From: Oligoflexales bacterium
GTDB taxonomy: Bacteria; Myxococcota_A; UBA9042; DTJE01
Assembly (NCBI GenBank): GCA_012840965.1
Contig: DUVQ01000009.1
Location: 1 to 64,000, forward strand
Direction of reading: 5' to 3'
Length of the DNA: 64,000 bases
Made by a program: the position numbers and the translations under genes. The notes beneath the pieces are model-generated. The model did no database searches and had not been told where the DNA came from. It saw nothing but the letters and a program-made list of their open reading frames with translations. Positions 1 through 64,000 of the stretch are shown here, one piece after another (the first letter of the stretch is position 1; each line of letters opens with the position of its first letter).

Positions 1-169
1 ATCCTTTTGGCCCGGACGGGCCGCTGCGCGTCCTTCATGTCAGCTAAGAGACGTCGGGTCCCGGCAACTCCCGATAGCGCCCTCCAGGATTGCCCCCGGA
101 CCATGTTGCAGGGTGCCCTCTCGACCTCTTTTTAGCTCCAAATCCTGCTAAAAGCAGCACAATCGTCTT

Positions 170-253
170 CCTGCCCCTGCCCCTGTCTCTGCCTCCTGCC
201 CCTGTCCCTGTCCCCGTCCCTGTCCCCGTCCCTGCCCCCGTCCCTGCCCCTGT
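170..253 (+). repeat. CCYGYC hexamer array A
   Basis: This is a degenerate direct array of CCTGTC, CCTGCC, CCCGTC and CCCGCC units covering about 84 bp. On the complementary strand it reads as many GGG or GGGG runs separated by three-base spacers, which fits a potential G-quadruplex. It lies about 45 bp upstream of the predicted promoter of the transketolase operon. Seven related arrays occur in this window. Confidence 0.85.
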
Positions 254-296
254 AGCCGCTTTCCCAAATAATTACACCCAAACCTTAATTCAGGGA

Positions 297-325
297 TTGA
301 CCAAGTGGCCGGACAGTTAGACAAT
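297..325 (+). promoter_or_regulatory. Candidate sigma70 promoter of the transketolase operon
   Basis: TTGACC at 297-302, a 17-base spacer, and GACAAT at 320-325 resemble a sigma70 -35/-10 pair. They lie 47 bp before the ATG at 372, which has a GGGGGG Shine-Dalgarno-like run at 360-365. The -10 match is only partial. Confidence 0.4.
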
Positions 326-371
326 GGTTCGACAGGCCCTGAGAATTACCATTTAAAATGGGGGGAAATGA

Positions 372-1202
372 ATGCTTTCAAATAAAGAGCGCAAGTTCCT
401 GGAGGACACTGCTCGGCGTTTGCGTGAACGAATAGTCGAGGTGACTTACTCCTGTGGGGGAACTCACATTGGTGGGGCAATGAGTCAGCACGAACTACTT
501 ATTGCCTTGTATTACAAGTACTTAAATATTGACCCTACCAATCCTAGGTGGCCAAACAGAGACCGTTTTGTACTGTCTAAAGGTCATGGCGGTGTTGGGC
601 ATGCTGTAATTTTGGCTGACAAAGGTTTCTTTGACACCGCCCTGCTTGATGACTTTAACAAAACTGGTTCACCGTTTGGCATGCACTTGGACTGGCAGAC
701 AGTGCCTGGCGTTGACGTCTCAACTGGTTCTCTTGGTCATGGACTGCCCTTGGCTTTGGGGATGGCGCTTGGTGGACGACAGCAAGGGCTTGATTACCAC
801 GTTTACTGCGTGATGTCGGATGGGGAACTGCAGGAAGGCTCAATTTGGGAGGCGGCTATGGCGGCCTCCCAGTTTAAGGCCACGAACCTGACAGCCTTTG
901 TGGACCGCAACAAGTTTTCCTTGGACGGCCCCACTGAATCTATCATGGCGCTTGAGCCGCTTGACAAGAAGTTTGAGGCGTTTGGATGGCGGGTGCTGTC
1001 GATAGATGGACATGATTTTGACCAAATCTGTGAGGCAATCGAGACCGCGCAAGCTGAAAAGGAAAAGCCGGTCATCATTATCGCCGACACGATTAAGGGT
1101 AAAGGCATAGATTTCATGGAAAATCAGGCTGCGTGGCATTATGCTGGCGTAGACGCCGCAATGCGCGACAAGGCTTTGGAATCAATACGTAAAATGAAGT
1201 AG
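372..1202 (+). CDS. Transketolase, N-terminal (TPP-binding) subunit
   Basis: This 276-residue protein is the thiamine-diphosphate-binding half of a split transketolase, which with the next gene should move two-carbon ketol units between sugar phosphates in the cytoplasm. Visible landmarks are SKGHG near residue 70, GSLGHGL near 120, and the TPP/metal motif DGELQEG at 150-156 followed by NLTAFVDRNK at about 172-181. The residue before the DG is Ser where Gly is usual. Its length matches two-subunit transketolases. The stop is followed 25 bp later by the start of the C-terminal half, so the two are certainly co-transcribed. The ATG at 372 is chosen over 368 (out of frame) and has a strong GGGGGG ribosome-binding site. 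The other four genes of the run suggest a specialised pathway rather than the housekeeping pentose phosphate pathway. Confidence 0.93.
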   Translation: MLSNKERKFLEDTARRLRERIVEVTYSCGGTHIGGAMSQHELLIALYYKYLNIDPTNPRWPNRDRFVLSKGHGGVGHAVILADKGFFDTALLDDFNKTGSPFGMHLDWQTVPGVDVSTGSLGHGLPLALGMALGGRQQGLDYHVYCVMSDGELQEGSIWEAAMAASQFKATNLTAFVDRNKFSLDGPTESIMALEPLDKKFEAFGWRVLSIDGHDFDQICEAIETAQAEKEKPVIIIADTIKGKGIDFMENQAAWHYAGVDAAMRDKALESIRKMK

Positions 1203-1227
1203 ACACTAGATTTGGGAGGTAACTGCC

Positions 1228-2235
1228 ATGGCTCAAGGGTTAACCTGGACTGTTGAAGATGCAGACTCCATGACTCAAGCGGAGATTTATGGTGAGGTAT
1301 TGACGCAGATTGGACAGCAAAACGAAAAGGTCGTCGCGCTGACTGCAGATCTTGCGAAATCCACGAAAATTGGGCGTTTTGGGGAGAAAATCCCAGAACG
1401 CTTTTACAACTTTGGAATCGCCGAGGCCAACATGATTGCAGTGGCCTCTGGAATGGCTGAAACCGGCCTAATTCCTGTAGTTTCAACCTTTGCCACCTTC
1501 GCTTCGATGAGGGCGGCTGAGTTTGTGCGAACGGACCTGTGCTATCAAAAGCGCAATGTCAAAATAATCGCCACACACTCGGGGACGTCTTTTGGTACGG
1601 CTGGTACAACACACCACTGTATCGAGGACTTGTCGATCATGCGGACCTTCCCTGGGATGACGGTAATCGCACCTGCGGATGCGTATGAAACAGCCAGGGC
1701 TGTGTCCGCGGCGATCGAGATGGAAGGCCCCGTTTATATTCGAATTGGGCGAGGATTTGAGCCGCCACTGCATAAATCAATGGATTTCGATTTCGAGATC
1801 GGCAAGGCCATCGAACTGAGAGAAGGCACTGATGTTACAGTGATTGCAACTGGGGTGACGGTGCTGCACGCAGTAGAGGCGGCCGATAGAGCGCGACAAC
1901 AAGGCGTTTCGGTCCGAGTGTTGGATATGCACACGATTAAACCGCTGGATGTTGAGGCGGTTGTAAGGGCTGTCCAGGATACGCGCCGAATCATAACAGT
2001 TGAAGACCACTCTACTATTGGCGGTCTAGGCACAGCTGTGGCCGACGCCATTGCAGCCAGCGGCAAGGGGTGTGCCTTTGCTAAGCTGGGTTATCAAGAC
2101 GAGTATTCCATTGTTGGATACCCAGAAGATTTGTTGCATATCTACAAGTTAGATGCTGATGGCATCCTCGAAACAATCGGCTTGGTTTTAAAGCAAGATT
2201 TTGAACAAGACGAGAACTGGGAGGACGAAATCTAA
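1228..2235 (+). CDS. Transketolase, C-terminal subunit
   Basis: This 335-residue protein is the pyrimidine-binding plus C-terminal half of the split transketolase. The catalytic glutamate that activates TPP is in GIAEANM (Glu at about residue 66), and the THSG...GTTHHCIEDLS stretch at about 112-134 is the usual substrate-channel region. The C-terminal domain with VRVLDMHTIKPLD is typical of the transketolase/DXS family. GGGAGG precedes the ATG at 1228. It could instead be a subunit of a transketolase-like enzyme acting on a modified sugar, such as the apulose-type enzymes, which also come as two polypeptides. The family call is firm but the substrate is not known. Confidence 0.92.
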   Translation: MAQGLTWTVEDADSMTQAEIYGEVLTQIGQQNEKVVALTADLAKSTKIGRFGEKIPERFYNFGIAEANMIAVASGMAETGLIPVVSTFATFASMRAAEFVRTDLCYQKRNVKIIATHSGTSFGTAGTTHHCIEDLSIMRTFPGMTVIAPADAYETARAVSAAIEMEGPVYIRIGRGFEPPLHKSMDFDFEIGKAIELREGTDVTVIATGVTVLHAVEAADRARQQGVSVRVLDMHTIKPLDVEAVVRAVQDTRRIITVEDHSTIGGLGTAVADAIAASGKGCAFAKLGYQDEYSIVGYPEDLLHIYKLDADGILETIGLVLKQDFEQDENWEDEI

Positions 2236-2236
2236 C

Positions 2237-3010
2237 ATGGCTGATCACAAAGAAGAGTTAAAGGCTAGGGTGTTTTTGAGGTCGGCGCTTCCACTGGTCA
2301 AGGTGGTCTTAAGCGAACGTCCCAACTACAGATACCTGCTTTACAAGGCGGATGGAGTCATCCAATTTGGCGCCAAGGACAGCCAGCAGGCAGCTTGGGT
2401 GGCAATGAGTCCAGAGGGCTTTGAGGTCAAGCCGGGCCTTCATGAAAACCCCACAATTTCGCTGATTTTCAAGCGACTCAAGGATTTAAACACCTTCTTT
2501 GCAGGTGGCACGGCACTTCCCAGCGTTTCAGGTGTCAAGGGCGTACCAACCCTGCTGCGCTTTTTGCCTTTTATGCTTAAGCTGAAAATCTTGATGCCAA
2601 CAGCAATGCCAACTGATCCTGCAGAAAAAGAGCTGAAAGTCCGGATGCTTATGCAAATGATTGCTAGCGGCCTGTCACAGCTTAACAAGGGTGGCGATGA
2701 GTTTTTGTCGTCCTACATCAAAAAAAGCCCAGACAGGGTGTTTCAGTTTACGGTCGAAAATGGGGGGCCTGCAAACTACCTGCGGATCAAGGCTGGGAAT
2801 TCAAAGGCTGGTGCCGGGACGTATGCTAGGCGGCGCCCGTATGTGCATATGATTTTTAAGGATATCGACTCTGCTTTCGAGGTTTTGACCCAACGTGTGG
2901 GAACCGTCGAGGCAGTGCGTGATGGACTTTTGCGCGTGGAAGGAGCCATGGAAGGCAGTAAAGACATTGGCGCCTTTATGCAGCACCTTGATAAATTAAC
3001 AATGGGTTGA
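2237..3010 (+). CDS. SCP2 sterol-binding-like protein 1
   Basis: This protein of 257 residues resembles SCP2-type lipid-binding proteins: residues about 30-105 have the pattern of a ligand-binding SCP2 fold (IQFGAKDSQQAAW, then PTISLIFKRLKDLNTFFAGG), and a second similar stretch occurs near the C-terminus (YVHMIFKDIDSAFEVL). The start at 2237 is preferred over 2201 because GGGAGG lies at 2219-2224 and the gap from the transketolase stop is then one base, which implies translational coupling. No signal peptide is seen, so it is probably cytosolic. The next gene encodes a related protein. Binding of a lipid or other hydrophobic intermediate is inferred from the fold; no catalytic residues are visible. 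Confidence 0.6.
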   Translation: MADHKEELKARVFLRSALPLVKVVLSERPNYRYLLYKADGVIQFGAKDSQQAAWVAMSPEGFEVKPGLHENPTISLIFKRLKDLNTFFAGGTALPSVSGVKGVPTLLRFLPFMLKLKILMPTAMPTDPAEKELKVRMLMQMIASGLSQLNKGGDEFLSSYIKKSPDRVFQFTVENGGPANYLRIKAGNSKAGAGTYARRRPYVHMIFKDIDSAFEVLTQRVGTVEAVRDGLLRVEGAMEGSKDIGAFMQHLDKLTMG

Positions 3011-3043
3011 TGAGGGGTCAGAAGGCTATAAATGGAGGCCGTT

Positions 3044-3862
3044 ATGAAAAGATTGCCTGGAAAGATATTTTCGACTGCCTTAGTTAAGGCGGGGGTAGTT
3101 GAGGCTACGACTGAACGAGACTTGATTCGGGCTCACATGCATTTGCACGCCGTCCTACCTAGGCTTGCTGATTTGGCAAGGCTGGATGATGAGGCGCGGG
3201 CGATCATCTCTGAAATGAACGTTGCGATTGAGTTTTTCGTTCCAGGTGGTCCCAAGGTGGTACTTCACTTTAAAAACAGCAGTGTCAGAGCGGTAAGGAC
3301 AGGAAAGGCCGACGTTTGCCTGATGTTTCCAACCTGCAAGATGTTGAATGACATGTTCGACGGAAAAAAGGTGACACCCATCCCAATTAAGGGCGTGCAC
3401 AGAATGGGCGACTTAAAGAAGCTGACTAGGCTTACAGACATCCTGACCCGTTATCTGAAGCCGTCGCAGTCTGAGATGGCCGACAAAGAGTTCAGGGCTA
3501 AACACGTGGAATTAAGCCTGCTTGTCGGGCTTGCAGCGACAGAAGCGATTGCAACCATCGAGGCAAAGGGACGCAGGGTGGCGTCACACATGCCGTCTGG
3601 AACCATGCTCTACGACGTTAAGGGCGGACCAAAGGCCCATGTGATAGTCAAAGATGGGAAAATCGAGGTCTTTCCTGGAGCCATCAAAGATCCGACTACG
3701 ACCATCGAGATTCGCGACGTCGATTTGGCGGTGGACCTAGTCAAGGGTGAAGTCGACACCTTTGCAGCCAATGGGTCTGGCGATATCAAAGCCAGTGGCG
3801 GTTTGGCCTTGGCAGATGAGTATAACGCCCTATTTGACCGAGTTGGACTGTACCTTAGCTAG
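3044..3862 (+). CDS. SCP2 sterol-binding-like protein 2
   Basis: This protein of 272 residues is a second SCP2-like protein and probably a diverged paralogue of its upstream neighbour. VVLHFKNSSVRAVRTGKADV followed by MLNDMFDGKKVTPIPIKG matches the fold pattern, and a second unit near the C-terminus reads HVIVKDGKIEVF...TTTIEIRDVDLAVDLVKGEVD. The start at 3044 has GGAGG five bases upstream; the alternative ATG at 3032 lies before that site. Two tandem SCP2-type genes between a transketolase and an aminotransferase are uncommon and suggest that the operon's product or intermediate is hydrophobic, which is inference. Confidence 0.58.
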   Translation: MKRLPGKIFSTALVKAGVVEATTERDLIRAHMHLHAVLPRLADLARLDDEARAIISEMNVAIEFFVPGGPKVVLHFKNSSVRAVRTGKADVCLMFPTCKMLNDMFDGKKVTPIPIKGVHRMGDLKKLTRLTDILTRYLKPSQSEMADKEFRAKHVELSLLVGLAATEAIATIEAKGRRVASHMPSGTMLYDVKGGPKAHVIVKDGKIEVFPGAIKDPTTTIEIRDVDLAVDLVKGEVDTFAANGSGDIKASGGLALADEYNALFDRVGLYLS

Positions 3863-3881
3863 CGGCCAGTGGAGGTAAATC

Positions 3882-5123
3882 ATGAAGCTAAACAGTTTTG
3901 ACAAATCGAAAGAGCTGTTTTTACGGGCTACCAAAGTCATTCCTAGTGGCATTTCTGGAAATAAAAACCCGGCATTTGCAGTGCCTGGGTCATTTCCATA
4001 CTTCGCCGAATCTGGCGAGGGATGTCGCTACAAGGACGTTGATGGGAACGAGTACATCGACTATCTGGCCGGGTATGGCCCCATTGTTTTGGGCTACAAC
4101 GATCCAGTTGTAGAGGCTGCGGCTGATGCACAGCGAAAGCTTGGTGCGGCCTTTAATCATCCAACTCCAAGAGCGGTTGAGCTTGCGGAAAAATTGGTTG
4201 ATTTGATCCCAGCGATTGATTGGTGCGCGTTTGGTAAAAATGGCTCAGATGTTACTGCTTACGCCATTCAAACGGCGCGAGAACACACTCAGCGTCGAAA
4301 AATCCTGATGGCTAAAGGGGCGTATCACGGCTCTCAATCGTGGTGCAGGCATGGATTGGGGGGGCTGATCGAGTCGGACTATGAGCACGTGCTGACTTTC
4401 ACCTGGAACGATGCTGACAGCGTCATGGACCTGGTGAAAAAGTACGACGGAGATGTGGCTGGGATAATTATAACTCCATACCACCACCCTGCCTTTGCCG
4501 ATCAGGAAATGCCTGCTCCAGGCTTTTTGCAGACCTTGCGAAAGATCTGTGATGACCATGAAATTGTGTTCATCCTGGACGACGTTAGAGCCGGTTTCAG
4601 GCTGGATATGAAAGGCTCGCATGAATACTTTGGATTTAAGCCAGATCTGACGTGCTACTGCAAGGCGATGGCCAACGGGTACGCCGTTTCAGCCTGTTGT
4701 GGTAGCCAACCCTTTAAAAACGCTGCTTCCAGGGTGTTTTTCACTGGTACATACTACACTTCAGCAGTTGAGCAGGCCGCGTCTTTGGCATGCTTGGATG
4801 AGCTGGTAAAATCGAACGCCATCGAGCATATGATGAAGATGGGAACGATGCTCATGGATGGCTTGAAAAAGACCGCAGCAGACAATGGGTTGGAGGTGCG
4901 CTTGACTGGGCCGCCCACTCTGCCCTTCATGACATTTGCCAGCGAGAAAAACTTCCGCCGAAGCCAGCTGTTTTCAGGGGAGGCCGCCAAGCGTGGAGTT
5001 TTGCTGCACCCACACCACAACTGGTTCATAATGCGGGCTCACAAAGAAGCTGACATTCAAAGGACTTTGGAAGTGGCTGACGCATGCTTTGCGATTGTTA
5101 GCAAGGAATTTGGCAAGGATTAA
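3882..5123 (+). CDS. Class III aminotransferase, glutamate-1-semialdehyde aminomutase-like
   Basis: This 413-residue PLP enzyme belongs to the fold-type I class III family near glutamate-1-semialdehyde aminomutase (PSGISGNKNPAF start, YIDYLAGYGPIVLGY, FGKNGSDVTAYAIQTAR, AYHGSQSW). The PLP-ring aspartate is in ILDDVRAGFR (Asp at about 233) and the Schiff-base lysine is most likely Lys261 in CYCKAMANG. GTGGAGG precedes the ATG. It sits 20 bp after the second SCP2-like gene and 3 bp before the dipeptidase, inside the operon. A housekeeping hemL role is unlikely in this context; amination of a sugar- or lipid-derived carbonyl made downstream of the transketolase is a reasonable inference. Confidence 0.85.
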   Translation: MKLNSFDKSKELFLRATKVIPSGISGNKNPAFAVPGSFPYFAESGEGCRYKDVDGNEYIDYLAGYGPIVLGYNDPVVEAAADAQRKLGAAFNHPTPRAVELAEKLVDLIPAIDWCAFGKNGSDVTAYAIQTAREHTQRRKILMAKGAYHGSQSWCRHGLGGLIESDYEHVLTFTWNDADSVMDLVKKYDGDVAGIIITPYHHPAFADQEMPAPGFLQTLRKICDDHEIVFILDDVRAGFRLDMKGSHEYFGFKPDLTCYCKAMANGYAVSACCGSQPFKNAASRVFFTGTYYTSAVEQAASLACLDELVKSNAIEHMMKMGTMLMDGLKKTAADNGLEVRLTGPPTLPFMTFASEKNFRRSQLFSGEAAKRGVLLHPHHNWFIMRAHKEADIQRTLEVADACFAIVSKEFGKD

Positions 5124-5125
5124 CC

Positions 5126-6367
5126 ATGGGTGGGTCCACTTTGAACAAAAATGTCCGGCTCTTTGATCTTCACGCCCACCCAAGCCTGAAGATGTTTTAT
5201 CTGCCTTATTTGCGATCAACCCTGCATGCTACCGTGTACTCGGGAGCGCATTTCAACCCACTGTCGTTTCGCACCAGATACGCGAACTTAAAGGACAGCC
5301 CGGTTCGCGTCGTTGTAAACGCCCATTATGTAATTGAAAGGGAATTTATCAGGCGTGGATTCAAGCAGTTGTCAAAGGTTCTGACTTGGGGCTTGGTGCC
5401 TGGTTTTATGCATCGGTTAGTTACCGCGGATCCTTGGGAAACCCTTATCCGAATGATGAATTATCTGGATGAATCCACCGAGAACACCAATCGTTGGCTT
5501 TTGAAAAGTGATCGCAGGGTCAAAGTTGTCTCATCATTTAAGGAGCTTCAGGGGCTAGCAGATAACGAAATTGGGATTATCCATGCGATTGAAGGTACCC
5601 ATTCGCTAGGGTTTCCTGGGCCAGACCAAACTCGCGACGAGTTTTGGGAGCAAACTAAAAACAGGTTGGCCTACTTGAAGCGGCGTGGCGTGGCAATGAT
5701 TGGATTGGCCCACTTTTTTGACAATCCCTTCGCCCCACAGACCGATGCGACAGAGATTGTACCCAAGAAAGTCGGTAACAAAATCGTTGCCGAGTACGAC
5801 GACATGCTGGTGCGAATGCGAGCTGCCGAGTGGAAGTGGGGGGATAAAGACCACTTTTCAGATGAGTTTGTCAGGGAGCTTTTGCGACTTGGGATACTTG
5901 TTGATCTGAGTCACCTTCAGGAGCATGCACGTCAACATGTGTATGAGCACTGTGCCGATTTTAACCGCCCTGTAGTCGCGTCACACGTTGGATTGCAGCG
6001 CTTTTTTAAAGCCCCCTACAATATGACTGACGAAGAGGTTGTGACCATCAACAAGCTAGGTGGAGTAGTTGGCCTAATCATTTCCAAACGTTGGCTGGTC
6101 GACCCCATTGATCGCTACTACGCTGGCAATGACGGTATTCCCGATCTGATCGAAAACATGCTGCACATGGCGGATTTGACTGGTTCGGTGGATGTCATCG
6201 GTATTGGTTCAGATTTTGACGGACTGACCCACCCATTTGCAGAGGTGTTCAAGCCATCTCAGTTTGGGCGCATTGCACACGCCATGACTAGATATTTCAA
6301 CGACGAGCAAATAGACCAAATCCTGTTTAAAAATGCCATGCGTTGTTTTGAAAACGGATGGGATTAA
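5126..6367 (+). CDS. Peptidase family M19 (membrane-dipeptidase-like) metalloenzyme
   Basis: This 413-residue protein is an M19 renal-dipeptidase-type zinc hydrolase. The metal ligands are visible as HAH at about 16-18, the bridging Glu in HAIEGTHS at about 156, the histidines in LVDLSHLQEHA and PVVASHVGLQRF, and the Asp in GIGSDFDGL near the end. Family members cleave dipeptides, some with D-residues. No signal peptide is visible. The gene starts two bases after the aminotransferase stop and ends the operon, 16 bp from the stop of the convergent permease. It may hydrolyse an aminoacyl conjugate formed by the operon, although this is only context. Confidence 0.85.
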   Translation: MGGSTLNKNVRLFDLHAHPSLKMFYLPYLRSTLHATVYSGAHFNPLSFRTRYANLKDSPVRVVVNAHYVIEREFIRRGFKQLSKVLTWGLVPGFMHRLVTADPWETLIRMMNYLDESTENTNRWLLKSDRRVKVVSSFKELQGLADNEIGIIHAIEGTHSLGFPGPDQTRDEFWEQTKNRLAYLKRRGVAMIGLAHFFDNPFAPQTDATEIVPKKVGNKIVAEYDDMLVRMRAAEWKWGDKDHFSDEFVRELLRLGILVDLSHLQEHARQHVYEHCADFNRPVVASHVGLQRFFKAPYNMTDEEVVTINKLGGVVGLIISKRWLVDPIDRYYAGNDGIPDLIENMLHMADLTGSVDVIGIGSDFDGLTHPFAEVFKPSQFGRIAHAMTRYFNDEQIDQILFKNAMRCFENGWD

Positions 6368-6383
6368 TCCTTTGGCCCCAAAA

Positions 6384-7772
6384 TCACGGCTTGGTATCGC
6401 TGCCAGTTGCGGCTTTGTTTGAAATGTTGGGATCCTTGTAAGGAATCAAAGACAAAGCCACGAATATTACTAAAGGAACCAGGAACAACTTCCAAGACTG
6501 AACCAGACCTATCACCCAAATTCCAAGGCCCACCAACAGAAAGATGATGGCAGTCCAAGGATAACCCTTCATCTTTACAGGCATTTCCATGCGACGTTTG
6601 TGGCGAAACACAAAAATTGTGGAGGCAGTAATACATGAAAGCAGGATAAGGATGCTGCCAGTCCAGGTTAACAGGAAGGAAAAACTGCCTGTAAGTACCA
6701 ACAGCGAGGCAATGATGCCTTGGGTCCAGATTGCCGTCACTGGAGTTTTGCGGACCGGACTAACCAGCCTCATCTGACGCCAAAGCAACTTGTCTTGGCC
6801 CATGGCAAAGGCGATTCTGGCGCCGGCCATCATTGTGGCGTTTAGGCCGGCAAGTAAAGCCATAGACAAGAGAATTGAAAACGCTTTCGCCCCAGCATCC
6901 CCCAGTTGGGCAGCAGCAACCGCCACGCCGGCGTTTTGTTGGTTTTTTAACTCGTCGAGAGGCATCACCGTGATAAAGGCAAGGTTTAGAACTATGTAGA
7001 TGACAGTAGTAAAGGTGACGCCAGTAAAGATGACTCTGGGAATGGTTTTGTGGGGCTCTTTTATTTCACCGCCAATATAGGTCAGAACGTTCCAGCCAGA
7101 ATACGTGAAAAACACGGCACAACCAGCTGCCGCAAGCCCTTTGGCATCCCAGCTTGAAGAATCGCGCTGGACCAAATCTGCGGCGTCCAAATGCCAGCCA
7201 AAAATTGCGGCGACAGCAAAGATCGTGAACAAGCCGACCGGGACCAGGGATAAAAGCATCTGCAAGGCGGAAGTCCATGAAAGGCCAAGTAGATTCACGG
7301 TCATGGAAAGGCCAATCAAGGCGATACCAAACAAGTCACCGGTGGTCAAGGTAAAGAAATCAGTGGAAAAAATTGGAACTAACAAAAACGCTCCCATGTC
7401 CGTTTGCGCGATGGTCGCGGTAATCCCGACGGCCAAAGCTGCAAGCGAACCTGGGAAAGTTCCAAAAGCTGCAAGCAGGCCCCAGGCTCTGGCAACAGAA
7501 CGACCATAAGCCTTGTCCAGGAAAACATAATCGCCGCCGGCCTGGGGAAACAACATTCCAAGCTCAGCGAATACATGGGCACCACTGGCGGCCATGAGCC
7601 CTCCAAGGGCCCACAAAGTCAAGTAAGTTGCCACATTTGGGGACGCAGCAGCCACCTCGGCCGGGGTCAGGAAAATGCCTGCACCAATGATGTTGCCAAG
7701 CATTATGGCGAGACAGGACCAAAACCCAAGCTCTCGGGAAAGCTTACCTGTACCAGAACTGCTAGAAGCCAA
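6384..7772 (-). CDS. APC-superfamily amino acid permease
   Basis: This 462-residue inner-membrane protein is an amino acid/polyamine/organocation transporter close to the LAT-like branch. The N-terminal LGNIIGAGIFLTPAEVA in helix 1 is the substrate-binding signature, and about twelve hydrophobic segments follow. FTYSGWNVLTYIGGEIKEP in the middle is also characteristic. AAGAGG precedes the ATG. It converges on the M19 dipeptidase gene with 16 bp between stops, so it may import amino acids released by that enzyme, but the opposite strand means it is not in the same transcript. Confidence 0.9.
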   Translation of the reverse strand: MASSSSGTGKLSRELGFWSCLAIMLGNIIGAGIFLTPAEVAAASPNVATYLTLWALGGLMAASGAHVFAELGMLFPQAGGDYVFLDKAYGRSVARAWGLLAAFGTFPGSLAALAVGITATIAQTDMGAFLLVPIFSTDFFTLTTGDLFGIALIGLSMTVNLLGLSWTSALQMLLSLVPVGLFTIFAVAAIFGWHLDAADLVQRDSSSWDAKGLAAAGCAVFFTYSGWNVLTYIGGEIKEPHKTIPRVIFTGVTFTTVIYIVLNLAFITVMPLDELKNQQNAGVAVAAAQLGDAGAKAFSILLSMALLAGLNATMMAGARIAFAMGQDKLLWRQMRLVSPVRKTPVTAIWTQGIIASLLVLTGSFSFLLTWTGSILILLSCITASTIFVFRHKRRMEMPVKMKGYPWTAIIFLLVGLGIWVIGLVQSWKLFLVPLVIFVALSLIPYKDPNISNKAATGSDTKP

Positions 7773-7945
7773 TGTGATTCAACCTCTTCTGAATTTTACC
7801 TCTTGTAAATAAAGGCAAATTCCCGGTCGGATTGTAGAGGGGAAGCGCCACAAGGTCAAAAATAAAGGTTCTGCACACTGACGAGTAAGCCAAAAACACA
7901 AGGTCAGAATCACGGCCGTGCGTCGATTTAATGGCAGTCTTGGGT

Positions 7946-9160
7946 TTATGGGTCTAGCAACCAATCAACGATATTTCTATGCTTTATCCCATCAATTTCG
8001 GCAGTTATCATATCTGTCGAAATAATGTGTTTCGGATAGTTGTCCGCAATTGCTTTTAGTGGCCGGATTTCACGCTCAGCGGTAATAGGGTCTGAAATTG
8101 ACCAAGTTACCTGATAGTATTCCACGCTATTCATTGCATTTTTTACAATAAAATCCACTTCATAGCTACCAACCTTGCCAATCCAAATCTGGTAACCACG
8201 CCGCTTTAATTCTAGGAAAACTATGTTCTCCAACAGATGCCCAAGGTCTTGGTATTGGAACTTGCCCAATTTCAGATTCCGAAAACCGAGGTCTACAAGG
8301 TAGTATTTTTCCTGTGTAGCAAGCTGCTGTTTTCCTTTTATATCAAAGCGATGCGCTGGATAAAAGACAAAGGAGTTGACCAAATAATCAATGTAGGTTT
8401 GCACCGTTTTATGGTGAATATTTTGGAGATCCTGCTTCATTGCTTTTGAGATGCTGCTGGGTGAGACAGTGCTACCAATCGCGCCCATCAGGAACATCGA
8501 AAGATTGTCAAAGCTCCTCATGTTTTGGATGTTGTATCGTTGGCGAATGTCCTTTTCTACTACAGTGTTGTAAACATCGAGAATGTATTGATTTTGAATA
8601 TCGATACCCTGTTTGTACAGAAAAACGCCTTGCGGTAACGAGGTTTCATTAAGATAACGATTGAATAGCTCATATTTGGTTGCGGTGGTTTCTTCCTGAC
8701 TTTCAACAAACTCGGCGAATGAGAATGGCAAAACATGGATGGTGATATATCGACCTGAAAGCAGGGTGGCTATATCGCCTGAAAGAAAATAGGCATTTGA
8801 ACCTGTTACATACAAGTCGATATGATTTTCAACAAAGAGGGCATCAATAAGTCGTTCAAATTCGGGCACTTGTTGGGGCTCGTCCAGGAAAATATAGTTC
8901 ATATTATCGGTGACGACTTTTGCCATTATCTCTTGATAAATATCACGCCAAGTGTGGGTTTCCGGAAATAGAGGTTTTTCAAAGTTGTACTGGTGGACTC
9001 GGCTTGTGGAAACTCCTGAGTTTATGATTTGTTGTGCAAACATTGTGAGTAGTGTTGATTTTCCTGAACGTCTTAACCCGGTGATAACTTTGATAATGTG
9101 TTGGTCTTTCAGCCTCTTCAATTGGCCAAGATAAAATTTACGTTCGATTAGTTTTTTCAT
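7946..9160 (-). CDS. AAA_14/DUF4143 family ATPase 1
   Basis: This protein of about 404 residues is an AAA_14 ATPase with a C-terminal DUF4143 domain. Walker A is GLRRSGKSTLL at about 28-38, Walker B is the YIFLDEPQQV segment, and the sensor region is DLYVTGSNAYFL. The C-terminal part has SYEVDFIV, the position of a PD-(D/E)XK-like core, but the usual lysine is not evident afterwards. I take the ATG at 9160, because the family N-terminus is normally MxxxIxR; the longer frame from 9196 would run into a perfect inverted repeat. The coding sequence is AT-richer than its surroundings. The cell role of this family is not established; roles in mobile elements or defence have been suggested. Confidence 0.88.
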   Translation of the reverse strand: MKKLIERKFYLGQLKRLKDQHIIKVITGLRRSGKSTLLTMFAQQIINSGVSTSRVHQYNFEKPLFPETHTWRDIYQEIMAKVVTDNMNYIFLDEPQQVPEFERLIDALFVENHIDLYVTGSNAYFLSGDIATLLSGRYITIHVLPFSFAEFVESQEETTATKYELFNRYLNETSLPQGVFLYKQGIDIQNQYILDVYNTVVEKDIRQRYNIQNMRSFDNLSMFLMGAIGSTVSPSSISKAMKQDLQNIHHKTVQTYIDYLVNSFVFYPAHRFDIKGKQQLATQEKYYLVDLGFRNLKLGKFQYQDLGHLLENIVFLELKRRGYQIWIGKVGSYEVDFIVKNAMNSVEYYQVTWSISDPITAEREIRPLKAIADNYPKHIISTDMITAEIDGIKHRNIVDWLLDP

Positions 9161-9187
9161 GTGTTCCTGCAGCCGCACCAGGGTTAA

Positions 9188-9226
9188 CTTTATCAAAACT
9201 TTTGAAAATTGGAAGTTTTGATAAAG
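9188..9226. repeat. Perfect 14-bp inverted repeat at the 5' side of DUF4143 gene 1
   Basis: CTTTATCAAAACTT at 9188-9201 and its exact complement at 9213-9226 are separated by 11 bases. It lies 27 bp upstream of the chosen start of DUF4143 ATPase 1, so it could be an operator, a transcript hairpin or an element end. The second DUF4143 gene also has a hairpin just upstream. Confidence 0.85.
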
Positions 9227-9265
9227 CTATACCCTTCTCGCCATAGACTCTGGGGGTTTCTTCTT

Positions 9266-9305
9266 TGCCCTGTCCCTGCCCCTGTCCCCGCCCCTGCCCC
9301 TGTCC
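9266..9305 (+). repeat. CCYGYC hexamer array B
   Basis: About 40 bp of CCTGTC/CCTGCC/CCCGCC units lie between the inverted repeat of DUF4143 gene 1 and the start of the small membrane protein gene. The complementary strand has five or more GGG runs. Read in frame it gives a Cys-Pro run at the front of an over-long reading frame from 9265. Confidence 0.85.
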
Positions 9306-9378
9306 TATACACATCCCCCAAAGATCCGTGATAATACCGCCAGCGCTACTTTGCGCCTGTCACAAAATGGAGCGTCAC

Positions 9379-9801
9379 ATGGATACCTCTCAAAACATCG
9401 AACGCAAATTCAAAGGTGCCCAAATCATTTGGCTGGCTCTAGCTCTTGCGACAGTATCCTATCTGGTCATGGCTTTTTTGGCTTTCAAACAAACCAGCAT
9501 CCAACTGACCAAAGTGACCAATCCACTTGTGATGACTGGCTTTTTTGGAGCCGTAGCTGGCGGATTAATTTTTCGCAAAATACACCAGCTGAAACCAGGC
9601 AGCCAACCGCCATCCACCGATGAAGAGACCAAAGGTGACAAACCAATCACCCTAATGATCGTCGCATGGGTGCTCTTTGAACTCTCCAGCGTCATGGGCC
9701 TGATTATCCACATCCAAGGCGGCAAAGGCTGGCCCCTAATGGCAATGGGACTGGCCTTGATTCTAATTCACCCACCGAAGAGGAAGTTTTTTGAAGGCTA
9801 G
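9379..9801 (+). CDS. Small four-helix integral membrane protein
   Basis: I do not recognise this 140-residue protein. It has four hydrophobic segments: IIWLALALATVSYLVMAFLAF, a second around NPLVMTGFFGAVAGGLIF, a third around TLMIVAWVLFELSSVMGLII, and a fourth around WPLMAMGLALILI. The start at 9379 is chosen because GGAG lies at 9369-9372; upstream codons in the same frame translate the hexamer array and are unlikely to be coding. The gene is framed by hexamer arrays B and C and lies between the two DUF4143 ATPase genes, on the opposite strand to both. It may be a resident gene around which accessory DNA has accumulated. Confidence 0.7.
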   Translation: MDTSQNIERKFKGAQIIWLALALATVSYLVMAFLAFKQTSIQLTKVTNPLVMTGFFGAVAGGLIFRKIHQLKPGSQPPSTDEETKGDKPITLMIVAWVLFELSSVMGLIIHIQGGKGWPLMAMGLALILIHPPKRKFFEG

Positions 9802-9813
9802 CACTGGAAGAGC

Positions 9814-9860
9814 CGGAGGCAGGGAAGGGGACAGGGAGCAGGGACAGGGACAGGAACAGG
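9814..9860 (-). repeat. CCYGYC hexamer array C (G-rich strand shown)
   Basis: On the given strand this reads as GRCRGG units (GGCAGG, GACAGG, GAGCAGG variants) with at least four GGG runs. It begins 12 bp after the stop of the small membrane protein gene and is inverted relative to array B, so the two arrays bracket one gene. Confidence 0.85.
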
Positions 9861-9917
9861 TCTAAGCTGGTGAAGTTGATTAAATGCTGAGAAGATGATT
9901 CCGATAAAAGGAGATCA

Positions 9918-11132
9918 TCAAAGCATCCCTATCGGGATAACTATTTTGTTTGCATCAAGCGGGTATTGCTGAGAAGAAAGGCATATTACCGCACCGGTTC
10001 CGATATTATCGGAAAGCGATTCCATTACACTGAAGTTTCTGATTGCCGTTTTTCCGGGATCGGCGCTTTTCTTTATTTCGACAGGAAACAGTCTTCCGTT
10101 TCTCTCTATTATGAGATCTATTTCCTTGCCGTTGTTGTCCCTATAGTATGTGAGACGACTTCTGATATCCAGACCGGCATTTGCATATTGCTTAATTATC
10201 TCTGAAACAACATATGTCTCAAACATAGCTCCGGCCATTGCGGACCTTTCCAATACACGGGGGTCGTTCCACAGACTGAGATAACATGCAAGACCGGTAT
10301 CCATGAAATACAGTTTTGGCCGCTTTATGATTCGTTTTATCGTATTACCTGAGAAAGCTTGAATGAGACAGACAATTCCGGAATTAATCAATATAGACAT
10401 CCAATTGTCTGCGGTTTTCGAATCGATGCCGACATCTCTTCCTATATCGGACAGGTTTAATTCTTGCCCGGTTCTTGCCGCAGCACAGGAAACAAACTTT
10501 AGAAATTTTGACTCGTTTTTTAATTCGAGCAAATCCCTTATGTCCCGCTCTATATATGTCTGCATATACGCATTGAAATACGCTTCTGGACTTAATTCCG
10601 GGTCTACAACTAATTGCGGCATACTTCCTCTGAATATCCGGTCGAAAACAGTGATTACAGTTTCTTTGCTCTTTTCAATGTGAGTATTTGAAGGGAGAAA
10701 CGGGACTTCAGGTTTTGCGTATACTTCCGAACGGCTGAATCCAAACAGGGAAAGCAGTCCAACTCTACCGGCTAATGACTCGCTGACATTCTTCATCATT
10801 CTAAACATTTGCGAACCTGTAAGATAATATTGGCCTGGTTTTCTGTTTTCATCGACTTGGATTTTTATGTACACAAGAAGTTCCGGCGCATATTGTATTT
10901 CATCGATTATCACCGGTGTCTGATATTGTTGAAGAAAGAGCTCAGGGTCGTTTTTCGCCAGATTTCGTATTCTCGGATAGTCCAAAGTAACATAAGTAAC
11001 ATTCTCTCGCGATCCGAAAGTTTCTTTTACCAATGTGGTCTTACCGGTCTGTCTCGCTCCTGAAACGACAACTACGGGGAAATGGGCAGCCAAGTATTTT
11101 AGTTGAGATTCAATTTTACGCTCTATATACAT
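9918..11132 (-). CDS. AAA_14/DUF4143 family ATPase 2
   Basis: This 404-residue protein is a second AAA_14 plus DUF4143 ATPase, clearly diverged from the first. Walker A is GARQTGKTTLV at about 25-35, Walker B is PVIIDEIQYAPELL, and YYLTGSQMF follows. The C-terminus has EIDLIIERNGRLFPVEIKKS, a good match to a PD-(D/E)XK nuclease-like core with Asp and the Glu-x-Lys pair. Its codon use and AT content differ from the neighbouring biosynthetic genes, which suggests separate acquisition. A hairpin lies upstream of its start. Two such ATPases of different lineage within 3.3 kb point to a spot that accepts foreign DNA. Confidence 0.9.
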   Translation of the reverse strand: MYIERKIESQLKYLAAHFPVVVVSGARQTGKTTLVKETFGSRENVTYVTLDYPRIRNLAKNDPELFLQQYQTPVIIDEIQYAPELLVYIKIQVDENRKPGQYYLTGSQMFRMMKNVSESLAGRVGLLSLFGFSRSEVYAKPEVPFLPSNTHIEKSKETVITVFDRIFRGSMPQLVVDPELSPEAYFNAYMQTYIERDIRDLLELKNESKFLKFVSCAAARTGQELNLSDIGRDVGIDSKTADNWMSILINSGIVCLIQAFSGNTIKRIIKRPKLYFMDTGLACYLSLWNDPRVLERSAMAGAMFETYVVSEIIKQYANAGLDIRSRLTYYRDNNGKEIDLIIERNGRLFPVEIKKSADPGKTAIRNFSVMESLSDNIGTGAVICLSSQQYPLDANKIVIPIGML

Positions 11133-11184
11133 GAGTGAGCCTCCTTATACGCCTAAGTTATAGTGTAAAACGGAAGCCGAATCA

Positions 11185-11217
11185 ATACATTTTCGGAGTG
11201 GCGCTCCAAAAATGTAT
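11185..11217. repeat. Hairpin upstream of DUF4143 gene 2
   Basis: ATACATTTTCGGAG at 11185-11198 pairs with CTCCAAAAATGTAT at 11204-11217, with one mismatch and a five-base loop. It lies 52 bp upstream of the second DUF4143 start. It has no T-run typical of a terminator on either strand, so an operator, attenuator or element end is more likely. Confidence 0.75.
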
Positions 11218-11342
11218 ACTTTTATTTCAGTTGGATATTCCTTTGTCCCATGGTACATTTCCCGCGCTTTTGAAACCGGCTTGCTGCTTTGGTGGGCCTG
11301 TTTGGTCATGGTTGTAAAACCTGTGAAAATAATGGTGGAAAA

Positions 11343-12590
11343 ATGGAAAAACTAGCGCTGTTTGGTGGCACTCCTGTCAGAGAGGGCGGATTTGCACCCT
11401 GGCCTCAGTATGATGAGCGGGAAAAAGAATACTTGCTTAAGGCTCTTGAATCGCGTCGTTGGGGTGGATATCCATATCCGTCTCCCTTGTCTCTTGAATT
11501 TGGGCGACGATTTGCAGAGTACCACGGTGCCAAATATTGTCTCCCAGCCGCTAACGGTACGGTAACCTTGGAAATTGCTCTGCATGCAGCTGGTCTAAAA
11601 GCTGGCGATGAAGTCATCGTTCCGGCCATCACCTTTGCGGCAACTGCCGCCGCGGCAGTCCGCCAAAACGGCGTACCAGTGTTTGTCGACATTGAAGAGC
11701 GCAACTACTGCATGGACCCAGACGCCTTTGAAGCGGCAATCACGCCAAAAACCAAGGCAGTAATTCCAGTGCATCTCGGCGCATCAATCGCTGACATGGA
11801 CCGGATCATGGAAATCGCCAAAAAGCACAACCTGATTGTTATCGAAGACTGTGCACACGCCCATGGTGCCCAATGGAAGGGCCAAGGCGTTGGATCTATT
11901 GGCGATTTAGGCTCTTTTAGCTTCCAATCCTCCAAACTGATGACCTCTGGCGAAGGTGGCTGCATCACGACTAATGACGATATTTTGCGCCAAAAGGTGA
12001 TGAGCTTGATTAACTGCGGACGCAAAGGTCCTGGCTACGACGGCTATGAAGGGCAGTTGTTTACTGGCAACTACCGGCTGTCTGAGCTGCAAATAGCCGT
12101 TTTAATGGGCCAAATGGACCGCCTTGACGAGGTCACCAAGGCTAGAGCCGAGATGCATGACTACTTCAAAAAAGTGCTCCACTCTGAAGTTAAGGGCCTG
12201 ACTGTGTTGGAAACAGACCCAAGGACCACCAGAAAGTCGGCTTACCAGACCATCATGAAGTACAACAGCGAGGCCTTTGCTGGCGTTCACCGTGATCGTT
12301 TCTTGGAAGCCCTTGAAAAAGAAGGCGTCGAGCTGGACGGGGAATTCTATACCCCCTTGTACCACGAGCCGATTATGAACGCCCTTTCTGACGAATATCC
12401 TGCATTACGTGACCGCTATGGCGAGGGAATCTTGTTCAACAAGGACATTTCCTGCCCAGTAGCCGAAAAGATGTCGTATGAGCAGGGAATCTGGATGCAC
12501 TATTCCTATCTGTCGGGAACGAAAAAGGATGTTGAAGACATTGTGGCAGCAATAGCAAAGGTCCAACGTCTGGCCAGCGATTTGCGTTAA
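11343..12590 (+). CDS. DegT/DnrJ/EryC1 family PLP aminotransferase
   Basis: This protein of 415 residues is a sugar or cyclitol aminotransferase of the DegT/DnrJ/EryC1 family. The Schiff-base lysine is Lys198 in GSFSFQSSKLMTSGEGG, and the PLP aspartate is in IVIEDCAHAHGA (Asp at about 169). The N-terminus GGTPVREGGFAPWPQYDEREKEYLLKALES resembles the branch that includes L-glutamine:scyllo-inosose aminotransferase. The start at 11343 is chosen over 11289 because the family begins at KLALFGG. It is followed 69 bp later by a Gfo/Idh/MocA dehydrogenase, so the pair could oxidise a sugar or inositol hydroxyl and then aminate the ketone. The substrate is inferred only. Confidence 0.88.
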   Translation: MEKLALFGGTPVREGGFAPWPQYDEREKEYLLKALESRRWGGYPYPSPLSLEFGRRFAEYHGAKYCLPAANGTVTLEIALHAAGLKAGDEVIVPAITFAATAAAAVRQNGVPVFVDIEERNYCMDPDAFEAAITPKTKAVIPVHLGASIADMDRIMEIAKKHNLIVIEDCAHAHGAQWKGQGVGSIGDLGSFSFQSSKLMTSGEGGCITTNDDILRQKVMSLINCGRKGPGYDGYEGQLFTGNYRLSELQIAVLMGQMDRLDEVTKARAEMHDYFKKVLHSEVKGLTVLETDPRTTRKSAYQTIMKYNSEAFAGVHRDRFLEALEKEGVELDGEFYTPLYHEPIMNALSDEYPALRDRYGEGILFNKDISCPVAEKMSYEQGIWMHYSYLSGTKKDVEDIVAAIAKVQRLASDLR

Positions 12591-12659
12591 GATCCTGGCT
12601 GATGGCCGCACCCAAAAGCTGCTCAATCACTGTTTTCGATAAGTAATCTGGAGGCTGAT

Positions 12660-13760
12660 ATGGAAACATTACGCTTTGGTTTGATAGGCGCCGGATTCAT
12701 CTCTAAGACACACTTGGATGCCTTGAGAACCATCCCAAACGTTGAGGTTGTTGCGATTGCCGACCTTGACGTTGAAAGGGGCACAAAGTTCGCTAACGAC
12801 TATGGCGTGCCAAAGTTTTACCCATCCCACAAGGCGATGCTTGAGGACCCAGCCGTTGATGGTGTGGTGATTGGGATACCAAACAAATTCCACGCTCCAG
12901 TTGCAATTGACGCGCTAAATGCTGGTCGCCATGTCATCTGTGAAAAGCCGCTGGCGCTTACGATTGATGACGCCGAGGCAATGATTAACCTGGCGAAAGA
13001 AAAAGGATTAGTGCTTGGATACGCTGAGGAACTGTGCTTTGCTCCAAAGTTTGTCAGGGCCAAGCAATTGATGGAGACCGGCGGCATCGGAAAGCCATAC
13101 CTACTGCGCCAATGTGAAAAGCACGCTGGCCCCTATTCACCATGGTTTTGGCAGCCAGAACTGGCTGGCGGCGGAATCTTGATGGACATGGGCTGTCATT
13201 CGATTGAATGTATCCGCTGGGCGCTTGGTAAGCCCAAAGTCAAATCAGTTCTCGCGCACATGGGAACTTATCTGCACAAGGATGAGACCAAACAAGAAGA
13301 CCACGTGATAATCATTATGGAATTTGAAGATGGCACCATTGGCCAAGCCGAATCCTCTTGGGCCTTGAAAGGCGGGATGGACAGCACCCTCGAAATCTTT
13401 GGCACCGAAGGCGTTATTTATGCCGACCTTTTAAAGGGCAGTTCGCTTAAGACTTTTTCGGAAAAGGGCTTTCCAGGGGAAGATGATTCCCAAGGATGGG
13501 CTCACCCAGATTTTGAATGGCTATGGAACAATGGTTATCCCCAAGAAGACAAGCACTTTGTTGACTGCATGAGAACGGGCAAAACCCCAATTGAGTCTGG
13601 CATTGACGGGCTGGAAGTACTTGAAATCATGTTGGCAGCCTATCACTCCGCCGGCATCGGCCAAAAAGTCAACCTGCCATTTAGACCCAGAGACGTCAAG
13701 GTACCTGTTGACTTGTGGATAAACCCACGTCCAGAACTTGGCGTCGGCCCGATTCCATAA
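12660..13760 (+). CDS. Gfo/Idh/MocA family NAD(P)-dependent oxidoreductase
   Basis: This 366-residue protein has the N-terminal Rossmann motif GLIGAGFISKTH (residues 7-18), the family EKP motif in CEKPLALT (about 94-101), and MDMGCHSIECIRW for the conserved histidine near 175. Members oxidise or reduce sugars and inositols at one hydroxyl. CTGGAGG precedes the ATG. It probably works with the DegT aminotransferase in one two-step modification. No third pathway gene, such as a kinase or glycosyltransferase, is next to them. The family is certain and the substrate unknown. Confidence 0.9.
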   Translation: METLRFGLIGAGFISKTHLDALRTIPNVEVVAIADLDVERGTKFANDYGVPKFYPSHKAMLEDPAVDGVVIGIPNKFHAPVAIDALNAGRHVICEKPLALTIDDAEAMINLAKEKGLVLGYAEELCFAPKFVRAKQLMETGGIGKPYLLRQCEKHAGPYSPWFWQPELAGGGILMDMGCHSIECIRWALGKPKVKSVLAHMGTYLHKDETKQEDHVIIIMEFEDGTIGQAESSWALKGGMDSTLEIFGTEGVIYADLLKGSSLKTFSEKGFPGEDDSQGWAHPDFEWLWNNGYPQEDKHFVDCMRTGKTPIESGIDGLEVLEIMLAAYHSAGIGQKVNLPFRPRDVKVPVDLWINPRPELGVGPIP

Positions 13761-13885
13761 ATTGTTTTTCAGGTCGACCTAAAACCGACGTCTAATCAAT
13801 GCCTAATTGTTTTTGGGCTGAGGCTCTTTTCAACTCGTTCACCTTGTGATAGGGTTTTGCCACCTGTTTTCTGGGGATCGGATAG

Positions 13886-14377
13886 ATGGACCTCAAGGCT
13901 AGGTTGGATCAGATGGCCGCAGGGCGTGCCCGTGAGCGCCATCAGGGGAAACGTCGTTCTCGGACTATCGCCGCAAGGCGCCTGGGACGCGTCGATTTCT
14001 CGGATGGCATTCAGTGGGATGAGGAACTGGAAGCTCTACGTCCTAAAACTAGGGCTGATTGTAAAGATGGGGAACGTCCATGTCCTTGGGTGGGGTGTAA
14101 GTACCATCTTTGGATGGATGTGAATCCTAAAACAGGGTCAATCAAAATTAATTTTCCGGACATTGAACCAGACGAGATGGCTATTTCGTGCGTGCTCGAT
14201 GTTGCAGACATGGGTCCTGTAACCCTTGAGGAAGTTGGACAAATCATGAATCTGACCAGGGAGCGCATTCGCCAATTGGAAGCCGGCGCCTCCGAAAAGA
14301 TACGGACAACCAAGCTCGCTGTGGAGTATCGCGAGTATTCGATCGAGGGAAAGTCTTACCGCCGAGACCCTACCTAA
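13886..14377 (+). CDS. Orphan sigma70 region 4-like DNA-binding protein
   Basis: This 163-residue protein has a helix-turn-helix close to sigma70 region 4: [31 protein letters not shown] at about 113-143. No region 2 (core-binding, -10 recognition) is present, so it is not a complete sigma factor. An N-terminal basic stretch ([11 protein letters not shown]) and a central [13 protein letters not shown] with a Cys-x4-Cys pair precede the helix-turn-helix. It may bind -35-like elements or modulate a holoenzyme; similar short proteins are found in deltaproteobacterial genomes, but I know of no defined role. The next gene starts about 90 bp downstream on the same strand. Confidence 0.65.
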
Positions 14378-14413
14378 ACACTAAACTTAGTCGTCTATTA
14401 CAGACCACTTACC

Positions 14414-17400
14414 TTGAAAGCATTCGTGCAGCCTAGTATAATTGCGAGGCTTTTGTTGGGGGCGTTCGTGTATCTGAAAACCAGATATTTCCTTGTATAT
14501 TCCATGATTTTGGCTTTCATGGCTTGCTCCGGTGGTGGGGAGCATGATGTTGATATTGTCAGACCAGGCGATTCAGGCAAGCAAGACCTGATGGAGGACA
14601 GCGAAATCCCCGTAGTTATACCTGATGATGGTCGTCCAGACACGCCACCTGACCCAGACGTTGAGGCCGATACAGATGACTGTGACGACTGCCTAGATGC
14701 CTTCGATGCCCATGATGAAACTGGCACCATCGAAGAAGGAACACCTGGGGCCCCATGCAGCGAAAACGACGAATGCCATTCTGGATTTTGTATCGACTCA
14801 CCCGGCGGGCGGGTCTGTGCCCGACTATGCGACTCTTCAACCGCCTGCCCAGATGGGACGCGATGTTTACAGGTCCAAGGTGAACCCGACGTTATGTATG
14901 CCTGCGTGTATCTCTTCACCCGCCTTTGTCTGCCTTGTAATTCTGATATCTCGTGTGTAACCCCACTAGCTGTCGGGGCGCCAGCCTGTATGGGCGATGA
15001 TGACGGGTGGTTTTGCGGCTCTCCTTGTGCAAGTGATGAAGACTGCCCCTCGACGCATCATTGCAGACTTGGAAAATCTATAGACAACGTTAACACTAGG
15101 CAGTGCGTACCAAAAAGTGGCACTTGCCCCTGTACTCAAAGGGCCGTCGATGAAGGAATAAGAACTGCGTGCGCCATATCGAATGAGTTCGGCCGGTGCC
15201 CAGGAGAGCGTTATTGCCTTGATACGGGCCTTTCTGAGTGCTCGGCAATGATTCCAGTAGCCGAAATCTGTGATGGAATCGACAATGATTGCAACGGCAT
15301 TACAGACGACGTTGAACCTGTGGCATGCATGATAACTAACCGCTGGGGTTCATGCCCTGGTACAGCTAGGTGCTTAAATGGCAAGGACGATTGCTACGGA
15401 ATCCCGCCTGAAAGGGAGGTTTGCAATGGAATCGACGACAACTGTGATGGACGGACCGACGAACAAGGTGCCATCGGCTGCATCAACTATCACAAGGATC
15501 AGGACCAAGATGGCTACGGTTTAAGAGATGACGCCAAATGCCTCTGTGGGCCTGAATATCCATACACCGCAACTCCTAGAACAGATCGGGATTATGACTG
15601 CGATGACAATAACGCCAATGTCCATCCAAACGCGGTGGAAATCTGCAATGGCATAGATGACAACTGTGACCAACGAATCGACGAGGAAAACGCACAAGGA
15701 TGCGAGATTTTCTATCGAGACCTAGACATGGATGGCTACGGTTTAAGCACTGATTTTCGTTGCCTTTGCGCTGGCAAGGGGTCTTACACGGCCACATTGG
15801 ATGGGGACTGCGATGACACCAATAACAAGGTGTATCCTGGTGCCATCGAACGCTGTAATGGTATAGACGACAACTGCGACGGACGTACGGACCCAGAGGG
15901 TTCTGCCGACTGCCAGCCATACTACTATGACGGGGATAGGGACGGCTACGGGACCGCTTCCAGACCTTCCAAATGCCTTTGTGGGCCTGAGTATTCCAGC
16001 CGATACACTAGTCTCAACTCGAACGACTGTGATGACACCAACGCCGAGATTAACCCTGCAAGACCAGAGATCTGTGGTGACGGCATCGACAACAACTGCA
16101 ACGGCCAGACTGACGAAGACAACGCCCAAGGTTGTATCCTTCGCTATGAAGACAATGATGGCGACGGCTACGGAACTGGAAGTGGCTTGTGTATTTGCGG
16201 CCTGCGCCCACCCTACACAGCTGACGTTGGTGGCGACTGTAATGATCTTAATAGAAACATCAACCCTGGCAAACCAGAGCTTTGTGGGGATGGCATTGAT
16301 AACAATTGCAACGGGGACACCGACGAAGAAGGAGCTGTTGGCTGTGTCGACAGGTACTACGATTTTGACGGTGATGGCTACGGTGTTGGTGCCCCAAGAT
16401 GTCTATGTGCCGACGAGGGTTACTATACCGCCCTCGAAGGAGGAGATTGTGATGATCACGAATCGTCGCTGAACCCAGGTCAACCAGAATTATGTTTCGA
16501 CGGCATTGATAACAACTGCAATGGCAAGACTGATGAAGAAGGGGCCCAGGGATGTGAGATTTATTACGCTGATCGTGACAACGACGGTTATGGAAACCCT
16601 TCGGATTCCAAGTGTCTATGCAGCCCAACGGACGTTTATACATCCCGTAACAACCGGGATTGTGATGACACAAACAAAGATGTAAACCCCGATATGCCAG
16701 AACTATGTGGTGATAACATCGACAACAACTGTAACGGCAAAACTGATGAAGAAGGGGCTCAAGGGTGTGTGGACTTCTACTATGATGGGGATGGCGACAA
16801 TTATGGCGCCCTTGGTTCCACACCGCGATGCCTATGTGGGCCTGACGTGGCTGGAAAGTTCACGGCCACACTAGAAGGCGACTGTAACGACTCAAACCCG
16901 GCCATCAATCCTGGAGCCCGGGAAATCTGTGAACCAGAGGGGGTGCCACCTGTTGACGACAACTGTAATGGCCTGTTGAACGAAGAAAACGCGGTCGGCT
17001 GTGTCAGCTACTACTATGACGGTGATGGTGACGGTCGTGGCTCCAACCCAGACCAGCCAAAGTGCTTCTGCCGTGGAGGCAACCCAGCTATTAAATACAC
17101 CAGCCTCTATTCCGATGACTGTAACGACAATGACCCTGAAATGGCGCCGGGCCTTGAAGAAAAGTGTGATGGCAAGGACAACGATTGCGACGGTTTCACG
17201 GATGAAGAAGGAGCTATTGGTTGCGACATTTACTATAAAGATCACGACCAAGATGGCTACGGTAACGATATCGACTTCAAGTGTCTTTGCTCGCCAGACC
17301 TGCTCAACCGTTACACAGCCACCGAGGCCGGAGACTGCGACGACGAAAACAGCGCGATTCATCCAGGGGCCTCAGTCTGTGGCATAGACGCTGACTGCGA

Positions 17401-18625
17401 TGGCAATTTCCTTGACCCAGGCGAAGAGTGTGATGATGGCAACACCATCGCTTGGGACGGTTGCACCAACTGCCAAATAACCGAGTTCAGAGTCAACTAC
17501 AACGCATCTATGGACCAGTGGATGCCAGCGGTTGCACCTGTTGCTAACGGCAACTATGCGGTAATTTTCCAGTCCTGGCAGGCATTGAAGGATGAAGAGA
17601 TTGCCTTGAGATTTGTTGACGCCACTGGAAAACCCCAAGGAAACAATGACATATGGGTAAACTCGTTTAAAGACAATCCACAAACAGCACCCCATATTGC
17701 GGTGTTACCAAATGGAAACTTGGTTGCGGTATGGGAATCAACCGGCCAGGATAGCCAAGGTAAGGCTGTGATTTTACAAAGGTTAACGCCAACAGGAACC
17801 AAGATTGGTGGCGAGATACTCGTAAACTCCTTCACTCAGTACGATCAAAGACGTCCGTCGGTTGCGGCCCTCCCAGATAACGGATTTGTGGTGGTTTGGC
17901 AGTCCTATCTGCAAGATGGTGATAATAATGGGATAGTTGCCAGGCGCTTTAACGCGGATGGATCTTTTAATGGTAGTGAATTCGTGGTCAACCAGACAAC
18001 GGCTGGGGTCCAGGATTCTCCCAGAATTCTGGGCCTTGATGATGGAGGCTTCATCATTGTGTGGCGTTCTGCAGTAAGTCGCGGTCCTGGCGTTAGCGAC
18101 TACGATATATTCATGCGCCTCTACAACAATGAGGGGGCTGCTATAGGTGGTGAACAGCTTGTAAACACCACTACGACCAAGAATCAATCCAACCCCTCAA
18201 TAGCCCAGATTACCAATAATCAGTACGTGGTTGTTTGGGATTCAGAGGACCAAGACGGGTCTGGGCTTGGCATCTATGGGCAGCGTTTTACCCTTTATGG
18301 TACAGAACACGGCCCAGAGTTTAGGATAAACAGCACCACTATTAGCGATCAGGCCCAACCTGTCGTTGCTGGGTTCCCCTCCACAGGAAGGTGGGTTGTG
18401 TTGTGGCGCTCCAATGCTCAAGACGGTTCAGGCCAGGGGACCTACGCACAACGGTTTTACGGTCCTGCAGCTTATGCTGGCGAATTCAGGGTTCACGAGT
18501 TTACGACCAGTGACCAGTGGTACCCAGCTGCGGCATGCCATGCAGATCAATTCCTTGTGACCTGGTCCTCGTATGCACAGGACGGCTCAGGTTACGGGGT
18601 TTATGGCCGACTGTTTAGCTGGTGA
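14414..18625 (+). CDS. Giant MopE-like Cys/Asp-repeat surface lipoprotein with propeller domain
   Basis: This protein of up to 1403 residues is exported. The first codon of the longest frame is TTG at 14414. GTG at 14468, with a GGGGG run six bases upstream, gives a better signal peptide ending in the lipobox-like FMAC. After an Asp-rich linker and a Cys-rich stretch, ten repeats of the E-[IV/L]-C-x-[G/N]-IDxNC[DN]G-x-TDEE type follow, each with a DxDxDGYG calcium-type loop and a second Cys pair; this is the MopE-like putative metal-binding motif. The last 360 residues hold seven repeats of the form VVWxSxxQDGxxxGIxxQRF, which suggests a seven-bladed beta-propeller. A role in adhesion or metal binding at the cell surface is inferred. 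Confidence 0.85.
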   Translation: MKAFVQPSIIARLLLGAFVYLKTRYFLVYSMILAFMACSGGGEHDVDIVRPGDSGKQDLMEDSEIPVVIPDDGRPDTPPDPDVEADTDDCDDCLDAFDAHDETGTIEEGTPGAPCSENDECHSGFCIDSPGGRVCARLCDSSTACPDGTRCLQVQGEPDVMYACVYLFTRLCLPCNSDISCVTPLAVGAPACMGDDDGWFCGSPCASDEDCPSTHHCRLGKSIDNVNTRQCVPKSGTCPCTQRAVDEGIRTACAISNEFGRCPGERYCLDTGLSECSAMIPVAEICDGIDNDCNGITDDVEPVACMITNRWGSCPGTARCLNGKDDCYGIPPEREVCNGIDDNCDGRTDEQGAIGCINYHKDQDQDGYGLRDDAKCLCGPEYPYTATPRTDRDYDCDDNNANVHPNAVEICNGIDDNCDQRIDEENAQGCEIFYRDLDMDGYGLSTDFRCLCAGKGSYTATLDGDCDDTNNKVYPGAIERCNGIDDNCDGRTDPEGSADCQPYYYDGDRDGYGTASRPSKCLCGPEYSSRYTSLNSNDCDDTNAEINPARPEICGDGIDNNCNGQTDEDNAQGCILRYEDNDGDGYGTGSGLCICGLRPPYTADVGGDCNDLNRNINPGKPELCGDGIDNNCNGDTDEEGAVGCVDRYYDFDGDGYGVGAPRCLCADEGYYTALEGGDCDDHESSLNPGQPELCFDGIDNNCNGKTDEEGAQGCEIYYADRDNDGYGNPSDSKCLCSPTDVYTSRNNRDCDDTNKDVNPDMPELCGDNIDNNCNGKTDEEGAQGCVDFYYDGDGDNYGALGSTPRCLCGPDVAGKFTATLEGDCNDSNPAINPGAREICEPEGVPPVDDNCNGLLNEENAVGCVSYYYDGDGDGRGSNPDQPKCFCRGGNPAIKYTSLYSDDCNDNDPEMAPGLEEKCDGKDNDCDGFTDEEGAIGCDIYYKDHDQDGYGNDIDFKCLCSPDLLNRYTATEAGDCDDENSAIHPGASVCGIDADCDGNFLDPGEECDDGNTIAWDGCTNCQITEFRVNYNASMDQWMPAVAPVANGNYAVIFQSWQALKDEEIALRFVDATGKPQGNNDIWVNSFKDNPQTAPHIAVLPNGNLVAVWESTGQDSQGKAVILQRLTPTGTKIGGEILVNSFTQYDQRRPSVAALPDNGFVVVWQSYLQDGDNNGIVARRFNADGSFNGSEFVVNQTTAGVQDSPRILGLDDGGFIIVWRSAVSRGPGVSDYDIFMRLYNNEGAAIGGEQLVNTTTTKNQSNPSIAQITNNQYVVVWDSEDQDGSGLGIYGQRFTLYGTEHGPEFRINSTTISDQAQPVVAGFPSTGRWVVLWRSNAQDGSGQGTYAQRFYGPAAYAGEFRVHEFTTSDQWYPAAACHADQFLVTWSSYAQDGSGYGVYGRLFSW

Positions 18626-18651
18626 TAGGCCCTAAAATTCAACGGTAATCG

Positions 18652-19116
18652 TTATTTTACTGGTTTGGGCTTAGGCTCTGAGGCTGGCTTTGCCTTTGGG
18701 GCGGCCTTTGGCTTATCGGCCTTTGGGGCGGCCTTTGGGGCGGCCTTTGGCTTGGCGGCTTTTGGGGCGGCCTTGGGAGCAGCCTTCGGAGCCGCTTTGG
18801 GGGCAGCCTTCTCTGGCTTCGGCTCGGCGGCCTCCGCTTCCTTTGCCTTGGCAAGTTCAGCTTGCAAATCAGCTACTTCCGCTTCCAATGACTTCACCAC
18901 TGCACGCAAAGATGACAGCTCATCACGGGTGACCAGCTCCAAAGTTCTGGCCACCAGCTTGATTTGCGCCTCCATGTTTTGCCGCATGTCGGCTTGGAAG
19001 TTTAACGCCTGGGAAAGCAGCGTTTGAACACGCTGATCGGATAGAATCTTTAGAGCCATTGGTGAAAACTTCTCTAAAACTGCCTTTATAACCACTTCAC
19101 GCCATATATCAGACAT
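18652..19116 (-). CDS. Coiled-coil protein with Ala/Pro/Lys-rich tail (phasin-like)
   Basis: This 154-residue protein starts at 19116, where AAGGAG lies at a good distance; the frame from 19209 is open but unsupported. Residues 1-80 form an amphipathic region followed by a coiled coil (LSSLRAVVKSLEAEVADLQAELAKAKE). The rest is a low-complexity tail of APKA and KPKA repeats, strongly basic. This layout is like polyhydroxyalkanoate granule-associated proteins and histone-H1-like tails of bacteria, which bind DNA non-specifically. I cannot choose between them. No PHA synthase is in the window. Confidence 0.6.
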   Translation of the reverse strand: MSDIWREVVIKAVLEKFSPMALKILSDQRVQTLLSQALNFQADMRQNMEAQIKLVARTLELVTRDELSSLRAVVKSLEAEVADLQAELAKAKEAEAAEPKPEKAAPKAAPKAAPKAAPKAAKPKAAPKAAPKADKPKAAPKAKPASEPKPKPVK

Positions 19117-19237
19117 CGATACAACTCCTTGAAAAAGCGCCCATTGGATGATCAACCGTTTGAGAGAACTTGTCAAATCAGGCTGTAAATTCAAAGTGGC
19201 AAACTTCAAGTAACATTAGGATTATTAGCGAAAGTTA

Positions 19238-19265
19238 TTGACAGAGCGTCATTCGGGAATAGAAT
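19238..19265 (+). promoter_or_regulatory. Sigma70-type promoter of the GAPDH gene
   Basis: A perfect TTGACA at 19238-19243 and TAGAAT at 19260-19265 (five of six to TATAAT) are 16 bases apart. They lie about 67 bp before the GAPDH start, as expected for a strong constitutive glycolytic gene. Confidence 0.6.
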
Positions 19266-19331
19266 CCGTGACCGTCAGGGTTCGAGTTATTCGAATTCAT
19301 GCTGATGTCTTTTCGATATGGAGTGTTTGGA

Positions 19332-20381
19332 ATGAGTAAAGTAATCAGAATCGGAATAAATGGCTTTGGGCGAATTGGACGTCTGGTGGCCAGAGCGGCC
19401 ATTGAGCAAGGTGGATTTGAGGTTGTTGCGATCAACGATTTGATCGATCCAAAAAATTATGCCAAGGGTGTCAGATTTAATGCCAAGCTGTTTGAGTTTG
19501 ACTCTGCCCATGGCCGTTTCCCTGGGACTGTCGAATATAACGACACCCAAATTATCATCAATGGTAAGCCCGCGGATTTTCTGTCTTTCAGGTCTCCTGA
19601 GGAGATTCCATGGGCCAAGTACGACGTCGATTTTGTCGTTGAAGCCACTGGTGTTTTCCGCAATCGCGCCCAGATTGAAGGCCATCTGAAGGCTGGTGCC
19701 AAGAAAGTGTTGCTTACGGTCCCCCCAAAGGATGCGATTGATGCCCTGATTGTTCATGGGGTCAACGACGCGGATCTGAAGCCTGAGCACAAGCTGATCT
19801 CTAATGCTTCGTGTACAACGAACTGTCTGGCTCCAGTGGTTAAGGTTCTGCACGAAAAATTCGGGCTTGTGCGTGGTTTCATGACCACAGTTCATGCCTA
19901 CACCAACGACCAAAAAATCCTGGACCAGATTCACAGCAGCGACCTGCGAAGAGCTAGAACTGCCGCAGTTAACCTGATCCCGACGACAACTGGTGCTGCC
20001 AAGACAATTGGCAAAATTATTCCAGAACTTGAAGGCCGTCTGGATGGTCTGGCAGTCAGAGCCCCTGTACAAGATGGCTCTTTGGTTGACTTTGTGTGTG
20101 AGCTGGAAAGAATCCAGGTTCGCGATCCAAAGGAAATGATTAAGGAAATCAATGCAGCCATGAAGGAAGCTGCAGAAGGTCCAATGAAGGGTGTATTGGA
20201 ATACTCAGAAGACGAACTGGTTTCCACTGATATCATTCATAACCCTGCTTCCTCTATCTTTGATGCGAATTCAACGATGGTCATGCCAAACAGCCGCATG
20301 GTTAAAGTGCTGGCTTGGTACGACAACGAGTGGGGTTACTCCTGCCGTTGCGTAGACCTAATGCGAATCGCCCAGAAGTAG
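19332..20381 (+). CDS. gap: Type I glyceraldehyde-3-phosphate dehydrogenase
   Basis: This 349-residue enzyme converts glyceraldehyde-3-phosphate, NAD and phosphate to 1,3-bisphosphoglycerate in glycolysis. The Rossmann motif INGFGRIGR is at 9-17, and the active-site signature is NASCTTNCLAP with the nucleophile at Cys161. Asp in VVAINDLIDP (about 37) favours NAD. Compared with standard enzymes there is a short insertion near residues 44-55 (KGVRFNAKLFEF before DSAHGRF). The start at 19332 gives the family N-terminus, with a GGAG sequence upstream; the frame from 19299 adds eleven non-conserved residues. It is followed by a CCYGYC array. Confidence 0.96.
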   Translation: MSKVIRIGINGFGRIGRLVARAAIEQGGFEVVAINDLIDPKNYAKGVRFNAKLFEFDSAHGRFPGTVEYNDTQIIINGKPADFLSFRSPEEIPWAKYDVDFVVEATGVFRNRAQIEGHLKAGAKKVLLTVPPKDAIDALIVHGVNDADLKPEHKLISNASCTTNCLAPVVKVLHEKFGLVRGFMTTVHAYTNDQKILDQIHSSDLRRARTAAVNLIPTTTGAAKTIGKIIPELEGRLDGLAVRAPVQDGSLVDFVCELERIQVRDPKEMIKEINAAMKEAAEGPMKGVLEYSEDELVSTDIIHNPASSIFDANSTMVMPNSRMVKVLAWYDNEWGYSCRCVDLMRIAQK

Positions 20382-20387
20382 TTCAGC

Positions 20388-20424
20388 CCAGCCCGCCCTG
20401 GCCATGCCCCCGTCCCTGCCCCCC
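20388..20424 (+). repeat. CCYGYC hexamer array D
   Basis: This short, imperfect CCYGYC array of about 37 bp starts 7 bp after the GAPDH stop. It ends in CCCCCCGGG. Together with array E it brackets the SUMF1-fold protein gene. Confidence 0.7.
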
Positions 20425-20517
20425 GGGATACACGCTTACCATAACCGGTAAAACAGGATACAATCCGCGCAGCTCTTTGTTAGAAACCAAAGGAAAAGCG
20501 GTCATGAAACAACAAAA

Positions 20518-22545
20518 ATGGGCTTTATGGGTCGTTGTAAGCCTGACACCCCCGATAACGGACAAGAACCTCCAGAGCCATGTGAAACTGCCGCCATGAC
20601 CGACAAGATAGAGGCAGCTACCACGGCGATGCAGGAGGCCAAGGCTGCCTATCAGGCCAAGCGTGAATCCGGTGAGCAAGAGGCAACAAGCGCTGCGATT
20701 GCCTATCTGAAAACCAAAGAAGCCGTATCTGATATAAACACCGACGGGTCGGCGATTTTTTTCACCTGGGCATCCAGCATTAGGTGCGGTATTTACACTG
20801 CCCCTATGTCCTCTTTCGTCGGAAGTTACGCCCCACAGCCCCCACCACCAGCTCCATCGCCGATAAATGCGCCCGTTGGCTCTGGGAAGGCCGCTGTTTA
20901 CTCAACGCTGCCCCCCGAGGAAGGCTCGCAAAACACTCACCAGGAAATAAGACGATTGCTAACAAATGCCGGCTTTGATGTTGCTCCCGCATTTGAAGGC
21001 CCTGCAGTTACCTTGGAAGCTATCCGCCGGATATCCAAGTTAGACGTGGTTTACATTCGAGTCGATGGTGCCACCGACGATGAAGTCTTCGCCTTTTTGA
21101 CCGGTCAGTCTCCAACTGGCGACCTCTGTCCAATGGCCGGCGAATTCAGTAGTCGCGCCATTGGACTTGGTACAACGGTAGACGACGATGGCACATACTT
21201 CACGATCTACCCGAATTTTTTCAAAGGCTTTGAATTTAAAGACGACAGTCTGCTTTATTTTTCGGCCTCTGACGGGCTCAGGAATGACAGTCTAGCATCC
21301 GTCATGCATGAAAAGGGACTAGGCGTGTTCATCGGCTGGAACAACAGCATATCGACTGGAACAGAGGACGAAAGGACAAACGTCACCCTTTTCGAGCGAC
21401 TTTTACAGGGTGCATCACTTGGCGCCGCGATGACAGAGCTAAAGCAGGAGGACGAATCATTCGGCCAATGCTCAATAGTAATCGACGATGAGGAAGTCCT
21501 TGCTGAGCTTGACTACTACCCTAAACTGGAGGGCGCATCAATCCGGATCGTTACTGGATGCGATGAAGATTCGGAGTGTTTGCAAGAGCCTGACGAACAA
21601 GTCTGTCACAGTCACCAGTGCACCAAAAAAAGTTGCGTTTTGGAGTGTCAGCAACAAGGATGCGGCGTCAGTTCTCAGTGTCCTGAGTTGTCATGTGGTA
21701 CTTGTGCTGATAATACAATCTGCGATAGCAACCTCAAGTGTATGCCGAAAGAGGTTAACGACTGTGTAGGTGGCTGGTGCTACATTCCTGCAGGCTCGTT
21801 TAAGATGGGAACTTTCGGCTCAGGGGTCAACGCTGATGAACAGCCGAAACATTCGGTCACGATTACACGCGCTTTCTATATACAGGAGACCGAGTTAACC
21901 CAAGGTCAGTGGAAGTTGCTTAATGACACGAATCCGTCTCACTTCAACACATGTGGTGATGACTGTCCCGTTGAGATGGTTAATTGGTTTGATGCTGCAA
22001 ACTATGCAAATCAGCTTTCCGAAAATGAGGGGTTCCAAAAGTGTTACCAGTTTAGCAATTGTGGAACTCCCTTGGGAACGAACCAGGACTGTGTAGTCAC
22101 TTTTGCAGGTCTTGATTGCAGAGGTTATCGTTTGCCTACTGAGGCTGAATGGGAATATGCGGCTCGGGCGGGTACTACGTCATATTACTATGGCGATCTT
22201 GATGAAATTGCTTGGTATTACAGCACCAGTCACAATAGAACAGAAAGAGTGGGCCAGAAAACACCTAATGCGTGGGGATTATATGATGTTTCTGGCAATG
22301 TGTGTGAGTGGGTTAATGACTTCTACAGTGCCACTTATTATGAGGATCATTGCAAATCAGGTTGTAAGGATCCTCTGGGTCCCTCGAATGGCTGGCAGCG
22401 GGTTCATCGCGGCGGCGGGTTTGACTTTGACCCAGATGAGGTGCGTTCAGCTAGCCGTGACAAACGCGCACCTAATAGTGGCTTCATGGCCCTAGGCTTC
22501 CGCCTAGTAAGGACGGTAACCGAGCCCGAATTCCCACCCTTGTAG
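20518..22545 (+). CDS. Sulfatase-modifying-factor (SUMF1) fold protein with N-terminal caspase-like region
   Basis: This 675-residue protein ends in a formylglycine-generating-enzyme-type domain (about 418-671), with IPAGSFKMG, YIQETELTQGQWKLL, YRLPTEAEWEYAARAG, WGLYDVSGNVCEWVND and GFRLVR. The active-site Cys pair of true FGEs is not evident, so a non-enzymatic or kinase-linked role is more likely. Residues about 115-330 (AAVYSTLPPEEG, LDVVYIRVDGATDDEVF, LGVFIGWNNSIS, ASLGAAMTEL) resemble a CHAT or C25 caspase-like fold. A Cys-rich stretch joins the two. The start is doubtful: a well-placed ATG at 20504, with AAGGA upstream, encodes MKQQKWALWVVVSL in another frame, so an indel may have cut off the export signal. 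Confidence 0.75.
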   Translation: MGFMGRCKPDTPDNGQEPPEPCETAAMTDKIEAATTAMQEAKAAYQAKRESGEQEATSAAIAYLKTKEAVSDINTDGSAIFFTWASSIRCGIYTAPMSSFVGSYAPQPPPPAPSPINAPVGSGKAAVYSTLPPEEGSQNTHQEIRRLLTNAGFDVAPAFEGPAVTLEAIRRISKLDVVYIRVDGATDDEVFAFLTGQSPTGDLCPMAGEFSSRAIGLGTTVDDDGTYFTIYPNFFKGFEFKDDSLLYFSASDGLRNDSLASVMHEKGLGVFIGWNNSISTGTEDERTNVTLFERLLQGASLGAAMTELKQEDESFGQCSIVIDDEEVLAELDYYPKLEGASIRIVTGCDEDSECLQEPDEQVCHSHQCTKKSCVLECQQQGCGVSSQCPELSCGTCADNTICDSNLKCMPKEVNDCVGGWCYIPAGSFKMGTFGSGVNADEQPKHSVTITRAFYIQETELTQGQWKLLNDTNPSHFNTCGDDCPVEMVNWFDAANYANQLSENEGFQKCYQFSNCGTPLGTNQDCVVTFAGLDCRGYRLPTEAEWEYAARAGTTSYYYGDLDEIAWYYSTSHNRTERVGQKTPNAWGLYDVSGNVCEWVNDFYSATYYEDHCKSGCKDPLGPSNGWQRVHRGGGFDFDPDEVRSASRDKRAPNSGFMALGFRLVRTVTEPEFPPL

Positions 22546-22574
22546 CCCTGCCCCTGTCCCTGTCCCCGCCCCCT
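22545..22574 (+). repeat. CCYGYC hexamer array E
   Basis: CCTGCC, CCTGTC, CCTGTC, CCCGCC units form about 30 bp directly after the stop of the SUMF1-fold gene. The transposase remnant begins at its right edge. Confidence 0.8.
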
Positions 22575-22793
22575 GACGGTCGCGTCCGCTACCGCCTGCA
22601 CCGTCCCTGGCCCAAGGCCCTCCATCGTCTTGCCGCTGGGCTTGGCGATGTCAGTCAGGTCCACCGCCACGTACGGCAGCTTACTGGCAGTCAGACGACC
22701 AACCTCCGACAGGTAACTGGTCAGTCGAACATTACTGCAGTGGGGAAGGTCTAATTCGAACACCGTTGCTTCCAAATATCGGCTGCGGTACAC
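22575..22793 (-). pseudogene. Transposase remnant (DDE, IS4-like)
   Basis: On the minus strand this stretch encodes ATVFELDLPHCSNVR, then LTSYLSEVGRLTASK, then LPYVAVDLTDIAKPSGKTMEGLG. The last segment matches the part of DDE transposases around the first catalytic aspartate (the VDLTDIAKP Asp), with the usual K-x-MEGL following. After that the sequence runs into array E, so the rest of the gene is missing. The family assignment to the IS4 superfamily is by pattern only. A 30-bp piece of it (22725-22754) recurs inverted at 27920-27949. Confidence 0.65.
22725..22754 (+). repeat. 30-bp inverted repeat, left copy
   Basis: The 30 bases here match the reverse complement of 27920-27949 with a single mismatch (C for T at the eleventh position). 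Both copies encode the same transposase peptide LDLPHC-x-NVR. The last 16 bases occur again in direct orientation at 28055-28070. Confidence 0.85.
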
Positions 22794-22822
22794 TTGATGT
22801 CCCCAATGGGAGAAACGCGACC

Positions 22823-23941
22823 ATGAAACTCATGTTTTCATTCCTGGCTGTTTTGATCGCCTGCGGCTGTGCCTCAAGAGACTCTGCCTCAATATCACCC
22901 ACGAAGGGGGTTTCCGTTGATGAAATGGACACGGCTCAGTTCGATGGAACCGGCTGTGTGCTGTCCAGACAGATCGATGCAGTCACGGCGGAAATGATCT
23001 GCATGGAATTCGACGACATCTGGCAGATGGGCGCAAAAATTGTCACGGTGCGAATCGGGCAGGAGGGACTGGATTTCGTTAAGAAAGATTTGTCCAGTAT
23101 TGCTGAAAGCGACGAGTACGGCACGGCGTTCAAAAAATCAGTCAAGGACGCTGCTGATGGTGAATCTTACGTAAAGCCTATCGAAGTTGTTCTGTCTGGG
23201 TCGACGGCTACGCTACCGGGCACTGATTTCACGCTGAAGGTAGAGTCTTCGAATGAAGCGTTCGGTCTCGCGATTTCAAAGGACAATTTTGTCGTGAGCT
23301 CTTTCAGTCAGCCTCGGCCAGAGTTTCACGATATTTCGCTGGTTGGTGCATGGTTTCTTGCTGATATGAAGGGGGTGCTCGCGCAGATCGTCGACCACCT
23401 CAACGCACCGGGCCGCAGCCCGAGTGTGGAGGGATTCAGATACGTCTATCTGTCCTTCAAGGACGCGCCGACCGGCCCTATTGAGCCGAAACCTTTGAAA
23501 CTGACTTACCGCAATACTAAAAGTAGACAGGCGTTCGATGTCATCTGGCCGTACATCAATGGGCGCTTGGAAATTGAGGACCTCCATATGGAAGGCGATT
23601 GGTCGAGCGATGCCCAGCCAGACCCCGGGTCTCTTATTGTCGAAGGTGACAACCTCCTGGCCTTCTTCGGCGCGGAGGTCATGTCGACGCTCCCCATGTA
23701 CTGGAAGGATCGACAGCGTGCAAACTTCGCATGCTTCTGGGAACCGGAATCCGTATATTGGACTGCAGAGAAGAAACTGGTCACCGTGAAGGGAATGTCT
23801 CTGGAAGCGATAGCATACCGACTGGTTCATTTGGAAGGTGATGGGTTTGACAGCAAAGAATACTGGGTATCACCAGAAGTCGGCCTGGTTCGTGGTCCGA
23901 ACATTGTTCTGGAGAAGGTCGTAGAAATGAATGCTAGGTGA
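22823..23941 (+). CDS. Lipoprotein of unknown function
   Basis: I do not recognise this 372-residue protein. It starts at 22823 with MKLMFSFLAVLIACGCASRDS, a lipoprotein signal whose lipobox is LIAC (a second Cys is two residues later). GGGAG lies upstream. The rest has alternating beta-rich segments and a mid-protein pattern GPIEPKPLKLTYRNTKSRQ, with no repeats or known catalytic motif that I can name. It lies between the inverted transposase repeats, tail to tail with the VWA-OmpA gene, and its composition is somewhat richer in GC than genes outside the island. Confidence 0.65.
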   Translation: MKLMFSFLAVLIACGCASRDSASISPTKGVSVDEMDTAQFDGTGCVLSRQIDAVTAEMICMEFDDIWQMGAKIVTVRIGQEGLDFVKKDLSSIAESDEYGTAFKKSVKDAADGESYVKPIEVVLSGSTATLPGTDFTLKVESSNEAFGLAISKDNFVVSSFSQPRPEFHDISLVGAWFLADMKGVLAQIVDHLNAPGRSPSVEGFRYVYLSFKDAPTGPIEPKPLKLTYRNTKSRQAFDVIWPYINGRLEIEDLHMEGDWSSDAQPDPGSLIVEGDNLLAFFGAEVMSTLPMYWKDRQRANFACFWEPESVYWTAEKKLVTVKGMSLEAIAYRLVHLEGDGFDSKEYWVSPEVGLVRGPNIVLEKVVEMNAR

Positions 23942-24016
23942 CCCGAGCGGTTCAGAAGGAGAGATGGCGCTTTCGCGGGTCCTTCTCGCATGCGCCTATG
24001 CCCTAGTTACCCGGCA

Positions 24017-27000
24017 TCAGTCGTTTCCGGTTCCGAACCAGCCCGTCGGAGGCGTCTCCATCATGAGCAATTCAACGCGGCGGTTGCGGGCATGGGCACG
24101 CGGCGAGTCGCCCGCTTGTACTGGCTGTCGCTTGCCAAACGAAAGCACGAACATCCGTTCGGCCGGGACTCCCATGTCGTCACTAAAAATCTGCGCCACG
24201 GATTCTGCACGGCGTGCGGCCAGCGCATCATTGAGTTCATCGGAGCCCCGCTTGTCGGCGTGACCCTCGACACGCAGGAAGGCCTTTGGATACTGCTGCA
24301 TTGCCAAAGCAATCTCGCGAAGGAACGGCATCATGGCAGGCGATGGATTGTGGTCGTTGGTCTCAAAGTAGACGGAACTGCTCGGAAGTTCTCGGGTCAG
24401 CACGCGCATCAATCGGTGGATCCGGCCCCCCGACGCCAGGATGAGCTGCCCATCAACAACGGCTAGGCCACTGGAGGCGTTCTGCTCGTAGCCAAGTCCC
24501 ACAGGAAAGAACTCGAATCCCCCATTCTCGCTGCACTGAACCTCACGGTGCGAAACGGCGCAGACCACCTCGGGGGATGTCCCCAACCGAACAAGGCGCC
24601 GCGCCCCGCTGCCGGGCGCCAAAACACGTGTCCAGTTCCCCGAATCGCCGATGCTGCGATACAATGAGCCATCCGCGCCAGCCAGCAGCCAAATTTGCTG
24701 GTGGACCGGAAGCATCATCTGGCTCGCAACGCCCTTCAGGCAGGGTTCGGCCAGCCCACGCACCGCTCGCTCAACCCAGTTCTCGCCGCCATCGGTGGTG
24801 CAGATCATTCGGTCATGGCTGCTCAACACGCAAAATGCCCGGGGGTTGGTTTCCTGGCCTCGCCAGAACACGACCGGTATGGCACCAGCCGGAGGGGATA
24901 CGGACAGTGCCGGCACGACCATTCGCCGAATCCGTTCGGGTGCCGCGTCAAGGCGCCATTGCTCAAGAACAAGGGCCCCTGCGGCGTCCCTACCCAGAAC
25001 CAGAAATGCACTACGCGCCAACCAGGCCACGTGCAGCAGCTCCGACAGATCTGTGGTCACCTGACTCGGCCGGCCCTCCGCATCCAACAGCCACAGTCGG
25101 TGGTCGGATCCCACGATCAGGGACCGGTTACCTAATGGTCGCACCTCCCTAAATGGCGTTGCAATCTCGACAGCAAGTGGCAACCATTTTGCGCCACACG
25201 CATCCGAACGCAGTAGTCCATCGGATGCGGCAACCACTAGGCTCGGACACTCCGGGCGCCCACCAAGCCCCCACATGTCCAGGAAATCGACATCAGGAGA
25301 CGCACCGAACTCGTTCCACCGGTGGATCGGGCGTACGGCGACTTGTACCTCCCCGGCGTTTCGGGGAGGACGAACCCGAACCACGTACTGGCGAGACAGT
25401 CGTTCGGCAATCTCCTGTAAGGCATCAACGTAGGGCTGCGGACTCGTCGTATCGTCGGGAACGTGGATGACCTGTCCCTGCAGCTCCGAAGCGAGTTGCC
25501 TAAAGGCGGAGTCACCCGGGTTCGCGTCGGGCGTGACCAGTAGGAATGGCCGAATCTGGCGGGTCTCCAGTTCCCGGATCAGTTTCACGGTCTCAGGGTC
25601 GTTCGCTCGGATTACCGGCTCTCCACATGTATGAAGCATCGTGCGAAGCGCATTGTCCCAATAGCCATCTTGAACGCACCTGGGAAGGCCGAACTTCTGA
25701 GCACACTTGGACAGGAGCGACGGGGCATCCCCCCCCAGTTTCCGAATACAACCGGCTTCGCAGTTGGCAGCCTCGCCGGAAGCCAATGCCCGACAGTTCC
25801 TACGACACTGGAGAATCTCTTTCCCCTTGTTGCACGGACTATTCGAATGAGTCCGCAACCTGTCATGGCCTCCAGTGTTGATCTGCAACGGTTCGTCGGT
25901 CATCAGGACGACAACACGTTCGCCCTTCGCCCCCTGAAGCATTGTTCCCGCCTCCAAGAGCGCCGCCACACCGTCCTCACCGTCCCCGCCGCCAGTGGCG
26001 GATGACAGTTGCTGCATCCATCGGATGAACTGATCAGACTTGCTGGAGGGGCGATGCACATCCATCACCTGCTCGGTAAAGGTCAGCAACCCCAGGCGGG
26101 CACTGCGCCCCCGGTAGTTCAGGGTACTCGCGAAGTGGGCAACGGCCATGCGCACGGCCTCCCGTTCGGTGCTCATGCTGCCTGACATGTCGATCGCGAA
26201 AACAATGTCGAGGGGGCGTTCCTCCTCGAATCCCCAGAACTGGAGGATCTCGACCTTACGGCTGCCAAAGAAGACACGAAACGCATCGCGGGTCAGGCCA
26301 GAAACGCGGGCTCCAGATGCATCGCGCACCTCGATATAGAGATCAAGATCCCCGTTGGCCTGGCGGATCGTTCGAGTAATCGCCGCCCGCATCCCGAACG
26401 CATCCTTTCGCTGGAGTTCGACGAAGGCCAGAAACCGTTCCTCCGCCTCGCGGGATTCGCGGGCCTCTGGGAACCAGCGGACAAAGCGCAACCACTTCGC
26501 GGGCTGGTCCGCCAACTCGGCCTCCTGCCAGTAGAACGTCACCGCACGCTTCTGGAACCGTTCGGCCTCCCGATCATCCGGGAAAAGGCGCGCATATAGC
26601 AGACTCATCGGACCGGACTTGTGGCGGCTGGCGGCTTTGGCCAGTTTCGCACGAAAGCGCTCAGCCTGCTCGGAGATTCGTGGAACCGATTCCATTACTT
26701 GAAGCAGGGTATCCGTCTGTTCATCATCCAAAGGCTGGCCGGCCTCCAGTGCCTGTCTCAGCGCACGCAGGTGGTAGTCGGCAATCGCTCGCTCGAAGCG
26801 CTCCGGCCACTGCCCCCGGGTGTACCGTTCCAGACCGGCGATCAGCTGATTGAGTTCATGCGACGCGTGCGCATCCTGGAATGCACGACGCGCCTCCCGA
26901 TCGTAGAGCTCGGGTTCGAAAGGTACCATCTCGGGCCATTCGCCGTAAGCCTCCATGAGTTCCTGGTAGGCAGCGACGGTATCCGTACGAATGGCTAGAT

Positions 27001-27712
27001 CCCGGGCCACGCTCAATTCATTCACCCGCACTCCGGAAAGCATCTCGGCAGCCTCGGGCCAACTCTCATAGGTCAGGCGAAACTCGCGCCACCCAGCCAA
27101 CGAGGAAGCAGACTGGGCCTCTGCCAATGCCTTCAGGACTTCATGCTGCCGGGCTTGCGCAACCGACGCGGCGGCCTCCGGTCGTGCCCCGTATGTACGA
27201 AGAAAGGCGCGAACTGCATCGAGGCTGTCCTGGTCCAGCGCCCGACGCAACGCGATCTCGGCCTCACGTCGGCCGGCAATCTCCGCCTCGGGAACACCCG
27301 GGTAGCGAGACTGAAACTCCTGGTAGCCCTCCAGGGTATCCAGGGGTTGGGTTTGGTCCCGGAAGAACGCGGTGGCTTCGAAACCGCGTGACCGATGAAC
27401 CAGGTCCGCCACTATGGGCTCCCGGGCGTAACGCCTCGCGAATTCCCGGTAGGCCTCGACCGTGTCAGCACGTCGAGCCAATCCCAGCCGCGCCTCGCCC
27501 ACCAGAACAAAGACTTCATCGCGCTCGGGCGGGTGCTTGCCCCGCGCCTGCTGCTTGTCCAACCAGGACTGCCCTTTGCTCACAACGCGGTCCAAGGAGC
27601 CGTTATCCAGGAGTTTGCGAAGGGATACCGGCAGACCGGCACATCCGGTTCCCAGGAGGCACAGCCCCAGGGCAACAACAACGATTCGGGAGAATTGCTT
27701 GGAACTACTCAT
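24017..27712 (-). CDS. VWA-domain and OmpA-domain surface lipoprotein with BNR-like propeller
   Basis: This 1231-residue protein starts at 27712 with MSSSKQFSRIVVVALGLCLLGTGCAG, a textbook lipoprotein signal (LGTGC). Residues about 40-470 contain repeated segments of the YQEF-x-x-RYPGxPEA type that look like degenerate helical repeats. A von Willebrand A domain follows, with the MIDAS DMSGSMS near 507. Next come a Cys-containing linker, then a propeller-like region with BNR-type motifs (DGGENWVERA, SIGDSGNWTRVL). The C-terminus is an OmpA/MotB peptidoglycan-binding domain (VEGHADKRGSDELNDALAARRAESV). It probably tethers to the wall and binds a partner through the VWA domain. Its codons favour G/C at third positions far more than neighbouring genes, which suggests horizontal origin. 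Confidence 0.88.
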   Translation of the reverse strand: MSSSKQFSRIVVVALGLCLLGTGCAGLPVSLRKLLDNGSLDRVVSKGQSWLDKQQARGKHPPERDEVFVLVGEARLGLARRADTVEAYREFARRYAREPIVADLVHRSRGFEATAFFRDQTQPLDTLEGYQEFQSRYPGVPEAEIAGRREAEIALRRALDQDSLDAVRAFLRTYGARPEAAASVAQARQHEVLKALAEAQSASSLAGWREFRLTYESWPEAAEMLSGVRVNELSVARDLAIRTDTVAAYQELMEAYGEWPEMVPFEPELYDREARRAFQDAHASHELNQLIAGLERYTRGQWPERFERAIADYHLRALRQALEAGQPLDDEQTDTLLQVMESVPRISEQAERFRAKLAKAASRHKSGPMSLLYARLFPDDREAERFQKRAVTFYWQEAELADQPAKWLRFVRWFPEARESREAEERFLAFVELQRKDAFGMRAAITRTIRQANGDLDLYIEVRDASGARVSGLTRDAFRVFFGSRKVEILQFWGFEEERPLDIVFAIDMSGSMSTEREAVRMAVAHFASTLNYRGRSARLGLLTFTEQVMDVHRPSSKSDQFIRWMQQLSSATGGGDGEDGVAALLEAGTMLQGAKGERVVVLMTDEPLQINTGGHDRLRTHSNSPCNKGKEILQCRRNCRALASGEAANCEAGCIRKLGGDAPSLLSKCAQKFGLPRCVQDGYWDNALRTMLHTCGEPVIRANDPETVKLIRELETRQIRPFLLVTPDANPGDSAFRQLASELQGQVIHVPDDTTSPQPYVDALQEIAERLSRQYVVRVRPPRNAGEVQVAVRPIHRWNEFGASPDVDFLDMWGLGGRPECPSLVVAASDGLLRSDACGAKWLPLAVEIATPFREVRPLGNRSLIVGSDHRLWLLDAEGRPSQVTTDLSELLHVAWLARSAFLVLGRDAAGALVLEQWRLDAAPERIRRMVVPALSVSPPAGAIPVVFWRGQETNPRAFCVLSSHDRMICTTDGGENWVERAVRGLAEPCLKGVASQMMLPVHQQIWLLAGADGSLYRSIGDSGNWTRVLAPGSGARRLVRLGTSPEVVCAVSHREVQCSENGGFEFFPVGLGYEQNASSGLAVVDGQLILASGGRIHRLMRVLTRELPSSSVYFETNDHNPSPAMMPFLREIALAMQQYPKAFLRVEGHADKRGSDELNDALAARRAESVAQIFSDDMGVPAERMFVLSFGKRQPVQAGDSPRAHARNRRVELLMMETPPTGWFGTGND

Positions 27713-27919
27713 ACACCTCACCCTTGGAAGTCTTGCCGAGAAACAAGCATGTGGTCGCCGCTCCTGTCAGTCACCGGCCCTTCCCGACGTATGGGTCCCG
27801 AGGGTCGTTGCGGGTGACGCGGGCGTTCCCTTCACCGGCGCCACCGACAGCGCCACGGACAGCAGCGACGCTGAACAGCCAATGCCACCTATCACAGATG
27901 CTCGCAGGTCGCAATGATT

Positions 27920-27949
27920 TTAGACCTTCCCCACTGCAATAATGTTCGA
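27920..27949 (-). repeat. 30-bp inverted repeat, right copy (transposase fragment)
   Basis: It is the inverted match of 22725-22754 (29 of 30). On the plus strand a short frame from ATG at 27914 encodes MILDLPHCNNVRIGQ, the same peptide as the left remnant. It closes the 22.7-27.95 kb segment. Confidence 0.8.
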
Positions 27950-28054
27950 ATTGGTCAAGATCGAGCGCATACGACTACTTTGATTCAAGAAAAATGGACA
28001 TAAATTCGGCGAGTTATCGAGGACAACAACAAACATTGCATCGTCTACGAGGGG

Positions 28055-28070
28055 AGTGGGGAAGGTCTAA
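28055..28070 (+). repeat. Partial third copy of the transposase repeat
   Basis: AGTGGGGAAGGTCTAA here equals the last 16 bases of the left inverted copy, in the same orientation. Its complement can be read as the peptide LDLPHS. It touches hexamer array F. Confidence 0.7.
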
Positions 28071-28073
28071 ATT

Positions 28074-28150
28074 CCCGCCCCTGCCCCTGTTCCCGTCCCC
28101 TTCCCCGTCCCTGTCCCCGCCCCTGTCCCTGTCCCTGTCCCCGCCCCTGT
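28074..28150 (+). repeat. CCYGYC hexamer array F
   Basis: About 77 bp of CCTGTC, CCCGCC, CCTGCC and CCCGTC units end 56 bp before the start of the DDAH-like gene. The complementary strand carries more than ten GGG runs. Confidence 0.85.
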
Positions 28151-28206
28151 GCTATAGTTCCAGCCGGTTCCTTTTTCTTTCTCTAACACAAAGGAGTGAA
28201 TTTGCC

Positions 28207-29124
28207 ATGATCGTAAGGACGCCCTCTGAATTTTTGGACGCCTTTGCTGCTCTTAAGCCTCTCGAAAACCCACAGGCCACGGCCAGGGGCGCCTTTTTGC
28301 TGGCTCCAGCCGATTTTTCCTTGGCCCAGGAGTCTGCCACCGATAACAAATACATGGCCATGGACCAGGTCGTAGACCCCTTGAAGGCCTTGGCCCAACA
28401 CTCTAACTTGGCCTCTGCACTGCGTCAGGATGTGCCAATCATCGTGTTCCCTGGGGATCCGACTACTCCCGACGCTGTATTTCCCAACAACGTGTTTGGG
28501 ACTGCCCCTGGGACGTTTATCGTTGGAAAAATGCGCCATCCTGTGCGCCAAGTTGAGGCAACTCGTCAGGACATTCGCTCATTTTTCACTGACATAATGG
28601 GCTACAACCAGTATGACATGTCCGGACGTGACGACTTGGTGGCTGAACTTACAGGGTCCTTGATCATCGATCACATCCGCAAGGTCGGTTATGTCGGCCT
28701 GACTGAGCGGTGCGACCTGGAAGGAGCAAAGGCCATGCATGAGGCCTTTGGCCTGCGTCTGACCTTTGCCTTTGATTTGGCTGAAGGTGAGTACCACACC
28801 AACGTGGTGTTTACTATGCTGGCTGGGCGTGGCGCCATTTTGTCGGCTGACGGCTATAAGGATCCTGAGGTACCAAAGGCAATCGCCAAGGCTTATGACA
28901 ATAAAGTCGTGTGGTTAACACCACAGCAAAAGGCCGCGTTTGCTGGAAACGGAATCACCCTGACAGAAGATAGAGTCTGGCTAAGCACAGCAGCAGTCAA
29001 TTCGTTGACCAAGGAACAAATGGACCAATTCGCGAAGTACGGCTTTAAGGTCGGCCACGTTGATTTATCTGAAATAGAAAAAGCAGGTGGAAGCCTGAGG
29101 TGCTGTGTTGCCGAAATCTTTTAA
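28207..29124 (+). CDS. Dimethylarginine dimethylaminohydrolase/amidinotransferase-like hydrolase
   Basis: This 305-residue cytosolic protein belongs to the guanidino-group-modifying superfamily (arginine deiminase, DDAH). The start at 28207 has AAAGGAG upstream; the longer frame from 27994 would cross the hexamer array. Landmarks are FPNNVFGTAPGTFIVGKM (the substrate-binding Asn/Asp region), EYHTNVVFTMLAGRGA with the catalytic His, and the C-terminal GGSLRCCVAEIF with the nucleophilic Cys near 299. It probably hydrolyses the guanidino group of arginine or a methylated arginine to citrulline. It has no operon partner here. Confidence 0.82.
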   Translation: MIVRTPSEFLDAFAALKPLENPQATARGAFLLAPADFSLAQESATDNKYMAMDQVVDPLKALAQHSNLASALRQDVPIIVFPGDPTTPDAVFPNNVFGTAPGTFIVGKMRHPVRQVEATRQDIRSFFTDIMGYNQYDMSGRDDLVAELTGSLIIDHIRKVGYVGLTERCDLEGAKAMHEAFGLRLTFAFDLAEGEYHTNVVFTMLAGRGAILSADGYKDPEVPKAIAKAYDNKVVWLTPQQKAAFAGNGITLTEDRVWLSTAAVNSLTKEQMDQFAKYGFKVGHVDLSEIEKAGGSLRCCVAEIF

Positions 29125-29171
29125 TTAATTCCAACACTTAAAACATCTTTTATCGCATCAAAAGCCCACTG

Positions 29172-30212
29172 TTACTGAATCTCTTTTGGTCCTGGGACAA
29201 TAAACATTTTGTCCTCTAAGGACTCCTCGTCTGTAGCGGCTGCCTGCGATTCAGAACCCCGCCATCCTTTAAACGCATCGATTGCCAATGCTTGGTCCCC
29301 TGTGGTTTCAGTCGGCACCCACCCTGTAGCCATCTGATCCTGCAGGGCCCACATCTCCTGCTTTAGCTTGGCACGAAGTTTTTTGCGCCTGTAGACAAAC
29401 AAAAACAGCAGAGTTATCGCCAACCATATCGCAGCGGCACTTGTCAGCACCACTATCAAGCTATCAATCCGACTAAACGAAGATTTAAAGTCCTCAAAGG
29501 CCTCTTCTGGATAGACTCCAAATGCACGATGAAAGGCCGCTTCAAACGGCTCACCATTGCGCAAGAACTTGATAGTATTAGCTATTCCCTCACCAGATGA
29601 AACGCGGTTTAGATATCTGAAAAACAGCATCGATTGGGAATATGCCAGATGTACCTGAGCGCCAGAACTTGGGAAACCGTTTGTGATCTCGGCCAAGGGA
29701 ATAAACGACTTGGTTAAGCTGGCATCCATGGACGACCTCAGACGATCAGCCACGCTTTCATCGGCCACAAGCATGGCAAACCCTTCATGAAACCAGCGCG
29801 GGACCTGACGCCCTTCAAGCGCTGAGTCCAGGTATATGTGGGCAAGTTCATGGACGAACGTGTCACGAACCTTAAAAACCTCGTTTCCTCGCGCTGATAT
29901 GACTATTTTGTCCATGTGCGACATGGCAATACCAGCGACCCAACCCTTGATTGGCCGCGACGTGCCCACCATTTCGCTCATGGATTCATCATCGGAAGCA
30001 ATTGCAACCTCGATCACCCTTGGGTCATCAATGCCTAAGACACCTAAAACATAGCGACGCTTTGATTCTGCATCACGCTCAAGCCACTCTACGACGTGCT
30101 TTGCCCCTGGAGCAGGGTTAAACACAAAATGAGGGTTTTTCTGGGCGTACGCCAAACCCGAGGTAAACAAAAGCACTGCTGCCATGACTGGAACTATTTG
30201 CAAATTATTCAT
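29172..30212 (-). CDS. Membrane-anchored zinc peptidase (peptidase MA-like)
   Basis: This 346-residue protein has a signal peptide (MNNLQIVPVMAAVLLFTSGLAYA), a gluzincin motif HELAH at about 121-125 with the third ligand in WFHEGFAM (Glu143), and one membrane helix near 255-275 (LIVVLTSAAAIWLAITLLFLFVY) followed by a basic cytoplasmic tail. This is the layout of peptidase MA-like domains exposed to the periplasm. It is the last gene of a minus-strand run exbD-tonB-peptidase, with 14 bp to the TonB-like gene. A role in envelope proteolysis linked to that system is inferred from the operon. Confidence 0.75.
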   Translation of the reverse strand: MNNLQIVPVMAAVLLFTSGLAYAQKNPHFVFNPAPGAKHVVEWLERDAESKRRYVLGVLGIDDPRVIEVAIASDDESMSEMVGTSRPIKGWVAGIAMSHMDKIVISARGNEVFKVRDTFVHELAHIYLDSALEGRQVPRWFHEGFAMLVADESVADRLRSSMDASLTKSFIPLAEITNGFPSSGAQVHLAYSQSMLFFRYLNRVSSGEGIANTIKFLRNGEPFEAAFHRAFGVYPEEAFEDFKSSFSRIDSLIVVLTSAAAIWLAITLLFLFVYRRKKLRAKLKQEMWALQDQMATGWVPTETTGDQALAIDAFKGWRGSESQAAATDEESLEDKMFIVPGPKEIQ

Positions 30213-30226
30213 GGTCGTTTTGGGCG

Positions 30227-31288
30227 TTAAGGACGTTGCCAGAAAAAGCGCCCGCGTGAAGCCCCAACCTCCAACAAGAAGCCAAAGTTAAACTTGATAC
30301 GACCAGACTCATCCGCAAGGCCTGCAGGTGGATTTAGAAACGGGCCAGCCTCCCGAAAAGCCCGCAAGGCCTCGTCATCTAGGAACGTCAGCCCTGATTG
30401 GCGCACAACCTCCAACCTGCTAATCGCCCCCTTGGCGTCCAGTTCCACGGCAACCACAGTCAGCCTATCCTTTTTGCCGTATACCTCACCGGTTGGGTCT
30501 CGCGATGCATAAAGGTCACCAGGAGACCAAGTTCCCCTGACGCCGTTTTTAACCCTTTGGAAAAAGTCCCAATATCTGAAGCTTCTGGAATTAACCATTG
30601 TAGTTTCGCCCTCGTCGGTCACCCCAAGAAGCGCATCATCTGAACCTGAAGGGCCGGCAGTACCATAACTGCCACCATCGCCACGCCCCATCCGACCAGC
30701 AAAACCACCTCCAGCCCCTAGTGATGGGACCATCAACCTGCCAAGGGCGGCCATATCTATTTTGCCCGCCGCGGCCTTTTCCCCCTTTAGCACGGTTTCT
30801 TGGGCATCAGGAAGCTTGCCCTCACCCGCCTTTTTTCCAGCCCCAGCGACCGCGTCGCCATCAGTCCCTTCATCACCTGGCGCCACTTTTGCATCCGGAC
30901 GCGCCCTATCACCCGGCGCCCCAGGCTTACCGGGGCTAGCAGCCGGCCTGCCCCTATGGCGCGACCGCTGTTCCTTTTTTACTTTGGTGTCATATTTGCT
31001 TAAAAAGCGGGCATGTTCCGGAACTTCTTCGACGGCAGGCTTTGGGATGTCAACAATCTGCCCGTCCGCCACTTCCTGTCTGGCCTTTTTGGCTTGCTCA
31101 GCCTCGGCCTTCTCCTTGGCCTCCTGGGCACGCTCCAGCACCCTCAAGCGGACTGCCTGCTTGGCCTCTTGTTCAACTTTGGCAGGTGGAGGTTCAACAT
31201 TAAGCAGCAGTACGAATAAAAGCAGGTGGAGCAATGCTGAAACGGCAATGCCCCATACAATCTGTCGAGAGCTAGATTTGTCGCGCAT
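30227..31288 (-). CDS. TonB-like energy transducer
   Basis: This protein of 353 residues has an N-terminal membrane helix (WGIAVSALLHLLLFVLLLNV, with the SxxxH-type pattern of TonB), then PPPAKVEQEAKQAVRL and a long Glu/Lys-rich and Gly/Ala/Pro-rich periplasmic span. The C-terminus is a TonB-type domain (AISRLEVVRQSGLTFLDDEALRAFREAGPF). The start at 31288 is preferred, as AGGA lies eight bases upstream; ATG at 31297 would abut it. It lies 17 bp after the exbD stop and should couple the proton motive force to an outer-membrane partner, which is not seen here. No ExbB is encoded in the window. Confidence 0.78.
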   Translation of the reverse strand: MRDKSSSRQIVWGIAVSALLHLLLFVLLLNVEPPPAKVEQEAKQAVRLRVLERAQEAKEKAEAEQAKKARQEVADGQIVDIPKPAVEEVPEHARFLSKYDTKVKKEQRSRHRGRPAASPGKPGAPGDRARPDAKVAPGDEGTDGDAVAGAGKKAGEGKLPDAQETVLKGEKAAAGKIDMAALGRLMVPSLGAGGGFAGRMGRGDGGSYGTAGPSGSDDALLGVTDEGETTMVNSRSFRYWDFFQRVKNGVRGTWSPGDLYASRDPTGEVYGKKDRLTVVAVELDAKGAISRLEVVRQSGLTFLDDEALRAFREAGPFLNPPAGLADESGRIKFNFGFLLEVGASRGRFFWQRP

Positions 31289-31305
31289 CTCGATCATCCT
31301 GGCAG

Positions 31306-31716
31306 CTATTGAGCCTCATCAGGCAAGTGCTCAAGGGCCGCCGCAAAGTTTTTCACACCCAGTCCCCTTAAAGTATCAATTAGGCCCATCACCTGCCCAT
31401 ATTCTACAGTCCGGTCTGCATCAATAACGGCCATGGCAGACGGATTTTCTTCCAAAATCGCGGGTATTCGCGCCTTAATCTGGTCGATATCCATAATCTC
31501 GTCATTCAACATGAACTGGCCATCAGAAGAAACTCGAAAAGCCAAGGAACTTTCAGCAAGTTCATCACCAGTACTACCTTCTGGCAACTGCACCTCAAAC
31601 CCCTTTCGAGTTATATAAGTTGCTGTAACCATGAATATAATCAACAAAACCAACATAACGTCGACCATCGGCGTCACGTTGATCTCAGTAATCATTCTAC
31701 GTTTTTCCAGCCCCAC
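31306..31716 (-). CDS. ExbD/TolR family protein
   Basis: This 136-residue protein has the ExbD/TolR layout: a short cytoplasmic start (GLEKRRMITEINVTPMVDVMLVL), one membrane helix (VLLIIFMVTATYI) with the conserved Asp of the proton path in MVDVML, and a small periplasmic domain. The first codon is GTG at 31716 with GGAG eight bases upstream. It heads the exbD-tonB-peptidase run. The missing ExbB or TolQ must be supplied from elsewhere. Confidence 0.88.
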   Translation of the reverse strand: MGLEKRRMITEINVTPMVDVMLVLLIIFMVTATYITRKGFEVQLPEGSTGDELAESSLAFRVSSDGQFMLNDEIMDIDQIKARIPAILEENPSAMAVIDADRTVEYGQVMGLIDTLRGLGVKNFAAALEHLPDEAQ

Positions 31717-31921
31717 AATAGCTTCTCCGCAAACACGGCAATCATACTATCTATTCGATTACTCAATGGTCAAGGTCTTGGCTAAAACAGGTCCTATCTC
31801 GTACCCTAAGACACTCACTCAAATTGCTTTGCCCATGTAGACTGCTTTCTCGATAATGGAGTACACTAGTGAAGGTGGAGCAGTGAGCATTAGGGTTTTC
31901 GGCGTGTTAGAAGGAGGCTTT

Positions 31922-32851
31922 ATGAATCTTATCACTGCAGAATGGCGGTTTTTGACCCTTGCGATCACTGTTCTCGGCGCGGCGCTCTTTTTGGGGTGTG
32001 ACGCTGTTGGACAGGGGGAAGAACCGGACGGGGATGCTAATTCGAGGCAGGTTGACGCGGTCGTCGAAGCTCCTCCACTTGAGGGAGGTTCCAACAACGC
32101 CGAGGACCGAGTTGACCTTGATTCAACTGGGAATCTACGACGTACAAACCCTGAGGTGAGCTTGGAGGATCCCAAGCCATCAGATGCCTCGCAGGATGAT
32201 GCGGACGAGCCTGAGTCTGACCCTTTGGATCCTGAAACACCGGCGGATACCTCGACTGACGATGGGGACGTTGAAAGGCTTTGTGAAAAGACTGAGTGTT
32301 GTTTCGACGTGGCCATAGATCCGGCCCCCGTCTCGCTCTCGCCCTTCCAGATTCAGCGGGTGACCGAGTCGGCTTACCCAGTGCCAGATGGGGTTCCTCT
32401 GGAGAGTGACCTTCTACTAATCAGGGCAAAGTGGCGCGACGTCTTCGCGGATCCTTCGAGTGGGGTCTGTCAAACGCCCTGTGGTGGACACTGTGTGCCG
32501 TCGGGGGGAAAGGTTTATTTGGTGGACACTCGGACCGACGCGGTACGGTTCGTAGGGGACGAGGACACCGAGACCTGGAAGAGCTGGGGGCCAGCTATTG
32601 TTCACACTCCCACCATCTATGGGTATGAAGTGGAGCTTGATGACGGGAAGCTGTACTACTTCAATTCAACGGACAACGCATGGCAAGAGCCGGCTGCGGG
32701 CAACGGGACAGTACGCCCCTGGGCGGTATGTTTTCTGACGGTGGGGCGAAACGGTCGCTGCATTCATTTCCCACTTACAGCCGATCCAGGCCCGTGCCCC
32801 CTAGATGTGCCAGAGTACTTGATGTCTGGTGGCCAATGCCCCACTTTCTAA
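31922..32851 (+). CDS. Asp/Glu-rich lipoprotein, unknown function
   Basis: This protein of 309 residues is not recognised. It starts at 31922, where AAGGAGG ends five bases upstream, and has a lipoprotein signal ending in FLGC. An acidic, low-complexity linker follows to about residue 120, then a folded part with six or more Cys (CEKTECCFDVA, GVCQTPCGGHCVP), probably disulfide-bonded outside the inner membrane. The acidic linker after the lipidated Cys is a recurring feature of surface lipoproteins in this window. Confidence 0.65.
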   Translation: MNLITAEWRFLTLAITVLGAALFLGCDAVGQGEEPDGDANSRQVDAVVEAPPLEGGSNNAEDRVDLDSTGNLRRTNPEVSLEDPKPSDASQDDADEPESDPLDPETPADTSTDDGDVERLCEKTECCFDVAIDPAPVSLSPFQIQRVTESAYPVPDGVPLESDLLLIRAKWRDVFADPSSGVCQTPCGGHCVPSGGKVYLVDTRTDAVRFVGDEDTETWKSWGPAIVHTPTIYGYEVELDDGKLYYFNSTDNAWQEPAAGNGTVRPWAVCFLTVGRNGRCIHFPLTADPGPCPLDVPEYLMSGGQCPTF

Positions 32852-32918
32852 ATGAACCCCTAAGAACCTTCACATCAAGCAAAGCATCAGCAACGTGGTG
32901 CCAATACCTAGGACAAGG

Positions 32919-34084
32919 TTACTGCTCTACTTGATCTCTCAAATCAAGCAAAACCTGAATGTACTCGTCAGGTAGGTCGGCGTGTATGTCGTGGGCAGAC
33001 TTAAAGTCCCCTATATATTTGCCATTTGGTATTAAATCCACAACTCTTTGAGCATCTATTTCGTCCATAGCGGCTAGAAGAACGTCGTTTCCATCGTAAT
33101 ATCCGGGTGCAGTTACCTCATTAGGTGCTACATGCATCACAACTGTAGGCGACTTGATGCTTTTCAGGGTTTCTTCTTGGTCAAATCCAGCAAACCATGA
33201 AAAATCATAAAAAGTCACTCCGAATCTCAAATCATAATTGCCTGACCCGTCCTGCATATTCGCATTCAAGGCATAAAGGGCGTTTATCCCAAGCTTGGGT
33301 GGGTAGTACCATATTTTGGGTATTTCCCCGGGATGTTTATCCAAATACCTCAATGCCGGGGCTTTTACCAACTGATTCCAGGCTTGTGGATGCTGGGCGT
33401 CAAAGACTTCCTGCATGTAGTCATTTTCTAGCGAAAACTGCATGAATGTATCTATCTCACTTTGATTCAGATAGTCATACATGTTCTTAAACCCTAGCCA
33501 CGCAATTGTTTTTTCCGCCCTTCCAGGTAGGGTTGAAAAGAAAGGACCATCCTCCAAAACAGTCGCAATGATGTGGTCAGGTCTGTTGGCAGAAACATAA
33601 GCGGCAAGCAATGCTCCCGAGGAGTGCCCCGAAATATAGACCTTGTCCTTAATCACGTTTTCGATGAACCATATTATGTCGTTTCCTATTGTGACCGCGT
33701 TGTATTTATCGCGTTGTATTTATCAGGATTCTTGGATGATTTTCCGTGCCCATAGTAGTCAAGGGCGTAAACATGAAAATGTTCTGATAGCCTTGGCAGT
33801 ACTTTTGCGTAATCGTAGCAGTCGACCTGTTGCCCATGAAGTAAAAGGAGTTTTGGTCCGTTGTTTGGGCCCTCAATGTAATAAATCTCCAAACCACCTT
33901 CTAACCTGGCCATGTCTTCGGTAAAACCTAGTTTGTATCCACTTTCTTCTAAAAAACTTGCGTTTAGGTAGTCGAAATTCAAATTCCTGTACGCAAAAAC
34001 GCAAACGGCCATTGTTACTGCTAGAGCGACTATTCCAACTGCTACGGCGAGCTTAAACTTCATAGCTTTCGTCGATTTTGCCAA
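32919..34084 (-). pseudogene. Alpha/beta hydrolase, broken by a 14-bp tandem duplication
   Basis: Two adjoining minus-strand frames (33686-34084 and 32919-33656) together encode one alpha/beta hydrolase of about 380 residues. The first part has a membrane-anchor helix (LAVAVGIVALAVTMAVCVFAY) and KLLLLHGQQVD...YALDYYGHGKSS, and the second has the nucleophile elbow GHSSG. Between them GCGTTGTATTTATC occurs twice in tandem, at 33697-33710 and 33711-33724. Removing one copy restores an uninterrupted reading through DKYNAVTIGND. As read, translation stops after NTTRSQ. It follows cobC on the same strand, 38 bp away. Confidence 0.85.
33697..33724. repeat. 14-bp tandem duplication causing the frameshift
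   Basis: Two perfect, adjacent copies of GCGTTGTATTTATC. The 14-bp length is not a multiple of three. Such a duplication can be lost again by slippage. Confidence 0.9.
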
Positions 34085-34122
34085 AACAGCACCTTCAAAG
34101 CCGACATCAGAGTTGATCAGCT

Positions 34123-34674
34123 TTAATGTTCCTTTCTTCTACGTAAGGATCGATGCATCTTTAAAACCTCGCCAAAGGCTATTTGGCGATCAAATGCCTC
34201 TGCTATGCTGTATCCTTCTAGCTGTACCAAAAACGCCCTGATGATTCCGGCGTGTGTTACCACCAAAACGTTTTGTGATTCAACGTTTGGCAAATCAGCA
34301 ATGAAGTCGTCAACTCGTTTTGTCATTTGTACGTAGGATTCGCCTTGTGGGGTCGGCACATTGACGTAATCGTCAAACCATCGTTTTCCAGCCTCTTGGG
34401 CGTAGATGTCGTCCCATTTTACCCTTTCCCACTTGCCAAAACTGTATTCTGTTATGCGCTTGTCTATGATGACGTTTTTTGAAAATGCTTCTGCCAAACG
34501 CGTGCATCGCGTGAGCGGGCTGCTGTAGACCTTGCTAAAGGCCACCCCTTCTAGCTGTTTTTTTACAGCCTCCAACTCCTGCTCAAAGCTGTCAGCAAGC
34601 CCAACATCTGTATTGCCGTAACAAATGCCTTTTGGCATGGAAACGCTGGTATGACGAAGCAAATATAAGGCCAC
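34123..34674 (-). CDS. cobC: Alpha-ribazole phosphatase, histidine phosphatase family
   Basis: This 183-residue protein is a histidine phosphatase with the phospho-acceptor motif LLRHTSVSMPKG (His8), YSSPLTRC for the second arginine, and VVTHAGIIRAFL with the second histidine. The resemblance to CobC-type enzymes and the position directly after cobS support a role in removing the 5'-phosphate of alpha-ribazole phosphate in nucleotide loop assembly of cobalamin. Related enzymes include phosphoglycerate mutase-like proteins, but the context favours CobC. The spacing to cobS is 32 bp. Confidence 0.85.
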   Translation of the reverse strand: MALYLLRHTSVSMPKGICYGNTDVGLADSFEQELEAVKKQLEGVAFSKVYSSPLTRCTRLAEAFSKNVIIDKRITEYSFGKWERVKWDDIYAQEAGKRWFDDYVNVPTPQGESYVQMTKRVDDFIADLPNVESQNVLVVTHAGIIRAFLVQLEGYSIAEAFDRQIAFGEVLKMHRSLRRRKEH

Positions 34675-34706
34675 AGCTGGATAAGACCCTTAAAGAAGGC
34701 GACCCA

Positions 34707-35468
34707 TTATACCCACACAGCGATGGCTGCATATGCTAGATAGAAGGCTATTTCGTTGAATTGCTGCATGGCTCCCAATACATCACCGGTAAAGCCACCA
34801 ATTCTTTTTTCGATGTATCGCTTCAAGACTATGTAAATCAAGGCGAATATGGGGAGAATTGCTAACATTATTTTCCAATTCAAAAAAACCAAAGGAACGG
34901 CTGCCAAAACTGCAGCAATAACTATCGTCGCAGTATCAGGCTTGCGTCGAGTATGCCCCGCCTTGCTGTTTTCGACGCGTGCGTATTGCGAGTTTCTGAT
35001 CATCAAAATGGGGGTAAACCTGCTTGTGGAGTGAGCCGCCACCAGCACCCAGGGAAGCTGTGACGACGATATAGAAACAAAAAGCGAAAACTTAAGTAAA
35101 AACGCCAGGATCAAAGCCATGACGCCGTACGCTCCAGAACGGCTATCCTTCATTATTTCCAGGATTCTTTCTTTGGTATAGCCACCTCCAAAACCATCGA
35201 AAAAGTCAGCAAAACCGTCCTCGTGCAAGGCCCCTGTCGCAAGGATCATTGCTGCCAAAGCTGCAACGGCCGCAACTGATTGTGGAAGACGCAAGGCCAA
35301 AGCAAATAAGGCAAAAACCACCGCCGCCAAACCACCAACAATAATTCCCACCAAAGGAAAGTAGCGTAATGCCGGCGTAAGTTTTTCCTCGCAAAAATCA
35401 ATCTGCCCCACCGGAATGCGAGAATAGTACTGTAAGGCGTGAAGAAATAAACTAAATTCCTGCTTCAT
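34707..35468 (-). CDS. cobS: Adenosylcobinamide-GDP ribazoletransferase
   Basis: This multi-helix inner-membrane protein of about 253 residues is cobalamin synthase, joining adenosylcobinamide-GDP and alpha-ribazole. The N-terminal FLHALQYYSRIPV is the family signature, and GALHEDGFADFFDGFGGGYTKERILEIMKDSRSGAYGV carries the conserved Asp/Lys residues. The start at 35468 places the signature as in homologues; this ATG lies inside the end of cobT (overlap of 17 bases). The downstream partner is cobC. A frame from 35492 is also open. Confidence 0.92.
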   Translation of the reverse strand: MKQEFSLFLHALQYYSRIPVGQIDFCEEKLTPALRYFPLVGIIVGGLAAVVFALFALALRLPQSVAAVAALAAMILATGALHEDGFADFFDGFGGGYTKERILEIMKDSRSGAYGVMALILAFLLKFSLFVSISSSQLPWVLVAAHSTSRFTPILMIRNSQYARVENSKAGHTRRKPDTATIVIAAVLAAVPLVFLNWKIMLAILPIFALIYIVLKRYIEKRIGGFTGDVLGAMQQFNEIAFYLAYAAIAVWV

Positions 35469-36489
35469 GCTTTCTATCAATTTGCTCATCACAAACTTCT
35501 GCTTCGTCGAAGCTTGCCATTTGGTTCAAGAAATTAACCGCAGATTCCAAAATTGGGTAGGCAACCGCAACGCCTGTGCCTTCGCCCAAACGTAAATCAA
35601 GGTGCAGTATCGGGTCGGCCTTCATGTATTCAAGCATGTGGCGGTGTCCTGGCTCGTTGGATGAGTGGCAATAGATAACATTATCCAACACATCGGGCTG
35701 CATGTTGTAGGCCGCCAAAAAGCCGGAAGTTGCGATAAACCCGTCTGCCAGAATCGTCATATTCAATCGTCTGGCCTCTATAACCCCACCACAAATCATG
35801 GCTATTTCCAGTCCGCCAAACGTTGCCAGCGTTTCAATTGGCGTTTTTGGGTCATATTTTTCAGCTACTTGGCTCAAAATCCGACATTTGCGTTCCATTC
35901 CGTCGGCCTTAAGCCCGGTACCAGGTCCAACACAATCGCGAAGTGGTATGCCCGCGATTTTATGTAGTAACAACGACGCTGACGACGTGTTACCGATGCC
36001 CATTTCACCAAATCCTATTACATTGCAGCCTCGATTAAACTCCTCTTGCACACACTGCGCACCGGTTTCAATCGCCTTTTGACATAGTTCGATTGACATT
36101 GCTGGTGCGTGCATCATGTTTTGCGTGCCACGAGCCAACTTGTGATTCTCAACGTTTGTGCCTTCAGGAAAGTCGTAATCAACACCAGCATCAATGACTC
36201 TAAGGTGGATGCCGTGTTGGCGTGTGAACACATTTATTCCAGCACCACCTTGCACAAAATTCATGACCATTTGCCAGGTAACTTCTTTGGAATAAGCGCT
36301 GACACCTTCATCGACTATGCCGTGGTCGGCAGCAAAAGTCAGAATTGCGGGTTTTCTTAACTCGGGTGTCGAGCTGTTTTGGATTATGCCAATTTTCAAA
36401 GCCAATTCTTCTAATTTCCCCAGAGATCCCAAGGGCTTGGTCCGGGTGTCTATTTTCCTTTGCAATTCTTGTCTTATCATTTCCTGCAC
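35452..36489 (-). CDS. cobT: Nicotinate-nucleotide-dimethylbenzimidazole phosphoribosyltransferase
   Basis: This 345-residue cytosolic enzyme makes alpha-ribazole phosphate from dimethylbenzimidazole. Recognisable segments are LTFAADHGIVDEGVSAYSKEVTWQMV, NFVQGGAGINVF, FGEMGIGNTSSASLLL and RLGEGTGVAVAYP, the last near residue 303 where the family's catalytic glutamate is expected. It heads the cobT-cobS-cobC run, the lower-ligand end of cobalamin synthesis or salvage. A cobU-type kinase and the corrin ring genes are absent from the window. No cobalamin riboswitch is seen upstream. Confidence 0.93.
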   Translation of the reverse strand: MQEMIRQELQRKIDTRTKPLGSLGKLEELALKIGIIQNSSTPELRKPAILTFAADHGIVDEGVSAYSKEVTWQMVMNFVQGGAGINVFTRQHGIHLRVIDAGVDYDFPEGTNVENHKLARGTQNMMHAPAMSIELCQKAIETGAQCVQEEFNRGCNVIGFGEMGIGNTSSASLLLHKIAGIPLRDCVGPGTGLKADGMERKCRILSQVAEKYDPKTPIETLATFGGLEIAMICGGVIEARRLNMTILADGFIATSGFLAAYNMQPDVLDNVIYCHSSNEPGHRHMLEYMKADPILHLDLRLGEGTGVAVAYPILESAVNFLNQMASFDEAEVCDEQIDRKHEAGI

Positions 36490-36711
36490 CCTTAAAAAAT
36501 CAGCAGAAGCAGCTAATCAAGCCTCAGATTGGGGCCATTCTAATTGGCTTTTGAATAAAGACAAGGTTGCAAGGACGCGAAAGCGCCACCGTCTAATTGA
36601 TGTCAAAGGTTCACAATTATGGCTATGATCCTGGGATAAATTGAGAAAATTCCTGAACTGGTCAAGAATAGGCACCTTGGGCGTTGTCGGCAAAAGTTTA
36701 TTTTTGAGCGT

Positions 36712-37569
36712 GTGATGATAGGTAAATTTGGTTCCGCTTTAGGTGTGATTTTCAGAGGTGTTGGGCAAGTAATGCTTCAAGAAAATGCTTTGACTGGTCT
36801 GCTGTTGCTGGTCGGCATTTTTTATGGCTCGATTTCCATGGGCCTTGCAGCGCTTTTGGCCACTGTTTGTGGCTCACTGACCGCTCGTGCACTTGGCTTT
36901 GGTAATGCCAACTTGCGCAAGGGGCTGTATGGGTTTAGCGCCGCACTGGTCGGAGTGGCGGTGATGCTTTTCTTGCGGCCGTCGCTTGTCGCTTGGGCCA
37001 TTGTGATTGTTGGCGCTGCGTTAGCGGCCGTCCTCCAGCACCTTTTCATAAAGCTCAAAATCCCGGCGTTCACCCTGCCGTTTGTTTTGGTGACGTGGCT
37101 CATCCTCTTTGTTTGCAGAACTTTTTGCGCCGATCTGTTGGCTGTCCCGACGCCAGCTTTGGCTAACTCGTGGGATTCCTTGGCTGACGGCTTTAAAGGC
37201 TTTGGTCAGGTGATTTTTCAGCCAAGCCTAGTGTCAGGTTTGCTTTTCTTTTTGGCAGTGTTTATAAGTTCGCCCATAGCAGCGCTGTACGGTCTTTTTG
37301 GTGCCATTGTATCTGCAATGTTGGCCTTTGCCTTCGCGGCACCCATCACAGATATAAACCTTGGCATCTATGGATTCAACGCGGTCCTTTGTTCGCTGGT
37401 ATTTGCTGGAAATCGTGTAAGGGACGGCTTTTGGGTCTTGATCGCGGTACTGCTGTCGCTTGCCATAAGCCTGCTGATGATGCGTTTGCAGTTAACACAA
37501 CTGACCTTCCCGTTTGTGCTTGCCACTTGGATTACCTTGTTGCTTAAGCGACTGCTGCCGAAGTCATAA
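36712..37569 (+). CDS. Urea transporter family protein
   Basis: This 285-residue inner-membrane protein has two homologous halves with about ten hydrophobic segments. Each half repeats the same pattern: FRGVGQVMLQENALTGLLLLVGIF with GLYGFSAALVGVAV, and FKGFGQVIFQPSLVSGLLFFLAVF with GIYGFNAVLCSLVF. This internal duplication with GLYGFN-type motifs is characteristic of UT-type urea channels. The start is GTG at 36712 or ATG at 36715. No urease genes are nearby, so it may serve urea or related amide uptake or release. It diverges from cobT with 222 bp between. Confidence 0.83.
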   Translation: MMIGKFGSALGVIFRGVGQVMLQENALTGLLLLVGIFYGSISMGLAALLATVCGSLTARALGFGNANLRKGLYGFSAALVGVAVMLFLRPSLVAWAIVIVGAALAAVLQHLFIKLKIPAFTLPFVLVTWLILFVCRTFCADLLAVPTPALANSWDSLADGFKGFGQVIFQPSLVSGLLFFLAVFISSPIAALYGLFGAIVSAMLAFAFAAPITDINLGIYGFNAVLCSLVFAGNRVRDGFWVLIAVLLSLAISLLMMRLQLTQLTFPFVLATWITLLLKRLLPKS

Positions 37570-37711
37570 GGGACGTTTAATTCAACCCAAAAAACCGGCT
37601 GGCTAGGTTGCCGACACCCGTTTAATCCTATAACATCCGTATTTCAGACAGGAGAAACCTGATTTAGGCAGACACTGATAAATACAGGTTTTTAGACTGG
37701 AGGGATATAAC

Positions 37712-39364
37712 ATGAATCGAACAACCTTTTGGAAGCTATATTTTGTGACAATTCTTAGCGTTCCAATCTTGGCAGTGTCCTGTGCATCTTCAAGCGACAC
37801 CCCCACCGACCTGCCAGATTCTGTGTCCGATGTTGGGCAGGATACAAACGATAAGGATGTGCCGACGGGCGACGCGGATGTGACGGATGACACAGTGGCG
37901 CCGGGTGACATAAGCCCCGCGGATGCTACTGACGACACAGATTTAACAGGAGACGCGGATGTGGCCGATGATGCTGATGTGACGGGCGACAATGAAACGA
38001 TTGACGATACAGATGACGGCTTCACAGACGATCAGCTGGACAAGTGCCTGACTTGTGCTCCTGGCGATCAGGTCCTGCCACATCTAGCCGTAAGTGGGTC
38101 CTCAAACGTTTGGCTATCCTGGTTTTCATCCACCAGCACAGGCTTCGACATGTACTTGCAGCTGATGGATAAGGACGGTAAGCCAAAACTTGACGCCAAT
38201 GGCTTATTGGTCAGCGACCACCCGTCCGCAACTTGGGTCATGGACTATGGGCTTGCATCCGACAATGAAGGCAACGCCATACTTGCCTTTAGCGACATGC
38301 GCGTCGCAAACCGCCTGACGCTTCGTGCTTACAAGATTGCTCCTGAAGGAACATTCATGTGGGGCGATGACGGCATCGCGCTTTCGCTTGGGTCGGGCGA
38401 AGACATGTCTCCCACTTTGGTTGTGGCTAGCGACGGCGATGCGGTCGTGGCCTGGACTGAAAACGATGATAGGGCTGAAACTAGTATCATCCGTGTTCAG
38501 CGCATTGCCCCTGACGGAACCTTGCGGTGGCCTGAAGGGAAGACACTTACCCCCGACAATGAAAACCTGTTTGTGCGGCCCCAAGTGGTCGCCGCACCAG
38601 ACGGCGGATTCATCGTTATGTGGGTGGAGACTCCAGACATGATGAGCACCGACCGAGTCATTTGGGCCCAGAAATTTGCAGCGGATGGAAGCGCCTTGTG
38701 GGACGATCCGGTAACAGTCAGTAATTCCATGGGCATCGCCTTCTATCACGCACCACTGATGGTCGCCGATGCTAGTGGCGGAGCCTTCGTGGCTTGGTTT
38801 GGGGTGGGGCAATCCGAACTCAAGGGATTCATCCAACACGTGGATTCAACAGGAGCTTTGACCATGGGGGCAGAGGGAGCCGCTTTTTCCACATCCGAAA
38901 CCACCAACCAAATCATCAGTGGTTTAGTCTTCGTACCTGAAACTGGCGGGGCTGTGGTTTCCTGGAAGGAAACGTCATTAAATCAAGATGATTGCGGCCT
39001 ATATCTGCAAGCGTTTAGCGCGACCGGAACACGGCTATGGGCTGACGAAGGACTGGCCTTGGTGCCACGAACCGACACACAGGTACTGGCTGGTGCGCTG
39101 AAAGCCCACGGACAAAGCGTCATCGTGCTTTACGGGGAATGGATCTACGAAAACATCTTGGATGCTCAGATGGCGGTCGCACAAGTACCTCTTGTCGCCG
39201 AGCCTGAACCGGTTTCAACCGTGTTATGTAATCACGTAACCAGCAAGGACCATGCAACTGGAAGCGACCTTGTAAACAACGGCTTTTGGTTTGCATGGGA
39301 GGAGGTAGGGGCCAGCGAAGAAAAAGACATCTACGGCGCTTTCTGGTCGCCCACAGCCCCCTGA
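37712..39364 (+). CDS. Asp-rich lipoprotein with propeller-like repeats
   Basis: This 550-residue protein begins with a lipoprotein signal (FVTILSVPILAVSCASSS) and a long Asp/Thr-rich linker (about 20-110). GGAGGG precedes the ATG. The remainder has about seven or eight repeats of the form [VA]xxWxE...xxxQxxxxDG-x-LW, for example DAVVAWTENDDR and GFIVMWVETPDM, which suggests a beta-propeller like the C-terminal domain of the giant MopE-like protein. No catalytic residues are seen. A surface-binding role is inferred. Confidence 0.7.
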   Translation: MNRTTFWKLYFVTILSVPILAVSCASSSDTPTDLPDSVSDVGQDTNDKDVPTGDADVTDDTVAPGDISPADATDDTDLTGDADVADDADVTGDNETIDDTDDGFTDDQLDKCLTCAPGDQVLPHLAVSGSSNVWLSWFSSTSTGFDMYLQLMDKDGKPKLDANGLLVSDHPSATWVMDYGLASDNEGNAILAFSDMRVANRLTLRAYKIAPEGTFMWGDDGIALSLGSGEDMSPTLVVASDGDAVVAWTENDDRAETSIIRVQRIAPDGTLRWPEGKTLTPDNENLFVRPQVVAAPDGGFIVMWVETPDMMSTDRVIWAQKFAADGSALWDDPVTVSNSMGIAFYHAPLMVADASGGAFVAWFGVGQSELKGFIQHVDSTGALTMGAEGAAFSTSETTNQIISGLVFVPETGGAVVSWKETSLNQDDCGLYLQAFSATGTRLWADEGLALVPRTDTQVLAGALKAHGQSVIVLYGEWIYENILDAQMAVAQVPLVAEPEPVSTVLCNHVTSKDHATGSDLVNNGFWFAWEEVGASEEKDIYGAFWSPTAP

Positions 39365-39403
39365 TCTGATATAATTGGACGACTTTCATTGAACGGAAAT
39401 AAC

Positions 39404-40081
39404 ATGGAAACCCCTGTACCCGAAGAAGAAAGCGTCCAACAAATCAACTACAACAAGCTGTTCGACGGCATTCGTGGTTTCAAGGCCAACGAACACATTC
39501 CACGTCAAGAGTTTTATGCTGAGTTGAGCAAGCACCAGAATCCGCACACCCTGTTTATTGGCTGCTCCGATTCGCGTGTTATTCCAAATCTTGTCACCAG
39601 AACAATCCCTGGTGAACTGTTTGTGGTGCGCAACATAGGCAATTTTGTGCCCTTTTATGACAGGCGTTCCGAGACTTTTGTGGCCACCTCGGCGGTAATC
39701 GAGTATGCCGTCAAGCAGCTGCAAGTAACCAATATAGTAGTCTGTGGGCACTCGAACTGTGGTGGTTGTGCCGCGCTTTACAACAGCGATAAGGACATGA
39801 GGCAGCTACCACACACCAAAAAGTGGCTTGAGCTTGCAGCACCTGTAAAAAAGATCGTCGAAGAAAAGATAGCCAAAAAGATAATTTCCATCGAAGAACG
39901 CGGCCCATACACCGAAAAAATGAACGTGGTTGTACAAATTAGCCACCTGATGAAATACCCATACATTCGCAAACTTGTAAAACAAGGCGAGCTAACTGTA
40001 ATGGGCTGGTACTACGACATTGAAACAGGTGAAATCTACAGTTACGACAAGGAACTTAAAAGGTTTATTAGGGTGGAGTAG
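39404..40081 (+). CDS. Beta-class carbonic anhydrase
   Basis: This 225-residue protein interconverts carbon dioxide and bicarbonate. Zinc ligands are Cys54 in IGCSDSR (with the Asp/Arg dyad at 56 and 58), His116 and Cys119 in VCGHSNCGGC. RNIGNFVP is the other family hallmark. No signal peptide is visible, so it is probably cytosolic. The ATG at 39404 is taken in preference to TTG at 39389; the ribosome-binding site is weak for both. It follows the propeller lipoprotein by 39 bp but does not obviously share a function. Confidence 0.93.
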   Translation: METPVPEEESVQQINYNKLFDGIRGFKANEHIPRQEFYAELSKHQNPHTLFIGCSDSRVIPNLVTRTIPGELFVVRNIGNFVPFYDRRSETFVATSAVIEYAVKQLQVTNIVVCGHSNCGGCAALYNSDKDMRQLPHTKKWLELAAPVKKIVEEKIAKKIISIEERGPYTEKMNVVVQISHLMKYPYIRKLVKQGELTVMGWYYDIETGEIYSYDKELKRFIRVE

Positions 40082-40105
40082 TTAGGACGGGGCAAAAAAC
40101 TTTGG

Positions 40106-41182
40106 TTAGGCATCTGGAGTGATGCATACCTTAGTTTCGGGGTCGCACTTCGCACCTGCCCCTTCACAATCAGCAGCTTCCGCTAAACTGCCATCAGTGC
40201 AGATCCGAATTTGGTCGCCGACACACACGTTTTCGGTGCAGTCTGTGCAATCTATTGCGTCACCCTCTACAGAGCCGCAGACCTTTCCATCTGCACACTC
40301 AGTTGGAAGTGCCAAGACGCCATCGTTTCCACACAATTGAATCTTGGTCACATCATCATCAACACAGGCATTATCCTCACATTCTGGAACACAAACCTTC
40401 TCTAAGGGATCACACACAAAAGCAACCCCCGGATATTCCTCCTCATTGGTTTCACAAACGACAGCTTCTGCCAAAACGCCAGTGTCTGTGTCACAAATGC
40501 GAATCTTAGTTACATCTTCAGCATCGCACACGTTTTCAGTGCAATCCTCAACAACTTCCTTACAGGCGGTGCCTTCCTCGTTGCACTCCTTGGGATCGCA
40601 GTCAGTCACGGCCGGGGCCTCGCCCTCTACGCAGGTGGTTAAAACGCCATCTTCGCAAGAAGTCTTGGTCTCGGTGCATGTCTCCACTACTTCTTTGCAC
40701 CCAGTGCCTTCCTCGTTGCACTCCTTGGGATCGCAGTCGGATACGACTGGGTCCTTATCCTTCTCACACACCGTCAAAACGCCATCTTCGCAAGAAGTCT
40801 TGGTCTCGACGCATTTGTCGGTAGCAACTACTTTGCAGCCTGTGCCTTCAGCATTGCACTCCTTGGGGTCGCAGTCAGTCACAGCCGGGTCCTTACCTTC
40901 CTCGCACACGGTTAAAACGCCATCTGTGCAAGAAGTCTTAGTCTCGGTGCACTTTTCTGTGACAACTTCCTTACAGGCAGTTCCAGCTTCGTTGCACTCA
41001 CCTGACGCACAGTCAGTCCTAACAGGGTCCTTGTCTTGTTCACATGTCACCAACACGCCATCTATACATGTGGTGGAATTGATGAGACATTTGCCGTCGG
41101 CTGGGTCGACGGGGTCATCACCACAGGCAAATGTGCCTAGTGATATGCCAAACACGACGATAAAAAGTAGTAAACGTTTCAT
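40106..41182 (-). CDS. Cys-rich tandem-repeat lipoprotein
   Basis: This 358-residue protein starts at 41182, where GGAGG lies upstream, with the signal MKRLLLFIVVFGISLGTFACGDD (lipobox TFAC). Residues about 35-215 are four to five tandem units of the type C-x-TxTSCxDGVLTxCExxxxPxVxDCDPKECNxEGTGCK, 43-46 residues each and nearly identical; three more divergent units (ENVCxxDxxxIRIC) follow to the C-terminus. All units should be disulfide-bonded. This resembles stigma- or EGF-like repeat secreted proteins and has no enzyme motif. The near-identity of the DNA units suggests recent expansion. Confidence 0.72.
   Translation of the reverse strand: MKRLLLFIVVFGISLGTFACGDDPVDPADGKCLINSTTCIDGVLVTCEQDKDPVRTDCASGECNEAGTACKEVVTEKCTETKTSCTDGVLTVCEEGKDPAVTDCDPKECNAEGTGCKVVATDKCVETKTSCEDGVLTVCEKDKDPVVSDCDPKECNEEGTGCKEVVETCTETKTSCEDGVLTTCVEGEAPAVTDCDPKECNEEGTACKEVVEDCTENVCDAEDVTKIRICDTDTGVLAEAVVCETNEEEYPGVAFVCDPLEKVCVPECEDNACVDDDVTKIQLCGNDGVLALPTECADGKVCGSVEGDAIDCTDCTENVCVGDQIRICTDGSLAEAADCEGAGAKCDPETKVCITPDA
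40555..41090 (-). repeat. Tandem coding repeats in the Cys-rich lipoprotein gene
   Basis: Units of about 129-138 bp, very similar at DNA level, encode the four to five conserved Cys-rich modules. Boundaries are approximate. The copy number may vary between strains. Confidence 0.7.
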
Positions 41183-41329
41183 GATCAAAACCTCCAATAA
41201 CAAGTTAAAAACGATTGACCATCGCAGAAAGTCTATGAATCGGAAAAGCGCTTTGCAAATCCACGACAAAAAAAGTCGCATTTCTCCAGAATAACAGTCG
41301 TCGGAAGCGAGGTTCGGTATGAAAATTAT

Positions 41330-42838
41330 CTAATGATTTTCACCCAAAAACTTGAAGATTCTCAGTGACTTATCAACGCGAGCCGCCCACGCGGCCTCAT
41401 TGTGTAGAGCACCTGGTTCGTGCCAATGATATAAATCCTTTTGATATTCATATCCCATCGCCGCCAAGGCATCAGCGAATGCTCTGGTGGCACAATAGTT
41501 GTCGCGCTCGTTTTCGTCCTCATGGGCGTCTTGTGGGCCTGTAGAGCAACCTGAGCCCTCACCGCCGCCAGAATCAACGTAGACAATAAAGTCGCGTTTC
41601 CCAACCTCGACGTACAGTTGTTGCATTGTTGGTTGGTCTAATTCAAATCGCCCCCAAGCCAAAGTTCCTGAAAGAGAGGCTGCAAATGCATAGTCGTCAG
41701 GGTACAGGTGGGCTATGTAAAGGCTAATTAGACCTCCTAAAGATGACCCCATAAGACCGCGTAAGTCCTTGGTAGCAAAGTGGCTTTCAACAAACGGACG
41801 CACATCTTTTTGGATAAAATCAGCGTAAGCGTCGCCTTTGGCATGCCATACCCTGCCCAAAACTTTGTCGTCGACATGGATGTATTCCTCCATGCGATCA
41901 TCGGTGTTGTCGACGCCAACGATCAGAAAATTGCCTTGGATTGCGCTCATGGCCTCACGCAGTTTCCACCCACCTCCAATGGCATCAGGTGCAAACAGGT
42001 TTTGCCCATCATGTGCATACAGAACAGCCCAAGGACCTGCCATTGCTGGGACATAGACTCTGATGTCACGAGCTTCAAGCCCTTGACCAGATAGAAACCG
42101 AAAACGTTGTAAGTGCGCCGTTTGTGGCGCTGTAACAAAGCTGATTTCACCGTGTTCATCGTATTGATGGGCCCGCGCCCATGGATCGGCTATGTAGGTG
42201 TCTTCATAGGTGTTTTCTTTAACGAATTTATAGCCTGACCCAATTGGATTGGGGATGCTAACTTCAATGTGCCACAAATCATCGCCACTCTTGGTCATGG
42301 CTTGTTTTTGCCAGTTGTTGAAGTCCCCAGCAACAAACCATGGGCCATCAAAGTGTCGGTGTAAAAACAGATAGTTTCCATCCCTACATTTAATTGGAAA
42401 CCCGGTGCCATGTGAGATCTGGATGAAAGCTTGATCGACATCAACGCTGCCAGCGATGGCGGCCCTGGCCCAGTATTCAGCATCCTTGGGCTCCTGGGTT
42501 TCAGGGGTGTCTAAGTCAGAAGCGTCTGAATCTGGGGCATCTAAATCAAGGTCATTGGCGCCTATTTCATCCGTGGGTACGGAATCAGGCGAGTTTTCAT
42601 CTGTTTCTGCAAGGGTGTCCACGTCTGCGTCGCCTTGAACGTCATCGGCTTTGGAATCAGAAACTATATCCACGTCTGCGTTGCCTAGATCACTATCACT
42701 TTGGTAATCAATAATAATGTCGAGGTCTACCCTGCTGCCTGAACCTTCGTCTGCTTGGGAATCAGATGGCCCAGATGAACACGCGCTTACTGCGGCTACC
42801 AAAGCGATCCACAAAACCAATTTTAGTCGCCCAATCAA
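41330..42838 (-). CDS. Lipoprotein with CBM48-like domain and enterochelin-esterase-like hydrolase
   Basis: This 502-residue protein has a lipoprotein signal (LWIALVAAVSACSSG), an acidic linker to about 115, then a CBM48/isoamylase-N-type module (YLFLHRHFDGPWFVAGDFNNWQKQAM, DLWHIEVSIPNPIGSGYKFVKE). The C-terminal half is an alpha/beta hydrolase like ferric-enterobactin esterase: VLYAHDGQNLFAPDAIGGGW, the nucleophile elbow GSSLGG, and a late His in the LYHWHEPGALHNEAAW segment. Domain order is that of proteins cleaving esters of bound ligands or polysaccharide acyl groups at the envelope. The substrate is not known. Confidence 0.8.
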   Translation of the reverse strand: MIGRLKLVLWIALVAAVSACSSGPSDSQADEGSGSRVDLDIIIDYQSDSDLGNADVDIVSDSKADDVQGDADVDTLAETDENSPDSVPTDEIGANDLDLDAPDSDASDLDTPETQEPKDAEYWARAAIAGSVDVDQAFIQISHGTGFPIKCRDGNYLFLHRHFDGPWFVAGDFNNWQKQAMTKSGDDLWHIEVSIPNPIGSGYKFVKENTYEDTYIADPWARAHQYDEHGEISFVTAPQTAHLQRFRFLSGQGLEARDIRVYVPAMAGPWAVLYAHDGQNLFAPDAIGGGWKLREAMSAIQGNFLIVGVDNTDDRMEEYIHVDDKVLGRVWHAKGDAYADFIQKDVRPFVESHFATKDLRGLMGSSLGGLISLYIAHLYPDDYAFAASLSGTLAWGRFELDQPTMQQLYVEVGKRDFIVYVDSGGGEGSGCSTGPQDAHEDENERDNYCATRAFADALAAMGYEYQKDLYHWHEPGALHNEAAWAARVDKSLRIFKFLGENH

Positions 42839-42893
42839 TGAAAATCCCCTGTCTTGCCAGGTCTACACAGCAAAACCGCCCCAAACCAGAGCC

Positions 42894-45229
42894 CTATCGG
42901 CATACACCAGCAGGACTACACGTTCCATTATTACACGGCCCATTGTTTAGATTAAAACCCCAATTCCCAAAATCAAGATCCCTGCAATAACAGTTTAAAT
43001 TCAAGGTAGAACCAGAATATGTCCCAACACAGACCTTGGAACCGTCAGTCGGGATATCGCACTCTCCGCACTCTTCAAAACACGCTGGATATGGATAGTC
43101 AGGCCGAATCTCCCAACCCTTGATAGTCCCCCCAGTACAAGTCAAGTTGCCGCTAGTACACCCACCTGAATTACACGGCGCGGAGGCCTCGCACGCTGGA
43201 TATTCCAGATGATTATTCGGGCAACGGCACATGCAGCCAGTAGAACGTGCCTTGCCATCGCAGGCAGTACCGTCTTTATCACGGCAGGATTTGGTGGGCG
43301 CGTAGTATTCGCATGCCGCCTGACTGCATACACATTGTGAATCCTTGCAGTTGTAACCCCGGGGGCACTGATTCCCACAGCCACTGCAATGATTCCGGTC
43401 ACTTGAGATATTTACACAAACCCCACCGCAGTTGATCAAACCGCTGGGACACTGGCAATTACCGTTGACGCAAGTCTCTAAATGACTACAAACCCTGCCA
43501 CACTGGCCGCAGTTTTGCGTATCTGAAGAAAGATCAATGCACGTACGGGCGCAACAGCTCTTACCGGGATCGCACTTGAACCCGCAACTACCACAGTTAT
43601 TGTTGTTTTTCGTAATATCCGTACAGTTGCCTGAACAACAATCAGAACCTGAGACACACGAATTGCGACAGCTGCCGCAATTCATGCGATCCGTTAGCAA
43701 ATTGACACAATTACCTTTGCAACAAGTTTGACCTGAAGAACAAAATGTGCCGCAACTACCGCAGTTATTGTTACTGGTCATCACATCAGCGCACGTGCCA
43801 CTGCAGCATAACTCGTCTGGGCCGCAGGCATTACCACAAGTGCCGCAATTATCTACGTCTGATGATTTCAGCACGCACTCACCACTGCAGCAGCTATAGC
43901 CAGTAGGGCATTTTCTGCCGCAAGTGCCGCAGTTGTTGACATCATTTTCAGTATCTTCACACCCACTAAGACAGCAAGTTTGACCAGCACCACACCCCGA
44001 GCCGCTCCCGCACTTACACACGCCATTGTCGCAAATCTCGCCAGGACGGCATTTTTTCTCACAAGCGCCACAGTTATTGACATCAACCCCGTTAACCCTG
44101 ACACACCGAAGGTTGCAACACGATTCACCCGAAAGGCAATTTCTTCCACAACTACCGCAACTGTCTTGTGTATTCAAAGGCGTCTCACAACCATTGCCAT
44201 GGGAGCCATCGCAATCACCCCACCCCTGGTTGCATCCCAGAAGTTTACAATCGCCAGTAGCACAGGTCGCCGTTGCATTGTCAAACTGACACAAAACCCC
44301 ACAACCGCCGCAATTCTCGACGGAATGTAAATCCACCTCACAGCCGTTATCTGGATTGCCATCACAATCATCCCAACCCCAATTGCACTGGGAAAGCTCG
44401 CATTCACCCGAATCGCAAGTCGCCGTTGCATTGTCAATCCAACACGCTTTTGAACAACCGCCACAATTCGTTAACGTGTTTAAAGGCGTCTCACAGCCAT
44501 TGATGACCACGCCGTCACAATCACCCCAATTAGCATCGCAACTAAGCTCGCATTTCCCCTGATTGCAGACTGGCGTCGCATTAGCCTGTTTTGGACAAAC
44601 AATCCCACAGGAACCGCAGTTTTCGACCAAACTCAAATCAGCTTCGCAACCAGTCGCAAAATCCGTGTCGCAATCGCCCCACCCTTCGGCACATTGCGAA
44701 ATCTTACATTCCCCACGATCACAAATAGGCGTCCCGTGCTCTACCTCGCACTCAACGCATTCAGGCCCACAACGCTCAGCTTCCTCTGAAACGCAACCAC
44801 CTAGCCCAACCCACTCATCTTCGCGACCACACGGAGCTTCACCCGGACGACAATCGCATTGCCCATCAACACAGGTCCCATCACCACAATTCGTCCAACA
44901 CTGTCCGCAATGCCTTGTGGACGTGGTCAAATCCACACATTTGGTCCCACAAACGACCTTCCCATCCTCATCGCAAACTTGCCCCTCACAGTCCTCACCC
45001 TCACAATCCATTGGCATGGCGTCATCATGATTATCGTCACTGACTTCGTTGTCCTCGCCAGGCCTATCCTTCCCAGAATCCACCCCCCAGCCCTATCATC
45101 AGTCGGGGCCTGCAAAGAATCGCCACCATCCCCCATAGAATCTAGCTGCCCTTTGACAGAACTTGAACCACAAGCCAAGAAAAAGCCCGCCATCACAGCC
45201 AACACAAAAATACCACGAAATTTATGCAC
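42894..45229 (-). pseudogene. Cys-rich tandem-repeat lipoprotein, frameshifted in a C6 tract
   Basis: A signal peptide starting at GTG 45229 (HKFRGIFVLAVMAGFFLACGSSS, with GGAGG upstream) is in a different frame from the 729-residue repeat protein that starts in the open frame at 45083. The switch point is a run of six C at 45083-45088; one extra base there would give DDRAGGVDSGKDRPGEDNE without a break. The mature part has about fifteen Cys-rich units of the type NCGxCGxxCxxGxxCCxGxCVD. It is a large disulfide-rich surface protein, phase-variable or damaged, unless the base is a sequencing error. Confidence 0.7.
45083..45088. repeat. C6 homopolymer at the frameshift
   Basis: Six C in a row (G6 on the coding strand) at the point where the signal-peptide frame and the mature-protein frame meet. 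Homopolymers are the classic site of slippage and of assembly error. Confidence 0.75.
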
Positions 45230-45454
45230 CCAAACCTCCAAAGGGCCAGTCCTAGTCAAGGATTCTAGCATTTAAGGCAACCATATCCCACCTCAAACAC
45301 CCCCTTCACCCCAAGTTCCCGGAATTGGCGCCTAGTCGATGTGTGAGAATGGTGGCTTTGGGATGGCAATCTAGTCGTTGACGTTGATGAACTGGAGTGT
45401 ATATTTGTCATTGGTACTAGATGGCTGGATTGGCACTGCGGTGAGGAAAATAGA

Positions 45455-47482
45455 ATGGAGATTCCTTTAGGACTACAAAAGGCGATAAAGGACAACAGGT
45501 TAGTAGTATTTGTTGGTGCAGGACTATCATATGAGCTCAAAAACTCACAAGGCAAAAAATTAGGAGGTTGGGTCAACCTAGTCGCACATATTATAGAAGA
45601 ACTAGAGAGAAAAGGACATGATGTCGCTTACTTACAACCAGTACTTAGTAAGCATGACCCAACAGCCGCACTCGCTCTCATTGAGTCTCGAATTGAACCT
45701 CCAAATAACGAGTTATCAAAGGACGAAATCTATCGAATTGTCAGGTCTTTTTACGAACTAAGTGACGAAAACGAGTATTCTCTGCATAAAAAGGTACTTA
45801 AGCTAACTAACAGAGTCATCACTACGAACTATGACACAGCGTTTGAAGAGGTCGAACCTCGATTTAGAGGATACAAGGCATACAAAGGAAAAGACCATGA
45901 GTTAAGAGAACTCGTGGAAAATGATAATAACGGATTCTTGATCAAGTTACATGGTTGTTCTGAAAACACCGGTTCCATGATTTTGTTTCCATCTGACTAC
46001 AAAAAGCTTTACGAAAGCAAAGAAAGAGATGCTCTGCATTTATTAACGGTCTTGAGGACCATCATACTGCACAAAACAATTCTCTTTTTAGGCTTTAAAC
46101 TAGATGAACCCCAGATAAATGGCATCTTCAAAGAGATAGAGTACATACAAGGTACAAAAGACCAAAGGCATTTTGTTGTTGCAAGGAAGGAGTCAACGGG
46201 CAATCCACCAGACTGTGTTGGATCGATTGTTAACATCTCTATTGAGGACTTCATTAATGAGCTTATTAGAATTAAAGAAACTCAAACAAGTACGGATCCA
46301 GAAAAAAGAAGGCTAGAGGAGCAACTTAAAGCAGCTTCAAAAAAAATTGCCGAATTAGAAAAACAGCCTTCTTACCAAGAAGAACTCGCTGAAAAGACAA
46401 GACTTTTAGAAAGAGAGGCCTATAAATATTACATAAAAGGAGTGGAGTACAGTTTATCAAATGAATTCTCATTGGCCGCAGAACAGTATGAAATGGCAAC
46501 TGAATTAAAACCAGACTTTCACGAAGCCTTCAATAATTGGGGATATGCTTTACGAGAGCTAGCAGAAACCAAGCAAGGAAAAGAGAGAGATGACTTGTAT
46601 AAACAAGCCTTACAAAAGTACGAAAAAGCAATTGACATAGAATCCGATGCTTATGAAGCCTTTTATAACTTGGGAAATGCTTTACAAGAGCTAGCGAAAA
46701 CCAAAGAAGGAAAAGAGGCCGATGAGCTGTACAAACAAGCCTTCGAAAAGTACAAAAATGCAATTGACATAAAACCAGACTATCATGGAGCCTTCAATAA
46801 CTGGGGAAATGCTTTACAAGAGCTAGCAGAAACCAAAGAAGGAAAAGAAAGAGATGACTTGTATAAACAAGCCTTACAAAAGTACGAAAAAGCAACTGAA
46901 TTAAAACCAAACGATCATGGAGTCTTGAACAACTGGGCAATTGCTTTACAAGCGCTAGCGAGTACCAAAGAAGGAAAAGAAGCCGATAGACTCTACAAAC
47001 AAGCCTTGCAAAAGTACGAAAAAGCAACTGAGATAAAGCCAGACGATCATGGAGTCTTTTATAACTGGGGATATGCTTTACAAGCGCTAGCAGAAACCAA
47101 AGAAGGAAAAGAAGCCGATAGACTCTACAAACAAGCCTTGCAAAAGTACGAAAAAGCAACTGAGATAAAGCCAGACGATCATGAAGTCTTGAACAATTGG
47201 GGAATTGCTTTACAAGCACTAGCAGAAACCAAAGAAGGAAAAGAGGCAGATGAACTGTACAAACAAGCCTTACAAAAGTTCGAAAAAGCAAGTGAATTAA
47301 AACCAGACGATCATGAAGTCTTGGACAACTGGGAAAATGTTTTACGAGCCCTAGCAAAAACCAAAGAAGGAAAAGAGGCCGATAGACTGTTCATACAAGC
47401 CTTGGAAGCATATGAACGAGCCTTGGAGAGGTACAAAAAGGCAACTGGGGCAGTTTGGATATCCGTTTTTGATCATGATTGA
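45455..47482 (+). CDS. SIR2-domain plus TPR-repeat protein (candidate NAD-consuming defence effector)
   Basis: This 675-residue protein has an N-terminal SIR2-like domain: VVFVGAGLS (about 17-25), VITTNYDTAFE (Asn125 and Asp127), FLIKLHG (catalytic His at 166) and FLGFKLDEPQ near 212. A coiled coil follows at about 280-325. The C-terminal half is seven tandem units of 44 residues (NNWGxALQALAETKEGKEADxLYKQALQKYEKATEIKP), longer than the usual 34-residue TPR. SIR2 domains fused to sensor domains in phage defence (Thoeris, DSR and relatives) cleave NAD when triggered. Here the TPR array would be the sensor or scaffold. The gene is AT-rich relative to its neighbours. The defence role is inferred. 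Confidence 0.75.
   Translation: MEIPLGLQKAIKDNRLVVFVGAGLSYELKNSQGKKLGGWVNLVAHIIEELERKGHDVAYLQPVLSKHDPTAALALIESRIEPPNNELSKDEIYRIVRSFYELSDENEYSLHKKVLKLTNRVITTNYDTAFEEVEPRFRGYKAYKGKDHELRELVENDNNGFLIKLHGCSENTGSMILFPSDYKKLYESKERDALHLLTVLRTIILHKTILFLGFKLDEPQINGIFKEIEYIQGTKDQRHFVVARKESTGNPPDCVGSIVNISIEDFINELIRIKETQTSTDPEKRRLEEQLKAASKKIAELEKQPSYQEELAEKTRLLEREAYKYYIKGVEYSLSNEFSLAAEQYEMATELKPDFHEAFNNWGYALRELAETKQGKERDDLYKQALQKYEKAIDIESDAYEAFYNLGNALQELAKTKEGKEADELYKQAFEKYKNAIDIKPDYHGAFNNWGNALQELAETKEGKERDDLYKQALQKYEKATELKPNDHGVLNNWAIALQALASTKEGKEADRLYKQALQKYEKATEIKPDDHGVFYNWGYALQALAETKEGKEADRLYKQALQKYEKATEIKPDDHEVLNNWGIALQALAETKEGKEADELYKQALQKFEKASELKPDDHEVLDNWENVLRALAKTKEGKEADRLFIQALEAYERALERYKKATGAVWISVFDHD
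46518..47440 (+). repeat. Tandem 132-bp coding repeats (TPR array)
   Basis: Seven units of 132 bp encode the extended TPR repeats. Units starting near 47002 and 47134 are the most alike at DNA level, which suggests recent duplication and possible copy-number change. Confidence 0.75.
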
Positions 47483-47602
47483 TGCCATCACACCAGCTAC
47501 TTTTGTGGGGCTGTAAGGTGCTGTCTGCCGTTGCCGCTCCCAATTGCTGAAACTCCTTACTAGCCTTACCCTCTGATTAGACAGGAAATTAAAAATAATT
47601 CT

Positions 47603-47631
47603 TTGACAAGATAGCCAATAATAATTATCAA
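47603..47631 (+). promoter_or_regulatory. Candidate promoter of the OsmC-family gene
   Basis: TTGACA at 47603-47608 and TATCAA at 47626-47631 are 17 bases apart. The region is AT-rich and lies about 46 bp before the start at 47677. The -10 match is partial. Confidence 0.4.
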
Positions 47632-47676
47632 AATAGTCAGGGTTTGTTTTTTAACACTTTTTCCAAGGAGGAAATC

Positions 47677-48120
47677 ATGGCTGTTATGAATGCGGTGGGT
47701 AAAGCGGTTTTGGATATGGGACCTGGTATGAAGGTTACCTGTGAGTCTCGGAAGATGCAGTTTGTGCTGGACGAGCCGCCGGAGCTTGGTGGCACCAATT
47801 TGGGGATGAATCCGGTGGAGGCTTTGCTCAATTCTCTGGCTGCTTGTAAGTGCATTGTGGCAAAATGCTTTGCTAAGGCAAATGGGGTCGAGCTGGAGGG
47901 GCTTACCGTTTCTTGTAAGGGGGTGCTGGATCCTGATGGATTTATGGGCATCAATCCTGATGTCAAGATTGGTTTTTCCGAAATTACAACGACTTACAAC
48001 TTTAAAACGTCGTCACCAAAAGACAAGGTTGACGCCCTTGTCAAGTACATTGAATCACACTGCCCAGTGCACGACACACTTGTCAATCCTGCAAAGTTCA
48101 AATGCGTTGTGAAAGTCTAA
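47677..48120 (+). CDS. OsmC-family protein 1
   Basis: This 147-residue protein is of the OsmC/Ohr family, with the Cys-containing segment EALLNSLAACKCIVAKCFAKANG (family peroxidatic Cys in the SLAACKC region) and the C-terminal VDALVKYIESHCPVHDTLVNP with the second Cys. Members reduce organic hydroperoxides or act in sulfur-related stress responses. The start at 47677 has AAGGAGG upstream; the frame from 47644 is longer without support. It stands alone between the SIR2-TPR gene and a TPR protein. Confidence 0.88.
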   Translation: MAVMNAVGKAVLDMGPGMKVTCESRKMQFVLDEPPELGGTNLGMNPVEALLNSLAACKCIVAKCFAKANGVELEGLTVSCKGVLDPDGFMGINPDVKIGFSEITTTYNFKTSSPKDKVDALVKYIESHCPVHDTLVNPAKFKCVVKV

Positions 48121-48216
48121 GCCTTCCTAAAATTACACCACGCCCAGCTAAAACAGTTCAATAATTCATCTATTGGTGATAACCTCCCACTGCTTTTGAA
48201 TCCTTATGGGGGAAAA

Positions 48217-49380
48217 ATGGCTCAAAAAGAATCGTGTTCAAAATCAAGATGTTGGCTAATTGGCTTGGTGGCCGCACTATTATTTCTTCCAGTTGTATTG
48301 AATGGTTGGCCACAGGTGTTTAAAAACTGGGGAGTCTGCTCAAGGGTGAGCTCTCACCTCAAAAATTCCGACGCCGCGTTCGCCGAGGGAGACTACGGTC
48401 TTGCAATGGCCGAGGCTAACCGTGCTAGACAATTGGAGCCCCAAAACGCAGCTGCCCAAAACCGCGTATCTAGGGCCAGGATATTCCTTTTAGGGTGGAA
48501 TCCTGAAGGACTGGCTAACATGGATATTGGCGAGCTGAAGGCAGATATAGCTATTGTTGAAAAGGCGTTTGCCGCGGATAAGGCAACGGTGACCGCGTTT
48601 AAGGGCATGTTGGCGTACGCCCAAGCTGCTAGAGATGAGGCAGACAAGCACTTTAACGCAGCCTTGGCACTTGATGGAAACAATGGACTTGCCCACTTTG
48701 GCCTTGCGGTTGCACTATTGAACCAAAGGGAGATAGACCAAAACTTGGTGGAGCATCTGAAGGTGGCCCTTGAAGCTCGCCCCAACCAGGCGGATCTTCA
48801 CGTATTTATGGGCAACACTATGCAAACTTTGGGGGATTTAAAGGCCGCCGAGGAGGCCTATGCTAAGGCGACTGCCATAAGGGCCAATACAGTTTGGCTG
48901 ACAAAGCTTGCCCGAGTCCAGATGATGCAAAATGAAGCAGAAAAGGCCGTCTTGTCAGCCCAAAAAGCCCTGATGGCTGATGAAAACAACCAGGCCGCGT
49001 GGCTGATTCTTGGGCAGTCGTTTTTAGCTGGCAAGAAGCACCAGGAGGCCATTGGGGCCCTGCAACATGCCCTAAGCATGCAAGAAAACCAGGATGTTTT
49101 ATTTAATCTGGGTCTAGCCTACAACTCCGCTCAGCTATACTCCGAGGCGTTGCCGGTCTTCAACCGAATGGTTCAGGCAGGAAACCGTGATCCAGTGGTT
49201 ATGTCTGAGCTTGCAATCGCATTAGAGGGCACTAACAACGTTCCAGAGGCAGTCAAGATATATACAGCCCTGGTCCAGATGACTCACCCTCAACCAGAAT
49301 CGCCCCAAGGAATGGCTCTGGCCCAAATAGTTGAGCGTGCAAAGAACCGTCTAGCGGCCCTTCAGGGTGGCGGGCAATAG
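48217..49380 (+). CDS. Membrane-anchored TPR protein
   Basis: This 387-residue protein has one N-terminal membrane helix (WLIGLVAALLFLPVVL at about 11-26) and then about eight TPR units (FAEGDYGLAMAEANRARQLEPQNAAAQ, LKAAEEAYAKATAIRANTVW, KHQEAIGALQHALSMQENQDVLF). The start at 48217 has a GGGGG run close upstream. TPR arrays mediate protein-protein contact; no partner is encoded beside it. It ends 11 bp from the stop of a convergent OsmC gene. Confidence 0.75.
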   Translation: MAQKESCSKSRCWLIGLVAALLFLPVVLNGWPQVFKNWGVCSRVSSHLKNSDAAFAEGDYGLAMAEANRARQLEPQNAAAQNRVSRARIFLLGWNPEGLANMDIGELKADIAIVEKAFAADKATVTAFKGMLAYAQAARDEADKHFNAALALDGNNGLAHFGLAVALLNQREIDQNLVEHLKVALEARPNQADLHVFMGNTMQTLGDLKAAEEAYAKATAIRANTVWLTKLARVQMMQNEAEKAVLSAQKALMADENNQAAWLILGQSFLAGKKHQEAIGALQHALSMQENQDVLFNLGLAYNSAQLYSEALPVFNRMVQAGNRDPVVMSELAIALEGTNNVPEAVKIYTALVQMTHPQPESPQGMALAQIVERAKNRLAALQGGGQ

Positions 49381-49391
49381 AACGGGCAGGT

Positions 49392-49787
49392 TTAATCAGC
49401 AACTGTATTTACTGTAATCTCAGGCGGGTTCACCAAGGCCCGTTTCACGGCACATAGCTCCGCGGATTTCTCAAGAGCCCTGTGATATTTTTCAGGAAAG
49501 TCGGCTGGCACATGTACCTTCAGGTCGATTTTGGCCATACGTCTTTCAGCGTGGTCATAACGCATTTCCTGGGTCAGGTAGACGCCTTCAGTTGGCAGGC
49601 CATGGTTTTTACAAAAGCTCAAAACGTAGATACCAGCACACGTCCCGATGGAGGCCATAAACAGGGTGAATGGCTCAGGGGCCGAGCCTTCGCCACCTGA
49701 AGCAACACCTTGGTCAGTAGCAATCACTTGCTCACCCAATTGAGCGTTTACTCGCAAGCCACCTGGGAAAGTAATCTTCATTTGCAT
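49392..49787 (-). CDS. OsmC-family protein 2
   Basis: This 131-residue protein is a second OsmC-like protein with the family segments EPFTLFMASIGTCAGIYVLSFCKNHG (first Cys in the IGTCAG region) and a C-terminal Cys in SAELCAVKRAL. It is shorter than OsmC 1 and has little identity to it. AAGGAG precedes the start. Two unrelated OsmC genes within 2 kb, facing each other around a TPR gene, may point to a shared oxidative stress role, but no regulator is present. Confidence 0.85.
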   Translation of the reverse strand: MQMKITFPGGLRVNAQLGEQVIATDQGVASGGEGSAPEPFTLFMASIGTCAGIYVLSFCKNHGLPTEGVYLTQEMRYDHAERRMAKIDLKVHVPADFPEKYHRALEKSAELCAVKRALVNPPEITVNTVAD

Positions 49788-49857
49788 TTAATCTCCTTGC
49801 CGACAAACGGCGCCCTAGCTGCGGACTAAGATGGACATTTAAGTTGGGATGGCAAGG

Positions 49858-49893
49858 TGGGACAGGCTCAGGGGCAGGAGCAGGGATCGGGGT
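49858..49893 (-). repeat. CCYGYC hexamer array G (G-rich strand shown)
   Basis: About 36 bp of GRCRGG-like units with GGG/GGGG runs. It overlaps the last codons of the PP2C gene: the C-terminal Cys-Ser-Cys-Pro residues of that protein are encoded by the array. Confidence 0.65.
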
Positions 49894-50698
49894 GGAGGCA
49901 TGATCGTTGGACCAATACCACCGTTATGTTGTCTGCTCCACCGGCGCTGTTGGCTGCTTCGATCAGTCGTTCGGCTCGTTGATTTAGAGAGCCTGGTCCA
50001 CACAAAATATCCGAGATCTCTTTATCTTCCAGCATGTCGTTTAGACCATCGGAGCAAAACAAAAACACGTCTCCATGCTCGTAGCGCACTCGCATGCTTT
50101 CGATGTCTGCCCGTTTTTGCAACCCAAGAGCCTTGGTAATTATGTTTCGCATTGGAAAGTCACGTTCCTGGCTCTTTGAAATCATCTGCATCTTCAGGTA
50201 TTCGTTGAGCAAGGAATGGTCCTTGGTAACCGGTCGAAGTCGACCTTTTCTAAGCCGATAAAGCCGACTATCACCCGACCAGACCACAAAGACGCTACGC
50301 CCTTGAAACATTGCTATAACTAGCGTTGTCCCCATGCCTTCATGGGCTGGGCTTGATGAACCAAGACTGAAAATCTCGCGATTAGCAAAAACAACTGAAT
50401 TAATCAGCTCCTGTTCAGGCGCCTTCAACGTCTCATCTGCCACTGACTCAGAGTGTAGCAGCTTTTTCTTAACCGCCCCCTCGACTTTACCGTCAAACCA
50501 TCGCTGTATCGAATCAACACAAATACCAGAGGCCACATCCCCCTTACGATGACCTCCCATGCCATCAGCCACACCAAACAGCCCAAGATCAGGCCGAACA
50601 ATATATGAGTCCTCATTTCTTGAACGTATGCGCCCAGGATTAGTCGATGCAACACCTGTATAGTCACCCTCAAGTCTGATTGTTTGAGTCTCAATCAT
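49868..50698 (-). CDS. PP2C-type serine/threonine protein phosphatase
   Basis: This 276-residue metal-dependent phosphatase has the family motifs SRNEDSYIVRPDLGLFGVADGMGGHRKGD (first and second Asp), GMGTTLVIAMF, VVWSGDSRLYRL, and FLFCSDGLNDML and GGADNITVVLV (last metal Asp). It would dephosphorylate Ser/Thr residues in a eukaryotic-like signalling system. Its start overlaps the TldD-like stop by four bases (ATGA), so the pair is translationally coupled. The last few residues come from hexamer array G, so the natural C-terminus may have been altered. Confidence 0.9.
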   Translation of the reverse strand: MIETQTIRLEGDYTGVASTNPGRIRSRNEDSYIVRPDLGLFGVADGMGGHRKGDVASGICVDSIQRWFDGKVEGAVKKKLLHSESVADETLKAPEQELINSVVFANREIFSLGSSSPAHEGMGTTLVIAMFQGRSVFVVWSGDSRLYRLRKGRLRPVTKDHSLLNEYLKMQMISKSQERDFPMRNIITKALGLQKRADIESMRVRYEHGDVFLFCSDGLNDMLEDKEISDILCGPGSLNQRAERLIEAANSAGGADNITVVLVQRSCLHPDPCSCP

Positions 50699-52383
50699 CT
50701 TTTTTTCCCCTTGGGAACAACTGGCGGTTTCAAAATCTGAGGTCGCTCAGGGTTTTGGCTTCCTCGCTGAGTCTCCATCTCAGCAAACAGCATCGCTGGA
50801 GCCACGGCCGATACTGGGACCAAACCTGATTCTGCCCCACAATAACCGTTAAATACACCATATTTGTCACCAGTGGCCAATATTCTGTTAATTGAAGATA
50901 AAGGAGTCCCTACCACTTCAAAGCCGCGCACCAAAGTAGCTTCCCCAGTCTCAGCGTCCACACGCCAAGCAACCCTAGGCATCCCCTTGTAAGCCTGAAA
51001 GCCATAAGAGCTGGTATTGGTGGCCCCACCAGCTATGGTATCGATGATGATACCGTAAGGCTTGCCCTGCCGCCTGACTTCATCGAGAAGCATCTGTTTC
51101 AACTCACCATCAGTAACTGAATTGGAGGCTTTTACCACCAAAGTAGCCATCCGACCAACTGGCCTCTGATAACCATCAGAACGGCCATGACCATTGGACT
51201 TGTCCACCCCTTCAACTGGTCGACGCCCCATCAAAAACCCCTTCAACCTACCCTTTTCGACCAAATCCACGCGGCTACCAAGAACCCCCTCATCATCGAC
51301 CTTGTAGTAGCCATTAAGCGATTCACCTTCCCAGTCTAACATGCCGGGATCATCATAGATATCAATAAATTCAGGCAGTATTCTTTGCCCCAACTGCCCC
51401 TTAAAGGTGTGTCCCTCTTCGTCGCTGTTTTGCCTAAATCCCTCCAACCTATGCCCAACAGTTTCATGGAAAAAAACACCCGTTGCCTGAGGAGACATCA
51501 AAACTGGCACAGTTTGCGGCTCTAGCACCTCGGCTAAACGAAGCGCAAGGACCCTTTGGGCAAGCTCTCTTGCGTCCTTTTCAGCCTTGGCTGCACTTGG
51601 AAGGTCTTTTTCAAAACGACCGTAGTATGACACTGAATCCTGAACCAAAAGCCCATCATCAGCCCTAGCGACAGCTGTAATGAACATCTGGTAGTAGTTG
51701 TCCACGGTCCTGACCCGACTTCCCTCGCTGTTTACCATGTACCTGGTCAGAGAAACAGCAGCAACCTCAACCGACGAGTCAAAGATTTCATCGTAATCCA
51801 AGAAAACTGTTGAAACCTTACGAACTATTGATTCCCAAGGCTTACGATCAAACTTCCACTCTTTTTCCGGTTCAATGTGCTTGTAAGGCGCTTCCTTACT
51901 AAGACTTGCGACCTTTCGCTCCTTTGGGTCATTGACCGCTTTTGCCTTGACAGTAAGAAACGACATCAACGCCGATTTGTAACGATAATCCATCAATAGC
52001 CACAACACCCGCCGCAAGCCTTCCTCTGATTCATCAATGGGAACCAAGTTGTTAGGCTCATACTTTTGATTCAGATTGAAAAATTCTTCAGGGTCCTCCG
52101 ACGAATCCATTGAGTAATCACCCACTCGGACATCAACAGAGGCGAACCTGCTCTTCACGTCGGCACTTTGAAACACAGCTCCAGCCTTACCAGAAACGTA
52201 GGATCTGTTTAGGTTACGAACTGTTACCGACATAAAGTATGGCAGATCATAACCGTCGAGCTGCAGTTGAGCGCTATTACGCTCAAGCTCTGCTGTCATT
52301 GCAGGCAAAATCCAGTCATTCTCGCCAGCGGTTACAGGTACTGAAATCAACAAGATAGCAAAAGCCACAACGTACTTGTTCAC
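50695..52383 (-). CDS. TldD/PmbA-family metalloprotease homologue with signal peptide
   Basis: This 562-residue protein is of the TldD/PmbA family, with the zinc motif HETVGHRLEG at about 308-317 and the usual C-terminal Cys/Gly segment (SGLVPVSAVAPAMLFAEME). Typical TldD is cytosolic and about 480 residues long, but this one begins MNKYVVAFAILLISVPVTAGEND, a clear signal peptide, and has an extra N-terminal domain of roughly 100 residues. It is therefore probably periplasmic. It is coupled to the PP2C phosphatase gene. The family handles modified peptides such as microcins and PQQ precursors. Confidence 0.8.
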   Translation of the reverse strand: MNKYVVAFAILLISVPVTAGENDWILPAMTAELERNSAQLQLDGYDLPYFMSVTVRNLNRSYVSGKAGAVFQSADVKSRFASVDVRVGDYSMDSSEDPEEFFNLNQKYEPNNLVPIDESEEGLRRVLWLLMDYRYKSALMSFLTVKAKAVNDPKERKVASLSKEAPYKHIEPEKEWKFDRKPWESIVRKVSTVFLDYDEIFDSSVEVAAVSLTRYMVNSEGSRVRTVDNYYQMFITAVARADDGLLVQDSVSYYGRFEKDLPSAAKAEKDARELAQRVLALRLAEVLEPQTVPVLMSPQATGVFFHETVGHRLEGFRQNSDEEGHTFKGQLGQRILPEFIDIYDDPGMLDWEGESLNGYYKVDDEGVLGSRVDLVEKGRLKGFLMGRRPVEGVDKSNGHGRSDGYQRPVGRMATLVVKASNSVTDGELKQMLLDEVRRQGKPYGIIIDTIAGGATNTSSYGFQAYKGMPRVAWRVDAETGEATLVRGFEVVGTPLSSINRILATGDKYGVFNGYCGAESGLVPVSAVAPAMLFAEMETQRGSQNPERPQILKPPVVPKGKKR

Positions 52384-52712
52384 CAGTTAACACCTCTAAA
52401 TATCAAATGAATCCAGCTTCAACAATTCATACCAGTTATTGGGTAACCTGATAAAAACCTGAGTTGGTGACCATTTAACAGGACTCTAAATGGACTCCAA
52501 ATGGACTCCAGACCAAAACGGACTCCAAATCAGGAGAAAGGTTTATATTACGCCCCAAAGCCAGCCGTAGCAACCATTTGGGCCCAAAATCACTGAGTTA
52601 GCCTAGGCCTTGCTGTCTTCGGGGAAATGATTACTTATGGATCCAGGCAAAGCCCCTGGGAACATGGTGGACGTAACATCCCAGAAACGCTGATTATTGG
52701 TTTGGAGAGAAC
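52384..52712. other. Non-coding region with short GGACTCCAAAT repeats
   Basis: No gene is seen in 329 bp. Between 52481 and 52530 the 11-bp unit GGACTCCAAAT occurs as two adjacent near-perfect copies (first with CTC-T-AAAT), a partial third and a separated fourth. A 12-bp palindrome TTTGGGCCCAAA lies at 52577-52588. They may be operator sites for the divergent genes on either side. Confidence 0.6.
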
Positions 52713-53000
52713 ATGAAAACGAATCGCATGCCAAAATGGCTGGCCTTCTTTTGGCGGCCAAAAGTTCGAATCGTGCTATCAATTTTAATTGGTGGTGGAC
52801 TAGGTTTTCTTTACTGGTACAAGATTGGATGCGCCTCTGGTGGGTGCCCTATAACCTCGGACCCTTGGCTGACAACAGTCTTTGGAGCGCTGATGGGTGC
52901 TTCTATTGGATGGCCATCTCCTGACCAAAACAAATCATCGGCTCCAGAGACTGATGAAACTGAAAGCTCTGGTAGTTCAGCCAAGTCTGATGTAGGCTGA
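52713..53000 (+). CDS. DUF6132-like small membrane protein
   Basis: This 95-residue protein has two membrane segments (VRIVLSILIGGGLGFLYWY and WLTTVFGALMGASIGWP) joined by the short conserved loop IGCASGGCPITSDP. This Cys-x4-Cys-Pro-Ile loop is the hallmark of DUF6132 proteins. The C-terminus is an acidic/Ser-rich tail. TTGGAGAG precedes the ATG. Function is not known; the Cys pair may be redox-active or bind metal. It is followed closely by a HEAT-repeat protein gene. Confidence 0.75.
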   Translation: MKTNRMPKWLAFFWRPKVRIVLSILIGGGLGFLYWYKIGCASGGCPITSDPWLTTVFGALMGASIGWPSPDQNKSSAPETDETESSGSSAKSDVG

Positions 53001-53029
53001 TACTGCCTTTTAGATAAAAGGAGATACAC

Positions 53030-53785
53030 ATGGGTTTTTTTTCAAGGCTGTTTGGCTCTAAAAAAGGTGAAGCGCAGTTAGCTGAAAAGCCAACTCAGTC
53101 GCCACAGATATTGCGCTTGCAAAAAAGGGCGACAAAAAACTTTGGACAGCCTCAAGATCGACAGATGGCGTTGGCCTCACTTGCCGAAATTGGCACCGAG
53201 GAAGCCATAGACGCCCTGCTTTTGCGCTATACCTTCAGGATTGAGCAGACCATTGGTGACGAGGAAGAAAAGCGTACAGTCTACGGATATCTGATCGATC
53301 TGGGGTCAGTTGCCGTAGACCCTATCCTGCGCTTTTTGGAAAAGCATAATGCACCGTTTTGGCCGACCAAGGCTTTGACCGAGATTGTTGGTGAAGAGCG
53401 AACTGTTGGCTATCTGATTGACATAGTGCAAGACATGGAAGCCATTTTTGATAAGGATATCGAGCAAAAGGTTGAGCTTATTAGCAACCTTCGAGAATTC
53501 AAGGATCCAAGGGTAAAAGACCTGCTTTTAGGGTATCTTGATGACGACAACGAGGAATTCAGAGTCCATGCGGTCGAAGGGTTGGCAGACTTTGGTGACG
53601 AAGAAATGGGAGACACCTTGGTTGAACGTCTGTTGTCCGAGGATGAAACTCAGCGAGTCAAGACTACTGTGCTCGAACTGCTAATTGACCGCAAATGGAA
53701 AATCAAGCGCCACAAAGAAGCCATTCGCAAGGTAATCCCTGATGCCTACTGGATCGACGATGTGGGCGTCATTCACCGGCGGTGA
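53030..53785 (+). CDS. HEAT-repeat protein
   Basis: This 251-residue protein consists of helical repeats (ASLAEIGTEEAIDALLLRYTF, YLIDLGSVAVDPILRFL, VDAVEGLADFGDEEMGDTLVERLL), like PBS-lyase-type HEAT or Armadillo repeats. AAAAGGAG precedes the ATG. No catalytic motif is visible, so a scaffold role is likely. The stop is followed at once by hexamer array H. Confidence 0.8.
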   Translation: MGFFSRLFGSKKGEAQLAEKPTQSPQILRLQKRATKNFGQPQDRQMALASLAEIGTEEAIDALLLRYTFRIEQTIGDEEEKRTVYGYLIDLGSVAVDPILRFLEKHNAPFWPTKALTEIVGEERTVGYLIDIVQDMEAIFDKDIEQKVELISNLREFKDPRVKDLLLGYLDDDNEEFRVHAVEGLADFGDEEMGDTLVERLLSEDETQRVKTTVLELLIDRKWKIKRHKEAIRKVIPDAYWIDDVGVIHRR

Positions 53786-53815
53786 CAGGAACAGGGGCAG
53801 GATCAGGGACAGGAG
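53783..53815 (-). repeat. CCYGYC hexamer array H (G-rich strand shown)
   Basis: About 33 bp of GACAGG, AACAGG, GGCAGG, ATCAGG and GACAGG units start at the stop codon of the HEAT-repeat gene. It is the least perfect array, with only two GGG runs. Confidence 0.7.
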
Positions 53816-53917
53816 AACCTCTTTAACGTTAACTTCAGCTAGACAGTGAATTTGGGTTGCCAATTTCCCCATTAAGTGAAATTATCCGCCCGGGGGATTG
53901 GCCCCATATGATTTTAG

Positions 53918-55306
53918 ATGGCCATGACTTTGGACCAGCAGGTAGTAGACCAAGTTCAAGAGCTCTTGGATTTGGACAACGAACAATTACTTGGGGAATA
54001 CTTAAATCAGCTTAACATCTCGGACATCCGTGAGCTGATTGACGAATTTCCAAAGCACGGGCACCTGTTTATTGAAAATCTTTCGATCACCCGAGCCGTT
54101 TTTGCCTTTAGTATCCTGGACTTTTCCGATCAGGAACGAGTTTTTAGAAAGCTTTCCGGGCCTAGGGTTTTTGCCCTGATCAATGAGCTTCCGCCAGACG
54201 ACAGAACGGCTTTTTTCGAAGAATTACACGGCGATACTGTTAAAAAGCTGATCACCCTACTTCCTGCAGACGAACGAAAGCAGGCCTTGACCTTGCTTGG
54301 TTACAAGGAAGACAGTGTTGGCCGTTTGATGACCCCCGACTATGTGGCGGTTCGAAAAGACTGGCCAGTTTCCAAGGTTTTGGACCACATCAGAAAGTAC
54401 GGGGTCAACTCGGAAACCATTGATGTCATCTACGTCATCGATGATGACGGCGTCCTTTTGGACGACTTGATGATCCGCAAGGTCTTGTTGGCTCAGCCTG
54501 ATACGCTGATTGAAGACCTCATAGATAGCCGTTTGATTTTCTTGAAGGCAAACATGCCCCAAGAAGAGGCCATTGAAATTTTTAGGCTCAATAACCGGGT
54601 TGCCTTACCAGTTGTAGACGACGTCGGCGTGCTTTTGGGTATTGTAACCATCGACGACATGTTGTGGGTCGCCCAAGAAGAGTACGCTGAAGACATGCAG
54701 AAAATCGGTGGTACCGAAGCCCTGGATGAGCCTTACCTTGACACGCCTGTCATAGATCTTTTCAAAAAACGTGTAGTTTGGCTGGTTGTCCTGTTTTTAG
54801 GTGAGCTTTTAACTGCATCCGCAATGGGATTCTTTGAAGATCAAATCGCAAAAGCGACAGTTTTGGCGTTGTTTGTTCCTTTGATTATTTCCAGTGGCGG
54901 AAACACTGGTGGCCAGGCATCAACCCTCATTATCCAAGCCATGGCGCTTGGCGAGGTCACCCTAAAAGATTGGTGGAAGATTTTTAGACGGGAAATAGTG
55001 CAGGGAAGCCTATTGGGCCTGGTACTAGGCGTGATTGGCTTTTTACGCATTGTCGTATGGCACATGATTTTTCCCGATCTGTATGGTCCCCACTGGTTTT
55101 TAATCGGGTTGGTAGTTGGCCTGTCACTAGTTGGTGTGGTTTTATTGGGTTCTTTGACTGGCTCAATGCTGCCTTTGATTATGAAACGCCTTGGTGCCGA
55201 CCCTGCCTCTTCATCGGCACCATTTGTTGCTACTTTGGTCGACGTTACTGGGGTGATACTCTACTTTACAATGGCTATTTTGTTCCTACAGGGGACTCTG
55301 CTGTAG
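53918..55306 (+). CDS. mgtE: MgtE-family magnesium transporter
   Basis: This 462-residue protein has the complete MgtE layout: an N-terminal helical domain rich in Asp/Glu (ISDIRELIDEFPKHG), a tandem CBS pair (VGRLMTPDYVAVR and IFRLNNRVALPVVDDVGVLLGIVTIDDML) as Mg-sensing gate, and five membrane helices from about 295. The pore signature is in GGNTGGQASTLIIQAMALGE. It transports Mg2+ (or Co2+) down its gradient. No M-box-like leader is visible in the short upstream region. Its stop overlaps the PBP4 gene by 32 bp, tail to tail. Confidence 0.94.
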   Translation: MAMTLDQQVVDQVQELLDLDNEQLLGEYLNQLNISDIRELIDEFPKHGHLFIENLSITRAVFAFSILDFSDQERVFRKLSGPRVFALINELPPDDRTAFFEELHGDTVKKLITLLPADERKQALTLLGYKEDSVGRLMTPDYVAVRKDWPVSKVLDHIRKYGVNSETIDVIYVIDDDGVLLDDLMIRKVLLAQPDTLIEDLIDSRLIFLKANMPQEEAIEIFRLNNRVALPVVDDVGVLLGIVTIDDMLWVAQEEYAEDMQKIGGTEALDEPYLDTPVIDLFKKRVVWLVVLFLGELLTASAMGFFEDQIAKATVLALFVPLIISSGGNTGGQASTLIIQAMALGEVTLKDWWKIFRREIVQGSLLGLVLGVIGFLRIVVWHMIFPDLYGPHWFLIGLVVGLSLVGVVLLGSLTGSMLPLIMKRLGADPASSSAPFVATLVDVTGVILYFTMAILFLQGTLL

Positions 55307-56738
55307 GGTTTTGTAGCGCCAGAGCTTCCCAAACCGCCAACACAGACTTGTCGATGGCATGGCGAGCAGTTGCGAAGTTCATCTTTGCTGGGCTACCCTT
55401 AGAAGGCTTGTAGTTAATTAAAACCGCAAAGTCCAGCATCCGTCCATCGGGTAAGGAAGCCGAACCAGCCAAGCTAACAACATCATCAAGGGTGCCTGTT
55501 TTTGCCCTCAAATTGCCTTCCAGTGGGGTCTTCTTAAATCGCTTCTTCATAGTGCCCTGTTTACCAGCCACTGGTAAAAGGCCATCAAGTTGATCACAGC
55601 AGGTACTGGCCCTGGAGTAGAACAACAGCTGAACTATCGAGCGAGCAGATGCTAAATTTGCATCATAAAGACCCGAACCATTGGTGAACTTGAAAGAATT
55701 CCTGGAAATACCAACTTTTTCTACCAACCAAGTCCCAAGCGCCCTTGCACCCTCAGTGAACCCGACCGGCTTTTTGCGACCACTGGCACCCACAAGCCTC
55801 AGCATTGTTTCGGCAATCGGATTGATGCTGTCATGCATGACTGGGATCAACAGCTCCTTGACTGTAGCAGAAGAGCGCTCACAGATGACCTCTGCATTCT
55901 TTGGTGAAGTCCCCACTTTGGCCTGTCCCTTTACCTTGACGCCAGCCTTTCGCAAAGCGGCCTTAAAAACGCCTCCAGCAAAGGTTGCGGGGTTCGGGAC
56001 TCGCTTTAAAACGGCCAAAGAGCCTTTTCCAGGGGACCTACCAGACACCGTCACTTCCAAAAATCCATCTTCAGCCAGCTCTACCTTGATTGTGGGTTGT
56101 GGTCGCTTGCCAACAGGCGCGGTCACAGCCGTGTTAACAATCCGTAAGTTATCGGATTCAGGGGTAACTTTAACTTTAGACGGATTTCCAGCACCTCCAG
56201 GGGCGACTGAAACCACTATCGCGTTTCGATTTACTTGAAACCCAGCCACCCCAGCTCTGTAGGCAGAATCTGTACTTTTACGATCAAAAGCAGGAGGCAC
56301 ATCAGCGCTATTAAAAGGGTCCAACACGATTTTCAATGCGTTGGCCCTTTTGTAACCAGCATCAAAAACACACTTGGCAAGCTTTTCCAGGTCCTCTTGC
56401 TTTAATAAAGGGTCACCACTGGTTGAGATAATGATTTCCCTGGCGTTTGGAGCTTTGCCAACCACACTAACCTTCGTGGGTAAGGTGTAGTCAGCACCCA
56501 AAGTAGCCAGCGCTACAGCCGCAGTGAAGATTTTAGTGACCGAAGCAGGATTTAACAGCTTGTTTTCATTTAATTTAGCAACCGCCACCCCATCGAGGGC
56601 AAAATAGGCGGAAACTGTAAGCTCATCTGATTGCAAGTCGACCAAGGGTGCCAACAAATCGGCACCATGACTACTTGCCCCGGTAAACAACAGGACTACC
56701 CAAAAAGGCAGCAACCATGAAGCAATTCTTACAGCCAT
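55275..56738 (-). CDS. dacB: D-alanyl-D-alanine carboxypeptidase/endopeptidase (PBP4-type)
   Basis: This 487-residue protein is a class C low-molecular-mass penicillin-binding protein. A signal peptide (IASWLLPFWVVLLFTGASSHG) precedes the SxxK motif SVTK at 66-69. A Ser-Gly-Leu...Asn segment (NGSGLYDAN) corresponds to SxN, and the third box is AKTGTLDD near 430. The insert between the first two motifs is as long as in PBP4. It trims or cuts peptidoglycan cross-links in the periplasm. Its 3' end overlaps mgtE on the other strand. Confidence 0.9.
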   Translation of the reverse strand: MAVRIASWLLPFWVVLLFTGASSHGADLLAPLVDLQSDELTVSAYFALDGVAVAKLNENKLLNPASVTKIFTAAVALATLGADYTLPTKVSVVGKAPNAREIIISTSGDPLLKQEDLEKLAKCVFDAGYKRANALKIVLDPFNSADVPPAFDRKSTDSAYRAGVAGFQVNRNAIVVSVAPGGAGNPSKVKVTPESDNLRIVNTAVTAPVGKRPQPTIKVELAEDGFLEVTVSGRSPGKGSLAVLKRVPNPATFAGGVFKAALRKAGVKVKGQAKVGTSPKNAEVICERSSATVKELLIPVMHDSINPIAETMLRLVGASGRKKPVGFTEGARALGTWLVEKVGISRNSFKFTNGSGLYDANLASARSIVQLLFYSRASTCCDQLDGLLPVAGKQGTMKKRFKKTPLEGNLRAKTGTLDDVVSLAGSASLPDGRMLDFAVLINYKPSKGSPAKMNFATARHAIDKSVLAVWEALALQNPTAESPVGTK

Positions 56739-56773
56739 TACTTAGACCTTTAAATCTGACCTACCAGATGATT

Positions 56774-57823
56774 TTAGATATCGTCACTGTAGTCTGCGCA
56801 TCTAAAGCCATAGACAGGATTGCTGGCTTCAAGGTGAACGTGAAAAAACCTATCAGTCGCCCTTGCACGACAGGTTTGCTGTTTGGTGACTTGGCAGTTA
56901 CCACCCTTTAGCAGGCGTTCATTTCCGCGTTCAGGAACCAATTCCCGAGCATCAACCACTTCAGAATAGGCTATACAAACTGGCAGCCCCTTTGGAGAAT
57001 ACTCTGATGCGCAAACGCCAAAGCAGTTGTCATTTTCCTCACACTCACTGCATGTTGTATAGCAAGTCTCCTTGCAGTTGGGGGTTGCACACTTAAGACA
57101 GACACACTCATCCGGCAAACTTTCTTTACAGGTCATGTCAGCTTTGAAATAGCCTTCTACCCACTCAGAAACATTGCCAGTCATATCGTAGATGTGCTCA
57201 CCGTTTTCAACGATCAAATCATCAATGCTGGACATAACCTTAGCAGGCGACGAAATTCCGGTGCAGAACATCAAGCTCACCCTGTAAGCTTCCCTGTCGC
57301 ATTTATTAATATCAATGTTTGGGTCAGAAATTGGCCAAGGTCGCTTTCTTTCAGCAGTTGTGGCCTGACCAACAGCAGCTCTTTCCCATTCAACCTCCGT
57401 TGGTAGGCGTCTACCGTGGAAATTACAGTACTCACGGGCCATATCCAAGGTTACGTTCACGACTGGGAAATCATCATAAAGCGGGTTACCGTAGTAGTCT
57501 TCGATACCGAGCGTATTAAAGTACTTGGGTTCCCTACAGCCTCCCAACTCGACGCAGTGCCGATACTGAAGGTTTGTAACTTCATGCTGCTCAATCAGGA
57601 AGGGCGCCACATCAACCTTGACGGCTGGATAAGTGCTTGGCATTCCAAAGGCATCTTTACAGCTTTTAGGGGTCTCATTGGCATTGTAGCAAGGAGCCTC
57701 ATCGCCAAACAAAAACAACCCCCCTTTGATCTTCACCATTTTGGTCGGCTCTGGAGGTGTAACCCCTGTAACGCAAGAGACCGCCAACAAAACGGTAACA
57801 ATGCTTATCCAAAGGCGATTCAT
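56774..57823 (-). CDS. SUMF1-fold lipoprotein (FGE-like)
   Basis: This 349-residue protein has a lipoprotein signal (WISIVTVLLAVSCVTG) and a formylglycine-generating-enzyme-type domain over most of its length: MVKIKGGLFLFGDEAP, FLIEQHEVTNLQYRHC, FPVVNVTLDMAREYCNFHGRRLPTEVEWERAA, IYDMTGNVSEWVEG and YGFRCADYS. A Cys-rich insert (VCLKCATPNCKETCYTTCSECEEN) is unusual. The catalytic Cys pair of real FGE is not obvious. It is 16 bp downstream of the PEGA-protein gene, probably in one operon, and is the second such fold in the window. Confidence 0.82.
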   Translation of the reverse strand: MNRLWISIVTVLLAVSCVTGVTPPEPTKMVKIKGGLFLFGDEAPCYNANETPKSCKDAFGMPSTYPAVKVDVAPFLIEQHEVTNLQYRHCVELGGCREPKYFNTLGIEDYYGNPLYDDFPVVNVTLDMAREYCNFHGRRLPTEVEWERAAVGQATTAERKRPWPISDPNIDINKCDREAYRVSLMFCTGISSPAKVMSSIDDLIVENGEHIYDMTGNVSEWVEGYFKADMTCKESLPDECVCLKCATPNCKETCYTTCSECEENDNCFGVCASEYSPKGLPVCIAYSEVVDARELVPERGNERLLKGGNCQVTKQQTCRARATDRFFHVHLEASNPVYGFRCADYSDDI

Positions 57824-57839
57824 CGCAAACTCCTAAACG

Positions 57840-59081
57840 CTAGAAGGTTCCAGTAGCCCCAATCCATGCAGTCTCACCATCGTATCCACCAACAAGGACT
57901 GGGCGGCGATTAGAATCGGAAACCCTATCTTCAGGGCGCACTGCCGAACGGGCCCCCTCCCAAATCAGAAGACTGGTACCCAAAACTGCCAAACCAGCAC
58001 CAACTCCATAACCAACATATGCCCACGTACGGTAAGTTTTGAAGTCATCGGAATCAGTGAATTTTTTGGCGGCCTCAGAGCGCATCCAGATGCCAGCGCC
58101 TGCAGCCCCACCACCTAGAATTAGGGACGTAATCCCAAGCCCACCACGCCATGAAAATGGTTTCTTACGCAAGTATAAATTGGCGTCTACCGCATACTCA
58201 CCTTCAGGTGTAACTTCAATAGTTTGCTGGAATTGAGTGTATTTCTCTTTTTCGATGATAATTTGGTGAGTTCCAGCCTCAACCACCAGCGGCTCGTAAA
58301 ATGGGGTGACTGCTACAACCTTACCATCAACGTAAATTCTGGCGTTTCGAATATTGGACTTGACGTGCAAAATACCCTCTTTGCGAATCCTTTCCATTGA
58401 AAAAGTCATACTCAAGGGAGCTCGTGAACGCACTGTAAAGCCCTGGGATAAAGTATGGAATCCAGCTTTTTCCAGCCGGACAGTGTGGTTTCCCTCAGCC
58501 AAGTGAATGGAGACTGGCGTCTGACCAACCATCTGATCCGAGTCGTCTATGAAAACGTTGGCGCCCTCTGGATCTGACGATATATTGATCTCTGGCAGAG
58601 ATATGTACGCCTTTTCCTTCATCAGGGCAATTGTGCTTTCAACGTCTTTGACGTCGCCTGGAGCCTCTCCCACCATCTTTTCATGCAACTCAAGATAGCC
58701 GCGAAAAGCATCTGCCGCCTTTTGATATTCCGCCGCTTTTTCATAAGCTTTTGCGAGGTTATAAAGAATCGAATAGTGTGGGAATAGCTTGTGAGCCTCT
58801 TCAAATGCCTTCACCGCCTCTACGTATTGACTGTTACCATAAAACTCAAGCCCTTCATTGGCCAAGCGGCTGGCCTTAGCCTTTGGGTCATCTGACCTGG
58901 ATGAATCTTCTGAGTCAGCCTGTTGCGTGTCGGTTTGTGCAGACTCTGCGGCAGATTGTGAAGAGCCGCTTTCTTCGGGATTAGCCTGAAGGGACGAATC
59001 GGTGGACGCTCGTGCCAGATGGCTCCATCCCATAAAAGCCAACGTTACAAGCAGGCAACAGGTTTTAGTTACCATATTCAT
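57840..59081 (-). CDS. TPR and PEGA domain exported protein
   Basis: This 413-residue protein begins with a signal peptide (VTKTCCLLVTLAFMGWSHLARA) and an acidic Ser/Asp/Gln-rich linker, then a TPR segment (ASRLANEGLEFYGNSQYVEAVKAFEEAHKLFPHYS) at about 75-125. Two PEGA-type repeats follow (INISSDPEGANVFIDD...GQTPVSIHLAEGNHTVRLEKAG and GILHVKSNIRNARIYVDGK...TPFYEPLVVEAGTHQIIIEKE). A membrane helix near 320-345 and a second near 365-385 follow. PEGA domains bind surface ligands in many myxobacterial proteins. The start at 59081 has GGAG upstream. Confidence 0.8.
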   Translation of the reverse strand: MNMVTKTCCLLVTLAFMGWSHLARASTDSSLQANPEESGSSQSAAESAQTDTQQADSEDSSRSDDPKAKASRLANEGLEFYGNSQYVEAVKAFEEAHKLFPHYSILYNLAKAYEKAAEYQKAADAFRGYLELHEKMVGEAPGDVKDVESTIALMKEKAYISLPEINISSDPEGANVFIDDSDQMVGQTPVSIHLAEGNHTVRLEKAGFHTLSQGFTVRSRAPLSMTFSMERIRKEGILHVKSNIRNARIYVDGKVVAVTPFYEPLVVEAGTHQIIIEKEKYTQFQQTIEVTPEGEYAVDANLYLRKKPFSWRGGLGITSLILGGGAAGAGIWMRSEAAKKFTDSDDFKTYRTWAYVGYGVGAGLAVLGTSLLIWEGARSAVRPEDRVSDSNRRPVLVGGYDGETAWIGATGTF

Positions 59082-59129
59082 AGCTACCACTCCGGCATTA
59101 CGATTGTCACAGTTCCAAACCAGTCGTAA

Positions 59130-59891
59130 TTACTCTTCATCTTTCATCTGCACTCTTAGTTGGCGGCGAAGAAGCCCGATTAGCCATTCGGTTGGCCCAA
59201 GAAAAATGTACACAGCCCCAAACGCCAATAACGTATAGGAAGCTTTGATTTTTATCATGGCAATAATCAGGCTGGAAGCCAAAAGCATCAAAGCAATCCT
59301 GGTACCAAGCCCAGCGTTAATCTGTTTGAAATTGCGATATCTAACGTTGCTGACCATCAGCAAGCCCATTGCAATCATTGTCACCATAAATGGGATGATT
59401 CTTGAACGCTCTGAAACCCCAAGATCCGACATACCCCAAGCCAGAGTCGCGACGATACCTGCGGCAGCTGGAATGGGCAATCCAGTAAACCATGGGGTAG
59501 GTTTGCTGCGCCTTTCAGTCATAACGTTGAAACGAGCCAGCCGCATCGCCCCACAGGCAACGTAGATAAAGGCAATCAAAAGACCGACCCAGCTAACCTC
59601 CATATGACTCAAGGCAAAGGAGTAGCCCAAAATACCAGGCGCCACCCCGAAACTAATCACATCGGCCAAGGAATCCAGCTGGACTCCAAATTTCGTCTCC
59701 GACCTAGTCATCCGGGCCACGCGACCATCCAAACCATCAGCAATCAAGGCAACCAAAATCGCTATGGCGGCTCGCCTAACACCTGTACTTCCACCACCTT
59801 CCATTACTGAGGCTATCGCAAACAGTCCAAAGAAAACGCTGGCGAGAGTAAAAAGGTTTGGCAGAATATATTTGCTCTTTCGCAGATCCAT
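59130..59891 (-). CDS. pssA: CDP-diacylglycerol-serine O-phosphatidyltransferase
   Basis: This 253-residue inner-membrane enzyme makes phosphatidylserine, the precursor of phosphatidylethanolamine. The CDP-alcohol phosphotransferase motif is intact: DGRVARMTRSETKFGVQLDSLAD at 55-77, with Asp55, Asp73 and Asp77 and the Ala-Arg pair. The N-terminus MDLRKSKYILPNLFTLASVFFGL is typical of the type II family. No psd gene is next to it. Confidence 0.93.
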   Translation of the reverse strand: MDLRKSKYILPNLFTLASVFFGLFAIASVMEGGGSTGVRRAAIAILVALIADGLDGRVARMTRSETKFGVQLDSLADVISFGVAPGILGYSFALSHMEVSWVGLLIAFIYVACGAMRLARFNVMTERRSKPTPWFTGLPIPAAAGIVATLAWGMSDLGVSERSRIIPFMVTMIAMGLLMVSNVRYRNFKQINAGLGTRIALMLLASSLIIAMIKIKASYTLLAFGAVYIFLGPTEWLIGLLRRQLRVQMKDEE

Positions 59892-60070
59892 CGTTGAATT
59901 CTACAACCTGACGACGGTAAAATCAAAGGCGCACGCGCCTTGTCCAGGTAATAACCGAAATCTTCACCCTTTACAATCAATTTACAAGTTGTGTCATAAT
60001 TTTTAATCCTTGCTGTTTTGCAGTAAGTGCTGATATTTTGATTCGCCCTTTCGATTTTGGGGAGGTTCGT

Positions 60071-61117
60071 GTGGCTCGTTGGTTAATTACTGGTGGTTCT
60101 GGTTTTTTGGGTATCAATCTGGCGCGACATCTTTTACAAACGGGACATGAAGTCGCGACCTTGGACAAGCTTGGCTTCGATTACAAAGATACTGTAGACA
60201 AAGTCACTCACTATCAGATTGACGTCAGAAATCGCGATGCTGTGGACAGGTGTATTGCCACAGGATTTGACGTAGTTGTCCATGGAGCGGCCGCTCTACC
60301 CCTTGAATCTAAAAAGGAAATTTTTAGCACAAACGTTGATGGCACCAGAAACGTCCTTGAATCCATCGAAAGACACAAAGTTCCTCGCTCGGTCTACATC
60401 TCATCGACTGCTGTTTATGGATTGCCAGATCATCACCCCCTGCTTGAAACTGACCCGATGATTGGGGTTGGTCCTTATGGCGAAACCAAGATCATCGCCG
60501 AGGCTATGGTCAAAGACTTTCGCAAAAAAGGGTTGACCATAACAACTATCAGGCCTAAATCGTTTATTGGCCCTGAACGTCTTGGGGTTTTTGCAATCTT
60601 TTACGATTGGGCTGCCACTGGACATTCATTTCCCATGATTGGGCGTGGAAAAAATCTGTACCAGTTGTTAGACGTGGAGGATCTGTGCACAGCCATTGTG
60701 GCAGCCGCTGAACACCCCGATGCAGAGGCGGTAAACACCGAGTTCAATATTGGTGCGATCGAATTTCAGACGATGAGGGAAGACTATCAAGTGGTCCTGG
60801 ATAGAGCTGGTTTCGGGAAGAAAATCCGCAGTTCTCCGGCCAGTCTGGTGGTGCTTGGCCTGGAAATTTTAGATATATTGGGACTTTCACCCTTGTATCC
60901 GTGGGTATACAAAACAGCCACTAAGGACAGTTTTGTTTCGGTAGAGAAGGCCGAAAAAGTTTTGGGATTCGTTCCAAAATATTCCAACAAGCAGGCTCTT
61001 ATTAGGAACTTCGAGTGGTACTTGGCAAACAAGGAATCATTCGAAAGTGCTGGAGGAACCAGTCACAGAGTGCCTTGGAAGCAGGGAATCTTAGGCATAG
61101 TAAAGAAATTCTATTAG
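60071..61117 (+). CDS. NAD-dependent epimerase/dehydratase (extended SDR)
   Basis: This 348-residue protein is an extended short-chain dehydrogenase with the cofactor motif TGGSGFLG at 7-14, IDVRNRDAVDRCI, VVHGAAALP, and the active-site segment STAVYG...YGETK, with the Tyr and Lys of the family. Sequence of this kind acts on nucleotide sugars or sterol-like substrates. The start is GTG at 60071 because GGGGAGG ends five bases upstream; TTG at 60038 is unsupported. It diverges from pssA. Confidence 0.85.
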   Translation: MARWLITGGSGFLGINLARHLLQTGHEVATLDKLGFDYKDTVDKVTHYQIDVRNRDAVDRCIATGFDVVVHGAAALPLESKKEIFSTNVDGTRNVLESIERHKVPRSVYISSTAVYGLPDHHPLLETDPMIGVGPYGETKIIAEAMVKDFRKKGLTITTIRPKSFIGPERLGVFAIFYDWAATGHSFPMIGRGKNLYQLLDVEDLCTAIVAAAEHPDAEAVNTEFNIGAIEFQTMREDYQVVLDRAGFGKKIRSSPASLVVLGLEILDILGLSPLYPWVYKTATKDSFVSVEKAEKVLGFVPKYSNKQALIRNFEWYLANKESFESAGGTSHRVPWKQGILGIVKKFY

Positions 61118-61254
61118 ATCCAAAATCCTTACTGGAATCTGACTCAAAGCCAAAACCGTTCAAAGCCAAAATCAAGAGCGTACCAAGCCTTAACCATCAA
61201 TTCAGGCAACGATTATTTTAGATTTGAAAGGAATATGGAGGGAGTCACATTTTT

Positions 61255-61668
61255 CTAGTAGCGACGATCACGGCCCCAGCCACCGCGGTCACGGTCGCCA
61301 TAGCCGCGGTCACGGTCGCCATAGCCACGATCACGGTCGCCATAGCCACGATCACGGTCGCCGTAACGGTCACCGTAACCACCGCGATCACCGTAGCCAC
61401 CACCACGGGGTCCACGCTCTTCACGCTCACGTGGGAAATCGACCTTAATAGTACGGCCATCGAGCATTGTGCCATCAAGAGCATTCTTCGCATTTTGCGC
61501 AGCTTCGTCTGTTGTAAAAGTTACGAAGCCAAAACCTTTTGAGCGCCCAGTCGCTCTGTCAACAATGATCCGCACTTCCTCGATTTCGCCGAACTCTTCG
61601 CACGCAGCTTTCAGGCTAGCCTCGGTTGTCCCCCACGCCAATCCACCAAAGAACAGCTTGTTACCCAT
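61255..61668 (-). CDS. Glycine/arginine-rich RRM RNA-binding protein
   Basis: This 137-residue protein has one RNA-recognition motif: RNP2 KLFFGGL at about 4-10 and RNP1 KGFGFVTF at about 44-51. It continues into a C-terminal tail of (YGDRDRG)-type repeats ending WGRDRRY. Such proteins bind single-stranded RNA and are often cold-induced in bacteria. The start at 61668 has AAGGAG upstream. The leader between the predicted promoter and the start is about 220 bases, unusually long, and includes two GC-rich hairpins. Confidence 0.92.
   Translation of the reverse strand: MGNKLFFGGLAWGTTEASLKAACEEFGEIEEVRIIVDRATGRSKGFGFVTFTTDEAAQNAKNALDGTMLDGRTIKVDFPREREERGPRGGGYGDRGGYGDRYGDRDRGYGDRDRGYGDRDRGYGDRDRGGWGRDRRY
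61275..61400 (-). repeat. 21-bp coding repeats (YGDRDRG tail)
   Basis: Tandem units of about 21 bp encode the YGDRDRG tail of the RRM protein. The units are almost identical, suggesting easy change in copy number. Confidence 0.75.
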
Positions 61669-61700
61669 GGAAACCCACTCCTTAAGAAACACTTTTTCAC

Positions 61701-61740
61701 GGGGAAGCCGCCTCCCCGTAGGCTGCCCGCACCTGCGGGC
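61701..61740 (-). promoter_or_regulatory. GC-rich hairpins in the RRM gene leader
   Basis: GGGGA at 61701-61705 pairs with TCCCC at 61713-61717, and GCCCGC at 61725-61730 pairs with GCGGGC at 61735-61740 over a four-base loop. Both lie in the predicted 5' leader of the RRM gene and could be RNA thermosensor or cold-shock structure elements. No T-run follows, so they are not classical terminators. Confidence 0.45.
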
Positions 61741-61896
61741 TTAGGAGACAAAGATCCACCCAACCCCAAAGACCCCAAAATTTCCTGAAAGCGTGGATAC
61801 CACGGTGCACAAGACACAACGGTGACTAAGCGAACAAGAAGACACTGGGAGCAAAACACGGGTCAAGGCAGGACTACCACCTCCAATAACCTTGGC

Positions 61897-61925
61897 AGGA
61901 TACACCTGTCGAAAACTCGGGTCAA
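61897..61925 (-). promoter_or_regulatory. Candidate promoter of the RRM gene
   Basis: Read on the minus strand, TTGACC (61925-61920) and TATCCT (61902-61897) are 17 bases apart. The -35 region and flank (AAAACxCGGGTCAAGG) is repeated about 57 bp away near 61856. Confidence 0.4.
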
Positions 61926-61989
61926 GGGAATAATTTCAGTTATTTGAGTTATTTTTGGATGGCCATTTTCCCGAAAACTTTTCAAAAAA

Positions 61990-64000
61990 TCATTGAAAAG
62001 ACACAAGCGCAACAGAAAAGGCTTCTTGCTTGTAATAATTCGTGTCTGTTGAAGAATAAGCGTTGAAATTAAAGCCTGGGGTTTTCGAGCAAGTCAAATT
62101 AAGCCTCTTGGTTCCATCTGCTATTGGGGTATAGCCATGAAAAATCCTGGCAAAATCTGGAAGAGGTACTGACCTGACCTGACCTTGAGCCATAATTACC
62201 CAAAAGGTATAGCCAGTGGGACCAGAAAGCAAAAGTTGTTGATAAGATGGCTGAATAGCACTTTCCAAAGTCCAGCTGATGCCGTTTTTAGCCCAAAATG
62301 AGTTTTCAACTGGCTCTACTATTTGGGGAAAACCCATAGCCTGAGGCAAGTAAGTGTAGTACCGACCGGCCACAAGCAGGCGCCCACCAAATTGGGCAGC
62401 GGCCATAAAATCGTTGTTTTCCTGTGAAACAGAAAGGTTAGAAAAAGAGTTACAGTCAAAAGCTACCAGTGCGCCTTCTCTACCGTACACCAAAACGTCG
62501 CACTCTCCCCTTCTAACAAGCCCTTTGTAATCGGCTGGCCAAGGGATCTGCCAAACCTCAAAATCATCACCTTTTTTGCGGATCAACTCGCCGGCCTTGC
62601 TAAGCGTCCAAAAATCATCAACGGCAACGGCATCCAAGGCGATTAATTCGCCTTCAACCGGGTATTCCACCTGAAGTGGCGTTCCAGATACGCCTGTGAC
62701 AACGGCCCCATTGACACCGACTGCTACTATCGTGTTGTCAAAAAAGCGTTTCACTGCTCTGGTTTGGACGCCACCTGGCACCATTTCAAACCGAAAGTCC
62801 GAGTTTTCATATCGCAACAAATATGGGCCACCAGCTAGCGACATCGCTAGCTCACCATTATCGCCGACAACCCCTGAAATCCCATAAAAATCAACAGCTA
62901 CCCCTGATACAACCCGGGTTGCCACCCTACCATCGAAATGCCACACCCTTCCCATTTCCCCAACAACCCAGAAATCATCTTTGGAAACGCCCCAGATACC
63001 TCTGATTGGGGTACCGGTCCTCATACCCTGAACGATGATGTCATTTCCATCGTACAGATAGATTGCCCCGCCATCATCAGCCATCAGTATGCCTTCTGGG
63101 ACTGTCGCCACGGCGCTGATGGCCCTGGGGATTGAGGTCTGTTCAAAAAGGACATCTGATCCCTCAATGATGGCCACCGGCAGGTTGGTTTCGGGTTTCA
63201 ATCCAGTGGTCATGGTGACTGAATAAGGCATTCCATTCATGGAGCGTGTAGAAATGGACTGATAAATCGAATAACCCTCGCCAGCAATGGGACCTGTAAA
63301 TTCTTTGGGCTGCCAGGAAATCCTTATGCGGTCAGGCTCGACTCGCTGATAACCCTTCAAAAGGTCTAAAAAGCCATCAGCGCCCAAATTCCAGCCACCC
63401 AAAAGTCCTGGACCGTTTATTCCAAGTGGATGCTCGGGTAGTTCAGGTACGGCCAGCCATAGGTCTCGGTCGGTTTCTATGTTTAGCCGGACATTTATTC
63501 CCTCAATAGGCGCTCCACTGCAGGTCACGCCTGGAACAACCCCCATCCTGACCATATAAGCGTTGCCAATTGGCGGTTTAACCATGGCAGCGCAGACTAC
63601 CGAAAATTGGCCTCTACGAACATTTATCTTGAAATTTCCCTTTCGGTCGGGAAAGGCTCCTGGCCCAGGATCAGGATTTCCACCAAACATGGTAGAACCA
63701 GAGGTCCAACATTGCCCGTACATGTGCCCTTCGGCCCAAAAAGGTTTGATGAAGTACTTTTCGTAGTCAAGCACCCTGCCACTGACGGTACAAGCCGCTG
63801 AGGTGCCAGTGCCTGGTGGGTTGACTGGATTTTCGGGAGAGGCCAAGCCGCTGATGTACAGGGTGACGTTTCTGGCATCAAAACCAACGATCGAAGAAGC
63901 CGAATAACCTAAAGATGTTGCATGAACAGCAACTGGACCCGTCAAATCAGTTCCAGCAAAAGTGATCTGCCCCCTATCGTCAGTTAGCCCTTGATACGGG
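61990..64000 (-). CDS. Large surface protein with propeller-like region, 5' end beyond window
   Basis: At least 670 residues are seen; the frame is open to the edge of the window at 64000, so the N-terminus is missing. The visible TTG at 63945 is unlikely to be the true start because in-frame sequence continues upstream. The first part has beta-sandwich-like segments (GPVAVHATSLGYSASS, VSGRVLDYEKYFIK). The middle contains repeats of the type DDFWVVGEMGRVWHFDG and DDGGAIYLYDGND, which suggests a beta-propeller or Kelch-like array. I cannot name a family. It probably belongs to the surface protein class common in this window. Confidence 0.65.
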   Translation of the reverse strand, partial: PYQGLTDDRGQITFAGTDLTGPVAVHATSLGYSASSIVGFDARNVTLYISGLASPENPVNPPGTGTSAACTVSGRVLDYEKYFIKPFWAEGHMYGQCWTSGSTMFGGNPDPGPGAFPDRKGNFKINVRRGQFSVVCAAMVKPPIGNAYMVRMGVVPGVTCSGAPIEGINVRLNIETDRDLWLAVPELPEHPLGINGPGLLGGWNLGADGFLDLLKGYQRVEPDRIRISWQPKEFTGPIAGEGYSIYQSISTRSMNGMPYSVTMTTGLKPETNLPVAIIEGSDVLFEQTSIPRAISAVATVPEGILMADDGGAIYLYDGNDIIVQGMRTGTPIRGIWGVSKDDFWVVGEMGRVWHFDGRVATRVVSGVAVDFYGISGVVGDNGELAMSLAGGPYLLRYENSDFRFEMVPGGVQTRAVKRFFDNTIVAVGVNGAVVTGVSGTPLQVEYPVEGELIALDAVAVDDFWTLSKAGELIRKKGDDFEVWQIPWPADYKGLVRRGECDVLVYGREGALVAFDCNSFSNLSVSQENNDFMAAAQFGGRLLVAGRYYTYLPQAMGFPQIVEPVENSFWAKNGISWTLESAIQPSYQQLLLSGPTGYTFWVIMAQGQVRSVPLPDFARIFHGYTPIADGTKRLNLTCSKTPGFNFNAYSSTDTNYYKQEAFSVALVSFQ

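Follow-up and report, generated by a model that had tools for sequence, protein, structure and literature searches.

What could a split transketolase, two SCP2-like proteins, an aminotransferase and a dipeptidase-like hydrolase do together? This question is raised by six open reading frames, all on the forward (+) strand, at positions 372-6367 of the window, a stretch of 64,000 nucleotides from an Oligoflexales bacterium. The gaps between them are, in order, 25, 1, 21 (or 33, with the ATG at 3044 as start of scpB), 19 and 2 bp. The first two genes encode the halves of a transketolase: the N-terminal, ThDP-binding half (tkN, 372..1202, 276 aa; Pfam Transketolase_N, 3e-47) and the C-terminal half with the pyrimidine-binding and C domains (tkC, 1228..2235, 335 aa; Transket_pyr, 1e-43, and Transketolase_C, 9e-29). 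Adjoining tkC is scpA (2237..3010, 257 aa; Pfam SCP2, 4e-4), which encodes a putative lipid-binding protein with a tandem double SCP2 domain, and a second gene of this kind, scpB (3032..3862, alternative start 3044, 276 aa; Pfam SCP2, 2e-7), adjoins amt (3882..5123, 413 aa), a class III PLP aminotransferase gene (Aminotran_3, 7e-44). The last gene (5126..6367, 413 aa; Peptidase_M19, 3e-35) encodes an M19-family, membrane dipeptidase-like metallohydrolase. A preliminary description had taken these genes for an operon running in one direction with short gaps, and both the reading frames and their Pfam families bear this out; promoter and terminator scans gave matches at chance level only. Downstream of the operon lies a convergent gene for an amino acid permease (6384-7772). 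We considered this permease as a partner and dropped it, as among the relatives only G002 (L030/L082) has a 48% homologue upstream of its cluster.

We then asked whether the same genes stay together in other genomes, and for five of the six they do. The genes tkN-tkC-scpA-scpB-amt are adjacent in 12 of 13 genomes of the same family. A search with scpA found 75 relatives, and in 66 of these 75 loci, which are spread over many phyla, all three of tkN, tkC and scpA are present side by side; the linkage is therefore not due to chance. The core genes recur in Myxococcota, Spirochaetota, Desulfobacteria, Bacillota, Hydrogenedentota, Nitrospirota, Actinomycetota and others; cultured bacteria with the cluster include Desulfoluna and Sinanaerobacter. 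The core genes occur as two modules, [tkN-tkC-scpA] and [scpB-amt], and scpB is directly upstream of amt even where this pair sits apart from the transketolase. Thus, in loci across phyla, scpA accompanies the transketolase and scpB accompanies the aminotransferase. The conserved core is these five genes, including both SCP2-like genes, and it is only the dipeptidase that falls out of the six-gene unit first described, as it varies between relatives. The M19 gene is directly 3' of amt in the window genome (G000) and in G003, G009 and G011. An M28 peptidase, which is unrelated to the M19 dipeptidase, takes its place after amt in G004, G006 and G010, and comes after M19 in G003 and G009. No M19 gene was found beside the cluster in the loci examined outside the window's family. 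The family assignment of the M19 protein is clear (Peptidase_M19, 122.6 bits against a cut-off of 26), and among solved structures it has only distant relatives. The dipeptidase is thus ruled out as a core gene and is an accessory one.

The transketolase has kept its catalytic apparatus and changed its acceptor site. PF00456, PF02779 and PF02780 all score far above cut-off, so that the ThDP-binding N domain and the pyrimidine and C domains are all present. The nearest solved structure for both halves is the Carboxydothermus hydrogenoformans split transketolase (PMC7661550), with 250 bits for tkN against the N chain of 6yak and 277 bits for tkC against 6yaj; it likewise consists of two chains and keeps the catalytic residues. 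The catalytic His/Glu set (human H37, H77, H110, H258, E366 and H416) is invariant in all aligned family members, human K244 is conserved across the tkN family and Arg474 is retained. In E. coli transketolase, Asp469 (human Asp424) recognises the hydroxyl next to the aldehyde, and this site controls the choice of acceptor. In our alignment this position is Ala in 66 of 67 family members and Ser in the remaining one, whereas the housekeeping and canonical split transketolases of the same genomes, used as controls, retain the Asp. The family also differs from the Carboxydothermus enzyme in a WHG to WHY change in tkN, in the partial loss of R318 and in its dedicated third gene, scpA, and it is not a housekeeping enzyme. 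The window genome carries a separate full-length transketolase elsewhere, and the operon enzyme is therefore a dedicated one. Together with the Asp469 change and its controls, this rules out a redundant pentose-phosphate transketolase. An enzyme that has lost the residue for recognising hydroxylated sugar aldehydes would fit a non-polar aldehyde acceptor. The D469T mutation is reported to permit propanal as an acceptor, with a hydrophobic surface for non-polar ones (PMC10787763). The non-polar aldehyde suggested by the loss of Asp469 could be substrate or product, and this change says nothing about its chain length.

The two SCP2-like proteins are recognised more clearly by fold than by sequence. 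Only scpB reaches the Pfam gathering score, and scpA falls just below the cut-off. The AlphaFold2 models contain two tandem SCP2 repeats in scpA (pLDDT 94.9) and two tandem SCP2 domains in scpB (pLDDT 93.4). Foldseek matched the scpA model to the SCP2 domain of SdsA1, to SCP2, to UbiJ and to a mosquito SCP2 with a bound C16 fatty acid, and the scpB model to SCP2, UbiJ and SdsA1. We are therefore confident in the prediction that both proteins have the SCP2 fold, with two domains in tandem in each. UbiJ, also an SCP2 protein, assists enzymes whose substrate is a lipid intermediate. The proteins of the cluster share the fold of such SCP2/UbiJ lipid carriers, but differ from them in having two SCP2 domains per protein, in their weak sequence similarity, and in being dedicated to one enzyme each, scpA to the transketolase and scpB to the aminotransferase.

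The aminotransferase had been called "GSA-type", which is wrong in detail. Its best match in the PDB is the aminopentol aminotransferase FumI (6hbs; 337 bits, 40.7% identity), whereas glutamate-1-semialdehyde aminomutase (GSAM) scores 191 bits with 32.2% identity. In the tree, FumI and all amt sequences form one clade with 100/100 support, and GSAM and two outgroup enzymes lie outside; as the FumI branch is long, its exact place within the clade is unsure. The score against the GSAM model TIGR00713 is 213 bits, with a curated cut-off of 527. Score, identity and tree thus rule out amt as a GSA aminomutase (HemL). FumI, from the fumonisin degrader Sphingopyxis sp. MTA144, is like amt a class III enzyme with the conserved catalytic Lys, and like the proposed substrate of amt, its own is a long-chain 2-amino-3-hydroxy compound. 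Unlike FumI, amt has a tandem-SCP2 protein and a split transketolase as its partners. Our literature search gave no confirmation that an acetolactate-synthase-like ThDP enzyme acts after FumI in fumonisin degraders, and such a step is not used as evidence here. FumI removes the amino group of hydrolysed fumonisin, an analogue of sphinganine that shares its 2-amino-3-hydroxy motif (PMC9858248, PMC10204369, PMC4845651). The fumonisin backbone is without the 1-hydroxyl of the proposed sphingoid substrate of amt, so the keto product of FumI would not be a transketolase donor. That amt may act on true sphingoid bases is thus an extrapolation by analogy, as FumI acts on a 1-deoxy analogue.

These properties suggest a pathway. 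We think it slightly more probable than not that the core genes encode an undescribed pathway of sphingoid-backbone metabolism that needs neither serine palmitoyltransferase (SPT) nor S1P lyase and is widespread among anaerobes, gut bacteria and Myxococcota. In it, a transketolase of altered specificity would link a fatty aldehyde to a C2 sugar unit or separate the two, and a FumI-type transaminase would deal with the nitrogen. The proposed substrates would be sphingoid bases, that is, 2-amino-1,3-diols (R-CHOH-CH(NH2)-CH2OH). Amt would transaminate at C2, with an alpha-keto acid (pyruvate, for example) as the partner of the sphingoid base, and yield R-CHOH-CO-CH2OH, a 1,3-dihydroxy-2-ketone whose shape is exactly that of a transketolase donor. 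The operon's transketolase would then break the bond between C2 and C3 of this ketone, set free the fatty aldehyde R-CHO and hand the two-carbon ketol to a pentose-phosphate-pathway aldose phosphate. The water-insoluble chain would be held by scpA for the transketolase and by scpB for the aminotransferase. In the window's family, release of the amine from an amide by an M19 or M28 hydrolase may come first; the amide-releasing role suggested earlier for the dipeptidase would be compatible with deacylation of a ceramide-like amide. In some relatives only, an ALDH3-type dehydrogenase may oxidise the aldehyde to a fatty acid. Computation established which genes make up the set and how far they are conserved, the paired SCP2 folds, the relation of amt to FumI and the altered active site of the transketolase; the substrates and the direction are proposals.

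The proposed route shares its class of substrates and its fatty aldehyde product with canonical sphingoid metabolism (SPT; sphingosine kinase and S1P lyase), but would use ketol transfer and transamination, with no decarboxylating condensation, phosphorylation or lyase. The sphABCD genes of Pseudomonas aeruginosa (PMC5150637) are also bacterial genes thought to handle sphingosine, but they encode porin, cytochrome, lactone-oxidase-like and racemase-like proteins, and none of these families is present in the window cluster. We found no paper among open-licence papers that links a transketolase to bacterial sphingoid bases or describes a pathway with this set, in agreement with the preliminary description, which knew of none. 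That description had also proposed ketol transfer, amination and lipid-binding proteins for making an amino-polyol or amino-ketol head group on a lipid. Ketol transfer before or after transamination is the likely chemistry, and the SCP2 partners belong to it; the lipid backbone itself, a sphingoid base, fits better than a polar head group because amt groups with FumI and the transketolase lacks the residue for hydroxylated aldehydes.

In which direction would the pathway run? Our view, held with about even confidence, is that the operon encodes a soluble pathway interconverting sphingoid bases and fatty aldehydes in which breakdown or detoxification is favoured, because of the nearby ALDH3-type dehydrogenases, a conserved TetR regulator and the M19 or M28 hydrolases in the same operon slot. 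An ALDH3-family dehydrogenase gene is beside the cluster in four loci (L050, L052, L066 and L085), and the L050 protein matches human fatty aldehyde dehydrogenase with 400 bits. One TetR family is found beside 10 loci, and a Zn-ADH gene adjoins the transketolase module in eight. The ALDH3 and Zn-ADH neighbours are found in a minority of loci, and in Treponema and gut Clostridia an ALDH3 neighbour is missing from most [tkN-tkC-scpA] loci. Many of these are in small genomes of 1.1-2.5 Mb, which would suit the synthesis of a structural lipid, counter to breakdown. Ceramidase co-occurrence was dropped as proof of breakdown: 10 of 65 carriers and 2 of 40 non-carriers have a full-length neutral ceramidase, a difference short of significance (p = 0.13), and the ceramidase genes inspected have none of the core genes beside them.

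The same reactions reversed would give sphinganine without SPT, the transketolase adding the C2 ketol of a sugar phosphate to a fatty aldehyde and amt aminating the ketone. We regard such a biosynthesis replacing SPT as unlikely. In its favour, an SPT-grade match is found in none of the 12 cluster-bearing family genomes, where the few hits of 254-326 bits look like BioF where examined; the window genome, which is 96% complete, gave no match with NF047600. The sole family member without the cluster, G007, has an SPT-like protein and an adjacent GNAT-type protein. Moreover, many carriers have no SPT-like match at all, and the five genes persist in genomes of 1.1-2 Mb, usually without transporters. 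Against this, the SPT contrast rests on the single genome G007, and three carriers (G064, G087 and G093) have SPT-like proteins of 490-560 bits, which weakens the strict mutual exclusion of cluster and SPT that the 13 family genomes had suggested. Carriers lack close homologues of the GNAT-type (ceramide-synthase-like) protein, no acyl reductase, N-acyltransferase or head-group gene is conserved with the cluster, and the ALDH3, TetR and peptidase neighbours suggest breakdown.

Alternatively, the pathway might handle another hydrophobic amino-ketol or amino-polyol, such as an alkane triol, a secondary metabolite or the lipid amino-polyol head group proposed earlier. The Zn-ADH by the transketolase module could act on a 2-hydroxyl, an asparagine-synthase-like gene adjoins scpB-amt in G030, and the M19 and M28 peptidases would also be in keeping with this. 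Against it, the relation of amt to FumI and the presence of an SCP2 protein in each module point to a long-chain substrate, and the cluster has no glycosyltransferase or activating enzyme as a conserved companion, so that we find this option rather improbable. Ordinary metabolism, with a redundant pentose-phosphate transketolase and a GSA aminomutase for tetrapyrrole synthesis lying by chance near lipid-binding proteins, is largely refuted and exceedingly improbable: automatic annotation might use such names, as the NCBIfam models for both enzymes match, but they do so far under their curated cut-offs (259 against 488 bits for transketolase, 213 against 527 for the aminomutase), a full-length transketolase lies elsewhere in the genome, Asp469 is lost, amt does not fall in the GSAM clade and the genes stay linked across phyla.

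If the sphingoid-base pathway proposed here is correct, it would provide a natural biochemical context for FumI, which is commercially interesting as a means of removing mycotoxins. It also offers a transketolase family from nature that may take long aliphatic aldehydes, a property sought in enzyme engineering. What bacteria do with host and dietary sphingolipids is poorly understood, and SPT is the marker by which genomes are usually judged for bacterial sphingolipids. The five-gene system spans many phyla, including termite-gut Treponema and gut Clostridia, and would explain how anaerobes remove or make bioactive sphingolipids without S1P lyase or SPT. Should it run in the biosynthetic direction, many bacteria scored as sphingolipid-negative for want of SPT would make sphingoid bases.

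The six open reading frames at 372-6367 lie on a single strand (forward) and are separated by short gaps, as the preliminary description had it. Pfam matches both halves of a split transketolase (tkN and tkC), a class III aminotransferase (amt) and an M19 peptidase, and assigns SCP2 to scpA and scpB, the scpA match being weak. The source genome is 3.1 Mb and 96% complete; where relatives in the genome collection are named, they are MAGs of Myxococcota or 'Deltaproteobacteria'. An APC-family amino acid permease (6384-7772, convergent) directly follows the operon; in the relative G002 (L030/L082) a 48% homologue is found close by, on the opposite flank of the cluster. CCTGTC-type tandem repeats with 6/12/18-base units occur at 170-253, 9268-9302, 9820-9860 and 28074-28150, one array preceding the operon by about 120 bp. 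The window also encodes a predicted secreted 1403-aa Cys/Asp-rich protein (14414-18625), in which inspection by eye shows many CNGIDDNCDG-type repeats, and a 675-aa protein whose C-terminal half comprises about seven near-identical 44-aa TPR-like repeats with a 132-bp period (45455-47482).

The genes stay together in other genomes, the check that had been proposed for this operon. As far as contigs extend, tkN-tkC-scpA-scpB-amt are adjacent in 12 of 13 same-family genomes, with scpB identity down to 26-31%; the five-gene set is absent from the remaining one, G007. Searching with an scpA profile gave 75 loci, distributed over Myxococcota, Spirochaetota (many Treponema), Desulfobacteria (Desulfoluna and Desulfobacterium), Bacillota (including gut Clostridia), Hydrogenedentota, Nitrospirota, Actinomycetota (Thermoleophilia), Planctomycetota, candidate phyla and Parendozoicomonas. 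The tkN-tkC-scpA trio is contiguous in 66 of these, the intergenic gaps having a median near 11 bp. In about 32 loci scpB-amt accompanies the trio, placed after scpA, before tkN or in divergent orientation. Among 31 genomes chosen mostly because amt did not adjoin the transketolase, amt is present in 26 (E <= 1e-70), and in 23 of these scpB immediately precedes it. Therefore, the system is two modules travelling together, transketolase with scpA and aminotransferase with scpB. The tkN-tkC-associated scpA of loci L091-L106 (mostly gut Clostridia) is divergent (27-35% identity, an extra insertion). Many of these trios have as neighbours a putative polyamine ABC transporter and a large gene resembling glycoside hydrolases, and the scpB-amt pair of this group lies separately beside a giant surface-protein-like gene (L193-L195). 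On a short contig of G030 (L012), an asparagine-synthase-like gene directly precedes scpB-amt, a context unlike all other loci.

We found that the closest solved structure to amt is FumI, the fumonisin-degradation aminotransferase (PDB 6hbs; 337 bits), rather than glutamate-1-semialdehyde aminomutase (GSAM; best 191 bits). Profile comparison (432 versus 256 bits) and identity (40.7% versus 32.2%) agree, and a maximum-likelihood tree unites FumI with all cluster aminotransferases in a single clade supported at 100/100, with GSAM and two further class III enzymes outside it. The earlier assignment as GSA-type must thus be abandoned. Within the clade FumI pairs with a Parendozoicomonas sequence, though both sit on long branches. 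FumI deaminates hydrolysed fumonisin B1, a sphinganine analogue, with an alpha-keto acid as amine acceptor (PMC9858248, PMC10204369).

The nearest relative of both tkN and tkC is the Carboxydothermus split transketolase. An alignment of 67 relatives shows the catalytic residues and one phosphate-binding Arg retained, Arg318 substituted in half, and WHG changed to WHY. At the position of human Asp424 (E. coli Asp469), 66 relatives have Ala and one has Ser, while full-length and canonical split transketolases of the same genomes keep Asp. The D469T substitution in the E. coli enzyme is known to allow propanal as acceptor and creates a hydrophobic surface suited to non-polar acceptors (PMC10787763). 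Thus, the natural change runs the same way as engineering for aliphatic aldehydes.

AlphaFold2 models from alignments of 46 (scpA) and 34 (scpB) relatives are confident (pLDDT 94.9 and 93.4) and predict two SCP2 units in tandem in each protein. Foldseek matches them to the SCP2 domain of the SdsA1 alkylsulfatase, UbiJ and sterol carrier proteins, one of which carries a C16 fatty acid.

Transketolase donors have the general form R-CHOH-CO-CH2OH. A sphingoid base, R-CHOH-CH(NH2)-CH2OH, would be turned into exactly such a donor by transamination; cleavage would then release a fatty aldehyde and hand a C2 ketol unit to an aldose phosphate. Both enzymes are soluble and would share one insoluble chain, which would explain why each has a lipid carrier of its own. 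We infer this combination of transamination and ketol transfer from knowledge of the enzyme families and from the transketolase residue changes.

Breakdown or detoxification of sphingoid bases is the likelier direction. An ALDH3-type dehydrogenase adjoins the cluster in L050, L052, L066 and L085 (at L050 its match to human fatty aldehyde dehydrogenase reaches 400 bits), 10 loci have a related TetR regulator beside the cluster and four have MerR regulators, and operons of the window's family carry M19 and M28 hydrolases. M19 immediately follows amt in the window's genome, G003, G009 and G011, and a membrane-type M28 peptidase does so in G004, G006 and G010; M28 also follows M19 in G003 and G009. 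The filling of one slot by two unrelated amide hydrolases suggests an amide-cleaving step, in the window's family only. Synthesis by the same genes is possible but less probable. In its favour, small genomes retain the cluster genes, and within the window's family an SPT-like (serine palmitoyltransferase-like) protein with an adjacent GNAT-type protein occurs only in the cluster-less G007; however, SPT-like proteins in three carriers weaken this exclusion. Co-occurrence of neutral ceramidase with the cluster is suggestive, not significant.

G007 and G013, relatives without the cluster, each have an SPT-like gene followed by a GNAT-type gene that may encode a ceramide synthase (L116 7254-9716 and L117 8210-10592). 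In L050, L053, L066, L069, L070, L073, L075 and L085, from Spirochaetota and Bacillota, a conserved 402-aa zinc alcohol dehydrogenase comes right after scpA; this enzyme could act on a 2-hydroxy form of the cluster's presumed lipid. At about 3.5-7 kb from the cluster, Desulfoluna (L071, L074, L076 and L077) encodes an aldehyde dehydrogenase and an acetolactate-synthase-type ThDP enzyme, which could act on 1-deoxy sphingoid substrates.

In the open-licence literature, we found no paper linking transketolase to bacterial sphingoid bases. The enzyme families are known; as far as that literature was searched, neither their combination nor the tandem SCP2 partners nor the altered transketolase has been described. 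The gene set probably amounts to an undescribed pathway built from known kinds of enzyme.
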